NCBI GenBank assembly: GCA_002840535.1
Contig: PHBH01000019.1
Span: 62,001 to 126,000, forward strand
Direction of reading: 5' to 3'
Source of the DNA: Deltaproteobacteria bacterium HGW-Deltaproteobacteria-15
GTDB lineage: Bacteria; Desulfobacterota; DSM-4660; Desulfatiglandales; HGW-15
Length of the DNA: 64,000 nt
Positions within the stretch are counted from its first letter, which is position 1. Each line of letters begins with the position of its first letter. The notes under the pieces were generated by a model, which was not told the DNA's origin, did not search any database, and saw nothing but the letters and a program-made list of their open reading frames with translations. Shown one piece after another: positions 1 through 64,000 of the stretch. The translations under genes and the position numbers were made by a program.

Positions 1-278
1 CCTGAGAGAATGATATCAGGCGGACCCCCCACCAGCTCCTGGACTCCTATTTTCACGCAATCCGCCGGAGTTCCTCTCACTCCAAAACCGAAAAACCCTC
101 CATTGATGTTCACCTTTCGAACTCTCAATGGTGAACTCAGTGTGATGCCATGTCCTACGGCGCTCATCTCGGATTCCGGCGCCACCACCCAGACGTCAAA
201 ATCCTTTTTCAGCTCATCACGGAGAGCCGTCAATCCGGGAGCATACACTCCATCATCGTTGGTCAACAGGACCTTCAT
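1..278 (-). CDS. surE: 5'/3'-nucleotidase SurE, N-terminal part (runs off window edge)
   Basis: Minus-strand reading from ATG at 278 gives MKVLLTNDDGVYAPGLTALRDEL... and ...RGTPADCVKIGVQELVGGPPDIIL, the SurE signature; not in the ORF track because it leaves the window. Confidence 0.9.
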   Translation of the reverse strand, partial: MKVLLTNDDGVYAPGLTALRDELKKDFDVWVVAPESEMSAVGHGITLSSPLRVRKVNINGGFFGFGVRGTPADCVKIGVQELVGGPPDIILS

Positions 279-554
279 CGAAATACTCCTGCATCTTTTT
301 GCCCCGACTATCGCGCCCTCCCAGCCTCCGTCCCCGGTTCGGCGAGGGTCGTCGAAATGCTTTCCTTCCCCCTGTTCATGGGGCCGGAAAAGGGGATGCG
401 CGACACCTGCCTGCGGGCAGAAGCCCCGGATCGCAAGTGGTTCAGGGATGAAAGAAGGTAACACAAATAGCCCAAAAGTACCATAGTCCTTGCTCTTTTC
501 TTGCCTCCATCTCGGACCTGCGCTAAAATGGGCGTCATTCCTAAAGGAGGGAAT

Positions 555-1424
555 ATGAATAAGAAACCCGGAGGACGAAAGTTCCCTTGGCTGATTGTTG
601 CCCTAGTGGTTTGCCTTTCCCTGGCCGCGGGATATTTCTTTGGAACGAAAAGAGCCGGGAAAGTTGTGCAGCCCCCTCCAGTGGAACAGTCCGCTGCTTC
701 AAAGCCTGCCACTTCAAAAACCGACAGCGCTCCCCCTTTGATACAGGAGAAAATCCATATAGGAAAGATCGATGAAACATCCAGATTTCCACGAGGTGAC
801 GAATGCCGGAGAGTGCAGGAGGATCTGAAGGATTTCTTTGAATATCTTAATAAGAAGCCTTACGTCAGGCAAATCGACCCCGAGCTTGATACCTACCAAT
901 GGTTCAACAGGATCCTGACCCGACTCTCATCCAATCTTCCTGTTCCAGCCGGAGAAAATCTGGACCCTGTGGCCATGGCAAACCATATTTTTTATTTTTT
1001 CAGAAATTTGGATGCCAAAGAGATGAGACTCATCAGGGATGTCATGGTGAACGAGGAGTCCACACTCGAAGCCAACATGGATCTGTTCTTCAGGTGGCTT
1101 TCACTGGGAGATCAATGTCCCGAAAGCGGTGGCTTCAGACCCCCACCCGACGCTCTTTATTCCTATGCCGGTTTCTTCCTGAACACCATTGGCGGCCGCG
1201 CCTATCTGTTCCGCAACTCCCCCGGGGTGAGATGGCTTATCACCTACTATTCCCTCCTGATTGTCCATGACGCGGATAAGAGGGGAAAGAACACATTCGG
1301 CATCGATATCGCTCCTCATCTCAAGGCGCTTTCGACAGAAATGAGCTACCAGGGGGATTTTCTCTTTCAGCAGGAATACGTAAAGAAGCTCCAGGATCTC
1401 GAAGGATTCTACCGGGGCAGATGA
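555..1424 (+). CDS. hypothetical membrane-anchored protein
   Basis: Start at 555 has RBS aaaggaggg; N-terminal TM segment FPWLIVALVVCLSLAAGYFF. Confidence 0.65.
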   Translation: MNKKPGGRKFPWLIVALVVCLSLAAGYFFGTKRAGKVVQPPPVEQSAASKPATSKTDSAPPLIQEKIHIGKIDETSRFPRGDECRRVQEDLKDFFEYLNKKPYVRQIDPELDTYQWFNRILTRLSSNLPVPAGENLDPVAMANHIFYFFRNLDAKEMRLIRDVMVNEESTLEANMDLFFRWLSLGDQCPESGGFRPPPDALYSYAGFFLNTIGGRAYLFRNSPGVRWLITYYSLLIVHDADKRGKNTFGIDIAPHLKALSTEMSYQGDFLFQQEYVKKLQDLEGFYRGR

Positions 1425-1448
1425 GCGGTCCAGGATGCATAATCTGAG

Positions 1449-2960
1449 ATGAATCAGCGAAAGAGCGGAATCCTTCTTCATATAACTTCACTGCCCTCGC
1501 AGTTCGGTATAGGGGATATAGGCCCTGCCGCTTACCGGTTCGTGGATTTGCTTTGGGAGGCGAAGCAGACTATTTGGCAGATCCTGCCCCTCAATCCAAC
1601 CGATCTGGCCTGCTGCAGTTCTCCGTACCACAGTACTTCTTCATTTGCCGGCAACCCTCTTCTTATCAGTCCGGAACTCCTGATGAGAGACGGATTAATC
1701 ACACCGTCCGACCTGGAGCCCATTCCCTGTTTTCGTCCGGAGCGTGTCGACTTCTCTCCAGTCCTCAGCTACAAGCACATCCTTTTTCAGAAGGCGTTCG
1801 AACGGTTTGGAAATCGGTTTGATCAGGATTATGGCAACTTCTGCAAAGAGAACAGCTACTGGCTTGATGATTTTGCTCTCTTCATGTCCTTGAAAGGCCA
1901 TTATCAAGGCAGGCTTTGGAACGAGTGGCCCAAAGAAATCCGTGACAGGCGTCCGGAAGCCCTCCGGGAAGCGGAAACCCTGCTGAGAGCACCCGTGGAA
2001 AGGGAAAAGTTTCTGCAGTTTATCTTTTTCAGACAATGGCACTCCTTGCGAAAATACTGCAGGGAAAAAGGCGTGGAGATCATCGGAGACATCCCCATCT
2101 ATGCAGTGCACGACAGCGCCGACGTCTGGATCCATCCCAACGTCTTTAACCTGGATGAAGAGAAGCGGCCTCTGACAGTGGCCGGCGTTCCTCCCGATTA
2201 CTTCAGCAAAACAGGTCAGCTGTGGGGCAATCCGGTTTACAGATGGGACGAATTGAAGAATTCAGGATACGACTGGTGGCTTCGGAAAATCGGCCACAGC
2301 ATGAACTTATATGATTCTATCCGAATAGACCATTTCCGTGGTTTTGTGGCTTTCTGGGAGGTGCCCTGTTGCGAGAAGAATGCTGTCAATGGGACATGGG
2401 TAAAGGCCCCTGCCATCGATTTCTTTGAAAAGCTCGTTTCCCGGTTTAAGGTCCTGCCTCTCATTGCGGAGGATTTGGGAATCATCACTCCGGACGTCCA
2501 GGAGGTGATGGAGCGGTTCGGTTTTCCCGGAATGAAGGTTCTCCTGTTTGCCTTCACCGGCGATCCTGGAGCCAATCCGTATCTGCCCCACAACTTCGTC
2601 CCGAATTGCGTCGTATACACCGGCACGCATGACAATAACACTGCGAGAGCCTGGTTTGAGCATGAGGCCTCTGAGGAGGAGTTGAGAAGACTTTTTCAAT
2701 ACCTTGGCAAGGAGGTTTCTCCGGATGAAATCCATTGGGATTTGATACGCCTGGCCATGATGTCGGTTGCGGAGAAGGTCGTGGTCCCGCTGCAGGATGT
2801 CCTGGGCCTCGGCCCTGAGGCAAGGATGAATCGCCCTGCGACCAGAGAAGGGAACTGGCAGTGGAGGTTTTTGCCGGAGCAGATCGTTATCCCGGTTTTT
2901 CGAAGACTCATGGAGATGACGGAGGCTTACGGGAGAGCAGGGAAGAAGAATGTCCAATGA
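1449..2960 (+). CDS. malQ: 4-alpha-glucanotransferase (GH77)
   Basis: MNQRKSGILLHITSLPSQFGIGDIGPAAYRFVDLL...; IRIDHFRGF, EDLGIITPDV, THDNNTARAWF motifs. Confidence 0.95.
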   Translation: MNQRKSGILLHITSLPSQFGIGDIGPAAYRFVDLLWEAKQTIWQILPLNPTDLACCSSPYHSTSSFAGNPLLISPELLMRDGLITPSDLEPIPCFRPERVDFSPVLSYKHILFQKAFERFGNRFDQDYGNFCKENSYWLDDFALFMSLKGHYQGRLWNEWPKEIRDRRPEALREAETLLRAPVEREKFLQFIFFRQWHSLRKYCREKGVEIIGDIPIYAVHDSADVWIHPNVFNLDEEKRPLTVAGVPPDYFSKTGQLWGNPVYRWDELKNSGYDWWLRKIGHSMNLYDSIRIDHFRGFVAFWEVPCCEKNAVNGTWVKAPAIDFFEKLVSRFKVLPLIAEDLGIITPDVQEVMERFGFPGMKVLLFAFTGDPGANPYLPHNFVPNCVVYTGTHDNNTARAWFEHEASEEELRRLFQYLGKEVSPDEIHWDLIRLAMMSVAEKVVVPLQDVLGLGPEARMNRPATREGNWQWRFLPEQIVIPVFRRLMEMTEAYGRAGKKNVQ

Positions 2961-3063
2961 CCACATTTTAATCAGTCCCTGTTACTTGATCCATCTTCTT
3001 TTTTGTTTTAATCTTGCGCCCCTGGATCATGTCCGGAGCAAGCTTTGACGAAAGTTTTTTCAT

Positions 3064-3144
3064 ATCTGTCCTCCGACTTCTGATCTCTCTGGTTTCTGGT
3101 CTCGATTTTCTGATCTCTGATCTCTGACTTCTGACTTCTGGAGG
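3064..3144. repeat. degenerate heptamer array upstream of cdaA
   Basis: tctgtcctccgacttctgatctctctggtttctggtctcgattttctgatctctgatctctgacttctgacttctgg. Confidence 0.85.
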
Positions 3145-3194
3145 TCAGATCCTGGATCCGACATCTAACCCTTAACTGAATCTGGTTTAGGCAT

Positions 3195-4364
3195 ATGTCC
3201 ATTTTCTCCAGCTTCGTCGATCTCAGATTTCAGGATGCATTGGACATCCTCTTTCTATTTATCGTGGCCTACCACCTTTATCTCTGGTTCAAGGGGACCA
3301 AGGCCTTTAAAGCTCTCGTTGGTTTGCTGGTGCTGGGGGTAATCTTCACGGTGGCGCGAACCTGGGGTCTTTTCATGACCACCTGGGTCTTTCAGATCCT
3401 GTGGCAGGTTTTGGTCATTCTTCTGATCATACTTTTTCAGTCCGAGATCAGACAGGCCCTTGAGCGTGTCAATCCCTTGCAGGCGCTCGGTCTTCGAAGG
3501 CATTCCAGGGTGGGGGAGTGGGTCCAGGTTGCTGCGGACGCGGTTCATATGTTGGCCGCGAAGCATATCGGTGCGCTCATCATCATAGAGCGGGCGGACA
3601 GGGTGGACGAATGGATCACGTGCGGGCAGCAGTTGGACGCTGCATTGAGTCCTGAGCTTGCCCTGAGCATCTTTCAGAAGCACTCTCCCCTTCACGACGG
3701 GGCCATGCTGCTGAGGGATGGCCGTATCAGCCTCGTGGCGTGCTATCTTCCGCTTAGTTCCGACGAGAAGCTCCCCAATGAATGGGGGACCAGGCACAGG
3801 GCTGCTGCCGGACTGTGCGAACGATGCGATTCCATGGTCATAGTGGTATCCGAAGAGCGGGGCGAAATCACCCTGGTGAGCAAAGGAGGCTCGTGGCCGA
3901 TCAGGAGTCCGGAAGAGTTGTCACAGCGGATCATAGAGGGGATCCGGCCGATGACCCCTCCCAGGAAGACGCCTTGGCAGAAGACCCGTTTCCTGATCCT
4001 GAATCAGTGGATGGCCAAGGCGGGAACTCTCGGTCTTGTGGTCGTGTTGTGGGTGATGTTGGCGGGTCAGCAGGACTTTGAAGTCACACTGAGCGTTCCG
4101 CTGGAAGTCAGAAATCTTCCTTCAGGAATGACCGTGACAGAACCGCTGAGCCAGGCCATAAGGATAAAGGTGAGAGGTCTGCGAAAAGACGCGAGCACGG
4201 TCAATGAAAGAAACCTCCAGGTGGGGCTGGACCTGTCCAAGGAAACCGCCGGTAAAAAAAGCTTTCCTATTACCAGGGCCAACATTCAACTTCCCAATGA
4301 CAAGCTCAATATCGTCAGCATCGATCCGCCCCAGGTGACTCTCAGCCTTGAAAAAAAGATTTGA
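3195..4364 (+). CDS. cdaA: CdaA-type diadenylate cyclase fused to a C-terminal YbbR-like domain
   Basis: N-terminal TM helices, DAC motifs DGAMLL and GTRHRAA, then a further TM and a YbbR-like segment (VTLSVPLEVRNLPSGMTVTEPL...). Confidence 0.9.
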   Translation: MSIFSSFVDLRFQDALDILFLFIVAYHLYLWFKGTKAFKALVGLLVLGVIFTVARTWGLFMTTWVFQILWQVLVILLIILFQSEIRQALERVNPLQALGLRRHSRVGEWVQVAADAVHMLAAKHIGALIIIERADRVDEWITCGQQLDAALSPELALSIFQKHSPLHDGAMLLRDGRISLVACYLPLSSDEKLPNEWGTRHRAAAGLCERCDSMVIVVSEERGEITLVSKGGSWPIRSPEELSQRIIEGIRPMTPPRKTPWQKTRFLILNQWMAKAGTLGLVVVLWVMLAGQQDFEVTLSVPLEVRNLPSGMTVTEPLSQAIRIKVRGLRKDASTVNERNLQVGLDLSKETAGKKSFPITRANIQLPNDKLNIVSIDPPQVTLSLEKKI

Positions 4365-4370
4365 GACATC

Positions 4371-6953
4371 ATGGATCACGCAGGAGTGTACTCTATGACT
4401 GTACCGATAAAAACCCTGGATGTGAGACCCAAGATCCCGGCACCGCTGAAATTCCTGGGGGAACTCTCTTATAATCTGTGGTTCATGTGGAATTCCGAAG
4501 CCGAGACTCTTTTCCGGGAGATGAACCCCGATCTCTGGGAAGAAACAAGAGAAAACCCTGTGGAGCTCATCGGCAGGCTCAAGCAGTCTGAGCTGGACAG
4601 CTTCGCCGAAGACGAAGGGTTCTGCGCCCACATCGAGAGGGTCAAACAGGAATTCCACCGATATCTGTCGGAAGAACCGGATGTCCGTGTTTTCGGCAGA
4701 AGAGAGCAGCCGTTCACCATAGCCTATTTCACCGCCGAGTGCGGACTTGCCGACTGCCTTCCCATTTACTCAGGCGGGCTCGGCATCCTGGCCGGGGATC
4801 ATTTGAAATCTGCCAGCGATCTCAGACTTCCGGTGATCGGCATCTCCCTGGCGTACCAGAAGGGGTATTTTCGCCAGTACCTGATTCAGGACGGGTGGCA
4901 GATGGAGAGCTACCCCTACAATCAATTCAACGCCATGCCCATGCTCCTGGTTCGGGACAGCCAGGGCAATCCGCTGCAGATTTCGCTCCATCTCAAAGGC
5001 GAGCCCGTGAAAGTTCAGGCATGGCGAGTGAGGGTGGGGCGGACAAGCCTTTATCTTCTGGATACCAACCTGAAGGAGAATTCCCCATCAGCCCGGGAGA
5101 TCACCTCTGAGCTTTATGGCGGTGATCGGGAAATGAGGATCCGCCAGGAGGTCGTCCTGGGGATCGGAGGAGTCCGGATGTTGCGTGCCATTGGTCTGGA
5201 CCCTGCCATCTACCATATGAACGAGGGCCATTCCGCCTTTGCCGTATTCGAGCGCATCAGACAGCTCAGGGAAGAACGCGGCCTCAGCTTCAATGAGGCG
5301 CTGGAATTCGTCAGGGTCACCAGTGTCTTCACCACCCACACTCCGGTACCTGCCGGCATAGACACCTTTCACCCGGATCTGATTCGGGCTTACTTCGAGG
5401 ATTTTGCCAGATCCATGGGAATCTCGGTTGCCGTTCTTCTCGGGTATGGGAGACAGGATCCACGAGACAAGGACGAACCATTCTCCATGGCAGTTCTGGC
5501 CCTGAGGCTTTCCAACTGGAATAATGGGGTGAGCCGACTCCACGGAAAGGTAAGCCGGAGGATGTGGCAGAGGATCTGGCCAAAAACCCCTGAGGCGGAC
5601 TTGCCGATCTCCCATACCACCAACGGCGTGCACATTCCCTCCTGGGTATCCAAGGGCATGAGCGAGAATTTCACCCGTTATCTTGGCCCCCGATGGATGG
5701 AGGACCCCGATAATGTAAAGGTTTGGGAAAGAGTCAGCAAGATCCCGGACACCGAGCTGTGGAGAACGCACGAACGGGGAAGGGAACGGCTCATTGCGTT
5801 CACGAGAATGAGATTGAGAGCACAGCTCGCAAAAAGAGGCGCCTCCAATCGGGAGCTCGCCTTTGCCGACGAGGTCCTCAATACCGAAGTATTGACCATC
5901 GGGTTTGCCAGGCGATTCGCTCCTTACAAACGCGCCCACCTCATTCTGCAGGATCTCGCCCGCCTCGAGAAGATTTTGACAAACGACAAGCACCCGGTTC
6001 AGATCATCTTTGCAGGCAAGGCCCACCCCCAGGATCGGCCCGGCAAGGAGTTGATCAAACAGATTGTTCAGACCGCCGGCCGGGAGTCCCTCCGGCGCCA
6101 TATGGTTTTCCTGGAGGATTATGATTTTCATATTGCGCGCAACATGGTCCAGGGTGTCGACGTATGGCTCAATACGCCCCGCCGGCCTCTGGAGGCCTGT
6201 GGCACGAGCGGGATGAAGGCGGCAGCCAACGGAGCCCTGCACTTCAGCGTCCTCGACGGCTGGTGGGAGGAAGGATACGAGCGGGAGATCGGGTGGGCCA
6301 TAGGCAACGGCGAAGAATACGACGATCATGTCTTTCAGGACGAGACGGAGAGCCGGGCTTTGTATGACATCCTGGAGAACGATATCATCCCGGTTTTCTA
6401 CGATCGCGGGCATGACGGACTCCCAAGGAGATGGGTCTCCATGATGAAAAGCTCCATGCACAGGCTTTGTCCCATGTTCAATTCCCACCGGATGGTTTCC
6501 GAATACTGGGACCGTTTTTATCTCCCCGCAGCCGAGCGGGGGTTTCAACATCAGGAGAATAATTGGGATGGACTTCGAAACTTGGCCAAATGGCGTGAAA
6601 AGGTGATGTACAACTGGGCGGACATAGCCATACGCAGGGTCCGGATGAACCCAATCTCCGAAATTGAGGTGGGCGAGCCTTTTCCGGTGGAGGCCGAGGT
6701 CTTCCTGGGAGGACTCCTGCCGGATGATGTCATGGTGGAGGCCTATGCAGGCAGGGTGGACCCATCGCAGAATTACATCGACCGTTTTACCCAGATCATG
6801 GTTGCGGGGGAGACGATTGGGGATCACCTTTACAGGTACCGATGCGAAGTCCTTTTTGAGGAGGCCGGCCATTTCGGGATCAATGTGCGAATCACTCCGA
6901 ATCACCCGAACCCTGAGAGCCGGCATAATATGGGACTCGTTATCTGGGCGTAG
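4371..6953 (+). CDS. glgP: alpha-glucan phosphorylase (GT35, DUF3417-containing)
   Basis: Phosphorylase-like N-terminus (LSYNLWFMWN), YSGGLGILAGDHLKSASDL, and EACGTSGMKAAANGALHFSVLDGWW. Start may be internal (MTVPIKTLDV). Confidence 0.93.
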   Translation: MDHAGVYSMTVPIKTLDVRPKIPAPLKFLGELSYNLWFMWNSEAETLFREMNPDLWEETRENPVELIGRLKQSELDSFAEDEGFCAHIERVKQEFHRYLSEEPDVRVFGRREQPFTIAYFTAECGLADCLPIYSGGLGILAGDHLKSASDLRLPVIGISLAYQKGYFRQYLIQDGWQMESYPYNQFNAMPMLLVRDSQGNPLQISLHLKGEPVKVQAWRVRVGRTSLYLLDTNLKENSPSAREITSELYGGDREMRIRQEVVLGIGGVRMLRAIGLDPAIYHMNEGHSAFAVFERIRQLREERGLSFNEALEFVRVTSVFTTHTPVPAGIDTFHPDLIRAYFEDFARSMGISVAVLLGYGRQDPRDKDEPFSMAVLALRLSNWNNGVSRLHGKVSRRMWQRIWPKTPEADLPISHTTNGVHIPSWVSKGMSENFTRYLGPRWMEDPDNVKVWERVSKIPDTELWRTHERGRERLIAFTRMRLRAQLAKRGASNRELAFADEVLNTEVLTIGFARRFAPYKRAHLILQDLARLEKILTNDKHPVQIIFAGKAHPQDRPGKELIKQIVQTAGRESLRRHMVFLEDYDFHIARNMVQGVDVWLNTPRRPLEACGTSGMKAAANGALHFSVLDGWWEEGYEREIGWAIGNGEEYDDHVFQDETESRALYDILENDIIPVFYDRGHDGLPRRWVSMMKSSMHRLCPMFNSHRMVSEYWDRFYLPAAERGFQHQENNWDGLRNLAKWREKVMYNWADIAIRRVRMNPISEIEVGEPFPVEAEVFLGGLLPDDVMVEAYAGRVDPSQNYIDRFTQIMVAGETIGDHLYRYRCEVLFEEAGHFGINVRITPNHPNPESRHNMGLVIWA

Positions 6954-7055
6954 CTTAAAGGTTACGATGTTTGACAAGTTCGAGAGAGTTATTATATAGA
7001 TTTCGTAGCGCTTTTCTGACTTGAGCACAGTACCTCTCATCGGGGTTTCTTCCAA

Positions 7056-8162
7056 ATGGATAAGATCAGGATTGCTGTTGCAGGTATCGGTAACTGCGCG
7101 AGTTCTCTCATTCAAGGAATACATTATTACAGAAACAAGGACCCTGAAACAGCCATAGGGTTCATGCATTGGGACATAGGGGGTTACAGGCCGGGCGACA
7201 TTGAGGTTGTTGCTGCCTTTGACATCGATCAAAGGAAAATTGGAAAAGACCTCGCAGAGGCCATTTTTCAGCTCCCGAATTGCACCAAGGACATCGTCAG
7301 GCCGATGCCGAGCACGGGAGTAACCGTGCAGATGGGCCGGATCCTCGACGGGTTCGCCGGCCATATGGAGAACTACGACAACAAGTATACCTTTCTACCC
7401 TCCGATCAAGCCCAGGCCGAGGAAGAGGACGTCGTAAAAATACTGAAAAAATCCGGGGCGGAGATCCTCCTGAACTACCTTCCTGTAGGTTCAGAGCAGG
7501 CTGCCAGATTCTATGCGGAATGCGCCTTGAAGGCTGGATTGGGCTTCGTCAACAACATTCCCGTCTTCATTGCCAGCGATCCGGAATGGGCAAAGCGTTT
7601 CTACCAGGCCAAGCTCCCCATTATCGGAGACGATGTGAAATCGCAAATCGGTGCAACGATCATTCATCGGGTACTGGTCCATCTGTTCAAGACCAGGGGG
7701 GTCAAGGTGGACCATACGTATCAGCTCAATATCGGCGGTAACACCGACTTTCTGAACATGCTGGACCGGAAACGGTTGACTTCGAAGAAGACCTCCAAAA
7801 CCGAAGCCGTGCAATCTCAGCTTGGGGATGATCGTCTGAGCCAGGAAAATATCCATATCGGTCCAAGCGACTGGGTGGCATGGCAAAAGGACAACAAAGT
7901 CGCTTTCATGCGGCTCGAAGGAAGGCTCTTCGGGGATGTTCCCATGAACCTGGAGTTGCGCCTTTCGGTCGAGGACTCCCCCAATTCGGGCGGAGTTGTG
8001 ATCGACGCCATCCGATGCTGCAAGCTTGCCCTGAAGCGCGGCAGGGGGGGGGTTCTCTATTCCCCATCAGCCTATTTCATGAAGCATCCGCCCAGGCAAT
8101 TCACCGACGAAGAAGCCCGAAAGCTGGCGGAGGACTTTATCACCGGAAAAAGAGACGACTAA
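7056..8162 (+). CDS. myo-inositol-1-phosphate synthase
   Basis: MDKIRIAVAGIGNCASSLIQGIHYY... and DDVKSQIGATIIHRVL, actinobacterial/archaeal-type Ino1. Confidence 0.92.
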   Translation: MDKIRIAVAGIGNCASSLIQGIHYYRNKDPETAIGFMHWDIGGYRPGDIEVVAAFDIDQRKIGKDLAEAIFQLPNCTKDIVRPMPSTGVTVQMGRILDGFAGHMENYDNKYTFLPSDQAQAEEEDVVKILKKSGAEILLNYLPVGSEQAARFYAECALKAGLGFVNNIPVFIASDPEWAKRFYQAKLPIIGDDVKSQIGATIIHRVLVHLFKTRGVKVDHTYQLNIGGNTDFLNMLDRKRLTSKKTSKTEAVQSQLGDDRLSQENIHIGPSDWVAWQKDNKVAFMRLEGRLFGDVPMNLELRLSVEDSPNSGGVVIDAIRCCKLALKRGRGGVLYSPSAYFMKHPPRQFTDEEARKLAEDFITGKRDD

Positions 8163-8306
8163 AAGAAAATATCCAATATCCAATGTAGGATTTCCAATGC
8201 CCAAGGGAAGACCTCGCCGTGGTTCGACTTCATCTATAATCTTCAAATTTCTTTTTTCTTTCCTGCTCAACCTTTGCGTTTTGAGGTGAGGCTCTTTTGG
8301 TATATC

Positions 8307-8400
8307 TGACCTCTGACTTCTGTCTTCTGACCTCTGACCTCTGTCTTCTGTCTTCTGACTTCTGACCCTTGATCCTGCATCCTGCATCCTGTATCGTATC
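8307..8400. repeat. heptamer array (TCTGACC/TCTGTCT) followed by ATCCTGC array
   Basis: tctgacctctgacttctgtcttctgacc... gatcctgcatcctgcatcctgtatcgtatc. Confidence 0.9.
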
Positions 8401-8407
8401 TTGAGTC

Positions 8408-9226
<819 letters not shown>

Positions 9227-9239
9227 GGCGTATAAAGAT

Positions 9240-9275
9240 GAACATCCAACATCGAACGTCCAACGTCGAATGAAA
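9240..9275. repeat. GAACATCCAACATCGAACGTCCAACGTCGAATG word array, left of macro-domain gene
   Basis: Inverted relative to 9945..9982 and 10090..10131. Confidence 0.85.
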
Positions 9276-9339
9276 TTCAAGTACTCAGTGCTCGGAGGAT
9301 GGAGAGGTTGCTCCTATAAAGGTCTTTTCAGGAGGTACT

Positions 9340-9876
9340 ATGGACACGAGAATTGAAATCGTCGAAGGAGACATCACGAAGCAGAAGGTGGATGCGATTG
9401 TGAACGCCGCCAATAACTCTCTTCTCGGCGGAGGCGGTGTGGATGGCGCGATCCACAGAGCCGCAGGACCGGAACTGCTTGGAGAAACGAAAACGCTTGG
9501 GGGGTGCCCAACCGGCGAAGCCCGGATCACCAAAGGATACCGGCTTCCTGCCAAATGGGTGATCCATACGGTAGGGCCGATCTGGAAAGGCGGGAACAGA
9601 AATGAGGAAGCGCTTCTGGCGAGTTGTTACAGGAATAGTCTCAAGGCCGCGGTTGAAATCGGCGCAGCGAGTATCGCCTTTCCATCGATCAGTACGGGCG
9701 CATATGGGTTCCCGCTCGAAAAAGCCACCGAGATAGCGCTCCGTGAGACCAGGAAATTCCTGAAGACCGATCAGACCATTAAGAAGATCCTCTTTGTCTG
9801 CTTTGGAGAGAAGGCCCTCAATACTTACAGGAAGCTCGCAAGTCAGATAAATGCACAAGAACCGAACAGAGAATAG
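9340..9876 (+). CDS. macro-domain protein (O-acetyl-ADP-ribose deacetylase family)
   Basis: [39 protein letters not shown] and [14 protein letters not shown]. Confidence 0.93.
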
Positions 9877-9944
9877 CATCGAACATTGATTCCAGCATTG
9901 AACATCCCTTCTTTCAGACGTTCAGTATCGGGTATTGATTTTCA

Positions 9945-9982
9945 TTCGATGTTGGACGTTCGATGTTGGATGTTCGACGTTC
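9945..9982. repeat. CATTCGATGTTGGACGTTCGATGTTGGATGTTCGACGTTC, right of macro-domain gene
   Basis: Reverse complement of the 9240 array; a further copy at 10090..10131. Confidence 0.85.
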
Positions 9983-10147
9983 ATGTTTTTGCATGCCCGC
10001 TGGACCCCGCTTCCCGGCCTTCGCCGGGACAGGTTTCATTCAACCGGGATGATGACTTTTTACGAGACGGTTCAGCATTGAGTTTTAATTCATTCGATGT
10101 TGGACGTTCGATGTTGGATGTTCGACGTTCATCTTTTTCTTTTATCT

Positions 10148-11068
10148 TTATTCCTGCTTCCCTGCGTCCTTATACTTCCGATACGCCCGCAAGGGCAGCA
10201 GCAGTCCAAAAAATGGGATGATATAAAACGCGGCTACCATAGGTTCTTTCGGGGTGAAGAACTGGGAGCTGAAAACAAGGACGAGGACGTTGTTCATGAG
10301 GCCGAGGCAGATCACGGAAGCGAGCTGATCCTCCACGGGTCTCCCCCAGGAGAGAAGGAGTCCTGCAACGAGGTAGATTGCCCCGAGAACGAACGTCACA
10401 CCGACTGCGTCCAGAATGAGCATCGGCTGCTGCCGGAAATAGTCGGAATATGCCGAAAAAATCCCCAGGTTCGTTATCGCGAAGAGGACAAGAGAGATCC
10501 CATACTGCCTTTGCAGGAGCGCCAGGTAAAAACCTCTTGAAAACCTTCTCAGAGACTCGGCCAGCGCAAACGGGACAAAGACCACCAGCAGGAGCAGTCG
10601 GATCATGCTCGCGAGGGTAATATTCATTGTCTGACCGAACAGGAGATCCACAAGGGCGGGGAGAGTAAACGGGACCAGAAGGGACGACAGGACTACCACT
10701 ACAAGAACGAGCGGGCTGTTCGCCTGAACAAGATTGGAGAGGAAAGGCGCGACCACGCCTGTGGAGATCCCGGTAAGCAACAAGGCCGAGAGACTGTATG
10801 CCGGCCAGATGAGACGAAAGAGCAGCGCAACGCCGATTGGAAGCACGATCATTCTCAGCACCAGAAAGAGACAGATGACCAGGGCCTGGCTCCTGAGGAT
10901 GTCCCATATTGCGGATACACGAATGGAGAGGAAGCTGAGAAGAAGAAGGCTCATCATGCAGTAGATCGGGAACGGCTGAAACCAGGAAGAGAATCCCGGC
11001 GCCATGATCCCCACAAAGAGAGAGGAGAAGATCACTCCGAGCAGAACAAGATCCTTTGGGCGAAACAT
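10148..11068 (-). CDS. bile acid:sodium symporter-like (BASS) membrane protein
   Basis: About nine hydrophobic segments; LLTGISTGVVAPFLSNLVQAN-like motif. Confidence 0.65.
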   Translation of the reverse strand: MFRPKDLVLLGVIFSSLFVGIMAPGFSSWFQPFPIYCMMSLLLLSFLSIRVSAIWDILRSQALVICLFLVLRMIVLPIGVALLFRLIWPAYSLSALLLTGISTGVVAPFLSNLVQANSPLVLVVVVLSSLLVPFTLPALVDLLFGQTMNITLASMIRLLLLVVFVPFALAESLRRFSRGFYLALLQRQYGISLVLFAITNLGIFSAYSDYFRQQPMLILDAVGVTFVLGAIYLVAGLLLSWGRPVEDQLASVICLGLMNNVLVLVFSSQFFTPKEPMVAAFYIIPFFGLLLPLRAYRKYKDAGKQE

Positions 11069-11360
11069 TCTGTATCCATCCTTTTCCTGTGAGAATTTCC
11101 GCAAGGAAAACATGCAATCAAACAGTTATTTGATTACCTCGTCAAGCCAAAATCTCTGGACTTTCCTCTCTTGCTTGAAACTTTTCTACATATCTCACTT
11201 TTTTATTGACTAACTCTTGTTTTGTAGGAAAATTACAACACTCCTGTTTTTGATGACGACATCGTGACCTTTTCGGAGAAGACTACCCCGGGACCGGAAC
11301 AAATCGACAATGGCAATTTGTTAATGGACTTCTGACACACCACATTAGGGAAGATATATA

Positions 11361-12200
11361 GTGACCGACACCCTGACAAGCGTCCGAAACGCATTGGGCT
11401 CGCTCCGCAATTCTGAAAAGAAGGTAGCCAAGTGCATCATGGAGGACCCCCAGGCCGTTGTTTCTCTGTCCATCACGGAGCTGGCCGAAAGAGCGGGGAC
11501 CAGCGAACCTACGGTGATCCGGTTCTGCCGGAAGCTGGGCCTGAACGGCTACATGGAGCTCCGGCTCAACCTGGCAAGAGACATCCCTTCAGTGCAGCAG
11601 TTTTTTGAAAACGTGAGCGAGAAGGATACCCTTGCCCAGATTGTGGGGAAGATCTTGAGCGCACACAGGGAGGCGCTCAACAACACCTTGAACCGAGTAG
11701 ACCTGGAGGTGCTTGAGGCTTCAGTGAAGGTTCTCGGTTCGGCCCGGAGGGTGGAATTCTACGGCCTGGGCGGATCCGCCATTGTGGCCAAAGATGCCCA
11801 TCACAAGTTCTTCAGGCTCGGCATCTCCTGCATCGCCTACGATGACCCCCACATGCAGGTCATGTCCGCAGCACTCCTCACTCCCGAAGACGTGGCAGTG
11901 GCCATTTCCCACACAGGTTCAACCAAGGACATCATCGAAAGTGTGAAAGTCGCCAGGAAGGCCGGAGCGACGGTGATCGGCATCCTTGGCCAGGAGAAAT
12001 GCCCTCTTTCGAAGTTCTGTGATATCCCCATCTCGGTATACTCTCAGGAGGCTGCTCTCCGTCTGGCGCCCATGACCTCACGTCTCGCCCAAATGGCAAT
12101 CATCGACGTCTTGTTCGTCTCCGTGGCAATGAAAGGTTTCGAAGACACCGGGAACCGTCTGGACAAAGTGAAGCGCGCCCTGGTGGACAAACGATTCTGA
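11361..12200 (+). CDS. MurR/RpiR family transcriptional regulator (GTG start)
   Basis: HTH SITELAERAGTSEPTVIRFCRKLGLNGYMELRLNLA plus SIS domain. Confidence 0.9.
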   Translation: MTDTLTSVRNALGSLRNSEKKVAKCIMEDPQAVVSLSITELAERAGTSEPTVIRFCRKLGLNGYMELRLNLARDIPSVQQFFENVSEKDTLAQIVGKILSAHREALNNTLNRVDLEVLEASVKVLGSARRVEFYGLGGSAIVAKDAHHKFFRLGISCIAYDDPHMQVMSAALLTPEDVAVAISHTGSTKDIIESVKVARKAGATVIGILGQEKCPLSKFCDIPISVYSQEAALRLAPMTSRLAQMAIIDVLFVSVAMKGFEDTGNRLDKVKRALVDKRF

Positions 12201-12235
12201 GTCTCTAAGTGCAAGGGCCTGAAAGGGGCCGGATC

Positions 12236-14023
12236 ATGGCAACCCCGGCTGAGAAGCTGTTCGTCCGCGTCAATCAGTGGATCGTCGCCTCCATGTTGGG
12301 CGTCATGTTCATCCTGGTTTTCGCCAATGTGGTGACCCGTTACTGCCTCGGCTTTTCCATTGCCACGTCTGAGGAGGTCTCCACCTTCCTGATGATCGCC
12401 ATCACCTATCTCGGTGCAGGCCTGGCGCTCAGGGAAGGACGGCATGCCAGCATCGATTTCCTCCAGGACCGGCTGAGCGAGACCCCTCGCCGGGTTCTCC
12501 GGGCCTTTCTGGGCGGTGCGCTTCTCCTCTTCTTCCTCCTGCTGGCCTATTTCGGAGTAAAGCTTTGCATCCTGGGCTGGTCACAGGAGACTTCCGTCAC
12601 CCAGATCCCTCGGGGCATTCCCTATCTGGCCCTCCCCATAGGCTCGGTGGTGTTCGCAATCCACCTGGCCTTAATATTCAAACAATGGCTTGTGCGAAGC
12701 TGGGAACAGGTGGGTCCTGAGGATGAATCCGGGATGACGACCGTTCTCTTCCTGGTTTTCTTCCTGACACTGGCGCTTGGACTGCCGGTCTCTATGACCA
12801 TGGGACTATCGGGAATGGTCGCCGTTCTGGTGGATGGACGGTTTCCGGCCGTGGTGGTCCCGCAGCATCTGTTCAATGGAATAAGTTCCTTCCCCCTCAT
12901 GGCCGTCCCTTTCTTTGTCCTGGCAGCGGATCTCATGACCGCCACCGGCCTGACCGCCTCCCTTATGCAATTCGCAAACAACCTGGTGGGTCATATCCGG
13001 GGTGGGCTCGGGCACGTCAATGTCCTTGTCAGCATGCTCTTTGCCGGGGTGAGCGGTTCGGCTCTCGCGGATGCGGCCGGACCCGGCGCCATAGAGATGA
13101 GCATGATGCGAAAGGCCGGTTATGACGCAGCCTACGCAGGAGCCCTCAGCGCAGCCACCGCCACGATCGGGCCCATCATTCCCCCAAGCATCCTCATGGT
13201 GATCTATGCCATATCCGATGCAAGGGTCACTGTCGCAGGTCTTTTCCTGGCAGGAATCGGCCCAGGAATCCTCCTGGCGCTGGCTCTGGCTGCCATGAAC
13301 CACTGGATCTCCATCCGGCGTGGATACGTGTTCCGGAGCCGCCGGCCCGGACTTGGAGAACTGACCCGGAGTTTCGGACGGGCACTGCCCTCATTGGGTC
13401 TTCCTTTCGTCATCATGGCCGGGATTCTGGGCGGTATGTTCACACCCACCGAGGCGGCGGCCGTTGCCGTCGCCTATTCCCTGCTGGTCGGTTTTTTTCT
13501 CAGCCGCACCCTCAGGTGGGGAAACCTGGTGGAAGTGTTTACGCGAAGCAGTGTCACCTCGGCGGGGGTGCTTCTCATCGTCTCCATGGCCTCCATCTTC
13601 TCCTGGCTCCTGACCATCCTTCAGGTCCCGCAGGCCTTGGCTGCAGGGATCGCGAACCTCACCACCAGTCCCATTCTGGTCATGGTTCTTGTAGCCGTCA
13701 TCGTCTTTCTCTGCGGCATGCTGATCGACACGCTCCCGGCCCTTATCATCCTCGTGCCGGTGCTGGGGCCTCTTGTGGACAAATTCCACATCGATCCCCT
13801 TTACTTTGCCATGGCTGTGGTCCTGAACCTGACGATCGGCCTGGTTACGCCGCCCGTGGGGCCGGTGCTGTTCGTCATCAGCACAGTGGGCCGGGTTCGA
13901 TTTGAAGATCTCGTAAAAGCAGCAATACCGCTCATTGCAGCGGAAATGGTAGTGCTGATCGCGGTGATCGTCTTGCCGCCGATCAGCACCTTCATACCCA
14001 TGCTATTCGGGTTCACCCATTAA
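12236..14023 (+). CDS. TRAP transporter, fused small (DctQ) and large (DctM) permease
   Basis: N-terminal DctQ (ANVVTRYCLGFSIATSEEVSTFLMI) followed by DctM (SGSALADAAGPGAIEMSMMRKAGYDAAYAGALSAATATIGPIIPPSI). Confidence 0.92.
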   Translation: MATPAEKLFVRVNQWIVASMLGVMFILVFANVVTRYCLGFSIATSEEVSTFLMIAITYLGAGLALREGRHASIDFLQDRLSETPRRVLRAFLGGALLLFFLLLAYFGVKLCILGWSQETSVTQIPRGIPYLALPIGSVVFAIHLALIFKQWLVRSWEQVGPEDESGMTTVLFLVFFLTLALGLPVSMTMGLSGMVAVLVDGRFPAVVVPQHLFNGISSFPLMAVPFFVLAADLMTATGLTASLMQFANNLVGHIRGGLGHVNVLVSMLFAGVSGSALADAAGPGAIEMSMMRKAGYDAAYAGALSAATATIGPIIPPSILMVIYAISDARVTVAGLFLAGIGPGILLALALAAMNHWISIRRGYVFRSRRPGLGELTRSFGRALPSLGLPFVIMAGILGGMFTPTEAAAVAVAYSLLVGFFLSRTLRWGNLVEVFTRSSVTSAGVLLIVSMASIFSWLLTILQVPQALAAGIANLTTSPILVMVLVAVIVFLCGMLIDTLPALIILVPVLGPLVDKFHIDPLYFAMAVVLNLTIGLVTPPVGPVLFVISTVGRVRFEDLVKAAIPLIAAEMVVLIAVIVLPPISTFIPMLFGFTH

Positions 14024-14041
14024 ATGGAGGAGGTATTCGGT

Positions 14042-15082
14042 ATGCAAAAGGTACACGGATCTGTGAAACTAGCATTGTTCCTGCTGTGCTGCATGGGCGC
14101 CGTGGTATTGGCCGTTGGCGCGCCTGTCTGGGCCGCCCCCAAGGTGATGAAGTACGGTCATTTCCAGCCGGCCAAGCTGGACCAGCCAAAGCATGCGGCT
14201 GCTCTGGCCTTCAAGAACTATGTGGAGGCAAACACCAAAGGATCCATCAAGGTTGAGGTTTATCCGGCAGGTCAGCTCGGCAATGAAGTTACCGTCATCG
14301 AGGGGCTGAAGCTGGGCACCATGGAGTTGATCGTGCTCCATGACGGCCCCATCTCGACCTTTTACAAGCCGTTCATGCTCTATGCTATCCCCTACCTCTT
14401 CGACGATCAGGCTATGGCATGGAGCGTAGTCGACGGTCCCTTTGGAAAGGAGATGGCCGCCGACATGGTCAAGAAGACGGGGGTCCGCATGATGGCGCTG
14501 GGGGACAACGGTATCCGCCACTTCACCAACAGCAAGAGACCCATCAAGAGCCCGGACGACATGAAGGGGCTTAAGATTCGCGTCATGCCGGGCCCCATCT
14601 GGAGCAAACTCGTGGAGTCGCTGGGCGCCAGCCCCTCGCCTGTTCCATGGGGCGAGCTTCCCGCAGCACTCCAGCAGGGCGTCGTCGACGGTCAGGAAAA
14701 CGGGGTCACCAACATCCTGGCCGCGAGCCTCTACCAGAGCCAGAAATACATCTCCCTGGACGGCCACGTTTACAGCTGGCACGCCTATCTCATGAATGAC
14801 AAATTTTTCAGTGGTCTTACCCCGGAGGAGCAGCAGGTGGTGCTCAAGGGTATCCGGATTGCAAAGATTATTCATCGGGGCATGACTTGCGCTCAGGATT
14901 TGAATGCCCCAACCATGCTGGGAAGCCTCGGCATGGAGGTTACGCCCCTTGCCCCGGAGCAGGTGGCCGCTTTCCGCAACAAGGCGCAGCCTGCGGTGAG
15001 GGCATGGGTTGAAGAGCAGATCGGCAAGGAATGGGTGGAGAAGCTCTTCTCCGCCGTGGAGGCATACAAAAAGGAAAAATAA
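14042..15082 (+). CDS. TRAP transporter periplasmic substrate-binding protein (DctP)
   Basis: Signal peptide; VEVYPAGQLGNEVTVIEGLKLGTMEL; LKIRVMPGPIW; QGVVDGQENG. Confidence 0.93.
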   Translation: MQKVHGSVKLALFLLCCMGAVVLAVGAPVWAAPKVMKYGHFQPAKLDQPKHAAALAFKNYVEANTKGSIKVEVYPAGQLGNEVTVIEGLKLGTMELIVLHDGPISTFYKPFMLYAIPYLFDDQAMAWSVVDGPFGKEMAADMVKKTGVRMMALGDNGIRHFTNSKRPIKSPDDMKGLKIRVMPGPIWSKLVESLGASPSPVPWGELPAALQQGVVDGQENGVTNILAASLYQSQKYISLDGHVYSWHAYLMNDKFFSGLTPEEQQVVLKGIRIAKIIHRGMTCAQDLNAPTMLGSLGMEVTPLAPEQVAAFRNKAQPAVRAWVEEQIGKEWVEKLFSAVEAYKKEK

Positions 15083-15182
15083 ATTGAGATTCAACACGAC
15101 CGGCGGCGGGCTCGGGGTGGTTCTTCTGAAGACCGAGGAACCGCGGACCCGTCACCGGCCCTTTGGTTTCAGGAGAGAAACG

Positions 15183-15833
15183 ATGTACTCGAAAATCAGC
15201 ATAGAGGGATACATGAAGGTCTCCACAGCCTCGGTTTCCGATGCCGTGGACAAGATCGCCGGAAAAAGGGGCTACATGGATCATGCCATCAAACCCCGGA
15301 TCAGCGAGAAAAAGATCGTGGGCCCTGCCGTAACCATCCTGGAAAGCGCCACCGAGGAGTTCCTTCCCCCGCAGCACGCCCTGGATGCCATCGACGAGTC
15401 CCCTGAAGGGAGCGTCATTGTTATTGGCATCAACGGCGAGTCCGAAGTGGCCGTGTGGGGAGGGCTCATGACAGCGGGGGCGGAAGTGAACCGGTTGGCC
15501 GGTGCGGTGCTGGATGGTGGCGTGCGGGATGTGACAGAGATCCGCCGCGATTCCGATTTCCAGGTCTTTGCGCGAAGCGTATCCCCGGGAACGACACTGG
15601 GACGCTTCAAAACCCTTGCCGCCAATGTGCCGGTTCTGTGTGGCGGTATCATGGTGCATCCCGGCGATCTTATCGTCGCCGATCTGGACGGTGTAGTGGT
15701 GGTGCCCATGGCCAACGTTGAGGACGTGCTCCGCATGGCCACGGAGATCGAAGTGCGTGAGGCCGAGCAGGCCAGGCTGATCCGGGAGACCGGTTCGCTC
15801 CGCGAAGGGTTGGCAAAGTACGGCCGGATCTAA
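15183..15833 (+). CDS. RraA-like / HMG-aldolase-family protein
   Basis: LAGAVLDGGVRDVTEIR and VHPGDLIVADLDGVVVVP. Confidence 0.88.
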   Translation: MYSKISIEGYMKVSTASVSDAVDKIAGKRGYMDHAIKPRISEKKIVGPAVTILESATEEFLPPQHALDAIDESPEGSVIVIGINGESEVAVWGGLMTAGAEVNRLAGAVLDGGVRDVTEIRRDSDFQVFARSVSPGTTLGRFKTLAANVPVLCGGIMVHPGDLIVADLDGVVVVPMANVEDVLRMATEIEVREAEQARLIRETGSLREGLAKYGRI

Positions 15834-15844
15834 GGGAGATTGGG

Positions 15845-16813
15845 ATGAGCATCGATATTGTCGCGCTTGGGGAACCGATGCTGGAATTCAATGCATCGGA
15901 AGAAGGAACTCTCTTCGAGGTTGGGGCGTTCCTGGTCGGCTGGGGAGGCGATACCTCCAACTTCTCCGTTGCAGCAAGCAGGGCCGGAAGCAGGGTAGGG
16001 TACATTACGCGCTTAGGAGAGGACGAGTTCGGAGAGAGCTTCCTGCGGCTCTGGCAGAGGGAAGGGGTAGACACCCGTTTTGTAGAAAGGGATCCGGCGG
16101 CCCCCACCGGGATCTATTTCATCTCAAGGGCAGAGGGCAGGCATCATTTCACCTATTACCGTAAGGATTCGGCTGCGAGCCGTATGACACCGGATTTCTT
16201 GCCCGCCGACTATATCAGAAACGCCAGACTCCTTCACGTGTCAGGGATCAGCCAGGGAATCAGCGATGCGGCCTGTGACACGGTGTTTGCCGCTGTTGGC
16301 GTTGCCCGGGCCGCCGGAGTGCTGGTCTCCTATGATCCTAACTTCAGGCCCAAACTGTGGCCTCTGGAAAGGGCCAGGGCTGTCATTCACGAAGCCATCC
16401 GGCAAGCGGACCTGGTTTTCCCGAGCCTTGAAGACGCCAGGGCGCTGAGCGGGCTGGAAGATCCAGAAGAGATCGCAAGATACTATCTGGATCTGGGACC
16501 GAAGGTGGTTGTCCTGAAACTGGGGGGCGACGGCGCCATGCTGGCAACGTCCGGTGAAGGGGAGCCGCCGTCCGCACCCGTGACTCGGAGATTCCCGCCT
16601 CAAAAAGTGGAATCCGTGGACATGTCCGGCGCCGGAGATACTTTCGACGCTTATTTCGTGCACGGCTTCCTGTCCGGCTGGTCCCCTGAAAAATGCACCC
16701 AATTCGCGAATGCCGCCGCTGCCTTGACCACCACCGGGCTCGGCTGTGTTACTCCCGTTCCGGTGCGTTCCCGCGTGGAGGCTCTTCTCGGATGGAAGGA
16801 AGAGGGGCTGTAA
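15845..16813 (+). CDS. PfkB family carbohydrate kinase (2-keto-3-deoxygluconate kinase-like)
   Basis: VALGEPMLEFN; YDPNFRPKLWP; VDMSGAGDTFDAYFVHGFL. Confidence 0.88.
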   Translation: MSIDIVALGEPMLEFNASEEGTLFEVGAFLVGWGGDTSNFSVAASRAGSRVGYITRLGEDEFGESFLRLWQREGVDTRFVERDPAAPTGIYFISRAEGRHHFTYYRKDSAASRMTPDFLPADYIRNARLLHVSGISQGISDAACDTVFAAVGVARAAGVLVSYDPNFRPKLWPLERARAVIHEAIRQADLVFPSLEDARALSGLEDPEEIARYYLDLGPKVVVLKLGGDGAMLATSGEGEPPSAPVTRRFPPQKVESVDMSGAGDTFDAYFVHGFLSGWSPEKCTQFANAAAALTTTGLGCVTPVPVRSRVEALLGWKEEGL

Positions 16814-17031
16814 AGAGAGCGGTCGGGGGAGGTTGGAGACCCGTTCCACAGATTAGACAGATTTCTCAGATTATCTGTGTTCATCTGCGGAATCTGTGGA
16901 ATCTGTGGATGACAGTGCCTTGGTGGTTTAATTCAGCGGTTTTGATTCGATATTCGAAGTTCATCTTTCGAAGAGGTTCCAAAGTCCGACCTCTGATCTC
17001 TGACTTCTGACCTCTGTTTCCCAGGTGGTGA

Positions 17032-18009
17032 ATGCCAATGTCAAAATACAGAGTAGCTGTCGTCAGTCTGGGATATGAGTCTTATGAGACGGAGAAGGAG
17101 ATCCTGGACCCTCTTGGCGCCGAGATCGTCCTGGCCACTCGCGACTGCCTCACGGAGCAGGAAGTCATCGATGTTGCCGCCGGGGCGGATGCCATCCTGG
17201 TGAGGGAGGCGCCCATCGGGGCGAGGGTGCTCGATCGTCTCGATCGCCTTAAGGTGGTCGCCCGCTACGGCGTAGGCGTTGACAATATCGACCTGGGAAG
17301 GGCCAAAGAGAAGAGGATCTATGTTGCAAACGTTCCCGGTTACGGCACCGAGGAAGTGTCCGACCATGCCGTGGCCCTGCTCCTCGCCTGCGTGAGAACC
17401 CTCCTGGTTCGTGACAGAAGGCTTCGTGAAGGGAGATTTGAAACGGATATCCAGGACCCTCTCTATCGGACGACCGGCAAGGTCCTGGGCCTCATCGGAT
17501 ACGGTCGGATCGGACGCGCGTTCCACCGGAAATGGAAAGGATTCCTGCCCGGAAGGGTACTCGTGTTCGATCCCTATGCCCATGACCGGATTCCCGAGGA
17601 AAGCGGTGTGGAGACCACGGATCTCGACACGCTTCTGGCAGAATCCGATTACATCTCCATCCACGCCCCGCTCACTCCGGAGACGAGACATTTGATCGAT
17701 GAGCACGGTTTTCAGAGGATGAAGAGAACAGCGGTGCTGGTCAATACCTCCAGGGGCGAGATCGTTGATGAACCGGCTCTTGTGAAAGCTCTGCAGGAGG
17801 GAACGATTCTGGCTGCGGGAATTGATGTGTTTGAAAAGGAACCCATAGAGAAGACCCATCCCCTCCTGGCGCTGCCCAATGCCGTACTCACCGGGCACGT
17901 GGGCTGGTATTCCAAAGATGCGGTGCGGGAGTTGCAGACCCGTGCCGCGCAGGAAATCGCCAGGGTGTTTCAGGGCCAACAGCCGATATGCTGGGTAAAC
18001 CGGTGGTAG
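17032..18009 (+). CDS. D-isomer-specific 2-hydroxyacid dehydrogenase (CtBP-like)
   Basis: VVARYGVGVDNIDL; VLGLIGYGRIGRAF; NTSRGEIVDEPALVKAL. Confidence 0.9.
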   Translation: MPMSKYRVAVVSLGYESYETEKEILDPLGAEIVLATRDCLTEQEVIDVAAGADAILVREAPIGARVLDRLDRLKVVARYGVGVDNIDLGRAKEKRIYVANVPGYGTEEVSDHAVALLLACVRTLLVRDRRLREGRFETDIQDPLYRTTGKVLGLIGYGRIGRAFHRKWKGFLPGRVLVFDPYAHDRIPEESGVETTDLDTLLAESDYISIHAPLTPETRHLIDEHGFQRMKRTAVLVNTSRGEIVDEPALVKALQEGTILAAGIDVFEKEPIEKTHPLLALPNAVLTGHVGWYSKDAVRELQTRAAQEIARVFQGQQPICWVNRW

Positions 18010-18146
18010 ACTCCGCGGTCGTGTTCCCGTGCGTGTCGGCAAATGGTTTTGATACGTCCAACTTTTCTTCACACTCTTTTCACGTCATTCCCGCGCAGGC
18101 GGGAATCCACTTTTGACGAAACAAGGAACTACGTCGCACTGCACTG

Positions 18147-18824
18147 GTGTATGAGGAAGCCCACGTGGATAAAACAACTGTCTTTGGAAAACTTGTCGAA
18201 ACAGGCATAGTGCCCGTCATTCGAGCCGATACGGAGAAGGAAACGCTGCTCGCTATTGAGGCGCTTCTCGCCGGCGGAATCCCCGTTGCTGAGATTACAA
18301 TGACGGTTCCGGATGCCATCACGATCATAGAACGCTGTGTCCGGGATTTTGCCGATCGCCTCCTCGTCGGCGCAGGCACCGTGACAGACAGTGCCACCTG
18401 CGCCAAAGCCATTGCGGCCGGAAGCCGGTTTGTGGTGACCCCTGCCGTGAAAACGGAGGTCATCGAATTGTGTCGCAAAGAGGGGGTCTGTGTTATCGGC
18501 GGGGCCCTGACCCCCACTGAGATACTCGCCGTGTGGGAGGCTGGAGCGGACGCCGTGAAGATCTTTCCTGCCAAGGCGGTCGGGGGGCCCGCTTATATCC
18601 GGATGATCCATGAACCCATGCCGCATATCCCGCTCGTCCCGACAGGAGGGGTATCGCTTGAAACGGTTGAGGGATATTTTGACGCAGGGGCGGCTTTCGT
18701 TGGGTCGGGGGGCGATCTGGTCAACCGACGGTTTCTGAAAAACGGAGAGCGGGGTCTGATCACCGAACGGGCCGCCGAGTACCTGTCCAGGATCAAGGAA
18801 ATCCGATCCGGAAAGAGACCGTGA
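18147..18824 (+). CDS. eda: 2-dehydro-3-deoxyphosphogluconate (KDPG) aldolase family protein
   Basis: GIVPVIRADTEKE; GGIPVAEITMTVPDA; VGAGTVTD; AVKIFPAKAVGGPAYI; PTGGVSLETVEGYFDAGA. Confidence 0.9.
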   Translation: MYEEAHVDKTTVFGKLVETGIVPVIRADTEKETLLAIEALLAGGIPVAEITMTVPDAITIIERCVRDFADRLLVGAGTVTDSATCAKAIAAGSRFVVTPAVKTEVIELCRKEGVCVIGGALTPTEILAVWEAGADAVKIFPAKAVGGPAYIRMIHEPMPHIPLVPTGGVSLETVEGYFDAGAAFVGSGGDLVNRRFLKNGERGLITERAAEYLSRIKEIRSGKRP

Positions 18825-18910
18825 GTAAACGTGCCGGCACTGATGATTGAGGCTCCATCCGCATGTCTTCGAAACAGGACCCACAGATCTCTGCCGGAGT
18901 TCATCCCAAC

Positions 18911-19174
18911 CTATTTGTGAGACACGATCTCGTCCTTCAGGAAAACCTCATGATACTCCTTCTCACTGAGGTACTTCTTGAGAAGGCCGCCAAGAAGATC
19001 GAAGAGCGCGGACAAATCCGACGGTGACATTCGTTCGCGCATGAGGGCCATGTTAGCGTCATCGGCGAACTTCTGCAGATACCAGGTGAGGGTTGCCTTG
19101 TCCGCTTCCGGTTCCAGCCCGAATGCGACCGGCCCATCATACTCCTCTACAAATCTGTGGCTGTGCCTGCTCAT
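18911..19174 (-). CDS. hypothetical protein (87 aa)
   Basis: Tight, co-directional position just downstream of htrA; charged globular-looking sequence; family not recognised. Confidence 0.5.
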   Translation of the reverse strand: MSRHSHRFVEEYDGPVAFGLEPEADKATLTWYLQKFADDANMALMRERMSPSDLSALFDLLGGLLKKYLSEKEYHEVFLKDEIVSHK

Positions 19175-19181
19175 GAGAGAC

Positions 19182-20615
19182 TCACCCTTTTATCTTTAAC
19201 GTTACGAAGATGGTCGCTTCCTTTCGCTTGATCAGGAGAAGAACGGTCCCCCCTTTACCATACTCTTTTGCTTTGCGTTCGAACTCTTCCAACCCTTTCG
19301 CCGGGGTCTGATCGATCTCCAATATGATGTCCCCTCTCTGCATTCCCGCCTCTTCGGCAGGGCTGTTCTGCTCCACCTCCACAACCAGGATACCGCTGCT
19401 CTCCGAAAGGCCATATCGTTTTGCGCTCTCTTCCGTCAACTCCTCGAGCGTCATCCCGAAAAACCCGGTTTCTTCTTCAACCGGCTGCTGCTTTTCGTCA
19501 TCCTTGAGTTCTCCCAGCTTCACCTGCAGGCTCTCTTTTTTATTCTTCCTCCAGACCTCCACCGTCACCGTCTTGCCTACCGGGGTGGAGGCAACGATAA
19601 AGGGAAGATCATTCATCTCCCTGATCTCCTTCCCGTCAAAGGAAAGAATCACGTCCCCCCGCTTGATGCCCGCCTTTTCAGCCGGACCGTTCGGGGTAAC
19701 ATCCGCAACAAGGGCCCCTCTCTCGTCTTTGAGACCGAGCTTGTTCTTCAGCTCGGAAGTGATCTTCTGAATCATCACGCCAAGCCATCCTCTGACCACC
19801 TTTCCTTCCTTGAGCTGGGGGAGGAGATTTTTGGCCATATTGATGGGTATCGCAAAGCCGATGCCGACGCTCCCGCCGGTTTGGGAATAGATAGCCGTGT
19901 TCACCCCCACCACCTGGCCTTCCGCGTTGAGCAGAGGCCCTCCGCTGTTTCCTGGATTGATGGAGGCGTCTGTCTGGATGAAGTTGTCATAAGCGCCCGT
20001 CCCCAGATGGCGGTACTTTGCGCTTACAATACCTGCTGTCACGGTATGCCCGAGGCCGAAAGGATTGCCGATTGCAACCACCCATTCCCCTACCTCCAGC
20101 GCATCCGAATCGCCGATGGGAAGGGGAACCAGGGATACGTCGGACTCTATCTTGATGAGGGCCAGATCCGTTTTCGGATCGCGGCCGATGATTTTGGCAA
20201 CGAACTCCTTGCCGTCGGACAGCTTCACCTTGATTTCTTCACCCTTCTCGACCACGTGATTGTTGGTGAGTATGAAGCCGTTGCTGTCGATGACAAACCC
20301 CGTGCCCAGGGCCTGCTGCTTGTAGTCTTTGGGAACCATGTCCCTGAACCTGTCGAAGAAATCCTTGAATGGATCATTGGGTCCGAAAGGCATTGGAACC
20401 TGCCTTTCCGCGCCCTTCATCACCTTGAGCGTGCTGATATTCACAACAGAAGGGCTCGCCTTTTTGGCCAGCCCGGCAAAGGATGTCCGGGCACCGACCG
20501 ATTCGGCCAGGCATTCGTTGTTGGAAAATGCGCCCCATGGGCTGCAGATCGTAAGCACCAGAATAAACAAGCCGGTCAGTGTAACCTTCAGACTTCCAGT
20601 CAGTTGTCGAACCAT
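19182..20615 (-). CDS. HtrA/DegP-type periplasmic serine protease with two PDZ domains
   Basis: GTGFVIDSNGFILTNNHVV, DLALIKI, NPGNSGGPLLN catalytic motifs; two PDZ segments. Confidence 0.95.
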   Translation of the reverse strand: MVRQLTGSLKVTLTGLFILVLTICSPWGAFSNNECLAESVGARTSFAGLAKKASPSVVNISTLKVMKGAERQVPMPFGPNDPFKDFFDRFRDMVPKDYKQQALGTGFVIDSNGFILTNNHVVEKGEEIKVKLSDGKEFVAKIIGRDPKTDLALIKIESDVSLVPLPIGDSDALEVGEWVVAIGNPFGLGHTVTAGIVSAKYRHLGTGAYDNFIQTDASINPGNSGGPLLNAEGQVVGVNTAIYSQTGGSVGIGFAIPINMAKNLLPQLKEGKVVRGWLGVMIQKITSELKNKLGLKDERGALVADVTPNGPAEKAGIKRGDVILSFDGKEIREMNDLPFIVASTPVGKTVTVEVWRKNKKESLQVKLGELKDDEKQQPVEEETGFFGMTLEELTEESAKRYGLSESSGILVVEVEQNSPAEEAGMQRGDIILEIDQTPAKGLEEFERKAKEYGKGGTVLLLIKRKEATIFVTLKIKG

Positions 20616-20697
20616 TCCATTCTCCTTTAAGAATTCTCCATCTTCTCGACTTCTCATCGTTTAGCGGATTGCTCGCCGCCCCACTTTGAAGGAGCGT

Positions 20698-21342
20698 TTA
20701 GAACCCCATGGATTCATTTACCAGCACGACCGAGATATCGCTCATCATGGGCTTTCGGTGCAGTATGGTTGTAATCCGGCAGATCCTCTGGGGACTGTTG
20801 CAGTCGGTGCAGACACCGGTTTCCGCACAGGGAGTCTTCATGTTGAGACTCCTGGCCCGCATTGGTGCGGCGATCTCACGAACCCGCCGCAGGGCGGACT
20901 CGAGATCCGGCCTCACCTTGTTTATTCCGGCTACGATCACCGTTTTCCTGGGCCCGAAGCTCATGGCATTCGTGCGATTGCCCAGGGCGTCGACATTCAC
21001 GATCTCACCCGTAGCGGATATGGCGTTTGCGCTGCTTAGAAAGCAGTCGCACCTTCCCTGCTCCAACCGAATCGTCCGGGTTTGCTCCCCCAGAACTTCC
21101 CCCTGCCAATGGTCTAAGATTTTTTTTCCTCTTGCTTTGAGCTCATCGAGGATCCCTATGGAGCGCGTTGTATTCGATCCCCCGAAACCGAAACTCTCAT
21201 ACCCCCCGATCAGCATCAGGACAAGATCGCGAGCTTCCTCCGACGTCGATACGAAATGGGCGTCAAAGCCATGGCTCTTCAATGCCTCGACGCAACGCTC
21301 CCCCTGTTTTTCCCCCAACCATGCTTCACATGATTCGCTCAT
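20698..21342 (-). CDS. LUD domain protein (DUF162/LutC-like)
   Basis: FGFGGSNTTRSIGILDELKARGKKILDHW and FLSSANAISATGEIVNVDALGNRTNAMSFGP. Confidence 0.85.
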   Translation of the reverse strand: MSESCEAWLGEKQGERCVEALKSHGFDAHFVSTSEEARDLVLMLIGGYESFGFGGSNTTRSIGILDELKARGKKILDHWQGEVLGEQTRTIRLEQGRCDCFLSSANAISATGEIVNVDALGNRTNAMSFGPRKTVIVAGINKVRPDLESALRRVREIAAPMRARSLNMKTPCAETGVCTDCNSPQRICRITTILHRKPMMSDISVVLVNESMGF

Positions 21343-22417
21343 GCTTCTTCTCCTCGGCTCCGGCCCTGATCTTGATCAGTTCCGCCACGATGCTCACCCC
21401 TATTTCTTCCGGCGTTTCCGCGCCGATGTCGATCCCTATAGGCGAATGAACCCGGTCGAGATCCGATTGACTGAACCCCTCTTGAAGCAGCTTCTCATAG
21501 ATAATGGCCCTTTTCCGCCTGCTGCCGATCATGCCGATATATCCCGCCCCGGACCTTAAGCACTGTTCGAGCACGGTTTTGTCATGGGCATGTCCCCTGG
21601 TCACTATCACCATGTAGGATGCCTTGTCGATCGGGAGCTTTTCCACGGCGTCCTTGAAGTCCATCCTGACTACCTCGCTTGCTTCAGGGAACCTTTCCGG
21701 ATCTGCAAACTCCTGCCGGTCGTCCACTACAACAACTCGGAAATCTACATGGCTTGCGAGTGGCACGATCTGCGCCGATACATGTCCTCCGCCGAAAATA
21801 TAGACAACCGGATCAGCCGCAAGAGGCGCGACAAAAAGATGGAGTTCCCTTCCGTCTTTTTCGCGATAGCTCACAAGGACGGGTTTTCGCTTTCGGAGAA
21901 ACTGATTCATCTCCTCGACGACAAGGGCCTCCAACCGTGCGCTCGGCAAGGATCCCAGCCTGTCTCCATCCCTTCCGATGACCAGTTTCGGGGCAGACCC
22001 TTCTTGATGAAAATCAGGGTCGACCAGGGTTGCAACCAGGCCTGAGCCGGACTGGCGGACGATTGTCTCTGCCTTTTCGTATAACTGCACCTGCTTCAAT
22101 TTCTCCGGAAAGATGGGTTCCAGGAACACCTCCACCTCTCCTCCACAAAGCATCTCCGTTTTGTACACATCTTTCCCCATCAGGGACAAGCCCAGCAGGG
22201 CCGGAGCACGCTTGCGGAAAACATTCGCCGACTCCTCGATGACTTTGGCCTCGAGAAGCCCTCCCCCTATGGTTCCGAGGGAACGGCCGTCCTCGAGCAC
22301 GAGAATACTCGCACCCACCCCTCTCGGCCCGGACCCGCTGAGCCTCGTGATTGTGGCAAGGACGACAGGGTGTCCGTCCTTCAGCAGCCCAAAGATTTTC
22401 GAATATATCTCACTCAT
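21326..22417 (-). CDS. XdhC/CoxF family molybdoenzyme maturation protein
   Basis: ATITRLSGSGPRGVGASILV; FGGGHVSAQIVPLA; YIGMIGSRRKRAIIYEKL. Overlaps the LUD gene start by 17 nt. Confidence 0.9.
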   Translation of the reverse strand: MSEIYSKIFGLLKDGHPVVLATITRLSGSGPRGVGASILVLEDGRSLGTIGGGLLEAKVIEESANVFRKRAPALLGLSLMGKDVYKTEMLCGGEVEVFLEPIFPEKLKQVQLYEKAETIVRQSGSGLVATLVDPDFHQEGSAPKLVIGRDGDRLGSLPSARLEALVVEEMNQFLRKRKPVLVSYREKDGRELHLFVAPLAADPVVYIFGGGHVSAQIVPLASHVDFRVVVVDDRQEFADPERFPEASEVVRMDFKDAVEKLPIDKASYMVIVTRGHAHDKTVLEQCLRSGAGYIGMIGSRRKRAIIYEKLLQEGFSQSDLDRVHSPIGIDIGAETPEEIGVSIVAELIKIRAGAEEKKHERIM

Positions 22418-22701
22418 CCACGCTTCTCCAAAAAAGTATTATGAGTCTCACGCCAATCCCCGGATCAAGAACTTAGACAGGATAACAGGATCAACAGGAT
22501 TTTGGCAGTTGTCATCTCGACGGAAGATCTTAACTCCCTCCAAGCATAAGATTTCTCCCCCCCGCTTGGGCGGGGGCCCGAAATGACATTTTATTAAAGG
22601 CCCTTCTGGGGCACGGCTTCTGTCACTACCAACCCTCTTCCTTGATTCGTGTTCATCCGTGTTGATCCGTGTCCCATAATCTTCTTTGCTTTGCCTTTGC
22701 T

Positions 22702-22762
22702 GACCTCTGACTTCTGATCTCTGATCTCTGTCCTCTGACTTCTGACTTCTGTCCTCTGACTT
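22702..22762. repeat. heptamer array
   Basis: tgacctctgacttctgatctctgatctctgtcctctgacttctgacttctgtcctctgact. Confidence 0.88.
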
Positions 22763-22771
22763 AAGCGCTAT

Positions 22772-22880
22772 GCCCTATGCTTTTGACTCTTACTGCTTAT
22801 CGTAGCGAAGCGAAGATCCCGTGTGTCGTTTCGCGGGACTGCTCACTGCTTACTGCCTACTCTTTTCTCCCTGCGTTATG
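22772..22880. repeat. dispersed repeat X, copy 1
   Basis: ctatgcttttgactcttactgcttatcgtagcgaagcgaagatcccgtgtgtcgtttcgcgggactgctcactgcttactgc. Confidence 0.88.
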
Positions 22881-23682
22881 CGGCTTTCGTATAAACCTCC
22901 CAGGATTTCTTCATCAGTGACCCGACCAGCACGCGCTCCACCTGCAGATCGCCGCCTGTCAGGATAAGACGGGTCAGTTCCTCGATTTCTTCCCGATCAG
23001 GAGCAACGTCTGCCTTGTTCAGGAAAACCACCTTTCTCGATGACTCCGGACTGCCTTTGAACGATCCCTCGGGATGGCCGATGAGTCTGTACAAACACCG
23101 GCCCGTGATAGCCTCTCCCCACCCGGTCCGGGTGATCTTCTCGAAAGCATCCGCTCTGAATACGACATCCGGTGTCAGGGGCGAGCCAAGGGCTTCCAAG
23201 CCGATGACTGCCAGAACCATTGTTGCCGAACATGGGATGACCGGCTCGTGTGTCAGAGGGGCCTTCACAGGATGACCGGCCGACCCGTCCGCCTCGGCCA
23301 CGATGTAATCCGCATTCTCCTCCACGAACACGCCATCCAGCAGAGAAGGATCGACTCCCTGCACCTTTCCCGACTCAAGACTCCTCTGCCCCAGAAAAAC
23401 AGCTCTCCCCTTTTCCAGATCCCGACTGAGATTTTCTCTCCAAAACGGGTCAGGATCGATCAGCCGAACGGATTCGAACTGTGATGCCTCAGAAAGCCAC
23501 ACCTTTGTCGTAGTGCCGGCAACCACCTTCTCCCCGGCGGCCGCCAATTCCCTGGCCAGCGCGAGCAGAAGAGTCGTCTTGCCTCCGGCGCCCACAAGGG
23601 CGATATGCTCTCTCGGACCAAGTGCCAGAGATTCAATCAAGTTGCACGATGCATGATTCAAGATGCAGATCCACTGATTCAA
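22876..23682 (-). CDS. yqeC: YqeC-like selenium-dependent hydroxylase accessory protein
   Basis: IALVGAGGKTTLLLALARELAAAGEKVVAGTTTKVW; VEADGSAGHPVKAPLTHEPVIP. The first ~18 codons read into a repeat, so the true start is uncertain. Confidence 0.85.
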   Translation of the reverse strand: MNQWICILNHASCNLIESLALGPREHIALVGAGGKTTLLLALARELAAAGEKVVAGTTTKVWLSEASQFESVRLIDPDPFWRENLSRDLEKGRAVFLGQRSLESGKVQGVDPSLLDGVFVEENADYIVAEADGSAGHPVKAPLTHEPVIPCSATMVLAVIGLEALGSPLTPDVVFRADAFEKITRTGWGEAITGRCLYRLIGHPEGSFKGSPESSRKVVFLNKADVAPDREEIEELTRLILTGGDLQVERVLVGSLMKKSWEVYTKAA

Positions 23683-23689
23683 AGATGAT

Positions 23690-23913
23690 ATTCACCGCAG
23701 AGGCGCGGAGTACGCAGAGAGGAAATATTTTTCAATGGCGGGAGATGCCGCCATTGAAAAAGCTCGCCGCTCAGCGGGGTCTTTGTTTCACATGTCGGTT
23801 GAACATATCCGCCCTCTGACTGTAGTCGCCGGTGAGCTATCCTTTTTGTCTGGCGTCGTCTCCCGCCAGACAAAAAAGAATTCACTCTGCGTTCTCAGCG
23901 CCTCTGCGGTGAA
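23690..23913. mobile_element. MITE-like element copy A (TIR, hairpin 1, hairpin 2, TIR)
   Basis: TIRs attcaccgcagaggcgcggagtacgcagag / ctctgcgttctcagcgcctctgcggtgaat; hairpin 1 TTTTTCAATGGCGG-gagatg-CCGCCATTGAAAAA; hairpin 2 CTTTTTGTCTGGCG-tcgtctcc-CGCCAGACAAAAAAG. Confidence 0.85.
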
Positions 23914-24045
23914 TTCCTTGCAGTTGCTGATCTCTGACCTCCGACCTCTGTCCTTCTTTATCTCTTCGCCATGCTCTATGCGCCATGCGCTATGCTGCTC
24001 ACTTCTGCTTCCACGCTATGCTCTTTGCGCCACGCTTCCCGGCCT

Positions 24046-25947
24046 CTATTTCTTTCGCAGCACCCTTTTGTCCCCGACCCTCACCGTAACCTGAGTGATG
24101 TCGAAATACTCGAGAAGGGGAATGGTGTATTTCCTGGAGACATTCGTCATCTCCTTGAACTGCGGAGTGTCGATCTCCCCCTTCTCCCTCAGGTGCTCAA
24201 TCAGCCTGCTTCTGAGTTCTGCGAGCGCATCCCGGTGGAAAAAGAGATCCTCCTTGACCTTGATGAGGACCCCCTCCTTGAGCATGACCTGGAGCACATC
24301 AGGACCCCCGCCCGCAAACTCATCCTTGATCTCCTTGAAGTACGGGGGCTGAAGACCGCCCTTCAGATAAATCTCCTCGATGCGTCGACGCACCTGCTGC
24401 TGATCCGCGGCCAGAGTAACCTTGTGGCTCCCCAGTCTCAGGGTCTCCTTCTCCTGGACGACCACCCCCTCGTTTGTGAGCTGGCTTATCAGAAACTGAA
24501 AGAGCTTCGGATTGCGTAATCCGGCTGTTCGGGACCGGAGCTCCTCCTTGTGAAACCCCTCCCTCAGAGGATTCTCCCGATGATAGCGCTCGAGGGTGGA
24601 GGTGATCTCATCTCTCGCCGCCTGCAGGTACTCAGAATGGATGAGACCCCCTTTCTCCCTGTCATAGAGGATCACCTTCTTCTGCGCCAGAAGTTTCTTC
24701 AAAACCTCGTCAAGCCGCTTCCTGCTCGTGTTGGTCAGGAAAGGAAGAGCGGACTGTTCCATTCCCCTGAACCGCCCCGTATGGACGAACTGTTCCGTGA
24801 TTTCGTTCAAGTCTCCCCGGTTGAGTGTTTTCAACTCGGAGAGGGACTTCTCCGCTCTCCGCTTTCGCCTTTCGGGAAGGGCATTCAACACCTCCCCGCC
24901 CCCGATTGCCCTCACAGGTGAATAGCTCCTGATCACATACCGGTCGCGCGCCAGAAGCAGAGTGGGTTTCTCGAGCCTGATCTGGGCGAAGCAGGTCTCG
25001 CCAGGGTTCAGTTCGTCCCTGTCCAGGAGGAGGATGGTAGAGATGATTTCCGAGGTCCCGGTGTGAAACCTTACTTTTGCTCTGTGTTTCAGTTTTCGCG
25101 GTGCGCTCTTGAGCAGATCGAGGGTCACGTCCGCCAGTTGAGTCGCCCTCAGGGAATCCTTTGCGGCAAGCACATCCCCCCTCTCGATCTCCGCCTTTTC
25201 CACTCCCTGAAGATTGATGGCGGTCCGAAGCCCTGCGCTCACCCTCGTAACCTCACGGTTATGGACCTGGATACCCCTGATCTTGGATGTGACATCCTTT
25301 GGGTAGATTGTGGCCTCTTCTCCCAGGTCGATCTGGCCCGATATTGTTGTCCCGGTGACGACCGTACCGAATCCCTTCATGGTAAAAACGCGGTCTATGG
25401 GGAGACGAAAGAAGCTACCCGTGTCCCTTTCCGCCACCCCCTTGACCAGGTTGTCCAGGGTCTTCAGAAGCTCGTCAATCCCGCGGCCTGTGGTCGAGGA
25501 GACCTCGATCACGGGTGCGCCGGCCAGAAAGGTGCCGGTAAGGAAATTGGAGACGTCCTCCTTGACGAGCTCGAGCCAGTCGGAGTCCACGAGATCCACT
25601 TTGGTCAGGATCACCAGCCCGCTTCTGACCCTCAGGAGCTGGCAGATTTCAAGATGCTCTCTGGTCTGGGGCATGACCCCTTCGTCGGCTGCTATGACGA
25701 GCGCCACGAGATCGATGCCGGTCGCGCCCGCAACCATGTTCTTTACGAACTTCTCATGCCCGGGTACGTCCACAATGCCCAACATCTGGCCTCCTGGAAG
25801 CTCCAGATGCGCGAAGCCCAGCTCAATGGTGATGCCGCGCGCCTTCTCTTCCTTGAGCCTGTCAGTGTCTATGCCGGTAAGAGCTCTGACCAGTGTTGTC
25901 TTACCGTGATCGATGTGGCCGGCCGTGCCGAGAATGATCTGTTTCAT
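24046..25947 (-). CDS. selB: selenocysteine-specific translation elongation factor SelB
   Basis: [74 protein letters not shown]-terminal winged-helix region. Confidence 0.96.
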
Positions 25948-26132
25948 GAGCTACTCACAAGAGTTGATGCATGGATGCAGGATACAGGACGCACGATCAA
26001 CGGCAAAGAATTGCATGTACGGCAGTTGCAGAAATCAGAGACCTTCGGATGCCTTTCACTCCTGGACCAAGAACCGTTCGTCACTGGCGTTCTCACCTCA
26101 TGCATCCTGTGTCCCTGGACCCTGCGTCTCAG

Positions 26133-26165
26133 AAATAAAAAGGCAGCCGTTTGTGAGCGGCTGCC
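26133..26165 (-). terminator. Rho-independent terminator downstream of tRNA-Asn
   Basis: Minus strand GGCAGCCG-ctcacaaa-CGGCTGCC followed by TTTTTATTT. Confidence 0.85.
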
Positions 26166-26176
26166 TCATTTCCTTC

Positions 26177-26508
26177 TGGCTCCCCGGGACGGACTCGAAC
26201 CGCCGACCAAGTGGTTACAAGTGCCCTGATATTTCTATCAGGCTTGGACTATCTCATCACCCGTCCCCAATTTCGGGGCTGAGGGTGTCGGGCGCTTCCC
26301 CCGATTTGTCACCGGGGTACGAGCCGAAGCTCTAGTCTCTGCACCTTCCCTGAAAAACATTCCAGGGCTTGGCTCAGGATTACCATTCTCCACATCGCGT
26401 GGGGGGCAGGCTTCCCTGAATTCACCCGATTTTTCAACCACGATTTCTCGTGGAAGCTGCAGTTCCCTCTTCCACAGCCACCCGCTCTACCTGCTGAGCT
26501 ACCGGGGA
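26177..26508 (-). tRNA. tRNA-Asn(GUU), CCA encoded, split by a group I intron
   Basis: Joined exons (26508..26474 + 26217..26177): TCCCCGGTAGCTCAGCAGGTAGAGCGGGTGGCTGT/TAACCACTTGGTCGGCGGTTCGAGTCCGTCCCGGGGAGCCA = 76-nt cloverleaf with 7-bp acceptor, GGTGG/CCACT anticodon stem, loop CTGTTAA. Confidence 0.93.
26218..26473 (-). ncRNA. group I (IC3-like) self-splicing intron inside the tRNA-Asn anticodon, no ORF
   Basis: 5' exon ends in U, intron ends in G; P1 = exon GCUGU with intron GCAGC (U.G at splice site); P2 CCACGA-GAAA-UCGUGG; core AAUCCUGAGCCAAGCC, GGUGCAGAGACUA and GAUAGUCC (P7 GACUA/UAGUC); P9 CCUGAU-agaaau-AUCAGG. Confidence 0.92.
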
Positions 26509-26649
26509 ACAACATTGCGGGGCAGGCAAACAGGCCCGCCCCTCGTGGGAATCCCGAACATTCAGGATTCAAACGGACGTAAACAGTAGGATCTTATAGT
26601 AATCCGGAAGATCTGTCTATTGAATTCTGACTTCTGATCTCTGTCTGTT

Positions 26650-26967
26650 TTAGATTTCGAAATTCGACCTTCGGCTCTCCCGTTGCTCCTTGTAGGCCTG
26701 CATCCCGGCCTCGATAGCCTTGCGGATGATTTCCTTCTCCCGATTGGTGAAGTCCCTCGCCCTGTCGACAAGTCCCCTCGCCTCTTTTTCAAGTTCTTCT
26801 CTTCCTTCGAAGATTTTTTCCTGGCCCTTTTTCACCTCTTCACCAACCCGCTGTCTGCCCTGTTCGGCGAATTTCACAATCTTTTCTCGCGCCCTGGGAG
26901 AAACGAACAGCAGTGCTGACGCCCCAAAAATTCCGCCCAGAAAAAAATAGATCCATCGATCCGACAT
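26650..26967 (-). CDS. YtxH-like small membrane protein
   Basis: MSDRWIYFFLGGIFGASALLFVSPRAREKIVKFAEQG... single TM plus amphipathic helix. Confidence 0.65.
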   Translation of the reverse strand: MSDRWIYFFLGGIFGASALLFVSPRAREKIVKFAEQGRQRVGEEVKKGQEKIFEGREELEKEARGLVDRARDFTNREKEIIRKAIEAGMQAYKEQRESRRSNFEI

Positions 26968-27305
26968 ATTATTCCTCTCGAGCATGGTGCGCTCCTCCTT
27001 TTATCAAAGTCATTTAAGAAAGTTACGATTTACTCGTCTCCTCCGCAATTCCTGAAATCCTGTACTTCATGTTTCAGTATGGCTCATCCGCTCGGAACCA
27101 AAGGTTCTCTGGGCCATTTTTCTGCTCTTTGTGATCCGTTAGATCCGCATTCCCAGAAACCCTGCCGATGTCGCGGCTGTCAGGGGAACACAGAATACCC
27201 GTTACCGTCCCTTGAAATACCTGCGTTACCCTATTCTGACCCTTTCCCTATCCACATAGGATGCCCAACAGGAGACACGATTGGCTGCACGACAAAAGCG
27301 AAGAG

Positions 27306-27361
27306 GTCTCTCGCAGAGGCGCAGAGTGAATTTCTTTCCCCTCTGCGCCTCTGCGAGAGAC
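27306..27361. repeat. minimal copy: 21-bp perfect inverted repeat related to the element TIRs
   Basis: GTCTCTCGCAGAGGCGCAGAG-tgaatttctttccc-CTCTGCGCCTCTGCGAGAGAC. Confidence 0.85.
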
Positions 27362-27406
27362 TGTCTTTAACGCTGCATCTTGCATCTTGAATCCTGGATT
27401 GATCTT

Positions 27407-29317
27407 ATGACTGTTAATCAATGGGGAATCGAGAGCGGTTTCGAGGATGCCCTGGGGCAGTGGCAGGATACGCCGGAGAAGGTGCGCAGAGCCATTCACT
27501 CCGCCATGGGCGCGGATCCCAAGGAACCGGCCCCACTCGATTATCCTGTGCGTGTGATTCATCCCGGAGATGATGTATCGGTGCCGTTGCCGGCCGATCT
27601 GACTCTCGAAGATGGCCCCGCGATTCGGGTGCACAAGAAATTGCCTCCCGACCTGCCCCTCGGATACCACGTGCTCCAGAGCCTGAACGATGAAACGAAA
27701 ATCGAGCTCATTGTCTGTCCCCGTGCATGTTATTTTCCCGAGGAACTCCGAACCTGGGGATGGGCTTTGCAGCTTTACTCGCTTCGGTCCGCCGGAAGCT
27801 GGGGAATGGGAGATCTGGCCGATCTGCGCAGAGTGGCCCGGTGGTCCAAAGAAAAGGCGGATGCTGGAATCCTCCTTCTCAACCCTCTTCACGCAGCCAC
27901 CCCCATAATCCCTCAGACGCCGAGTCCTTATTTTCCCAGCACCCGCATTTACAAGAATCTCCTGTATCTTTGCATCGAGGAGATCCCTGGCGCTCAGGAT
28001 GCCGTGCCGGAACTGGAAAGCCTTGCCAATGCCGGACGGGCGCTCAACCACGAGAGCCTTATCGACAGAGACACGATTTTCCGGCTCAAGTTCCAAGCCC
28101 TGCAAAAACTCTGGAAGAGCTTCAGGGACGATCCCGCGTTCGACGAGTTCATCCTGGATCAAGGCGAGTCCCTGACCAAATTTGCAGTGTTCTGCGGACT
28201 TGTTCAGAGATTCGGGAGTGACTGGAGCACGTGGCCTTCGGGATATCGCCACCCCTTCTCCCTGGATGTGGCACGGTTTGCACAGGAAAACTCTGAAACC
28301 ATCCGCTTCTACAAATGGATCCAGTGGCTCCTGGATGTGCAGATGGCACGGGCGGGTGAACCTTTGTCTTTGATGCAGGATCTGCCGATTGGAGTGGACC
28401 CCAAGGGTGCCGATGCGTGGGTCTGGCAGGATTCGCTCGCCCTCGGCGCAACCGTGGGCGCGCCGCCGGATGAATTCAATACAAAAGGGCAGAATTGGGG
28501 ACTCCCGCCCTTTATTCCGCACAGGCTGAGAGAAACGGCTTACCGGCCCTTCCGCCAAACCATCAGGGCCACGCTCCGACACTCCGGGGGTCTGCGCGTG
28601 GACCATATCATGGGCCTCTTCAGGCTCTTCTGGATCCCTGAATCCGCGGATGCTTCACAAGGCGGCTACGTGCGGTACCCTGCAGAAGAGCTCCTGGCCA
28701 TCCTTTCCCTTGAAAGCCTGCGAGCCAGGGCATTCGTAGTGGGAGAGGATCTCGGCACAGTGGAAAAAGGAGTCACCGAACAACTGGCCGCGCACCGCAT
28801 CATGTCTTACAAGGTCCTCTGGTTCGAAGCGTCCCCGCCTTCTGAATACCCCGAGATGGCCCTGGCGGCGGTAACCACTCATGATCTGCCCACGATAGCC
28901 GGATTGTGGAGCGGATCAGATCTTGAAGCGCAACGAAAGCTCGGTCTGAATCCCAATGAGCAAGGGACTCTGGAAATTCTGGGCCGCCTGCGGAAGCTGA
29001 CGAGGACTACGCATCGGGCGAAGCCGCATGAAGTGATTGTGAAAACCTACCGTTCGCTTTCCACGGCGCCTTCGGCCGTTGTGACCGCATCACTCGAGGA
29101 TGGACTCGCCGTAGAGACAAGGCCAAACATGCCGGGCACGATCGATGAGTGGCCCAACTGGTCCATTCCGCTTCCGGAACCCCTGGAAGAGATCGAGCAA
29201 AACCCCTTGATCGCCGAAATTGCCCGCACCCTCAGCAGGAGCAGAAAAAGGAAGAGATCAGCATCCGGCACGCCGCGAAAGAGGAGCGCTGATGGCGCGA
29301 AGCGCAAAACCGCATAG
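27407..29317 (+). CDS. malQ: 4-alpha-glucanotransferase, second, longer paralog with N-terminal extension
   Basis: WGWALQLYSLRSAGSWGMGDLADLRR; LRVDHIMGLFRLFWIP; VGEDLGTVEKGV; TTHDLPTIAGLW. Confidence 0.9.
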   Translation: MTVNQWGIESGFEDALGQWQDTPEKVRRAIHSAMGADPKEPAPLDYPVRVIHPGDDVSVPLPADLTLEDGPAIRVHKKLPPDLPLGYHVLQSLNDETKIELIVCPRACYFPEELRTWGWALQLYSLRSAGSWGMGDLADLRRVARWSKEKADAGILLLNPLHAATPIIPQTPSPYFPSTRIYKNLLYLCIEEIPGAQDAVPELESLANAGRALNHESLIDRDTIFRLKFQALQKLWKSFRDDPAFDEFILDQGESLTKFAVFCGLVQRFGSDWSTWPSGYRHPFSLDVARFAQENSETIRFYKWIQWLLDVQMARAGEPLSLMQDLPIGVDPKGADAWVWQDSLALGATVGAPPDEFNTKGQNWGLPPFIPHRLRETAYRPFRQTIRATLRHSGGLRVDHIMGLFRLFWIPESADASQGGYVRYPAEELLAILSLESLRARAFVVGEDLGTVEKGVTEQLAAHRIMSYKVLWFEASPPSEYPEMALAAVTTHDLPTIAGLWSGSDLEAQRKLGLNPNEQGTLEILGRLRKLTRTTHRAKPHEVIVKTYRSLSTAPSAVVTASLEDGLAVETRPNMPGTIDEWPNWSIPLPEPLEEIEQNPLIAEIARTLSRSRKRKRSASGTPRKRSADGAKRKTA

Positions 29318-29331
29318 AGCATGGCGAAAAA

Positions 29332-29433
29332 GTTACCGTCACTCCGGCGAAGGCCGGAGTCCGGATCCTTCCGTAAAGACTCCGCCCTTTGCGCCATGCG
29401 GTATGCTCTTTTTGTCTTGCCGTTGCCGTCTCT
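29332..29433. repeat. 102-bp intergenic repeat, copy 1
   Basis: gttaccgtcactccggcgaaggccggagtccggatccttccgtaaagactccgccctttgcgccatgcggtatgctctttttgtcttgccgttgccgtctct. Confidence 0.92.
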
Positions 29434-29572
29434 ATCTTCTGTCTTCCGTCCTCTGCCCTCTGTCCTCTGCTCTCTGTCTTCCGTCCTCTGTCTTCCGTCC
29501 TCTGTCTTCTGTCCTCTGCCCTCTGTCCTCCGCCCTCTGTCCTCCGACCTCTGGTCTCTTTGCCGTTGCTGA
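29432..29572. repeat. heptamer array (YTCTGTC/CCGTCCT variants)
   Basis: cttctgtcttccgtcctctgccctctgtcctctgctctctgtc... Confidence 0.92.
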
Positions 29573-29576
29573 CTTC

Positions 29577-29694
29577 AGCGCAATGCCCTATGCTTTTGAC
29601 TCTTACTGCTTATCGTAGCGAAGCGAAGCTCCCGTGTGTCGTTTCGCGGGACTGCTCACTGCTTACTGCTCACTCTTTCCCCCTGCGCTATGCT
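29577..29694. repeat. dispersed repeat X, copy 2
   Basis: Nearly identical to 22772..22880 by eye. Confidence 0.88.
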
Positions 29695-30113
29695 GCTGCT
29701 ACTCTCCTCTTGTCTCGTGTTCATCCGCGTTCTATAATCTTTCTGTTTGCCGTTGCTGCTTCCGTCTTCTGACCTCCGGTCTCCCTTGTCTTTGGCCGTT
29801 GCCGACTTCTGTCCTCTGACTTCTTACCTCCGGTCTCTTGCCGTTGCTGACTTCTGTCCTCTAGTTTCCTTTTTTGTCTTTACCGTTACTATTTTCCAGA
29901 CGCTATGCGCTATGCTCCAATGCGCCATGCTGTTTTTCACGTGCTATGCTGCTCCTAATCTTCTTGTCTTCATACTTCTTTCATTTTTTTCTTCTCTTTT
30001 TTTCATCACACAAGCCTGAGAGCCTTGACAATAGCCTTTCTATGGGTTACACCCTGTAAGGCCATGTAGATCATGGACGTAGTTTGGATACGTAAACACG
30101 CAGGAGATATGTA

Positions 30114-31484
30114 ATGATTTTTTCCTTCCAAACGGTCAAAGCCCGACGCCCTTTAGGCATCATCCTGGCAACATTTTCCGTGTTTCTGTTGCCTGCAATG
30201 CTTGTCTATGCAGAGAAGTCGCTCTCCTCGACCACTGCAGAAGAGAAAGGACTCAGCGAAAGAGTTAGCATGATCAAACTCTATACAGTTCAAAACGGAA
30301 AGTCTCTGAACCGAATTCTCGGGCCTGCGGATTTCCAGGACCGGGACGCCATTGAAGTGGATGGGTATGTTACCGGCATTCTCATCCTTGCCAACGTCGA
30401 GATGGATGTCAAAGTCGACGGGCAGAACATGAGCAAGATCCGGAAAAACGAAGACGGCACTTACTCCATCAAATACTTTGGAAAGGTCGGCTCTAACGAA
30501 ATCGGCATGGCGCCCTCCAACAGCTATTACCAGAAAGGGTTCCGCGAAACCGCACAGGCCTTTGTGGAGGGGTACTCACTGTTCCCCCGGGTGGCCGGCG
30601 ACGCCGTGAGCCCCGATTGCAGCTTCCAGATTTCGGTAGAGACCGGGGAATCCAGCTGTTCTCTGCCCATCCGGCAGAAGGGGTACGATACCTTTCATAA
30701 GAGTTCCGACAGCACGGATCAAAGAGAGAACCCGATCGAATTTCAGTACCTGGGCGAACGGCTTGGCACGCACATGGAACGATCCGATTTTCAGGACAGG
30801 CTGAAGGCGGTTGCGGATGGCATTAAGTCCGTGGAAAAGGCCTTTGGGACAAAGCTCGTCGGCCGGGTGAAGATCCTGGATTATGAGAAGGTGCAGAATG
30901 CGGTGACATGCGAGGAGAACTCCGACATCTGGTTCTACATCAAAACTTTTCTCTCGGAACCGCTGGACGAATTGCGAACCATAGCCGAACACGAAGCGCT
31001 CCACATCCTGGTGGACCGGAAGAGATTGGCAAAGGATTTGAGCATCCGAGAACTCTTTTCAGACCTGAGAGGGTACGACAGCCTCTCCCGGGAGCGATTC
31101 GCTTTAATCACGAGAGGAGCCGTGCCGGACGATCCGGGGGCAACCATTCCTCACAAGGACTTCTTTGCCTTTATCGACGAGAAGAACTTTCTGGAGGGAA
31201 TGAAGGGCGGCCACTCAAGTCAGAACGTGGATGAGTTCTGCACCTCCTTCTTGCATTCGCTGATGTTCGTTGACAGGTTGAAAAACAACCTGGAGCGTCC
31301 CTTGAAAATGGACGGAGCGGGGCGACATCTCTCGTTCATCAAACCGAAAAAGAGAGAGAAGATCCTGAATACCTACATCCGCACCATCGAAGCCCTGTTA
31401 TCGGCGCAGGCGGACGGGGATTCGGATGGCCTGCCTTTCTTTCTCAAGGGCTGTCTGGAGCAGGCGGAAAGCATCCAACTGTAG
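30114..31484 (+). CDS. exported protein of unknown function with a HExxH metalloprotease-like motif
   Basis: N-terminal signal-like segment; TIAEHEALHILVD. Confidence 0.7.
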   Translation: MIFSFQTVKARRPLGIILATFSVFLLPAMLVYAEKSLSSTTAEEKGLSERVSMIKLYTVQNGKSLNRILGPADFQDRDAIEVDGYVTGILILANVEMDVKVDGQNMSKIRKNEDGTYSIKYFGKVGSNEIGMAPSNSYYQKGFRETAQAFVEGYSLFPRVAGDAVSPDCSFQISVETGESSCSLPIRQKGYDTFHKSSDSTDQRENPIEFQYLGERLGTHMERSDFQDRLKAVADGIKSVEKAFGTKLVGRVKILDYEKVQNAVTCEENSDIWFYIKTFLSEPLDELRTIAEHEALHILVDRKRLAKDLSIRELFSDLRGYDSLSRERFALITRGAVPDDPGATIPHKDFFAFIDEKNFLEGMKGGHSSQNVDEFCTSFLHSLMFVDRLKNNLERPLKMDGAGRHLSFIKPKKREKILNTYIRTIEALLSAQADGDSDGLPFFLKGCLEQAESIQL

Positions 31485-31756
31485 CAGTGAGTTGTTTGTT
31501 AATAGTTATTACGGAGAGCAGAAAAGGGTTTGCATTTATCTCGCAGAGCCCACAGAGCGAGTTGGTACTCGATCGACGGCAGAACCGAAATGCCGCTTCT
31601 AGCTCTTGCCCCGAAGGGTGAAGTTTGTCCTGTTTTTTAAAAAAAACAGGACAAGTTGGCACTCTCCAGAACTCTGTGCCCTCAAGCGAAGCGGGCGAGA
31701 GACGCTCTTTCCTGCGTCCGCTCAATAACCGGCAAAAGCTAAAATATAGGTAGACG

Positions 31757-31798
31757 AAAAATTGGGGCCGCCCGGATCATCCGAGCGGCCCCAATTTG
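31757..31798. terminator. bidirectional terminator-like hairpin between convergent genes
   Basis: AAATTGGGGCCGC-ccggatcatccga-GCGGCCCCAATTT, 13-bp perfect stem. Confidence 0.8.
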
Positions 31799-31844
31799 CA
31801 ACTGATAACTATTAACCGGTAACTGTTAACTTTAGTTGGCTTCG

Positions 31845-32552
31845 CTACGCCCCTTCCTTATCCATACCCTCCATGGTTTCCTCACCCCTGCCCAGATTCA
31901 CGAGACGGTGTTCTATGGCAAAAGCCACGAGCGCAGGGGTTCTGTGCAGGGCCAGCTTCTTCATGATATTGGAGCGATGCTTCTCAACGGTTCTCTTGCT
32001 GATGAAAAGGAGGTCCGCGATTTCTCTTGTCTTGTACCGCTGCCCGATCAGCCTCAGCACCTCCTGCTCGCGCGGACTCAATACATTCAGGACGGTGCGC
32101 GCGCTTGCGGTCTCATGCATCTGCAGGGACTTCGTCAGGAGCTTTTCCAGTACGCCCGGATCGATAAAAGGAATGCCGGCCAGGAGGTTCCGAGCAGCTA
32201 TCAGCAGTTCAGCGGACGATGTCTCTTTCAGGCAGTACCCGTTTGCCCCGGACTTAAAGGCCTCCAAAACATATTCCACGTCCTTGTGAACGGTCAGAAG
32301 AAGGATTTTGGCCTTGGGGGAATGGGCCCTCAACCCCTTCAGTGCGGTTAGGACCTCCATGCGCTCCAGACTGAGATCGAGAAGGATGAGATCGGGGTCG
32401 ATCTCCTGTACCCTTCTGATTGCATCCAGAGGATCCTTTTCTTCGCCGATCACCTCGATGTCGTCAGCCGCAGACAAAATAGACCGCAGCCCTTCCCGAA
32501 CCAGGGTCTGGTCTCCGACGATCAGGACCTTCCACTTCTTTTTGGCATTCAC
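31845..32552 (-). CDS. NarL/FixJ-family response regulator
   Basis: KVLIVGDQTLVREGLRSIL receiver; LSPREQEVLRLIGQRYKTREIADLLFISKRTVEKHRSNIMKKL LuxR HTH. Confidence 0.95.
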   Translation of the reverse strand: MNAKKKWKVLIVGDQTLVREGLRSILSAADDIEVIGEEKDPLDAIRRVQEIDPDLILLDLSLERMEVLTALKGLRAHSPKAKILLLTVHKDVEYVLEAFKSGANGYCLKETSSAELLIAARNLLAGIPFIDPGVLEKLLTKSLQMHETASARTVLNVLSPREQEVLRLIGQRYKTREIADLLFISKRTVEKHRSNIMKKLALHRTPALVAFAIEHRLVNLGRGEETMEGMDKEGA

Positions 32553-33005
32553 AAGAGTTGAGCTGCCTCCCTTTCCGGGAACTTCGAAATAGATTTCTGC
32601 AAGCCCGCTGCAAACACAACAACAAAAGGGACGACTCGTTGGAATAGGGCAGATCCCTTATATTCTCGCTGTCCGGTCAGGTATTTTCCGTTACAGCTCC
32701 ACTCATGTTGGTGTACTTAGGGATAAAAAGCAGCATAGCGAAAACAGAGGCCAGAGATCAGGGGGTCGGGGGCCTGCAACGGCAAAGACAAGGAAAAGAT
32801 AATGGGACGCGTGTGAACACGGATCAAGACATCAGCAAGAGACGAAGAAGTCAGAGACTTGAACTCAGCAACAGCTATTTTGCAGGATCCGCGGTTTACA
32901 CGTTCTCACTTCCATTTCGTGCCCAAAATGAAACCGGTTACCCGCTCCAGAGTAACCGGCGAACGTGAACGGAGGTTGGAAACTGACCACCCCCCAATAG
33001 GGCAT

Positions 33006-33584
33006 TTAGTATTTTTTCTCGGGCATTGACTTCTTCATCGGGTCTTCGGCTGCGCCGCCCTTCATCTCACCGGCCGCGCCCCCTTTCAACTCTCCAGCGG
33101 CCCCACCTTCTTTGTAGTACCCATGTACCGTGGATTCGAATGTGGGATCATCTAGCTTGTTCCACTCTGCAGCGCCGAACGTGGGCGCCTTTTCCAGCTT
33201 CGACTTGTCGACATTGGAAAGCACCACCGAATCCTCTTCGAACCTCACCATTCCGCTTGTAAAAGGAACCGGAATCAGATTGTCCCCGGCCGCAGCGTCG
33301 GAAACCACGATATAGCTGAGTTCGCCCTCGCGATCGAAAATGAAATCTTGAACAGTGCCCAGGTTTTCACCCTTATCGTTTTTTACGGTCTTGTGCATGA
33401 ACTCGCTGCCTCGATGGCTGCCGGTGAGGTCCTTTCCCGTTTTCATACCGGAAGTTGCTCCTGCCTTCGGGTCCGCCTTCATAGGATCACTGGCCATGGG
33501 CGATTGCTGTGCGAACGCCTGCCCTACTGAAAGGCTGAAGACCATCATCAACCCTATCAACACAGAGAAAATTTTGCTCTTCAT
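33006..33584 (-). CDS. secreted PRC-barrel domain protein
   Basis: Signal peptide; KNDKGENLGTVQDFIFDREGELSYIVVSDA; C-terminal GGAAGELK/GGAAGEMK repeats. Confidence 0.83.
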   Translation of the reverse strand: MKSKIFSVLIGLMMVFSLSVGQAFAQQSPMASDPMKADPKAGATSGMKTGKDLTGSHRGSEFMHKTVKNDKGENLGTVQDFIFDREGELSYIVVSDAAAGDNLIPVPFTSGMVRFEEDSVVLSNVDKSKLEKAPTFGAAEWNKLDDPTFESTVHGYYKEGGAAGELKGGAAGEMKGGAAEDPMKKSMPEKKY

Positions 33585-33811
33585 GGATATATTCTCCCCT
33601 TTCTCAGGATTTGACGGGCTTCTTCCCGGCTGTTCCTTTTGGTGGAGTAACCGTGCGCCCTGTCATGTTTCAGAAGTTAGGTGTTTGGACGTTCTACATC
33701 AATGGGGGAATCGGCTGATAAGATGGGACACGCCAGCGTACTCCGGCTGTTCGGCGCGCGTGCTCTGGACGGAGGTCTCGCATAAAGCTGCAGCGACATG
33801 GAAAAAGAAGT

Positions 33812-34094
33812 ACTCACCGCAGATCCTTAGATCCCGTGTGCTGTTTCGCGGGAGGCGCTGAGTACGCAGCGAGGGATTTATCTTTTACCAATGGCGCGGA
33901 GAGGCCGCCAATGGTAAAGCTCTGCCTCTGAGCGGGCAAGTCGTTTCTTCTGCCTGGGTGCGACGTATGGCGTGCAGTCACAGCCGACGTACGCACAGTG
34001 TCAGGGGCTGTCAAGAGGCTTCTTTTTGTCTGCGGTCGTCTCCCCGCAGACAAAAAATCAGCTCTCCTCTGCGTTCTCTGCGCCTCCGCGGTGA
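33812..34094. mobile_element. MITE-like element copy B, left TIR carries the nested hairpin module
   Basis: caccgcag[atccttagatcccgtgtgctgtttcgcgggag]gcgctgagtacgcag ... ctgcgttctctgcgcctccgcggtga; both internal hairpins present. Confidence 0.85.
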
Positions 34095-34177
34095 ACATCC
34101 TATTTTTGACCCCTGATCTCCGACCTCTCACTTCTGTTTTCTAAACGCTATGCGCTACGCTCCATGCGCCATGCATC

Positions 34178-36271
34178 TCAATCTTTACCTCCGACCTCTG
34201 ACCTCTGACCTCCGACCTGTATGGCTTCCGCCGTTTTCACCCAGCATCGCAGGATCTCCGCCACACTCCACGCCTGGGAGATGCAGCCCCTGGGCGTAAA
34301 CGGAGGTTCGGCATCGAAGATTTCGCTGATGGAACCTACACACGCTTCATCCATGTGCGATTTGAACCCTTCCAGAAATCCGCGCGTCACTCCAAGGTCG
34401 TTCGGATGCACCCTCAGCCAGGCATCGATGAAAGGTCCAATGAGCCACGCCCATACCGTCCCCTGGTGGTAGGCCGCGTCCCTCGATCGAAGGTCACCAA
34501 AGTACTTGGCCTTGTAATCGGGATGTTGCGGGCTGAGGGAACGAAGGCCATAAGGGGTGAGCAACCGTTCTCTGACCTTGTCGAGGACAGGCATCCAACG
34601 GTCTTGTTTCAGCACTGGATAGGTGAGGGAAAACGCGAAAAGCTGGTTCGGCCGAAAAGCCCTGTCGTGCCCCTGCTCGCCGTCAACGACATCGTAGAGA
34701 TATTCGCCTTCTTCGAACCAGAATTTCTTGTTAAACGATTCAAAGACCTTCTGCGCGGCACGGTCCAGTTCGTCTGCGTCCTCCCCCCCCTCGTCGCGCA
34801 GCCAGCCCGAGAGAAGGCGCAATGCGTTGTACCAGAGTCCGTTGATCTCAACCGCTTTTCCCCTTCTGGGAGTGACGACCCATTCCTCCACTTTTGCATC
34901 CATCCACGTCAACTGAAGCCCCTCCTCGCCCTGCGTCAGGAGACCGTCTTCAGGGTCCACGCGGATGCCGAATCGGGTTCCGGCAAAGTGGATTTTCACT
35001 ACTTCGCGCAGGGCGGGCAGAATGCTCTTGAGCAACCGTCTGTCCCCGGTGACGGACAAGTATCTTTCGAGCGCCTGAAAGAACCACAGGGTTGCATCAG
35101 CGGTATTGTACGCGCCTTCGCCCCCCCTCTCAGTGAAATGGTTGGGTATGAGTCCGTAGCGGATATGCTGTGCAAACGTGCGAAGGACATGAGCCGCCTC
35201 CCGGTGTCTTCCCGTGAGAAGCGTGAGCCCTTCGAGGCTGATCATCGAGTCACGGCCCCAATCCGTAAACCAATGATATCCAGCTATGATCGTCCGCGCA
35301 TCCTCCCCCAGTGCGTGCAGGCGGGCCCTGTCTTCGACTCGTGCGGCCGGGGCAACGATAAATCCATCGGCAGCCAGCACGAGCTCGGCGCCGAACTCCG
35401 ATCGGAGAGCCGAATCCGCCGATTCCAGCAGACTGCGCCTTCTCACAATCTCCGCCTTGGTCGCCTCAGCAGGGTGCAATGCCGTGACCGTATCCCACTC
35501 CTCGGTGGATGCAATGAGGTGCACGTCACTCCCGCGCCTGAGCTGACCTCCGAGAATTCCCGGGCTCCACAACCCGCCGGTCGGTTTGTATCCGCGTTCA
35601 GACTCCCGGCGGTAGTAGAACTCCAGTTTCCGTCCACCGTCCAGGGTAAAGACCGAAGATTCACCGAGCAGTCGAATCCTCAGTTTCGGAAGGTTCGAGC
35701 CGAAGGAGATCTCGTATCTGTCACCGACGGCTTTTACCTCATATTCGCCGGCAGACTCCTGGTCCACTTCGTCTTCATGGTTTCGGAAGGCCATGGAAGG
35801 TCTCAATTCCAGTTGGACCGCCTCCGGCCCTTCCAACAACCGGTACGTGATCTGCACGGTATTCTGGCCGTATGGCATAAGAACATGCTTTTCCAGAGCC
35901 ATCCCTGAAATATCGAATCGCCATACCGGAAGGCCCATGTCGAGCCCGAACTCCCGCAAGAACTTCGAGCAATGGAGATCAAGGCCTCGATGCATCAGCT
36001 CTTCCCCTCCGAATGGGACCGGCTTCCCGTCCGGCAGCCGGATTTGCTCGCACAGGTGGTCCAGCATCACCGTCCGGCCGAAGGGAGAAGGAAGTGCTGC
36101 AATCAAGAGGCCATGGTAACGTCGGGTGCTGACCCCGGATACAGTTCCCGAGGCATAACCTCCCAGGCCGTTGGTGACGAGCCACTCGCGAGTGACAAGC
36201 GCATCCGCATCCTTAAAGTCACATGACCATTCCTGAATGCGGATTGGATTATTCCTTTGAGTCTCCATCGG
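34178..36271 (-). CDS. glycogen debranching enzyme (amylo-alpha-1,6-glucosidase)
   Basis: TREWLVTNGLGGYASGTVSGVSTRRYHGLLIAALPSP; WFTDWGRDSMISLEGLTL; NTADATLWFFQALERY. Confidence 0.93.
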   Translation of the reverse strand, partial: PMETQRNNPIRIQEWSCDFKDADALVTREWLVTNGLGGYASGTVSGVSTRRYHGLLIAALPSPFGRTVMLDHLCEQIRLPDGKPVPFGGEELMHRGLDLHCSKFLREFGLDMGLPVWRFDISGMALEKHVLMPYGQNTVQITYRLLEGPEAVQLELRPSMAFRNHEDEVDQESAGEYEVKAVGDRYEISFGSNLPKLRIRLLGESSVFTLDGGRKLEFYYRRESERGYKPTGGLWSPGILGGQLRRGSDVHLIASTEEWDTVTALHPAEATKAEIVRRRSLLESADSALRSEFGAELVLAADGFIVAPAARVEDRARLHALGEDARTIIAGYHWFTDWGRDSMISLEGLTLLTGRHREAAHVLRTFAQHIRYGLIPNHFTERGGEGAYNTADATLWFFQALERYLSVTGDRRLLKSILPALREVVKIHFAGTRFGIRVDPEDGLLTQGEEGLQLTWMDAKVEEWVVTPRRGKAVEINGLWYNALRLLSGWLRDEGGEDADELDRAAQKVFESFNKKFWFEEGEYLYDVVDGEQGHDRAFRPNQLFAFSLTYPVLKQDRWMPVLDKVRERLLTPYGLRSLSPQHPDYKAKYFGDLRSRDAAYHQGTVWAWLIGPFIDAWLRVHPNDLGVTRGFLEGFKSHMDEACVGSISEIFDAEPPFTPRGCISQAWSVAEILRCWVKTAEAIQVGGQRSEVGGKD

Positions 36272-36485
36272 CCGTCCCCTGTTCCCAAACCAGACCAACC
36301 TTGACAATCTCGTAAGAGGTGGTCATTCCGCCGGGATGACGAAAAAAGGGTGTTTTCGACTTTTACGAGACCATCAAGTTTGCTCAGGAGCAATAGGGAA
36401 AATCTCGTAATTGAACCTAAACGGCTATTCATTCAGTGCAGAGGAGCGCACGGCGAAAAAACGCATAGCGCATACCGAAGAAGAG

Positions 36486-36587
36486 GTTACCGTCACTCCG
36501 GCGAAAGCCGGAGTCCAGATCCTTCCGTAAAGACTCCGCCCTTTGCGCCATGCGGTATGCTCTTTTTGTCTTGCCGTTGCTGTCTCT
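36486..36587. repeat. 102-bp intergenic repeat, copy 2
   Basis: 99/102 identical by eye to 29332..29433; followed, like copy 1, by a heptamer array. Confidence 0.92.
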
Positions 36588-36595
36588 GCCCCCTG

Positions 36596-36776
<181 letters not shown>

Positions 36777-36903
36777 AGCTATGCTCCTCCTCTCTTATAC
36801 AGTCGATCATGTACTCCGGCCGGGTTTTTGCAGTATTCCGACCGGTGTCCTACGGCAGGAAATGCTTGACTCAAAAACCTGTTTGATTTAAATAGTTCAC
36901 CCC

Positions 36904-37275
36904 ATGAACACAGGGCCTGGACAGGAAATTCAGTATAGATTACTGAAGCTTCTGAGCGCTGAGGGCAGTCTCACCCAACGGGAGATGTCAAAGCGAATCG
37001 GTGTAAGCCTCGGTATTGTTAACTTTTTTCTATCGGACCTGACCCGAAGGGGTTTGATTCTCATTGAACAAACCAGGATGTTCGGAAACAGGTTAAAGTA
37101 CAGGTATTTGCTTACCTCCGCAGGCATGGAGGAAAAAACGAGGCTGGCCTTGAATTTCCTCAAGTTGAGGATCGAGGACTACGAAAAGATTAAAAGCGAG
37201 ATCCGCGAGCTTGCTGAGGAAGTGGCTCCTGCCGATGTGGGGATATTCACGGGGCGCGCGAAACGTACTCCATGA
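36904..37275 (+). CDS. winged-helix regulator, EPS-associated MarR-like
   Basis: YRLLKLLSAEGSLTQREMSKRIGVSLGIVNFFLSDLTRRGLI; first gene of the polysaccharide locus. Confidence 0.78.
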   Translation: MNTGPGQEIQYRLLKLLSAEGSLTQREMSKRIGVSLGIVNFFLSDLTRRGLILIEQTRMFGNRLKYRYLLTSAGMEEKTRLALNFLKLRIEDYEKIKSEIRELAEEVAPADVGIFTGRAKRTP

Positions 37276-37579
37276 ACCGGTCGATGATCGGGATTTGATA
37301 AAACTGATGTAATTTCAAATTGGTATATCAAACTTCATCTGTAAGTCAAGGGGCGGAGCTGTGCCCGGGAACCGGCTTTGGAAACTTGGTTGCCCAACAG
37401 GAGAAGGGAAACCAAAGAAACCCGACGAACTAAACAAACCTTTTCATATACTTGAGGGTGTTTCAATTCCTGATGGCGAACCTGATGGACAAAACAGACC
37501 AGACAAACCAGATCAACTCAATAATCCGTGCAATATCCTTCACAGATCGTGTAATTTGATATCGCCTTGTTGCACTGAA

Positions 37580-38704
37580 ATGCACGCAATCGCAAAAATC
37601 CACCTGATCGCGGCCGCCCGGCCTAACTTCATGAAGATCGCTCCCCTCTACCATGCGCTTAAAAAGGAGTCCTGGGCAGAGCCCGTTATTGTCCACACCG
37701 GACAGCATTACGACCCCGGTATGTCCGGCGCCTTTTTTCAGGATCTGGAGCTTCCTGAGCCGCACTTTCACCTTGGGGTAGGAAGCGGAACCCATGCGGA
37801 GCAAACCGGCCGGGTTATGATCGAATATGAGAAGCTGCTTGCCGGTGGCACGGTCGATCTGGTGGTGGTTGTCGGGGACGTGAACTCCACGGCAGCGGCA
37901 ACCCTGGCTGCTGCAAAAATGGGCGTGAAGGTCGCCCACCTGGAAGCGGGTCTCCGTTCGTTCGACCGCACCATGCCCGAGGAGATCAACCGCATTGTGA
38001 CCGATGCCCTCGCCGATCTTCTCTGGACACCTTCCAGGGATGCGGACGCCAACCTGTTGCGGGAGGGGGTCCCCGGGGAAAAGATCCGATTCGTAGGAAA
38101 CATCATGATCGATTCCCTCGAGATGATGCGTCTGAGAATCGACCGGACGGACGCGTGGCGAAAATACGGGCTCGAACGAGGCCGATACGGGCTTGTGACG
38201 CTTCATCGTCCATCGAATGTGGACGGCCGGGAATCACTGGAGAGATTGTGCAGCGAACTCATAGGAATTAGCTCGAAAATCCCGCTCATCTTTCCCGTGC
38301 ATCCGCGTACAAGGAAAAACCTCGAAGCCACGGGCCTCATGACCCGGCTGAAGGAATCCAGAGGGATCTCGATCGAGGAACCGATCAGCTATGTTCCTTT
38401 TATGAACATGGTTTTCAATTGCAGGTTTGCCATTACGGATTCGGGAGGAATTCAGGAGGAGACCACATACCTCGGTATTCCGTGCCTGACCCTCCGCCCC
38501 AACACGGAACGGCCCATAACCGTGACAGAGGGCACCAACCGTTTGATCCAACCGGAAGAGCTCGGATCGCATGTGCATGCGCTTCTCGAAAACCACGGCC
38601 CCAAGGGGAAAATTCCGGAGCTCTGGGACGGGCATACTGCGGAAAGGGTGGTTAAATCCATCCACAGATTCTTATTTGAAAACAGACAGACCGCTACAAC
38701 TTAA
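37580..38704 (+). CDS. wecB: UDP-N-acetylglucosamine 2-epimerase
   Basis: AARPNFMKIAPLYHAL; HTGQHYDPGMSGAFFQDLELP; VAHLEAGLRSFDRTMPEEINRIVTD; DSGGIQEETTYLGIPCLTLRPNTERP. Confidence 0.92.
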   Translation: MHAIAKIHLIAAARPNFMKIAPLYHALKKESWAEPVIVHTGQHYDPGMSGAFFQDLELPEPHFHLGVGSGTHAEQTGRVMIEYEKLLAGGTVDLVVVVGDVNSTAAATLAAAKMGVKVAHLEAGLRSFDRTMPEEINRIVTDALADLLWTPSRDADANLLREGVPGEKIRFVGNIMIDSLEMMRLRIDRTDAWRKYGLERGRYGLVTLHRPSNVDGRESLERLCSELIGISSKIPLIFPVHPRTRKNLEATGLMTRLKESRGISIEEPISYVPFMNMVFNCRFAITDSGGIQEETTYLGIPCLTLRPNTERPITVTEGTNRLIQPEELGSHVHALLENHGPKGKIPELWDGHTAERVVKSIHRFLFENRQTATT

Positions 38705-38733
38705 TCCACAGATTACACCGATTTCACAGATAG
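38703..38733. repeat. AATCTGTG-word repeat, left of GxxExxY gene (reverse orientation)
   Basis: atccacagattacaccgatttcacagat. Confidence 0.85.
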
Positions 38734-38877
38734 TATCTCACAAGACCAAAATTCCAGAACACGTCCACGTATGATCACCGGTCTTGGGGATCTGCACGGT
38801 CGTGAGAATACAGTATCCATTGATTATGCAGCTAGGGACTTTGCTGCCGGGCAATCCAGGGATAGGGATTCCGGATT

Positions 38878-39243
38878 ATGGACAGAGATCCTCGCACGCA
38901 TTTGATTATCGGTGCTGCCATGGAAGTTCACAATGAGCTTGGGAGCGGCTTCCTGGAAGCGGTTTACCAAGAGGCGCTGGAGCATGAACTCACCAGTCGA
39001 GGTATCCCTTTCAAGTCACAACCCGTTGTGCAAATCAAATATAAGGGACAACCTTTGAAGAAAACATACCAGCCGGATCTGTTGTGTTTCGAGGGTGTCC
39101 TCGTGGAACTCAAAGCCCTATCCTCCCTCTCCGGCATCGAAGGGGCTCAACTCATCAATTATCTTAAGGCAACCGGTCTCAAGACCGGCTTGCTCATCAA
39201 TTTCGGGGCAAAGACCCTGCAGTACAAGAGGTTTATCCACTGA
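38878..39243 (+). CDS. GxxExxY family protein (PDDEXK_3-like)
   Basis: EVHNELGSGFLEAVYQEALEHEL; PDLLCFEGVLVELKAL (PD...ExK). Confidence 0.9.
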   Translation: MDRDPRTHLIIGAAMEVHNELGSGFLEAVYQEALEHELTSRGIPFKSQPVVQIKYKGQPLKKTYQPDLLCFEGVLVELKALSSLSGIEGAQLINYLKATGLKTGLLINFGAKTLQYKRFIH

Positions 39244-39264
39244 TCATTCAGATGAAACTCATCT

Positions 39265-39297
39265 TCTATCTGTGTAATCTGTGTAATCTGTGGATGG
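39265..39297. repeat. AATCTGTG-word repeat, right of GxxExxY gene (forward orientation)
   Basis: atctgtgtaatctgtgtaatctgtggatgg. Confidence 0.85.
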
Positions 39298-39353
39298 AAA
39301 TTCTATGAATCCTCTTGGTGGATCTTCAAGCCTTTTTGCGAACCCGTAAAGCA

Positions 39354-39519
39354 ATGACGAAGAAACTGAAAGAGACGAGGGACCGTTACTATTCCACGCG
39401 AGTGCTGAAGGCTGCAACCCTTCGCTGTCAACATCCCAACTGGACCGAGGAGAGGGTGCGGCAGGAGATCCTGGACATTCTGAGCGATGCAGCTGACAGA
39501 TGTGTTCACCGCAGATCCT
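39354..39519 (+). pseudogene. relict small-protein/nucleotidyltransferase TA-like pair: paralog of 44860..45604 truncated by repeat copy D
   Basis: MTKKLKETRDRYYSTRVLKAATLRCQHPNWTEERVRQEILDILSDAAD aligns with 44860..45048; overlapping ATG at 39487 reads MQLTDVF then enters the repeat (compare MPETDLF at 45035). Confidence 0.75.
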
Positions 39520-39600
39520 TAGATCCCGTGCGGTTTTTCGCGGGAGGCGCAGAGAGACTCCTGTTTCTCAATAGGAGGAGATGCCTCCATTGACAAAAGG
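39504..39600. mobile_element. MITE-like element copy D, partial (left TIR with nested module plus hairpin 1)
   Basis: gttcaccgcag[atccttagatcccgtgcggtttttcgcgggag]gcgcagagagac; hairpin CAATaGGAGG-agatg-CCTCCATTG. Confidence 0.8.
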
Positions 39601-39667
39601 TCCAGCTCGGTTTTACGTTTATGGCCCATATTGCATCTTGCAGCTTGCATCCTTCTTCGGAGTTTAA

Positions 39668-40825
39668 ATGAACAAAAGAGCGCTCATCACAGGAATCACC
39701 GGCCAGGACGGCGCCTACCTGGCTGAATCTCTCACGGCCAAGGGCTACGAAGTGCACGGCATCAAGCGGCGCGCGTCGCTCTTCAACACCCAGAGGGTCG
39801 ACCATCTCTATCAGGACCCGCACGAGAAGGATCTCCGTTTCGTGCTTCACTACGGGGACATGACCGATGCCACCAATCTCATCCGCATTATCCAGGAAGT
39901 CCAGCCTCATGAGATCTACAATCTCGCGGCTCAAAGCCATGTGAAGGTCTCCTTCGAAACCCCGGAGTACACTGCGAACGCCGATGCTTTGGGTCCCCTG
40001 CGGATCCTGGAGGCCATGCGGATTCTGAACCTGCAGGAAAAGACGCGTTTCTACCAGGCATCCACCTCCGAACTGTATGGAAAGGTCCAGGAGATCCCCC
40101 AGACCGAGAAAACACCCTTTTACCCAAGATCCCCCTATGCCTGTGCAAAGCTCTACGCCTACTGGTGTACGGTAAACTACCGGGAAGCTTATGGGATGTT
40201 TGCCTGCAACGGCATCCTGTTCAACCATGAATCCCCGATTCGCGGGGAGACTTTTGTCACGCGGAAGATCACCCGAACCGCCGCCCGTATCGTGCTTGGT
40301 TTCGAAAAGCATCTGTACCTGGGCAATCTGGCTGCAAAGAGGGATTGGGGACACGCAAAGGACTATGTGGAGGCTCAGTACCTCATCCTGCAGCAGGATG
40401 AGCCGGAAGATTACGTCATTGCAACCGGCGAGCAGCATTCGGTTCGCGAGTTCTGCGAAACCGCTTTCGGAAAGCTCGGCATTCGGCTGGAATGGCAGGG
40501 GCGCGGTATCGAGGAAAAGGGCATCGCTGCAGAGGTCACGGAATCGTCTTTCCTGGAGAAATACGGAACCATACTGCCTGTGAAACCTGTGACCAGGGGC
40601 GCCACCCTGGTTTCCGTGGATCCTCGATACTTCCGGCCCACAGAGGTTGAAACCCTCCTGGGCGATCCTTCCAAGGCACTGAAGAAGCTGGGATGGCGGG
40701 CCGAGACGAGCTTTGACGAAATGGTCAAAGAGATGATCTCCGCCGATCTCGAGGAAGCGGCCCGTGACGCCGTTTGCCGGAGAAACGGCTTCACATCCCC
40801 CCGCAGCATGGAAGCGCTGATGTGA
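39668..40825 (+). CDS. gmd: GDP-mannose 4,6-dehydratase
   Basis: [65 protein letters not shown]. Confidence 0.96.
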
Positions 40826-40876
40826 AAAACCCAGAGATCAGAGGTCTGAGACCAGAGGTCAGCAACTGCAAGAAGT

Positions 40877-41159
40877 ATTCACCGCAGATCCTTAGATCCC
40901 GTGCGGTTTTTCGCGGGAGGCGCAGAGGGCGCAGAGTGAATTTCTTTTGTCTGCAGGGAGACGACCGCAGACAAAAAGGATCGCTCCACTGGTGCCTCCT
41001 CCCTTTGAATGCTGGCCGTTAATTCGTGCTCATGCTAGAGTATGTCTCACAGCAAATCGAAAGAAGAACTTCGCGAAGCGATGAGCTTTTTTCACTGCCG
41101 GTATCTCCCGGCATTGAAAAGATTGATCCTCTCTGCGTTCTCTGCGCCTCTGCGGTGAA
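40877..41159. mobile_element. MITE-like element copy C, internal hairpins in reverse order relative to A/B
   Basis: attcaccgcag[atccttagatcccgtgcggtttttcgcgggag]gcgcagag ... TTTTGTCTGC-agggagacgacc-GCAGACAAAA ... TTTTTCACTGCCGG-tatct-CCCGGCATTGAAAAG ... ctctgcgttctctgcgcctctgcggtgaa. Confidence 0.83.
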
Positions 41160-41193
41160 AACATCTGTGAAATCTGTGTAATCTGTGGATCTG

Positions 41194-42153
41194 ATGAACC
41201 CTGACTCTAAAATCTACGTTGCCGGCCACACGGGCCTGGTGGGGTCCGCCGTCTGGCGAAGGCTTCAATTCAAGGGGTATGGCCGTCTGATCGGAAGACG
41301 GCACGCGGAGTTGGATCTTGAGCGCCAGTCCGAAGTCGAAGCATTCTTCGACAAAGAGCGGCCCGAGTATGTTTTTCTCGCCGCCGCAAGAGTCGGCGGC
41401 ATTCTGGCCAACAGCACCTATCCGGCGGAATTTATTTACAGTAACCTCGCAATCCAGACAAACATCATTCATGCTTCGTGGAAGAGCGGGGTGAAGAGGT
41501 TGCTTTTTCTGGGATCCTCCTGCATCTACCCAAGGGAGTGTCCTCAGCCGATGAAGGAATCTTTTCTTCTGAGCGGCCCCCTTGAATCGACCAACGAACC
41601 CTATGCCGTTGCAAAAATCGCGGGCATCAAGACCTGCCAGGCCTTCAATCGACAGTATGGGACGAAGTTTTATTCCGTCATGCCGACCAATCTTTATGGC
41701 CCCAACGACAACTTCGATCTGGAAACGAGTCACGTCCTGCCGGCCCTCATCCGGAAGTTTCACGAAGCGAAGGTGAGCCGGAGTGAATCCGTAGAGGTCT
41801 GGGGCTCGGGCAATCCTCGCAGGGAATTCCTGCACGTCGACGACCTGGCGGACGCCTGCCTCTTCATCATGAGCCTGGAAGACTCCTCCTTTTCTTCGCT
41901 ACTTGCCGACCCCTTTCCGCTGGTCAATGTGGGGTGGGGAGAGGACCTTTCAGTGAAGGAGCTTGCAGAGCTCGTGCGTGCCATTGTCGGGTATGAGGGG
42001 CAGGTGGTTTTCAACCGCGAAAAGCCTGACGGCGCCCCGCGCAAGCTGCTGGATGTGTCGAGATTGACCGCTCTCGGCTGGCAGCCCGGGATCTCCCTGG
42101 AAGAGGGCATCAGGGATACCTACCGGTGGGCGGTTGAAGAGCGAAGAATATAG
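41194..42153 (+). CDS. fcl: GDP-L-fucose synthase
   Basis: [56 protein letters not shown]. Confidence 0.95.
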
Positions 42154-42268
42154 AACCAGAGGGCAGCAACATCTGTGAAATCTGTGTAATCTGTGGATAG
42201 TCTCTCAGTTTCTTGGTCTCTGTCGCATTTTTGGACCATGCGCTGTGCGATCCTTTTTGTCTTTGCCG

Positions 42269-42414
42269 TTTCTGATCTCTGACTTCTGTCCTCTGTCTTC
42301 TGTTTTCTAACGTGTTGATCAGCGTCCCATGATCCTTTTCTTGCTTTATGCAGTTGCTGATCTCTGTCTTCTGTCTTCTGTCCTCTGACTTTGTGACCTC
42401 TGTCTTCTGTCCCC
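42269..42414. repeat. heptamer arrays with intervening GTTGATCAGCGTCCCATGATCC word
   Basis: tctgatctctgacttctgtcctctgtcttctg... gatctctgtcttctgtcttctgtcctctgac. Confidence 0.88.
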
Positions 42415-42425
42415 TGGGGGATCAC

Positions 42426-42581
42426 ATGCCTGATGAACCGGGCCGTGGGAGAGAGAAACGGGTCATCCTGAGGAGCTCCAGACATCCTCGGCTACATGCG
42501 TTCTGGAAGAAATATCACGAAATCATCATTGCACTGCTCGTTGCAATTCTCATCGCCCGACTTTTCATTGCTTTCATGTAA
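42426..42581 (+). CDS. small single-TM hypothetical protein
   Basis: MPDEPGRGREKRVILRSSRHPRLHAFWKKYHEIIIALLVAILIARLFIAFM; upstream part of the listed ORF is repeat-derived. Confidence 0.45.
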   Translation: MPDEPGRGREKRVILRSSRHPRLHAFWKKYHEIIIALLVAILIARLFIAFM

Positions 42582-42720
42582 AATGACCCTATTCACTCTG
42601 CGCCTCCGCAGTGAGAACATCTGTGAAATCTTTGTAATCTGTGGATCGCCTTTTCTTGATCCGTTTACTTCGGATTACGTGCCGCGTGTTACACTTCACA
42701 TTTTCTGAGTGGATGACCCC

Positions 42721-43299
42721 ATGAAAATCGCCAAAACCCCCATACCCGACTTGTTGCTCATCCAGCCTCGAGTGTTTGCAGACGAACGCGGTTTTTTCCT
42801 CGAGACGTTTCGCAGGCGCGGCTTTGAGGATCAAGGAATCGGGCAGGAGTTTGTCCAGGATAACCACTCGCGATCCCGCAAGGGAGTGCTCCGCGGCCTT
42901 CATTTTCAGAAGAACCATCCCCAAGGCAAGTTGATCTACGTTATTTCCGGCGCCATTTTTGATGTGGCCCTGGATCTCCGAAGGGAATCGCCTTCTTTCG
43001 GTCGCTGGCACGGCGCCGTATTGAGCGATGAAAACCATCACCAGCTCTGGATACCACCAGGGTTCGCCCATGGCTTTTGCGTTATCTCCGAACAGGTGGA
43101 TTTGGTCTACAAGTGCACCGATTACTATCATCCCGAAGACGAAGGTGGAATCATCTGGAACGATCCGGAGCTGAAGATCGAATGGCCGATCGCAAACCCC
43201 ATCGTTTCTGAAAAGGATTCAAAGAATCCAACCCTGCGGGCGATCGAAGAGGACAGCCAGGTTCTTCGCGCCTTTTCGCGACAGATATGGAAGTCTTAG
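42721..43299 (+). CDS. rfbC: dTDP-4-dehydrorhamnose 3,5-epimerase
   Basis: QPRVFADERGFFLETFRRRGFEDQGI; QDNHSRSRKGVLRGLHFQ; WIPPGFAHGFCVIS. Confidence 0.93.
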   Translation: MKIAKTPIPDLLLIQPRVFADERGFFLETFRRRGFEDQGIGQEFVQDNHSRSRKGVLRGLHFQKNHPQGKLIYVISGAIFDVALDLRRESPSFGRWHGAVLSDENHHQLWIPPGFAHGFCVISEQVDLVYKCTDYYHPEDEGGIIWNDPELKIEWPIANPIVSEKDSKNPTLRAIEEDSQVLRAFSRQIWKS

Positions 43300-43327
43300 G
43301 CGGTTGGCGGCAAGAAGCAAGCAACAG

Positions 43328-43396
43328 GCAGTCCCGCGAAACGACACACGGGATCTTCGCTTCGCTACGATAAGCAGTGAGCAGTGAGCAGTAAAA
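43328..43396. repeat. dispersed repeat X, copy 3 (reverse orientation)
   Basis: gcagtcccgcgaaacgacacacgggatcttcgcttcgctacgataagcagtgagcagtgagcagtaaaag. Confidence 0.88.
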
Positions 43397-43723
43397 GCCA
43401 ATCGCATCCCATTTTGTTGTCGCAACCGGCAACAAAGTCGGCAGGAGTTGGAAGCTGAATTGCGAATGAGCCTCTCAGACATGTGTTTCAGACCTCTGGC
43501 GGTCTGGCATGGGATATGCGGTCGGATGGTCTCTGTATTGCCTCTGCGCATCCCCCGGAAAATCCGCAGTCGCAAATGCCGGGGATAGGCATGCTGTAAT
43601 CCAAGGGGCGGAGCTTTCTCCCGCAAATCTTTTTGGTTCTCTTAATCCTGCAACCTGCATCGTGTATCCTGCATCCCTTTAGCAATCCGTGTCCCATTAT
43701 TCTTTTTGCTTTCTTTATTCTGA

Positions 43724-44719
<996 letters not shown>

Positions 44720-44859
44720 TTGACGCTATGCGCTATGCGGCTTTGATTCGTGTTCATCTGTGTTTATCCGCGTCCAGAGCGGTTTAGTCCGGGGGCGGTT
44801 TCGCAGTTCATTTTTTCATCCTGAATCGTGCCCCCTGGATCTTGCATCTATTATAGATC

Positions 44860-45048
44860 ATGCTGCACCCTGACCAAAAACGCATTCTCAAATCGATGAC
44901 CCCTTCCGAGAAACTCAAGGCGGCTATGAATCTTTATTATTCCGCAAGAGAGCTGAAGGCTGGCGGCCTTCGCCATCAGCACCCGGACTGGACAGAGGAG
45001 AAGATTCAGCAAAAAGTCCGCGAGATTTTCAGCCATGCCGGAGACTGA
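44860..45048 (+). CDS. small protein, putative partner/antitoxin of the downstream nucleotidyltransferase
   Basis: 62 aa, overlaps next gene by 14 nt; paralog at 39354. Confidence 0.65.
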   Translation: MLHPDQKRILKSMTPSEKLKAAMNLYYSARELKAGGLRHQHPDWTEEKIQQKVREIFSHAGD

Positions 45049-45604
45049 TCTTTTCAGGATAGTCCTGAGCCGGTTGGAGGAATCGGGCCTCCAGTACATG
45101 ATGACCGGGGCTGCGGCTGCCATCGTCTATGGACAGCCGCGGCTCACCCATGACATCGACTTGGTTGTGGAAATGAGCGAGGGGGACGCTTGGAAGGTTT
45201 CTCACGTGTTCCCAGAGGATCAATTCTATTGCCCCCCCAGGGAAATCCTTGAGCAGGAGGCCAGACGCGCTCTTCGTGGCCATTTCAATGTCATCCATCA
45301 CGCGAGCGGGTTCAAGGCTGACTTCTATTTAAAGGGGCGGGACGAACTCCATCGCTGGGCCATGGCGGAGCGGAGACGGATTGATTTCGAAGGGCTGTCG
45401 ATATGGGTCGCCCCGCCGGAGTACGTGATCCTCCGCAAACTGGAGTACTATCGCGAAGGAGGCTCGGAGAAACACCTCAGGGACATCGCAGGCATTATGG
45501 ACCTTTCGCCGGAACAAATAGATATGGAATCTCTCCGGAAAAAGATCGCGGAGTACGGCCTTGAAAAGGAGTGGGAAGAAGTTCAGGTTCCCCTGCCAAG
45601 TTGA
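45035..45604 (+). CDS. AbiEii/DUF6036-like nucleotidyltransferase
   Basis: MTGAAAAIVYGQPRLTHDIDLVVEM; RKLEYYREGGSEKHLRDI. Confidence 0.8.
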   Translation: MPETDLFRIVLSRLEESGLQYMMTGAAAAIVYGQPRLTHDIDLVVEMSEGDAWKVSHVFPEDQFYCPPREILEQEARRALRGHFNVIHHASGFKADFYLKGRDELHRWAMAERRRIDFEGLSIWVAPPEYVILRKLEYYREGGSEKHLRDIAGIMDLSPEQIDMESLRKKIAEYGLEKEWEEVQVPLPS

Positions 45605-45794
45605 AGTTAACGTCCCTCTTTTCACTCACGAAAGATGAGTGGAAGGTCTTGAAGTCGAAATTTCTGCGTAATGTTCGGATAGGTCTCTCTCTTGAATCTG
45701 CCACTCTTGAAAACGGATGGAGCGTCCACCCAGCCCAGGAAAGAGGGAGAAACCTAAAAACCTGGCACCGTCCCTATGATTTCATACTAATTCT

Positions 45795-46904
45795 ATGAAA
45801 CTTGTCACCATCGTCGGGGCTCGTCCCCAGTTCGTCAAGGCTGCAGCGGTTTCACGCGCCATCGTGGCCCGCAATGAAAGTCTCGGCGCCTCGGCCATAC
45901 AGGAATTCCTCCTGCACACTGGCCAGCATTACGATGAGGTGATGTCGGGTGTATTCTTCCGGGACCTTGAACTTCCCGAACCGAACGAACATCTGGGCGT
46001 GGGCTCAGGTCCTCAGGGATGGCAGACGGGGAGGATGCTGACAGGGATAGAAGAGACCCTCCTCCGGGAAAGGCCGGATTGGGTATTGATCTATGGGGAC
46101 ACCAATTCCACCCTGGCTGGCGCTCTTGCGGCCGTCAAGCTCCATATCCCGCTTGCCCATGTCGAGGCAGGCCTACGCTCCTTCAATAGAAGGATGGCCG
46201 AGGAGCATAATCGGGTGGTCTCGGACCACCTCTCCACCCTGCTGCTTTGCCCCACCCGGACCGCTGTGGAGAACCTCAGAAGAGAGGGGATCGACGGGGC
46301 GGGCTCCGCATCTGTGGAGAATGTGGGCGATGTCATGTATGATTCTATCCTTCATTATACAGGGGTCGCGGAAAAACGGTCCGATGTGCTCGACAGGCTC
46401 AAGCTCAACCCGGGAAATTATGGCCTCGTGACCATTCACAGGGCGGAGAATACGGATGACCCGGTTCGGCTGAAAAACATTTTCAGGGGTCTTGAACAGA
46501 TCGCCCGTGAAGGGCTTCCCATTGTCCTGCCGCTCCACCCGCGGACTCGGAAGATGATCGGCGAAAATTCCGCCTTTGCCGGTTCTCGCCCCCCCTTTAC
46601 CTTGACCGATCCTGTCCCTTACCTTGACATGCTTCTCCTCGAAAAGAGCGCCAAGGTCATCCTGACCGATTCAGGAGGAGTGCAGAAAGAAGCATACTGG
46701 TTGGGGGTCCCTTGTGTGACCATGAGGGATGACACCGAGTGGGTAGAGACTGTGGAAGCGGGATGGAATCTGCTCGTGGGAGCCGATCCGGATAAAATCG
46801 TCGCTGCGGCTCACTCCGCAAGACCGGGGAAACCCCGCGGCAATTACTACGGCAACGGCCATGCGGCGGAGCAAGTGTTGCAATCCATACTGAAGTTTGT
46901 CTAG
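45795..46904 (+). CDS. UDP-GlcNAc 2-epimerase family protein (WecB or WbpI-like)
   Basis: KLVTIVGARPQFVKAAAVSRAI; HTGQHYDEVMSGVFFRDLELPEP; DSGGVQKEAYWLGVPCVTMRDDTEW. Confidence 0.92.
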   Translation: MKLVTIVGARPQFVKAAAVSRAIVARNESLGASAIQEFLLHTGQHYDEVMSGVFFRDLELPEPNEHLGVGSGPQGWQTGRMLTGIEETLLRERPDWVLIYGDTNSTLAGALAAVKLHIPLAHVEAGLRSFNRRMAEEHNRVVSDHLSTLLLCPTRTAVENLRREGIDGAGSASVENVGDVMYDSILHYTGVAEKRSDVLDRLKLNPGNYGLVTIHRAENTDDPVRLKNIFRGLEQIAREGLPIVLPLHPRTRKMIGENSAFAGSRPPFTLTDPVPYLDMLLLEKSAKVILTDSGGVQKEAYWLGVPCVTMRDDTEWVETVEAGWNLLVGADPDKIVAAAHSARPGKPRGNYYGNGHAAEQVLQSILKFV

Positions 46905-47229
46905 TTTGTTTGGTTTGTCTGGTTTGTCTGAAAGATGATGCTGGTCCTCGACATGCTTCAGTGATGTCAGACTATGAAAACCTCATGCCTGACCTTGCAG
47001 TCAGCTGGGCTATTCATTGGTCGGTACCAGAAGTACCCTCATGTCAACAACTTGTCATATCTCTCCCGGGAGAAAGTTAAAAAGTTGACTACCTCCCCGG
47101 TATCTCACACCGGATGGCCCCAAGGATGGTCGCGACAGAGTTAGTCGAATTGGAAGCGCATTAATAGATGCCTCGTATTTTGCCCAAATTAAAGGCCTCT
47201 ATCTCCAACGGCTTGCCAGGAGCGGTTGA

Positions 47230-47694
47230 ATGAATTACCCTTTTCCCATGGACGCCATTCAAAACCAGACCGACCCTTCGACCCTGGACTCGAGACCCTT
47301 CAAGGAATTGATTCAAACCATTGCCCAGGTGCTCTCGGGCAATGACGGGGTTCTCTTTGCCTATCTATACGGCTCGTCAGCTTCCGGAGAGAAGGGAAGA
47401 GACGTGGATATCGGGATCTTTTCGGAAGAGTCAGGCGATCCCCACCGCTTGTCGTCGGATTTGAAAGTCGCGCTGTCTACGGAAACGGGACTTTCGCCCG
47501 ATGTTTTCGATATCCGCATTCTGAACGGTCTGAATGAGCAGGGAGACCTTTTTGCGCTTCTTTACTTAAAGAATGTGCTCAGCAGCGGCCGGATTCTCGT
47601 CGATCGGGATCCCGATCTGCGCTCCGATTTCCTGGAGCGGTACGGGTCGAGATTTCGTGAGTGCGAAGGGCTCATCCAGGAGGTGCTTGCGTGA
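47230..47694 (+). CDS. MNT-domain nucleotidyltransferase (pair 1)
   Basis: LFAYLYGSSASGEKGRDVDIGIF (GSx..DxD). Start may be 47248. Confidence 0.85.
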   Translation: MNYPFPMDAIQNQTDPSTLDSRPFKELIQTIAQVLSGNDGVLFAYLYGSSASGEKGRDVDIGIFSEESGDPHRLSSDLKVALSTETGLSPDVFDIRILNGLNEQGDLFALLYLKNVLSSGRILVDRDPDLRSDFLERYGSRFRECEGLIQEVLA

Positions 47695-48110
47695 AGGTCG
47701 ATCCGGCCCGCATCAAGAGCAGCCTTTTCGAAATCAGGCGAAACAGCCTGGCACTGAACCAGCTCATCGAACAGAATGAGCTGTCACCGGATTCCGTACC
47801 GCTGAAAGCCGCCAAATACATGCTGATAGAACTGGCCGAGGCGATTTCCAATACCATCCAGCATATCCTGGCAAAGGAAAAAGGAATTGCGGTTTCGGGC
47901 TATATCGACACGGTTGTCAAAGCGTATGAACACGGGATCATTTCCGAGGACCTTTTCCAAAGGTTGAAGCCTTTCTTCGATTTTAGGAACAGCTTGATCC
48001 ACCGATATTGGGTTGTCGACGATCTGCGACTGATCGACAACATTCAAGCCGGAAGACATGATTTCGATCATTTCATTGAGGCGGTCGAGGCTTACCTCCG
48101 ATCCGAATAG
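47691..48110 (+). CDS. HEPN-domain (DUF86-type) protein (pair 1)
   Basis: GTG start overlaps MNT stop by 4 nt; FRNSLIHRYW gives Rx4H. Confidence 0.85.
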   Translation: MKVDPARIKSSLFEIRRNSLALNQLIEQNELSPDSVPLKAAKYMLIELAEAISNTIQHILAKEKGIAVSGYIDTVVKAYEHGIISEDLFQRLKPFFDFRNSLIHRYWVVDDLRLIDNIQAGRHDFDHFIEAVEAYLRSE

Positions 48111-48119
48111 CCAATTATT

Positions 48120-48182
48120 TATCAGATCAGGAACGCGGCTCCTGTGGGACGTAAAGATGAACATCATCCGTATCTCGCGTAG
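48120..48182 (+). pseudogene. relict 3' end of a second wlbA-like gene
   Basis: Translates YQIRNAAPVGRKDEHHPYLA*, matching [21 protein letters not shown] at the end of 43781..44719. Confidence 0.85.
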
Positions 48183-48264
48183 CCGCATATCAGGAAGTAA
48201 TAACCTGACTAAGTCCCCCCGTATCCCTTGAATCTTGCACCATGGATCCTGTATCCTGTACCTC

Positions 48265-48720
48265 ATGAAGAAACCTGTAAGCAAAATTGCCCGGCCCTCA
48301 GAAAAGGAGCTGGCGCTTGCCCGGCTTTCCAAGAGGTACCGTCTTTCTGCTTTCTATGCCTTCGGAAGCAGGGCCAAGGAGGCGGCGGACATCATCCGGA
48401 CCGGATCCGGGAAGCTTGTGGAAAGCGGTAGCGACGTGGATATTGCGGTATTACCGGATGCTCAGGTCGTATTGAGCGCGAGAGAAAAGGTAGAAATCAC
48501 TCTGGAGATCGAGGAACTGTTGGGTGCGGCCCGGGTGGACCTGGTCATCCTGCCCGAGGCGGATCCCTTTGTGGCCGTAAACGCCATTCGGGGGGAGCGT
48601 GTCTACTGCAGTGATGAGCACCGAGCCGACGAGTACGAGCTGTACCTCTTAAGACGTGCCGGCGATCTCATCCCCCTCGAGCGCGATAGGATCCGCATGA
48701 TCCTCAAGGTAACGGAATGA
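48265..48720 (+). CDS. MNT-domain nucleotidyltransferase (pair 2)
   Basis: FYAFGSRAKEAADIIRTGSGKLVESGSDVDIAVL. Confidence 0.83.
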   Translation: MKKPVSKIARPSEKELALARLSKRYRLSAFYAFGSRAKEAADIIRTGSGKLVESGSDVDIAVLPDAQVVLSAREKVEITLEIEELLGAARVDLVILPEADPFVAVNAIRGERVYCSDEHRADEYELYLLRRAGDLIPLERDRIRMILKVTE

Positions 48721-49175
48721 GCCCGGGCAAGGTGAGCCGTCGGATCGCCGCCGATCGTCTGGCGTGGATAGAGCGAATGCTCGAGGAGATAAATAAGCTC
48801 CCGTTGGGCAGCCTGGAGACTTTTCTTGAAGATAGCCGAAACGTCTTTACCGCCGAGTCCTGCCTCCGGACGTCACTGGAAGCTTTGTTTGATCTCGGCC
48901 GGCATATCCTGGCCAAACGGTTTGGGGTCGGGGTCACGGAATACAAGGAAATTGCCTTCGAGTTGGAGCGGCAAGGAATTCTGCATGCTGACAATGCTGT
49001 CCTCCTCAAAATCCTTGCAGGCTACCGCAACAGGATGGTCCATTTTTACCATGAGATCAAACCAAAGGAGTTGTACGAGATCTGCACAAGGGAGCTGAAG
49101 GATGTCCAGGAGGTGAAGGAGACTCTCCGAAACTGGATCAATGCCAACCCGGGTCACATGGACGAAACGCTCTAG
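48717..49175 (+). CDS. HEPN-domain (DUF86-type) protein (pair 2)
   Basis: 4-nt overlap with MNT; YRNRMVHFYHEI (Rx4H). Confidence 0.85.
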   Translation: MSPGKVSRRIAADRLAWIERMLEEINKLPLGSLETFLEDSRNVFTAESCLRTSLEALFDLGRHILAKRFGVGVTEYKEIAFELERQGILHADNAVLLKILAGYRNRMVHFYHEIKPKELYEICTRELKDVQEVKETLRNWINANPGHMDETL

Positions 49176-49268
49176 GGATTTCCCAGGAGTAAGTTAGCAA
49201 AGTCTTTTGACAAAAACACTAATTGAATCAACAATCTTCAGTAAAGTCGGGCAAAGGAGAACCTCCAG

Positions 49269-49505
49269 ATGCTGAAGCCTTTATTTGTAAGAGCCGAGTG
49301 GGACGAGGAAGCAAAGGTATGGGTTGCAACCAGCGACGATATCCCAGGCCTGGCTACCGAAGAAGCCACCATGGAGCGTCTGATTGAAAAGCTGAAGATA
49401 CTTATACCGGAGCTTTTTGAGGCCAATGGCGTGAAGGTCGATCAATCGCTGCCCTTTGAGGTCATGACCCGGCGTTTTGAGGTGACCCACAGAGTTGAAA
49501 ACTGA
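49269..49505 (+). CDS. HicB-like / DUF1902 antitoxin
   Basis: FVRAEWDEEAKVWVATSDDIPGLATEEATMERLIEKL. Confidence 0.8.
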   Translation: MLKPLFVRAEWDEEAKVWVATSDDIPGLATEEATMERLIEKLKILIPELFEANGVKVDQSLPFEVMTRRFEVTHRVEN

Positions 49506-49699
49506 TGGTAGACTACTCTAAACCGCTGAAGCAACACCTGCGCGAGGCCGGTTGTGAGTTTGAAAGGCAGGGGAAAGGTGACCACGAGATCTGGTACAGC
49601 CCTATTACCCATATCCGGTTCGCAGTCGATACACACATCAAATCACGCCATACCGCTAACGCAGTTCTGAAACAAGCGGGATTACCAAAGAAGTTCTAG
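49505..49699 (+). CDS. HicA-like toxin
   Basis: LREAGCEFERQGKGDHEIWYSPITHIRFAVDTHIKSRHTANAVLKQAGL. Confidence 0.82.
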   Translation: MVDYSKPLKQHLREAGCEFERQGKGDHEIWYSPITHIRFAVDTHIKSRHTANAVLKQAGLPKKF

Positions 49700-49875
49700 A
49701 CCCTTTCCGCAATTGGGCAGGCCAAATCGAAGAGAAAGTCAACATTTCACTTTCAACAACAAACTGTCTGCGTCCCAGCGGCTCTGCGCGAGAACCAGAT
49801 TTACTTTCTTACCAGCTCGTTTCACATATTTCCACAATTTGCGCCTTTGCGGTTTCATAAGCGTCATAGCCTACG

Positions 49876-49939
49876 CGGCGATGGCGGTTACGTGAGAATC
49901 CTATATTTATTAGCTGATGTACGTCCCCCATTTTTCACG
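49876..49939. repeat. left copy of direct repeat flanking MNT/HEPN pair 3
   Basis: cggcgatggcggttacgtgagaatcc..tatttattagctgatgtacgtcccc..atttttcacg; second copy at 51141. Confidence 0.9.
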
Positions 49940-50168
49940 TGTTCATCCGTGTCCAACAATCTTTGCTGTTGCTAATATCCGACCTCTCAATTCTGGAGTA
50001 AGTCAACAAGTCAACCACGTCCCCCTCTACTGCACATGGGCGTCCCCCTGTTTTCACTTATCCGAGAATCTGAGAAATCTGCCTGCTTGCCAAGGCGTCC
50101 CACTCTATTGAATTTTAACAACCTGGCTGTATAATTCATTTGAAAACCATAGTAAGAGAACCTCTGCC

Positions 50169-50465
50169 ATGCAAATGACCGACCAAGAAATACTGGATGT
50201 CCTGCGGCGTGAGAAGCCGTACCTCCGGGAAAAATACGGACTTCTGTCGGTCGGCCTTTTCGGCTCCTGCGCCAAGGGTGCACAGGGACCTGAAAGCGAC
50301 GTCGATCTACTGGTCGAGTTTGCCGAGCCCCGTTTCGATTCTCTCGCGGGGTTGCAGATATACCTTGAACGCAGACTCGGGAAGCCTGTCGACCTAATAA
50401 GGAAACGGAAGAATCTAGGTAAGCGGTTTGTCAGGCGGATAGAAAAGAATATTCAATATGCCTAA
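50169..50465 (+). CDS. MNT-domain nucleotidyltransferase (pair 3)
   Basis: LLSVGLFGSCAKGAQGPESDVDLLVEF. Confidence 0.9.
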   Translation: MQMTDQEILDVLRREKPYLREKYGLLSVGLFGSCAKGAQGPESDVDLLVEFAEPRFDSLAGLQIYLERRLGKPVDLIRKRKNLGKRFVRRIEKNIQYA

Positions 50466-50835
50466 AGAGGAAATCATCGATAGCGTGGAGTTGATTGTCG
50501 AATCCATAGGACTGGTCCAGGAGAGATTTTTGAACATAGGCGAACCTGACGATTTTGTGCGTACACCAGAGGGCGTGACTCTTCTTGACGCAATCGTCAT
50601 GAGATTACAGGTGATCGGCGAGTCGGTAAAGCAGATCCAGAAAATCGACTCATCCTTTTTCTTGGCGTATCCTGAGATCGAATGGGAGAAGATCTCTCGC
50701 TTCCGGGATCTGGTTTCACATCACTACGACCACGTTGATCACGAAATAGTTTATGATATCTGCAAAACGCATATCCCACTTTTAATCAAAGCTGTACAGA
50801 GGATGCGCGCTGAAGCTTTCGAAGATCTGTCGTGA
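50458..50835 (+). CDS. HEPN DUF86 protein (pair 3)
   Basis: 8-nt overlap with MNT; FRDLVSHHYDHVDHEIVYDI. Confidence 0.9.
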   Translation: MPKEEIIDSVELIVESIGLVQERFLNIGEPDDFVRTPEGVTLLDAIVMRLQVIGESVKQIQKIDSSFFLAYPEIEWEKISRFRDLVSHHYDHVDHEIVYDICKTHIPLLIKAVQRMRAEAFEDLS

Positions 50836-51140
50836 CATCCTCTCGCTTTTGAACCGAAGTAGCGAGCGCATTCCCCGCTGCTTGCGGCGGGGTTAGCGAG
50901 CGAGCCAAAACAGATAGAAAGTCCTCGTGAGGTGGAAGATTCCGCGCAACTTACTGCGGGAAGCTTCAACTTAACTTTGCCGTCTTGAAATTCAAACATG
51001 TGATTAAGAAGAAGGCCAAATAGCGAACCAGCTTTGCATGCTGAAAAATCTGAGAAAGTACAAAAGTGAAGGGCGTCCCCCTAAATTTCCCCAGAAAACT
51101 AACAGAATGTCAACAAATCACGAACGTTACACATAGTTCT

Positions 51141-51203
51141 CGGCGATGGCGGTTACGTGAGAATCCAGTATTTATTAGCTGATGTACGTCCCCTATTTTC
51201 ACG
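51141..51203. repeat. right copy of direct repeat flanking MNT/HEPN pair 3
   Basis: About 95% identical by eye to 49876..49939. Confidence 0.9.
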
Positions 51204-51304
51204 CGCTGGTCGCACATTGCGGGGCGCAGCAGAGCGCATCCAGCAAAAGCCGACAGGTGAGTAAGTCACCAAATCAAGAACGTCCCTCTTTTTTACACAA
51301 TTAA

Positions 51305-52756
51305 GTGAAGAACTTAAGGACCAAGATCTTTTCAGGGGTGGGCTGGAGTTTCACATCCCAGATCGTAACCCAGCTATGGACCTTTCTGGTCATGGTGGCT
51401 CTTGCCAGGCTACTGAGTCCACGGGAGTTCGGTCTTGTAGCCATGGTGACAGCCCTTAGTGGGTTTGCCAGCCTTTTTGCTGAACTCGGGTTGGGTGCAG
51501 CTTTAATACAAAAGGAGGAAGTCTCCGATCTCCAGCTATCTTCTGTCTTCTGGCTGAATCTTACCTGCGGGGTGATTTTGTCCTTGATATTTATCTGCGG
51601 AGCATCCCTGATAGCGTCTTTTTACCGTGAGCCCGCTTTATATGGCATAACGATCATAGTTTCCTTTATCTTTATTGCCAACGCCCTTGTCACTGTTCAA
51701 CGTATTTTGTTGACCAGAGAGATGGAATTTCGAACCCTTTCCATAGCCGATGTGATCGCAAGAATATTATCGGGGGTAGCAGTTGTTTTCATGGCAGTTC
51801 TGGGACTTAGCTACTGGAGTCTCGCATGGCAACCCCTCATCATGTCCTGTATTTTGAACCTGATTTTGTGGCGAAGAAGCAATTGGCGGCCGTCGTTTAT
51901 CTTCAGCTTTGCCTCGATTCGGGAGCTTTTAAACTTCGGAGCCAATGTGCTGGGGACCTCCACTTTGGATTACTGGACCCGAAGCCTTGATAAAATTCTA
52001 ATAGGCAAATTTTTTGGATCGGCATCTCTAGGGCTTTATTCACGCGCCCATATGGTGCTTGTCTTCCGGGTCAACAGTCTTTCCCGTATGATTTCCAATG
52101 TTTTTTTCCCGGCCATGTCGAGTATCCGGGACGACAAGGAGAGAGTGAAGCGGGCCTATCTTAAAGCCATCAACGTAGTTACCTTGGTCACGTTTCCTCT
52201 AACCCTGGGTCTTTTTGCAACCTCCCACAATTTTGTGCTGACCTTCTTCGGTTCCCAGTGGGTTGAGATGGTCCCCATACTTCAGGCGCTATCTCTCTTG
52301 GGAATCTCCACAGCCGCCGGTTCGCTAAACGGAGCGATTTTCATGTCCCAGGGCGCAGCACGAGCCCATTTCAGACTTAGTCTGATTCTGAAAAGCCTCG
52401 GCATCTTTGGCGTCATTGTCGGGTTGAAATGGGGGGCTGTCGGAGTGGCACTTTTTTATGGTCTAGTGACGCTTTTCAACACCTATCCCGGGATAACAAT
52501 AGCCGGTCGACTCATCGGAATGAATTATGGAGACTTTATCAAAGCTATTTCGGCGCCATTCCTCTGCTCTCTAACTATGGGAATTTTTGTGATCCTGACG
52601 CCCAGATGGTTGCCCTCGAATCTGCCTTCAGTCGAATTGCTTGGCTTTCAGGTAATGACCGGCGTATTGATCTACTGGATACTTATCGCCGCATGTAAAA
52701 TTGATGGCTACCTTGAAATTGTCCGATACTTCAAAGCCATAAAAGCGGGCGCTTGA
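51305..52756 (+). CDS. polysaccharide flippase (MOP family, WzxC-like), GTG start
   Basis: FTSQIVTQLWTFLVMVALARLLSPREFGLVAMVTALSGFASLFAELGLGAALIQKE; many TM segments. Confidence 0.9.
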   Translation: MKNLRTKIFSGVGWSFTSQIVTQLWTFLVMVALARLLSPREFGLVAMVTALSGFASLFAELGLGAALIQKEEVSDLQLSSVFWLNLTCGVILSLIFICGASLIASFYREPALYGITIIVSFIFIANALVTVQRILLTREMEFRTLSIADVIARILSGVAVVFMAVLGLSYWSLAWQPLIMSCILNLILWRRSNWRPSFIFSFASIRELLNFGANVLGTSTLDYWTRSLDKILIGKFFGSASLGLYSRAHMVLVFRVNSLSRMISNVFFPAMSSIRDDKERVKRAYLKAINVVTLVTFPLTLGLFATSHNFVLTFFGSQWVEMVPILQALSLLGISTAAGSLNGAIFMSQGAARAHFRLSLILKSLGIFGVIVGLKWGAVGVALFYGLVTLFNTYPGITIAGRLIGMNYGDFIKAISAPFLCSLTMGIFVILTPRWLPSNLPSVELLGFQVMTGVLIYWILIAACKIDGYLEIVRYFKAIKAGA

Positions 52757-52829
52757 ACGAAGTCATCATAATAAAGATATTCTCGGGCCCAGCAAAATCA
52801 GAATTGCTGGGATTCCACCAAGGAGGTGG

Positions 52830-53570
52830 ATGAAACTTGATGTTGTTACCCACGGAAACAGAAGCTTGCTTTCATGCGGAGGCAAAATGCTAGGGCAGTA
52901 CCTAACAAAAATAATAAATATCATTCTTCAGTCCGATAGAACGACCTCGATGGTTCTACATGATCTGCGCAGATTGAGTGCGAGGGTCAGGAACCAAAAA
53001 CAAAACCTCATTCCCGACAAACACTTTTTGCATATCGGGTGCGGCAGGCGTTTTGTGCCTGGATGACTGAATGTCGACGTGGCAGGATCTCAACATGACC
53101 TCGATTTGGCAGTCGGGACCTTACCTTGGGTGGACAATTGCTTCGATGCAATAGTCGCTCAGCAGGTCATCGAACATTTGGAGTTGAAAAGGGAACTGAT
53201 TCCCCTTCTAGGCGAAATGCGACGTTGCCTTAAGCGGGGGGGTGAAATCTGGCTCTGTTGCCCCGACATGGCCAAAATTTGCCGATCCTATGAGCGGGAC
53301 AGGGGCCTGTCGCTGTGGGAAGACACCTTGAATCGTTATCCGGAGAACAAGTGGGGTAAAGAGCCTATCCAACATTATATCAACATGATTTTCAATCAAG
53401 ATGGCGAACATAGAAACTTGTTAGACTTCGAATTGCTTAAGTGGGCGCTTTCAGAGGCCGGGATTGACCAGTGCGAACGGGTCAGCGAGGCAGATCTTTT
53501 GAAGAGGTTTCCAGGGTGGCCAGAGAGGTTCGATGATGCACAATCGGTTTATGTGAGGGCGACTACATAG
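52830..53570 (+). pseudogene. class I SAM-dependent methyltransferase interrupted by a single in-frame TGA (53064-53066)
   Basis: ...FLHIGCGRRFVPG*LNVDVAGSQHDLDLAVGTLPWVDNCFDAIVAQQVIEHLE..., both halves in the same frame. Confidence 0.85.
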
Positions 53571-53650
53571 TCACATCTTTCAGGCAGCATGAAACGGCCA
53601 TACATCCGGCAACCCAGTCGTCCATTTAACCGAAATAGTCGTAAGTTTTC

Positions 53651-54868
53651 ATGATTAAAAGCAAGCCGCGCGTCGCCTATGTGATGAAAACCTTCCAGGG
53701 TGGGGGGATGGCGAATATTGCAGCCCGAATTGCCAGCCATTTACAGGATAAATACGACTTTTTTTTCATTGCAACCGAAGTCTCGCAGGCCAATGCCCAA
53801 TTCTACAAGTTGGGTACTGTACTCTTTGCAGAGGGTAATTACTGGCGCCTGTTTAATCTGCTGAAGAAATACAACGTGAATATTGTCCAGTATAGTAATG
53901 AGCGGATATATGCCGATGCCGCTTTGGCTGCGGGAATTCCAGTGGTCATTGAGCGAACCGATGGCCTCAAAAACGGTCAGGCTTTGCGCTGCAAAAAAGG
54001 GTTGAACGCGGTGATCGCCTCTACGTCCGGAACGGTCGGTCCTATTTCGCAGATGATTGAAAAGGACAAGATCCACCTCATATACAATGGTGTCGATCTG
54101 GAGGATTATCGAAGCGGCCCCATCGATCGGCTAGGATTTCCAGACGATGATATTCTAATAGGGAGAGTTTCCGTCTTTCACCCTGGCAAAAATATCGGCA
54201 TCCTTATAGATGCCGTACGAGATCTCGTTAAACGTTATCCGAAGGCTCGGCTGGTTCTAGTCGGTGGGAATTCCACCCTGCCTGGATCGGTTGATGAAGA
54301 CCGTGCCCTGAGAGAACGCGCAAAAGGGATCGAAGACCATGTAGTTTTTACCGGGCCATTGGAGGATCCTAAAAGAGTAATTCGCGGCTTCGATATTGGA
54401 ACTTGCGTTTCAATGCACGGTCATGAGGGCATCCCAAATTCCCTGATGGAATGCATGGCGGCTGGGAAACCTGTCGTTTCTACTAATGTTGATGATGTCG
54501 CGGAGCTTGTCAGTCATGGCGATTCAGGCTTTCTTTTTCCTGATGGTGATCTGGAGAGTTTAGTCAATGTTCTTGAACGTCTTATCGTAAATCCTGGTTT
54601 GAGATTGCAAATGGGGGCGCGCGGTCTTGAGCATATAAAGAATCATTTCAATTTGCCTGTCCAGGCACAAGTATACGGTGCCCTATACGATTCACTCCTG
54701 CATGAGCCTTCCTCCTTATTTGAGTTACGGATAAAGAAAACCAAGTACTTAATCAGGTTTGTCTCTGGTGTCGTTTGGCGAAATTGGGCTCCGGGGTGGC
54801 TGAAGAAAGCATTTTTAAAAGCAATTAAGGCGTCTAGCCTTTTGCTGATTCAGGTCGGTGGCTCATAA
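53651..54868 (+). CDS. GT4 glycosyltransferase
   Basis: FHPGKNIGILIDAV; HEGIPNSLMECMAAGKPVVSTNV. Confidence 0.9.
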   Translation: MIKSKPRVAYVMKTFQGGGMANIAARIASHLQDKYDFFFIATEVSQANAQFYKLGTVLFAEGNYWRLFNLLKKYNVNIVQYSNERIYADAALAAGIPVVIERTDGLKNGQALRCKKGLNAVIASTSGTVGPISQMIEKDKIHLIYNGVDLEDYRSGPIDRLGFPDDDILIGRVSVFHPGKNIGILIDAVRDLVKRYPKARLVLVGGNSTLPGSVDEDRALRERAKGIEDHVVFTGPLEDPKRVIRGFDIGTCVSMHGHEGIPNSLMECMAAGKPVVSTNVDDVAELVSHGDSGFLFPDGDLESLVNVLERLIVNPGLRLQMGARGLEHIKNHFNLPVQAQVYGALYDSLLHEPSSLFELRIKKTKYLIRFVSGVVWRNWAPGWLKKAFLKAIKASSLLLIQVGGS

Positions 54869-54877
54869 GATATACTT

Positions 54878-56047
54878 ATGAAATTAGCTTATATCGTTGA
54901 AAACTATGGGGTTATGAGTGAAACGTTTGTTGCCGATCTCATCGATGGGATTGCCCAAAGAGGACTTCAGGTACGAGTGTTTGAAAATGCGCAAATGGCT
55001 GGCTGCCATCCTCCCCGAGGCAATTTCGAGGTCATCCAGACAGGATTTACATCCAGATACAATGGCTTGATTGTCTGGTTGGGACGCGCAGGCAGAATTT
55101 TATTCAATGCCCATCACCTATCTTCCCGTCTGCGAGGACGTGTTTCCCATCATGCATTGCTTCAGCCATTAAAGTCTTTTAGTCCGGATGTTGCCTACAT
55201 TGATCACGGGAACAACGCAGTGCTGGTGAGATCAGCCCTGAAGGCCTTGGAGATTCCTTATGTGGTGCACTTCCATGGCCGGGATGCTTCCCATCTTTTC
55301 GGCTCGAAGGTTTATGCCGAGCAGCTTGAAGACGTTTTTGCCGATTCGGCCGGGATGATCGTGGCCTCCGGTCATATCCGCCGACGCCTGATTCTTGCTG
55401 GATGCCCCGATGAGAAGATTCATCTGATCCCCCTCGGAGTGCAGGTCGATAAAATTCCGGAGCCGGATTGGGCCAGCAGGCGGTCGATCAAACCCTCCGT
55501 GGTTCATCTGGGTCGTTTGGTAGAAAAAAAGAATCCTCTGGCGCTGCTGCACGCATTCAGCATCGTGAAGAGCCAGGTGCCGGAAGCGACTCTAACCATT
55601 ATTGGTGACGGACCCCTGCGTGCACCGGTGGAAAGGCGAATCCGCGAACTCGGGTTGACCGATTCGGTATCGCTAACGGGAGCCCTGCCCAATGACAGGG
55701 CGCTTGCCGAACTGGCGAGACACAGCCTATACGCCCAGCATTGCGTCACCGATTCCAGCGGTGATCAGGAAGGGTTCAACATTTCTTTCCTGGAGGCCGC
55801 CGCGAGCGGCCTGCCCGTGGTTTCGACTCTGCACGACGGCATTCCCGAAAACGTCGTCCATGGGGAGACGGGATTTCTGGTGCCGGAATACGATTACGAA
55901 TCCATGGCCGAGCGTATGGTGCAACTCCTCAGGGATCCTGCCCGGATGGAAGCCATGGGGCGAGCCGGTAGAGATCGTGTCGCATCGAAATTTCAGTTCG
56001 CTCATCGGGCGGACAGGATTGTCTCTCTGCTTCGCAGGTTGTCATAG
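54878..56047 (+). CDS. GT4 glycosyltransferase
   Basis: HLGRLVEKKNPLALLHAF; EGFNISFLEAAASGLPVVST. Confidence 0.9.
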   Translation: MKLAYIVENYGVMSETFVADLIDGIAQRGLQVRVFENAQMAGCHPPRGNFEVIQTGFTSRYNGLIVWLGRAGRILFNAHHLSSRLRGRVSHHALLQPLKSFSPDVAYIDHGNNAVLVRSALKALEIPYVVHFHGRDASHLFGSKVYAEQLEDVFADSAGMIVASGHIRRRLILAGCPDEKIHLIPLGVQVDKIPEPDWASRRSIKPSVVHLGRLVEKKNPLALLHAFSIVKSQVPEATLTIIGDGPLRAPVERRIRELGLTDSVSLTGALPNDRALAELARHSLYAQHCVTDSSGDQEGFNISFLEAAASGLPVVSTLHDGIPENVVHGETGFLVPEYDYESMAERMVQLLRDPARMEAMGRAGRDRVASKFQFAHRADRIVSLLRRLS

Positions 56048-56058
56048 GAACGAATTTA

Positions 56059-57072
56059 ATGTCAAAGAATGTTGCATCCGAAAAGCTCGTATCGGTCATT
56101 ATCCCTTGTTACAATGCTGAGCCCTTCGTGGGGGAAACCATTGCTTCCGTTCAGGACCAATCATGGACGCGCCTGGAAATCATCGTTGTCGATGACGGGT
56201 CGACCGATAACAGCTGGAATGTTATCCGTTCGTTTGGTGAGAAGGTGACCGCCATCCGGCAGCGCAATGGTGGTGGGTGTCGAGCGCGCAATGTGGGAGC
56301 CGCCAAGGCTAAGGGTGAATACCTCATGTTCTTGGACGCCGACGACCTACTTGGGCCCGATTCGATGGAACACCTGGTGACCGCCCTCGAGGGGAAAAAG
56401 GGGATCGCCGCCTGTTCCTGGCGCCGTTTCGAGAAAAGCACGAAGGGGTGGGTGAGGCTGCCTTCGGGGCTTCCGGCCGACCCGCCAGAAGGAGATCCCC
56501 TGCTCGGGTGGCTTGTGGGATGGTACATCCCCCCGTGTGCCCTTCTTTGGGCACGCCACACCTATGAAGAGACCGGCGGGTGGGATGAAGAACTTTGGGC
56601 TAACCAGGACGGGGACCTCATTCTGCGGGCACTGCTGGGCGGGGCCAAGATCCAACGCACCAATAGGGGGGAAGCTTATTACCGCAACCACGGCACGGCA
56701 AGGGTTTCGGTGAGCAGCAATCTCGGGTCTGTACGGGCCTTTCGGTCGCGGGTGCGGGTGCTGGAGAAGGTAACAGTAAGAATCACAGAACTAGGCTGCC
56801 TTGATAAGTACCGGATTCCGCTTGGGCAGGCTTACCATAAACTAGCAAGGAACAATTTTGAGACCGATACCGCCTTGGCACGTGAATGCTTGAAGCGATC
56901 ACGAATCTATGCTGGACACAAGGCGGTCATTGGTTCATTGGCCCACCGAGTTCTCTGCATGTTGCTCGGGGTAGAGCGGAAAGAGTTTTTGGCCACTCTC
57001 TTTGGCCAAAAAATATTTGCTAATAGATATCGAAAAGTTTCTCATAAGTTGTTTAGAAGCGGCGGTGTCTGA
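56059..57072 (+). CDS. GT2 glycosyltransferase
   Basis: VSVIIPCYNAEPFVGETIASVQDQSWTRLEIIVVDDGSTD. Confidence 0.92.
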   Translation: MSKNVASEKLVSVIIPCYNAEPFVGETIASVQDQSWTRLEIIVVDDGSTDNSWNVIRSFGEKVTAIRQRNGGGCRARNVGAAKAKGEYLMFLDADDLLGPDSMEHLVTALEGKKGIAACSWRRFEKSTKGWVRLPSGLPADPPEGDPLLGWLVGWYIPPCALLWARHTYEETGGWDEELWANQDGDLILRALLGGAKIQRTNRGEAYYRNHGTARVSVSSNLGSVRAFRSRVRVLEKVTVRITELGCLDKYRIPLGQAYHKLARNNFETDTALARECLKRSRIYAGHKAVIGSLAHRVLCMLLGVERKEFLATLFGQKIFANRYRKVSHKLFRSGGV

Positions 57073-57301
57073 GCTTCTTGCCTGTGGGAAAACGATAAGT
57101 GAACATGCCCACAAATTCGGCTACTCCACTATAGAAAGATGTTTTACAGCAAGAAACCACTGTTGGATTTATGATTTTAATTAGATAGCAGCACCGGTGA
57201 GAGTGGCTTTTCGAGATTCTCTATGCCAATGACTCTCCAAGCCGAAGTGACAGAAAGAACGACACTGGATCGATCGTGCGTTGTTGCCCAAGAGAAGTTG
57301 G

Positions 57302-58471
57302 ATGAAGGTCAATAGAAAAATTGCTTTCGTCATTTTTTCCGACCCGATGATTTATCCACCGACCATGAACGCAGCTGCTATTCTTGCGGATCATGGATTC
57401 GAGGTTGACATCTTTGGCTTGCATTACCATTCCGGGGACTACATAGAGCCTGCGCTTGGAGTTAAAGTTCACTATCTGGGAGAATTGCGCAAGGGTATTT
57501 GGTTTCGGTTTGACTTTGCCAGGTTTTGCATCCAGGTCGTCCTAGCCGCTTCTTTTAAACAGTATCAATGGATTTTCTCGTACAATATGACAGGGGTTCT
57601 GCCCGGCTATTTAGCGGCACGTTTGTCGGGAGCTCGATGGCTCTACCATAATCACGACTTGACGCCTGTACGGGGAAAGTGGGGATTTTATCCCTTTCTA
57701 AACAGAATGGAAAAACTTGCATCTCGCCGGGCAGATTTGGTTGTCTTCCCTCAAGCGGAACGGGCAGAGCTTTTTGCCGACTCGGCGGGATTGAAGAGAA
57801 AGCCCCTGATCGTTGGCAACGGACCACGGAGAGGCTGGGGCGACATCGTCGATCTCGAAAGGGAGATCCTGGATTTCAGGAGCCGCTGGGGACAGGTAGT
57901 TATTTACCAAGGTGGTCTGAACTGGATGCGCGGGCTGCGGCGGGTCATCGAGTCTATGCCATACTGGGATGTTCCCGCCGGCCTCCTTTTGGTCGGGGGG
58001 ACGGGCCTGCAGCCCTCTTTCTCAGAGGATGCTATGGCGATCGCCCGCACCCTCGGTGTGCAGGATCGTCTTCTCATCAAGTCGACCATCCCTTATCTTG
58101 ACCTGCCTAGGTTTACCAAAGCTTGCGATATCGGCCTTGGCGTGATGGCCACTACCGAGGATGACTCTTGTCTAAATATCCGGTATTTGGCGGGGGCTTC
58201 AAACAAGCTGGCCGAGTATATGTCATGCGGTCTGCCTGTGGTAGTCCCCGCCTCGGAGACATATCGCGGCTTCATCGAAGATAACGGGGTGGGGATCCTT
58301 GTTGATAACAGTTCCCCCCAGAACATAGCCGCCGGCCTGAACAAGCTTTTTTTGAACTCTGCCATGCGAGAGGAGATCTCTGCCCGGGCAAAGACACACT
58401 TTGCCTCGTCGTTGAGCTACGAGGCTCAATTCCAGCCGGTATTGGAAGCTGTTTCGAGAGACGTCGATTGA
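57302..58471 (+). CDS. glycosyltransferase (GT4-like)
   Basis: SNKLAEYMSCGLPVVVPASETYRGFIEDNGVGILV; start codon inferred. Confidence 0.82.
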   Translation: MKVNRKIAFVIFSDPMIYPPTMNAAAILADHGFEVDIFGLHYHSGDYIEPALGVKVHYLGELRKGIWFRFDFARFCIQVVLAASFKQYQWIFSYNMTGVLPGYLAARLSGARWLYHNHDLTPVRGKWGFYPFLNRMEKLASRRADLVVFPQAERAELFADSAGLKRKPLIVGNGPRRGWGDIVDLEREILDFRSRWGQVVIYQGGLNWMRGLRRVIESMPYWDVPAGLLLVGGTGLQPSFSEDAMAIARTLGVQDRLLIKSTIPYLDLPRFTKACDIGLGVMATTEDDSCLNIRYLAGASNKLAEYMSCGLPVVVPASETYRGFIEDNGVGILVDNSSPQNIAAGLNKLFLNSAMREEISARAKTHFASSLSYEAQFQPVLEAVSRDVD

Positions 58472-59502
58472 AAATCATACATTTCGGACCGGAAGATATC
58501 GCCACATCCTGGCAGCGCATTCAGGCCCTCCGCGACTTGGGCCATCAGGTTCATACGGTTTACTATAGCCGTATCGCTGAAAGGGTGAACCTGACGAAGC
58601 GGATTTACCGTTCCGTTCGCCGGCGAATCGGCTTTCCGGCAGAACAATGCGCCGAGAACCGGACACTTGCGGAAATGGCTGCGGCTCTCCAGCCCGACGT
58701 CGTTTTCGTCGAGAAAGGGCTAACCCTGCGGCCCGCCACTATTAGACAGCTAAGATATGCGTGCCCCAATGCACTGCTGATCTGCTACAGCCTTGATGAC
58801 ATGATGAACCCCGGAAATCAGTCAAGATATTACCTCAAAAATTTGCCACTTTATGATGTGCACTTCACGAACAAGACTTATAATGTTCCAGAGCTCTTGT
58901 CGCTAGGCGCCCGCCGTGTCGAACTCACGGGTAATGCTTATTCTCCGCACGTTCACCGCCCTTTCGCCGGCTCCGAATCGGATAAACAACGGTTTGGCTG
59001 CGAGGTGTCTTTCGTTGGCGGATTTGAATACGAACGAGCGCAGACCTTGAATAACTTGGCTGAGCATGGAATACCTGTCCGAGTCTGGGGGAACAACTGG
59101 GACAAATTTAGAAATCCTCATCAGAAGTTATGTATCGAAGGAAGGCCAGCGTACGGAGACGATTACGCTAGAGTTGTTTGCTCCTCAAAAATACTCCTCG
59201 GCTTTCTGCGTAAAGTGAATCGAGATGTTGAGACAACTCGGACCTTCGAAATTCCTGCGTTCGGCGCATTTCTTCTAGCTGAAAGAACGGAGGCGCAAGA
59301 AAGCCTTTTTCAGGAGGGGATTGAAGCTGAGTACTTCAGTGATGAAGTGGAATTGATTGATAAAATTAAATACTACCTTCAAAACGAAGACAAACGCGCT
59401 GCAATTGCTGCCGCTGGTCGCCAAAGGTGCCTGAATTCGGGTTATAGTTACCATGACCGGATGGAAGATTTGTTAAATGTGATTGGGTGCACGAAGGATT
59501 AG
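58468..59502 (+). CDS. CgeB-like glycosyltransferase (TTG start)
   Basis: VRVWGNNWDKF; TRTFEIPAFGAFLLAERTEAQESLFQEGIEAEYFSD; 4-nt overlap with previous gene. Confidence 0.8.
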   Translation: MKIIHFGPEDIATSWQRIQALRDLGHQVHTVYYSRIAERVNLTKRIYRSVRRRIGFPAEQCAENRTLAEMAAALQPDVVFVEKGLTLRPATIRQLRYACPNALLICYSLDDMMNPGNQSRYYLKNLPLYDVHFTNKTYNVPELLSLGARRVELTGNAYSPHVHRPFAGSESDKQRFGCEVSFVGGFEYERAQTLNNLAEHGIPVRVWGNNWDKFRNPHQKLCIEGRPAYGDDYARVVCSSKILLGFLRKVNRDVETTRTFEIPAFGAFLLAERTEAQESLFQEGIEAEYFSDEVELIDKIKYYLQNEDKRAAIAAAGRQRCLNSGYSYHDRMEDLLNVIGCTKD

Positions 59503-59507
59503 TCTGA

Positions 59508-60671
59508 ATGAAGGTTTTGATAGTAGGTCATTCATATTTGGCGAAAGAAAACCAGAAGCAGTTAACGGAACTTAGTCAACATATTTCCATCGAGGTGGCC
59601 TCACCCAAGAGCTTCAAGGGAATGATCTTCAACTACAACGTGTCAGAAGAATTGATCTCTGGGCTGGGATGGAAGATTCGACTGTACAATAAGTGGATTC
59701 CTCCGAACTTTCCGGAAGCGGCCTACGTTTTCAGATCTCTCGACTTGGGTATGAAGGACTTTGGTCCTGATATCGTTCACATTGAAGCCGACCCTTTTTC
59801 ACCGGTTTTTATTAATTCATTTTTCGTTACACGATTCTGGGCCCCGAAGGCGAAGATTGTCTGCACAATAAAACAGAATACGTATACAAGCCGAGGAAAA
59901 GTAATTGATGGTTTAAAGGATTTTGCCGCGCGCCGTCTAGTTCCACAGGTGGACCATTTCCTTACAGTAAACCAGGGCGTCGCTGACATCTATTTGAAGC
60001 GATTCGGTGCAAATCCCGAAAAGATGACATACTGTACTCATCTTGGTGTTGACACCAACATCTTTGCTCCTGGAAAAGAAGGTGAAAAACCTAAGTATTA
60101 TACGCGTTTCTGTTTGGAGCGGGGAGAAGCCCTTCTTGGTTATTGTGGCCGCTTAATAGACTACAAAGGGGTCTCCGACCTGATTGCAGCTGTTAAGCAT
60201 TTGCGCGAGCAGTCGCAAAGGGATTTTCGCTTGTGCCTACTAGGGGATGGCCCTATGAAAGAGGAGTTGCACACACTGATAAAAGACCTTCCGTGGTTGC
60301 AGTTGGTTCCTCCGATTCCTCATGCAGAGGTTGCGGATTTTCTTAAAGCTCTCGATGTTTTTGTCATGCCCTCGCGCATTCTTCCATGGCATTTGGAACA
60401 TGATGCGCATGCCTTATTGGAGGCGATGTCTTCTGGACTCCCCTGTATTGCAACCCGCTGTGGCGCAAATGAAGACGTGCTCTCTGGGGTAGGGATGCTT
60501 GTCGAACCTAGAGGACCTGAAACGCTATCCGATGCCATGGGCGCACTTTTATCAAATGAGGATCATGGTAGTATGCTAGGGAGAGCTGCTCGTCAAGAGG
60601 TTATCGAAAAATACTCCATTGCTGCCGTTGCGCAGATCTATCTAGGCATTTACAAACAAGTGTTAAGCTGA
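59508..60671 (+). CDS. GT4 glycosyltransferase
   Basis: LGYCGRLIDYKGVSDLIAAV; HALLEAMSSGLPCIATRCG. Confidence 0.9.
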   Translation: MKVLIVGHSYLAKENQKQLTELSQHISIEVASPKSFKGMIFNYNVSEELISGLGWKIRLYNKWIPPNFPEAAYVFRSLDLGMKDFGPDIVHIEADPFSPVFINSFFVTRFWAPKAKIVCTIKQNTYTSRGKVIDGLKDFAARRLVPQVDHFLTVNQGVADIYLKRFGANPEKMTYCTHLGVDTNIFAPGKEGEKPKYYTRFCLERGEALLGYCGRLIDYKGVSDLIAAVKHLREQSQRDFRLCLLGDGPMKEELHTLIKDLPWLQLVPPIPHAEVADFLKALDVFVMPSRILPWHLEHDAHALLEAMSSGLPCIATRCGANEDVLSGVGMLVEPRGPETLSDAMGALLSNEDHGSMLGRAARQEVIEKYSIAAVAQIYLGIYKQVLS

Positions 60672-60703
60672 TTACTCCTTAAATTTTGGATGTGTGATTA
60701 TTA

Positions 60704-62158
60704 ATGATTATCAGAAAACAAACTCTTAAAATTTTAACCACAGCTTTTGGAGTGACTGCCTTGGTGTCCTTATTCGTAAGGCCTGATTCTTGGGGTCTGG
60801 CTGTATGGGCGCTGCTTTCGTTATTGATCAGTTTGATACCTCTGTTCAGCTTTATCTTCTCCCGCCAATTGAAACATTTTTGTCTTTTTATTCCCCTTAT
60901 TATGACCTGGATTTATTTCGTTGCACCATATCTTTATGAGGATTTACCGACCCACAGCTACCGAGTTATCCCTTTCGAATATCTACCAGAAATGGCAGTC
61001 TATTCTGCTTTAAGTGTTTCCGCCCTCGCTTTGGGATATTATGTTCTTTTCCGTCGACCATTTGTTAGCTTTATTTCCCCTCCTGATTTTCGATTTTCGC
61101 CTGAGATCTTGGGGCGGGTAGCCGTCACTTTTGTCTTGATCGGTCTGTTATCCAGAGCTTTTGATTATTATCTTCCTTGGGTTCTGCGCCCTTGGAGCCA
61201 GCTTTTCCAAATCTTGGACTTCGCTCCCGTACTAGCACTTTGCTCGGGTCTCCTATATTACCTTCGTAATGGGAGACGATTCGTCATATTGCTCCCCACA
61301 TCTGCTTTCTTTATCTTTGAGATTCTATTAAGAGTTTCTGAAACCCTCTTCAGCAAGATTGCCTTTCTAACAGCCGGTCTGCTGCTCGTTTACATAATTG
61401 AGCGCAAAAAGATACCCTGGATTGCTATAGGTGTGTCTTTTCTTATCGCTTTTCCTGTTTTTAATGCTCGTATGGAGTTCCGTATGGAAGCCCACAACCG
61501 CTGGTACCAAATGGCAGGGAATGAGCACTTCGGAATCCCTGAACTCCTCGGGAAAGGGCTGGAGTACATGGGTAAATCGTACAGCTTTTGGGATTGGGGA
61601 AGTCTCGACGATTCCGTTGCAAAGCAAGCGTCAAGTCGGTTTGAAAACATCAGTTATTTGGGGCAGTGCGTGTACATGGTCGAGATGCTGGGCAAAGACT
61701 TAAAATATGGTGAGACCTTTTGGTGGCTACCTCTCACTCCTGTTCCTAGGATCATCTTTCCTTGGAAGCCGCCGAACTATCATGCTACTTTGTTGGCGAC
61801 TGAGTACGGATGCAGGGGCTATAATTCGCAAGCTGCCATGAACTTCCCTATGCTGGTTGAAATGTTTATCAACTTTGGCTTTCTCGGGATGGTTGTTCTG
61901 AGCTTTTTACAGGGAGGATTATATCGCTGGAGCTTGGCAAAAGTTGCTTATGGCCTTGGAGACCTGAACACATTGGCTTTTATAAATATCCTGTGGCACT
62001 TGGAAAAAGTGGAATCGAATATCACGATGATTTTCGGCGGGATTTTTCAGGCTTTAATAACATGGTGGCTGATTAGCAGATTTCTAAAAATTAGAGTCCT
62101 GAAACAAAATAATGGCCATGCATCCCAGTCAAAGGGGCCGGTTACGCTTGCTTTATGA
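60704..62158 (+). CDS. polytopic membrane protein, probable O-antigen/EPS polymerase (Wzy-like)
   Basis: Multiple TM segments with large extracellular-like loop; locus context. Confidence 0.65.
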   Translation: MIIRKQTLKILTTAFGVTALVSLFVRPDSWGLAVWALLSLLISLIPLFSFIFSRQLKHFCLFIPLIMTWIYFVAPYLYEDLPTHSYRVIPFEYLPEMAVYSALSVSALALGYYVLFRRPFVSFISPPDFRFSPEILGRVAVTFVLIGLLSRAFDYYLPWVLRPWSQLFQILDFAPVLALCSGLLYYLRNGRRFVILLPTSAFFIFEILLRVSETLFSKIAFLTAGLLLVYIIERKKIPWIAIGVSFLIAFPVFNARMEFRMEAHNRWYQMAGNEHFGIPELLGKGLEYMGKSYSFWDWGSLDDSVAKQASSRFENISYLGQCVYMVEMLGKDLKYGETFWWLPLTPVPRIIFPWKPPNYHATLLATEYGCRGYNSQAAMNFPMLVEMFINFGFLGMVVLSFLQGGLYRWSLAKVAYGLGDLNTLAFINILWHLEKVESNITMIFGGIFQALITWWLISRFLKIRVLKQNNGHASQSKGPVTLAL

Positions 62159-63309
62159 GGATATTATTTGTCACGCCGGGGTGTTTCGATAAAGGTGGGA
62201 TCAGCCGCTATTCTCGTTACCAGATCACTGCACTTAGAGAGCTTTGGGGAGAGGCATCTGTTCGCGTTTTTTCTTTGCTCGGAAAAACTTTCGACTCCTT
62301 TGAACAGGATTTCCAAGTGAGTTGGTCCGCCGGCGGAAATAGGGGAGTTGAAAAGTGTCGTTTCTCCCTACGACTTGCAAAAGAAATTTTTTTGTGGCGA
62401 CCGGATGTCCTGCATGTGGCGCACGTGAACCTGAGTTGTCTTGGCTACGGTCTCTCAAAGTTAATTGGCGCAAAGTCCATACTGAACACTTATGGTCTTG
62501 AAGTATGGAGCGGCCTCAGTCCTGATGCGAGATTTGGGCTCCGCAGAACTCAACGTGTATTGTCGGATTGTTTTTTCACCGCACACTATTTGGAGAAGAG
62601 GGGTTTCCGTCCAAACAACACCACTACCGTGATTTGGGATTGTGTCGATCTGAAAAGGTTTTACCCTTGCAAGCCTTCCCCTGCTATCTTAGAAAAATAC
62701 CGGATACCGGGTAAAGAAAGTCATTTTAACGTGATGACCTTGGGAAGGTTGAGTCGGGCCGCAGCGCACAAAGGTTACGAAAGGCTCCTCAAAGTGTTTT
62801 CTATTGTTTCCTCCAGCTATCCCAAGTGTAGACTCATCATCGCTGGAAAGGGCGATATGAGGCAGGAACTGTACGGATTAGCCGAGACTCTGGGTCTTTC
62901 CGAGAACGTCATTTTTACCGGGATGGTCCAGGATGATCATTTACCGGACGTATACAGGGCTGCTCATGTGTTCTCACTCGTTAGTGACCGTGGCCACAAT
63001 AGAGGGGAAGGGATTCCTCTCACTCCACTTGAAGCTATGGCCTGTGGTATACCTATTCTTGTGGGAAATCAGGATGGTTCCCAGGAGGCCGTTGAGGATG
63101 GGGAAAACGGGTTTATTCTGGATCCGTTTGACTTTAAGGCCCATGCCGGAGTGATAGAGAGATTGATCAATGATAAGGAGCTCTATGATCGGCTTGCCAA
63201 GGGAGCGGTAAAGAGAGCTCAGAAGGAATTCTCCTATCGCGATTTCCGGGAAAAGCATCGTCGACTTTATAGCGATTTGTTAAATGAGAGACAAGTATAT
63301 GAACGATGA
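62155..63309 (+). CDS. GT4 glycosyltransferase
   Basis: LGRLSRAAAHKGYERLLKVF; GEGIPLTPLEAMACGIPILVGNQDGS. Confidence 0.9.
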   Translation: MRILFVTPGCFDKGGISRYSRYQITALRELWGEASVRVFSLLGKTFDSFEQDFQVSWSAGGNRGVEKCRFSLRLAKEIFLWRPDVLHVAHVNLSCLGYGLSKLIGAKSILNTYGLEVWSGLSPDARFGLRRTQRVLSDCFFTAHYLEKRGFRPNNTTTVIWDCVDLKRFYPCKPSPAILEKYRIPGKESHFNVMTLGRLSRAAAHKGYERLLKVFSIVSSSYPKCRLIIAGKGDMRQELYGLAETLGLSENVIFTGMVQDDHLPDVYRAAHVFSLVSDRGHNRGEGIPLTPLEAMACGIPILVGNQDGSQEAVEDGENGFILDPFDFKAHAGVIERLINDKELYDRLAKGAVKRAQKEFSYRDFREKHRRLYSDLLNERQVYER

Positions 63310-64000
63310 ATTTCTCCCTGTTGCTGAACCCGATCTCAGTCAAGTAGAAGAAGATCTGGTTCTGGAAGCACTACGCTCAGGATGGGTCAGCTCTTTAGGA
63401 AGTTTTATTACTCGCTTTGAAAATGAGTTTGCCCATTTTTGTCAAAGCCCTTTTGCTGCGACAGTTTGTAACGGGACTGTCGCGCTTCATCTTGCACTGG
63501 TGGTAAAGGGAATCGGCCATGGGGACGAAGTAATCGTTCCCTCCTTGACCTTTGTCGCTACGGCTGCTGCAGTAATTCATGCCGGCGCCACTCCAGTGTT
63601 TGTCGACTGTGTGCCCGAAATGGGTGTTTTGGATCCTGACGCTGTGAAGGCTGCTATTTCTGAGCGTACTAAGGCGATTATTGCCGTTCATCTCTACGGC
63701 CACCCTGCTGATATGGATCCTCTTGTTGAAATTGCCATCAGATACAATCTTTTACTACTGGAAGACGCCGCGGAAGCACATGGAGCAACTTATAAGGGAC
63801 GGAAGGTCGGCAGGCTCGGTAGCCTTGCGACGTTTTCTTTTTATGGAAATAAAGTGATGACGACGGGGGAGGGGGGCATGCTTGTCACCTCGAATGAAGA
63901 GGATGATTCCCGCGTACGCTTCTTGCGAGACCACGCTATGGATCCACAGCGTCGTTATTGGCATCCAGAGATTGGCTTTAATTATCGAATGACCAATCTG
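63299..64000 (+). CDS. DegT/DnrJ/EryC1/StrS aminotransferase, N-terminal part (runs off window edge)
   Basis: MNDEFLPVAEPDLSQVEEDLVLEALRSGWVSSLG...; LLLLEDAAEAHGATYKGRKVGRLGSLATFSFYGNKVMTTGEGGML; not in ORF track because open at the edge. Confidence 0.92.
   Translation, partial: MNDEFLPVAEPDLSQVEEDLVLEALRSGWVSSLGSFITRFENEFAHFCQSPFAATVCNGTVALHLALVVKGIGHGDEVIVPSLTFVATAAAVIHAGATPVFVDCVPEMGVLDPDAVKAAISERTKAIIAVHLYGHPADMDPLVEIAIRYNLLLLEDAAEAHGATYKGRKVGRLGSLATFSFYGNKVMTTGEGGMLVTSNEEDDSRVRFLRDHAMDPQRRYWHPEIGFNYRMTNL

Follow-up and report, generated by a model that had tools for sequence, protein, structure and literature searches.

A group I intron between anticodon positions 35 and 36 of a bacterial tRNA-Asn(GUU) gene belongs to a widespread tRNA-Asn-specific lineage

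The window, a 64-kb stretch of DNA from an uncultured bacterium, carries on its minus strand a tRNA-Asn(GUU) gene that is interrupted inside the anticodon, between U35 and U36 (Table 1). The insert starts with GGAAGA and ends with CACTTG (minus strand, 26473..26218), and the splice register is fixed because the base of the insert that follows U35 is not T. When the exons (26508..26474 and 26217..26177) were joined, ARAGORN called a tRNA-Asn(gtt) with 7/7 acceptor pairs, 5/5 anticodon-stem pairs and an encoded CCA; in the unspliced window it found no tRNA. A previous sequence-only reading had proposed that two halves form a canonical 76-nt tRNA-Asn(GUU) around a 256-nt insert between positions 35 and 36, and both the tRNA and these boundaries were borne out on the minus strand, although the coordinates it gave, 26177-26508, describe the whole split gene and not the intron, which occupies 26218-26473. 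In an Rfam cmscan of the whole window, RF00028 (Intron_gpI) was the sole match at gathering level, covering the full model (1-253) with 80.3 bits (E=8.7e-19, gathering score 50). The group I identity proposed earlier thus held in a covariance search, and the hallmarks listed for it, namely P1 (GCUGU/GCAGC with a U.G pair), a GAAA loop on P2, P7 (GACTA/TAGTC) and the terminal G, are all present.

Table 1. Features of the split tRNA-Asn(GUU) locus (positions in the window) and viral contigs with the same split gene.
Feature	Position	Strand	Details and basis
5' exon of tRNA-Asn(GUU), positions 1-35, up to anticodon U35	26474..26508	-	35 nt, ends ...GGTGGCTGT
Group I intron, terminal G at 26218	26218..26473	-	256 nt; RF00028 80.3 bits; intronless orthologues
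3' exon of tRNA-Asn(GUU), U36 to encoded CCA	26177..26217	-	41 nt, TAACCACTTGG...GGGGAGCCA
Internal guide sequence GCAGC, partner of GCUGU in the 5' exon (P1, U.G at splice site)	26456..26460	-	invariant in 40 aligned introns, in rows trimmed to begin at GCAG
P2 stem-loop, GAAA loop	26438..26453	-	covarying pairs 6/6
P3 5' strand UCGGGUG	26423..26429	-	sequence and 40-intron alignment
P7 5' strand GACUA	26333..26337	-	invariant in 40 introns
First extra hairpin GAGC-UUCG-GCUC, then GUA (P7.1-like)	26321..26332	-	absent in tRNA-Leu/fMet/Arg introns
Second extra hairpin CCCCG...CGGGG (P7.2-like)	26299..26317	-	sequence
P3 3' strand CGCCCGA	26288..26294	-	sequence and 40-intron alignment
P8 stem-loop	26258..26287	-	sequence and 40-intron alignment
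P7 3' strand UAGUC	26247..26251	-	invariant in 40 introns
P9 stem-loop with GAAA	26225..26242	-	covarying pairs 7/7
selB (selenocysteine elongation factor), conserved neighbour	24046..25947	-	ORF; orthologues; named from reading the protein
IMG/VR contigs with split tRNA-Asn	L241-L243, L245-L248, L252, L259, L261, L262, L265, L267		

The fold of the intron was analysed in an alignment of 40 intron cores (A1), from which RNAalifold derived 47 pairs, 34 of them with compensatory changes; P7 was added to give the 50 pairs used for counting. Standard pairs made up 97.3% of 1998 pair cells, compensatory change was seen in 34/50 pairs and 433 cells were altered on both sides. The covariation score was 0.619, as compared to 0.173 after shuffling and 0.06-0.10 (maximum 0.098) after sliding the structure; since the structure came from the same alignment it has an advantage in the slide control, yet the difference is very large. 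Among these relatives strong covariation was found in P2, P3, P4, P6, P8, P9 and a P9.0-like pairing, and the window intron contains the pseudoknotted P3/P7 core together with P4-P6 and P8. P7 is invariant and paired in all introns and therefore gives no covariation itself. P1 consists across the relatives of CUGU/GCAG plus position 31; no covariation was detected between position 31 and the guide sequence, as A31 or C31 usually lacks a facing complement, and no P10 pairing is obvious in the window intron. The 5' splice site carries the U.G wobble and the intron ends in G at 26218; because the search pattern described below demanded this terminal G, its invariance among the loci found is not independent evidence.

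A 36-nt segment of the window intron, located between P7 and P3, folds into two hairpins. By a simple rule, the four-pair hairpin followed by GUA was recognized in 38/96 introns and another conserved extension (UGAG...AAUAA) in 26/96, the remainder having neither or being not assignable.

A genome-wide tRNA model search yielded 44 tRNA genes, and the anticodons called by ARAGORN span nearly all amino acids. No tRNA-Asn was among the 44, nor did a pattern for the intact gene match the genome, which answers the question of a second, intronless tRNA-Asn: the split locus is the only detectable tRNA-Asn gene of this assembly. As tRNA-Ile(GAU) and tRNA-Ala(UGC) were likewise not found in the assembly (106 contigs), a repeat-borne, unassembled tRNA-Asn is possible but not indicated. 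On another contig of the same genome (C99, L041 1500-1583) a gene for a tRNA with a long variable arm, whose UUA anticodon would decode the stop codon UAA, adjoins an odd tRNA-Ser(GCU) and may be a suppressor tRNA.

In the window's order the tRNA-Asn gene is usually located close to selB, which marks the orthologous locus. The selB-linked gene is uninterrupted in two members of the window's family (G010 and G013) and in G059, and interrupted at one and the same nucleotide in the window, in G011 of the same family and in G006, G015 and G036; in G026 the tRNA-Asn gene is divided over two contigs. Presence and absence at the orthologous site are thus clean among relatives, as expected of a homing intron. 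G059 contains, besides the intact selB-linked gene, an intron-bearing tRNA-Asn (contigs C243 and C285); the latter lies on a short contig on which no selB was found, and either two copies or a mixed bin would explain it. In the window (24046-26508) selB and tRNA-Asn are on the same strand and in the relatives examined they are divergent, which suggests a small inversion.

GTDB genome contigs were screened with a DNA pattern made up of P7, P9, the terminal G and the 3' half of tRNA-Asn, which matched at least 112 stretches. Loci were retained only if a tRNA-Asn could be rejoined, those without a 5' half being dropped, and L123, L136, L141 and L166 were rejected as chance matches to ordinary tRNAs. 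In at least 94 loci, four of them from relatives, joining the exons restores tRNA-Asn(GUU), and the boundaries read TGT|...G|TAA. This architecture is beyond chance, because the same nucleotide is split in at least about 90 other genome contigs and a control pattern read backwards had no match in 395 and 192 sampled genomes. In these two samples, the window's phylum and one CPR group, the pattern itself was found in at least 5/395 and at least 27/192 genomes, both being minimum values given the strictness of the pattern. RF00028 matched in 30/30 genomes with pattern-found loci and exceeded the Rfam cut-off in 29/30. Carriers among the matches listed include CPR groups, Omnitrophota, Nitrospirota, Cyanobacteriota, Elusimicrobiota, Acidobacteriota, Planctomycetota, Rokuibacteriota, Stahlbacteria, one Bacteroidetes bin and Pacearchaeota. 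The majority are metagenome bins, and individual taxon assignments may therefore be wrong. The named record nearest to the window among the matches listed, a Deltaproteobacteria bin (L163), has the intron core of G011. Plasmids gave no match. The window intron is therefore no peculiarity of one genome but belongs to a tRNA-Asn-specific lineage that is very widespread.

At three Pacearchaeota loci (L077, L079, L185) a group I intron interrupts tRNA-Asn between positions 35 and 36, in 2/3 with an HNH ORF or its remnant. These genes differ from the bacterial ones in their G1-C72 acceptor pair and in lacking an encoded CCA, and their contigs contain ordinary cellular genes, which makes simple bacterial contamination an unlikely explanation. 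In addition, tRNA-Asn is split at the same site in 13 IMG/VR contigs of 11-543 kb, several of them above 250 kb, and large phages are possible carriers of the intron. Similar introns were seen in IMG/VR contigs in apparent tRNA-Lys(UUU) (L249, L251, L258) and in an apparent tRNA-Thr(UGU) (L255). In Klebsiella phage Muenster (L269 1452-1757) a group I intron (104.1 bits) splits an unannotated tRNA with the anticodon CAU.

The sequence-only reading had noted the lack of a homing endonuclease ORF. For the window copy this is correct, as no such gene was found in its intron, but it does not extend to relatives: G006, G015, G026 and others have an HNH ORF. The P1 loop of about two dozen introns contains an ORF in which the motifs CxxC...FHH...CANCHRE are conserved and whose frame continues through the guide sequence. 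Pfam and NCBIfam barely recognize the protein (PF01844, E=0.0034, under the cut-off), for which reason PHROGs was chosen; there 11/11 aligned proteins matched HNH endonuclease families (best E 7.7e-32). Something similar is contained in 414 phage records, and a PDB profile search gave weak matches only. The ORF is kept in G006, frameshifted near its start in G015 and absent from the window and G011, while G059 and L102 have remnants consisting of its ends. Two ACTG repeats flank the ORF in G006, whereas the window has GAACTGCAGC with a single ACTG, the product expected of a deletion between the repeats; by this comparison the gene was apparently deleted, and the window copy seems to descend by deletion from an intron that formerly carried an HNH endonuclease gene.

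The intron tree, whose bootstrap values are rough, is in conflict with host taxonomy. The introns of the window's order need three changes. The window clade lies near introns of Aminicenantes/Acidobacteriota, and G036, of the same order, pairs with a Thermodesulfovibrionia intron (96/97). The archaeal copies nest with those of Omnitrophota (98/87), the cyanobacterial copies form one group and the CPR copies cluster.

These results give us high confidence in a self-splicing, formerly homing and horizontally spread group I lineage that is specific to the tRNA-Asn anticodon loop. The window intron is real and very probably functional, and in structure it is a variant of the tRNA introns already known. 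For splicing in the cell, for the activity and target of the endonuclease and for the direction of transfer, we infer the following course. Upon folding of the precursor, GCUGU of the 5' anticodon arm would pair with the guide GCAGC to form P1. A free guanosine bound in P7 would cleave after U35; attack by U35 at the bond following the terminal G would then ligate U35 and U36, so that the anticodon again reads GUU. The lineage would home to the tRNA-Asn anticodon loop by means of the HNH endonuclease encoded in the P1 loop, and the compact window copy, with this gene deleted, would now be maintained by descent.

That the insert is instead a protein-spliced tRNA intron of the archaeal or eukaryotic type, or an unrelated insertion resembling group I by chance, has a negligible probability. 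The anticodon loop is indeed the site of many tRNA introns in other domains, but archaeal and eukaryotic ones are usually located at 37/38 and shorter than 100 nt (PMC4033280), and the full-length Intron_gpI match and the strong covariation of P2, P3, P4, P6, P8, P9 and the P9.0-like pairing speak against both readings. The intron might also splice poorly or depend on host proteins, or the locus might be a dying pseudogene with an unassembled tRNA-Asn serving the cell. Copies may be missing from an assembly without at least two tRNAs usual in rRNA operons, and the split and intact genes of G059 lie on different contigs. We nevertheless regard this as very improbable in view of the perfect exons, the intact ribozyme core and the compensatory changes across relatives; moreover, no second copy came up in the tRNA search or with the intact-gene pattern, and in the family relative G011 the selB-linked gene has likewise stayed split.

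A further alternative concerns history and not function: the lineage could be old and vertically inherited with many losses. The single cyanobacterial group and the clustering of the CPR copies would agree with this. It is an unlikely account of a strict pattern present in only 5/395 genomes of the window's phylum (a lower bound), of two unrelated intron types within one order and of archaeal copies nested with Omnitrophota, and the HNH genes within the introns likewise speak for spread by homing.

Reviews name tRNA-Leu, Arg, Ile and fMet as hosts of bacterial group I introns. The earlier suspicion of an unusual host holds up: the open-access literature searched names no tRNA-Asn group I host, and none is given in the reviews and tool papers PMC3984707, PMC8450103, PMC4033280, PMC11835236, PMC5733544 and PMC6784885. 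tRNA-Asn 35/36 is therefore likely to be a new host gene and site. We consider it rather probable that this is a large unreported lineage at one tRNA-Asn(GUU) anticodon nucleotide, with an IC3-like core, IA-like P7.1/P7.2 and a dedicated HNH protein, which crosses phyla and the bacteria/archaea divide and possibly resides on large phages. The comparator loci also included tRNA-fMet-like introns in Omnitrophota, Nitrospirota and Planctomycetes bins (L224, L225, L228, L230), outside the cyanobacterial hosts named in the literature examined, and a tmRNA-associated intron was seen in a Clostridia bin (L231). A generic search for split tRNAs in other hosts yielded little of use.

Since standard tRNA finders miss split genes, a 'missing' tRNA-Asn can be an annotation artefact and not a real loss, which concerns many CPR, Omnitrophota or Nitrospira genomes. 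Because bacteria, archaea and large viral contigs share one insertion site, in some cases with the endonuclease and in others lacking it, intron gain, endonuclease loss and inter-domain transfer become directly testable.

All 39 archaeal group I introns of a 2018 survey were in rRNA genes (Nawrocki et al. 2018, PMC6125680); that set and ours both include DPANN genomes, but the host here is tRNA-Asn. The introns of Lak megaphages share with the viral copies their location in tRNA genes of very large phages; the main text of that study names tRNA-Tyr(GTA) and tRNA-Thr(TGT), calls the introns enigmatic and makes no mention of tRNA-Asn (PMC6784885).

With the group IC3-type introns of tRNA-Leu(UAA), fMet and Arg(CCU), found in cyanobacteria, proteobacteria and plastids, the window intron has in common the insertion in the anticodon loop, the short size, the U.G pair in P1, the core blocks AAUCCUGAGCC and GGUGCAGAGACUA and, from alignment A1 and the comparators, the absence of a P5abc domain; it differs in host tRNA and site (Asn, 35/36). 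The trnL-like core of the sequence-only reading is accordingly right for the sequence blocks but does not account for the two added hairpins: the P7-P3 segment is about 1 nt in seven tRNA-Leu/fMet/Arg comparators (L221, L222, L224, L225, L228, L229, L230; host tRNAs assigned by eye from flanking sequence), some of which share genomes with tRNA-Asn introns, in place of the longer segment of the window. P7.1/P7.2 hairpins at this site mark group IA introns, the type of phages and protein genes, although P4, J4/5, P6 and P9 of the tRNA-Asn intron follow the tRNA-intron type. The first hairpin of one tRNA-Asn intron (L142, GACTATTCCGTAAGGAAGTAC) is almost letter for letter the one in a group I intron (L236, GACTATTCCGCAAGGAAGTAC) that lies outside tRNA genes in the genome of a relative of the window and is presumably of the IA subgroup. 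Given this likeness and the IA-like hairpins, a mosaic of a tRNA-type core and IA-like hairpins is plausible, convergent gain of the hairpins being a possible alternative. The extra hairpins provide a natural bridge between subgroups of introns ordinarily held separate.
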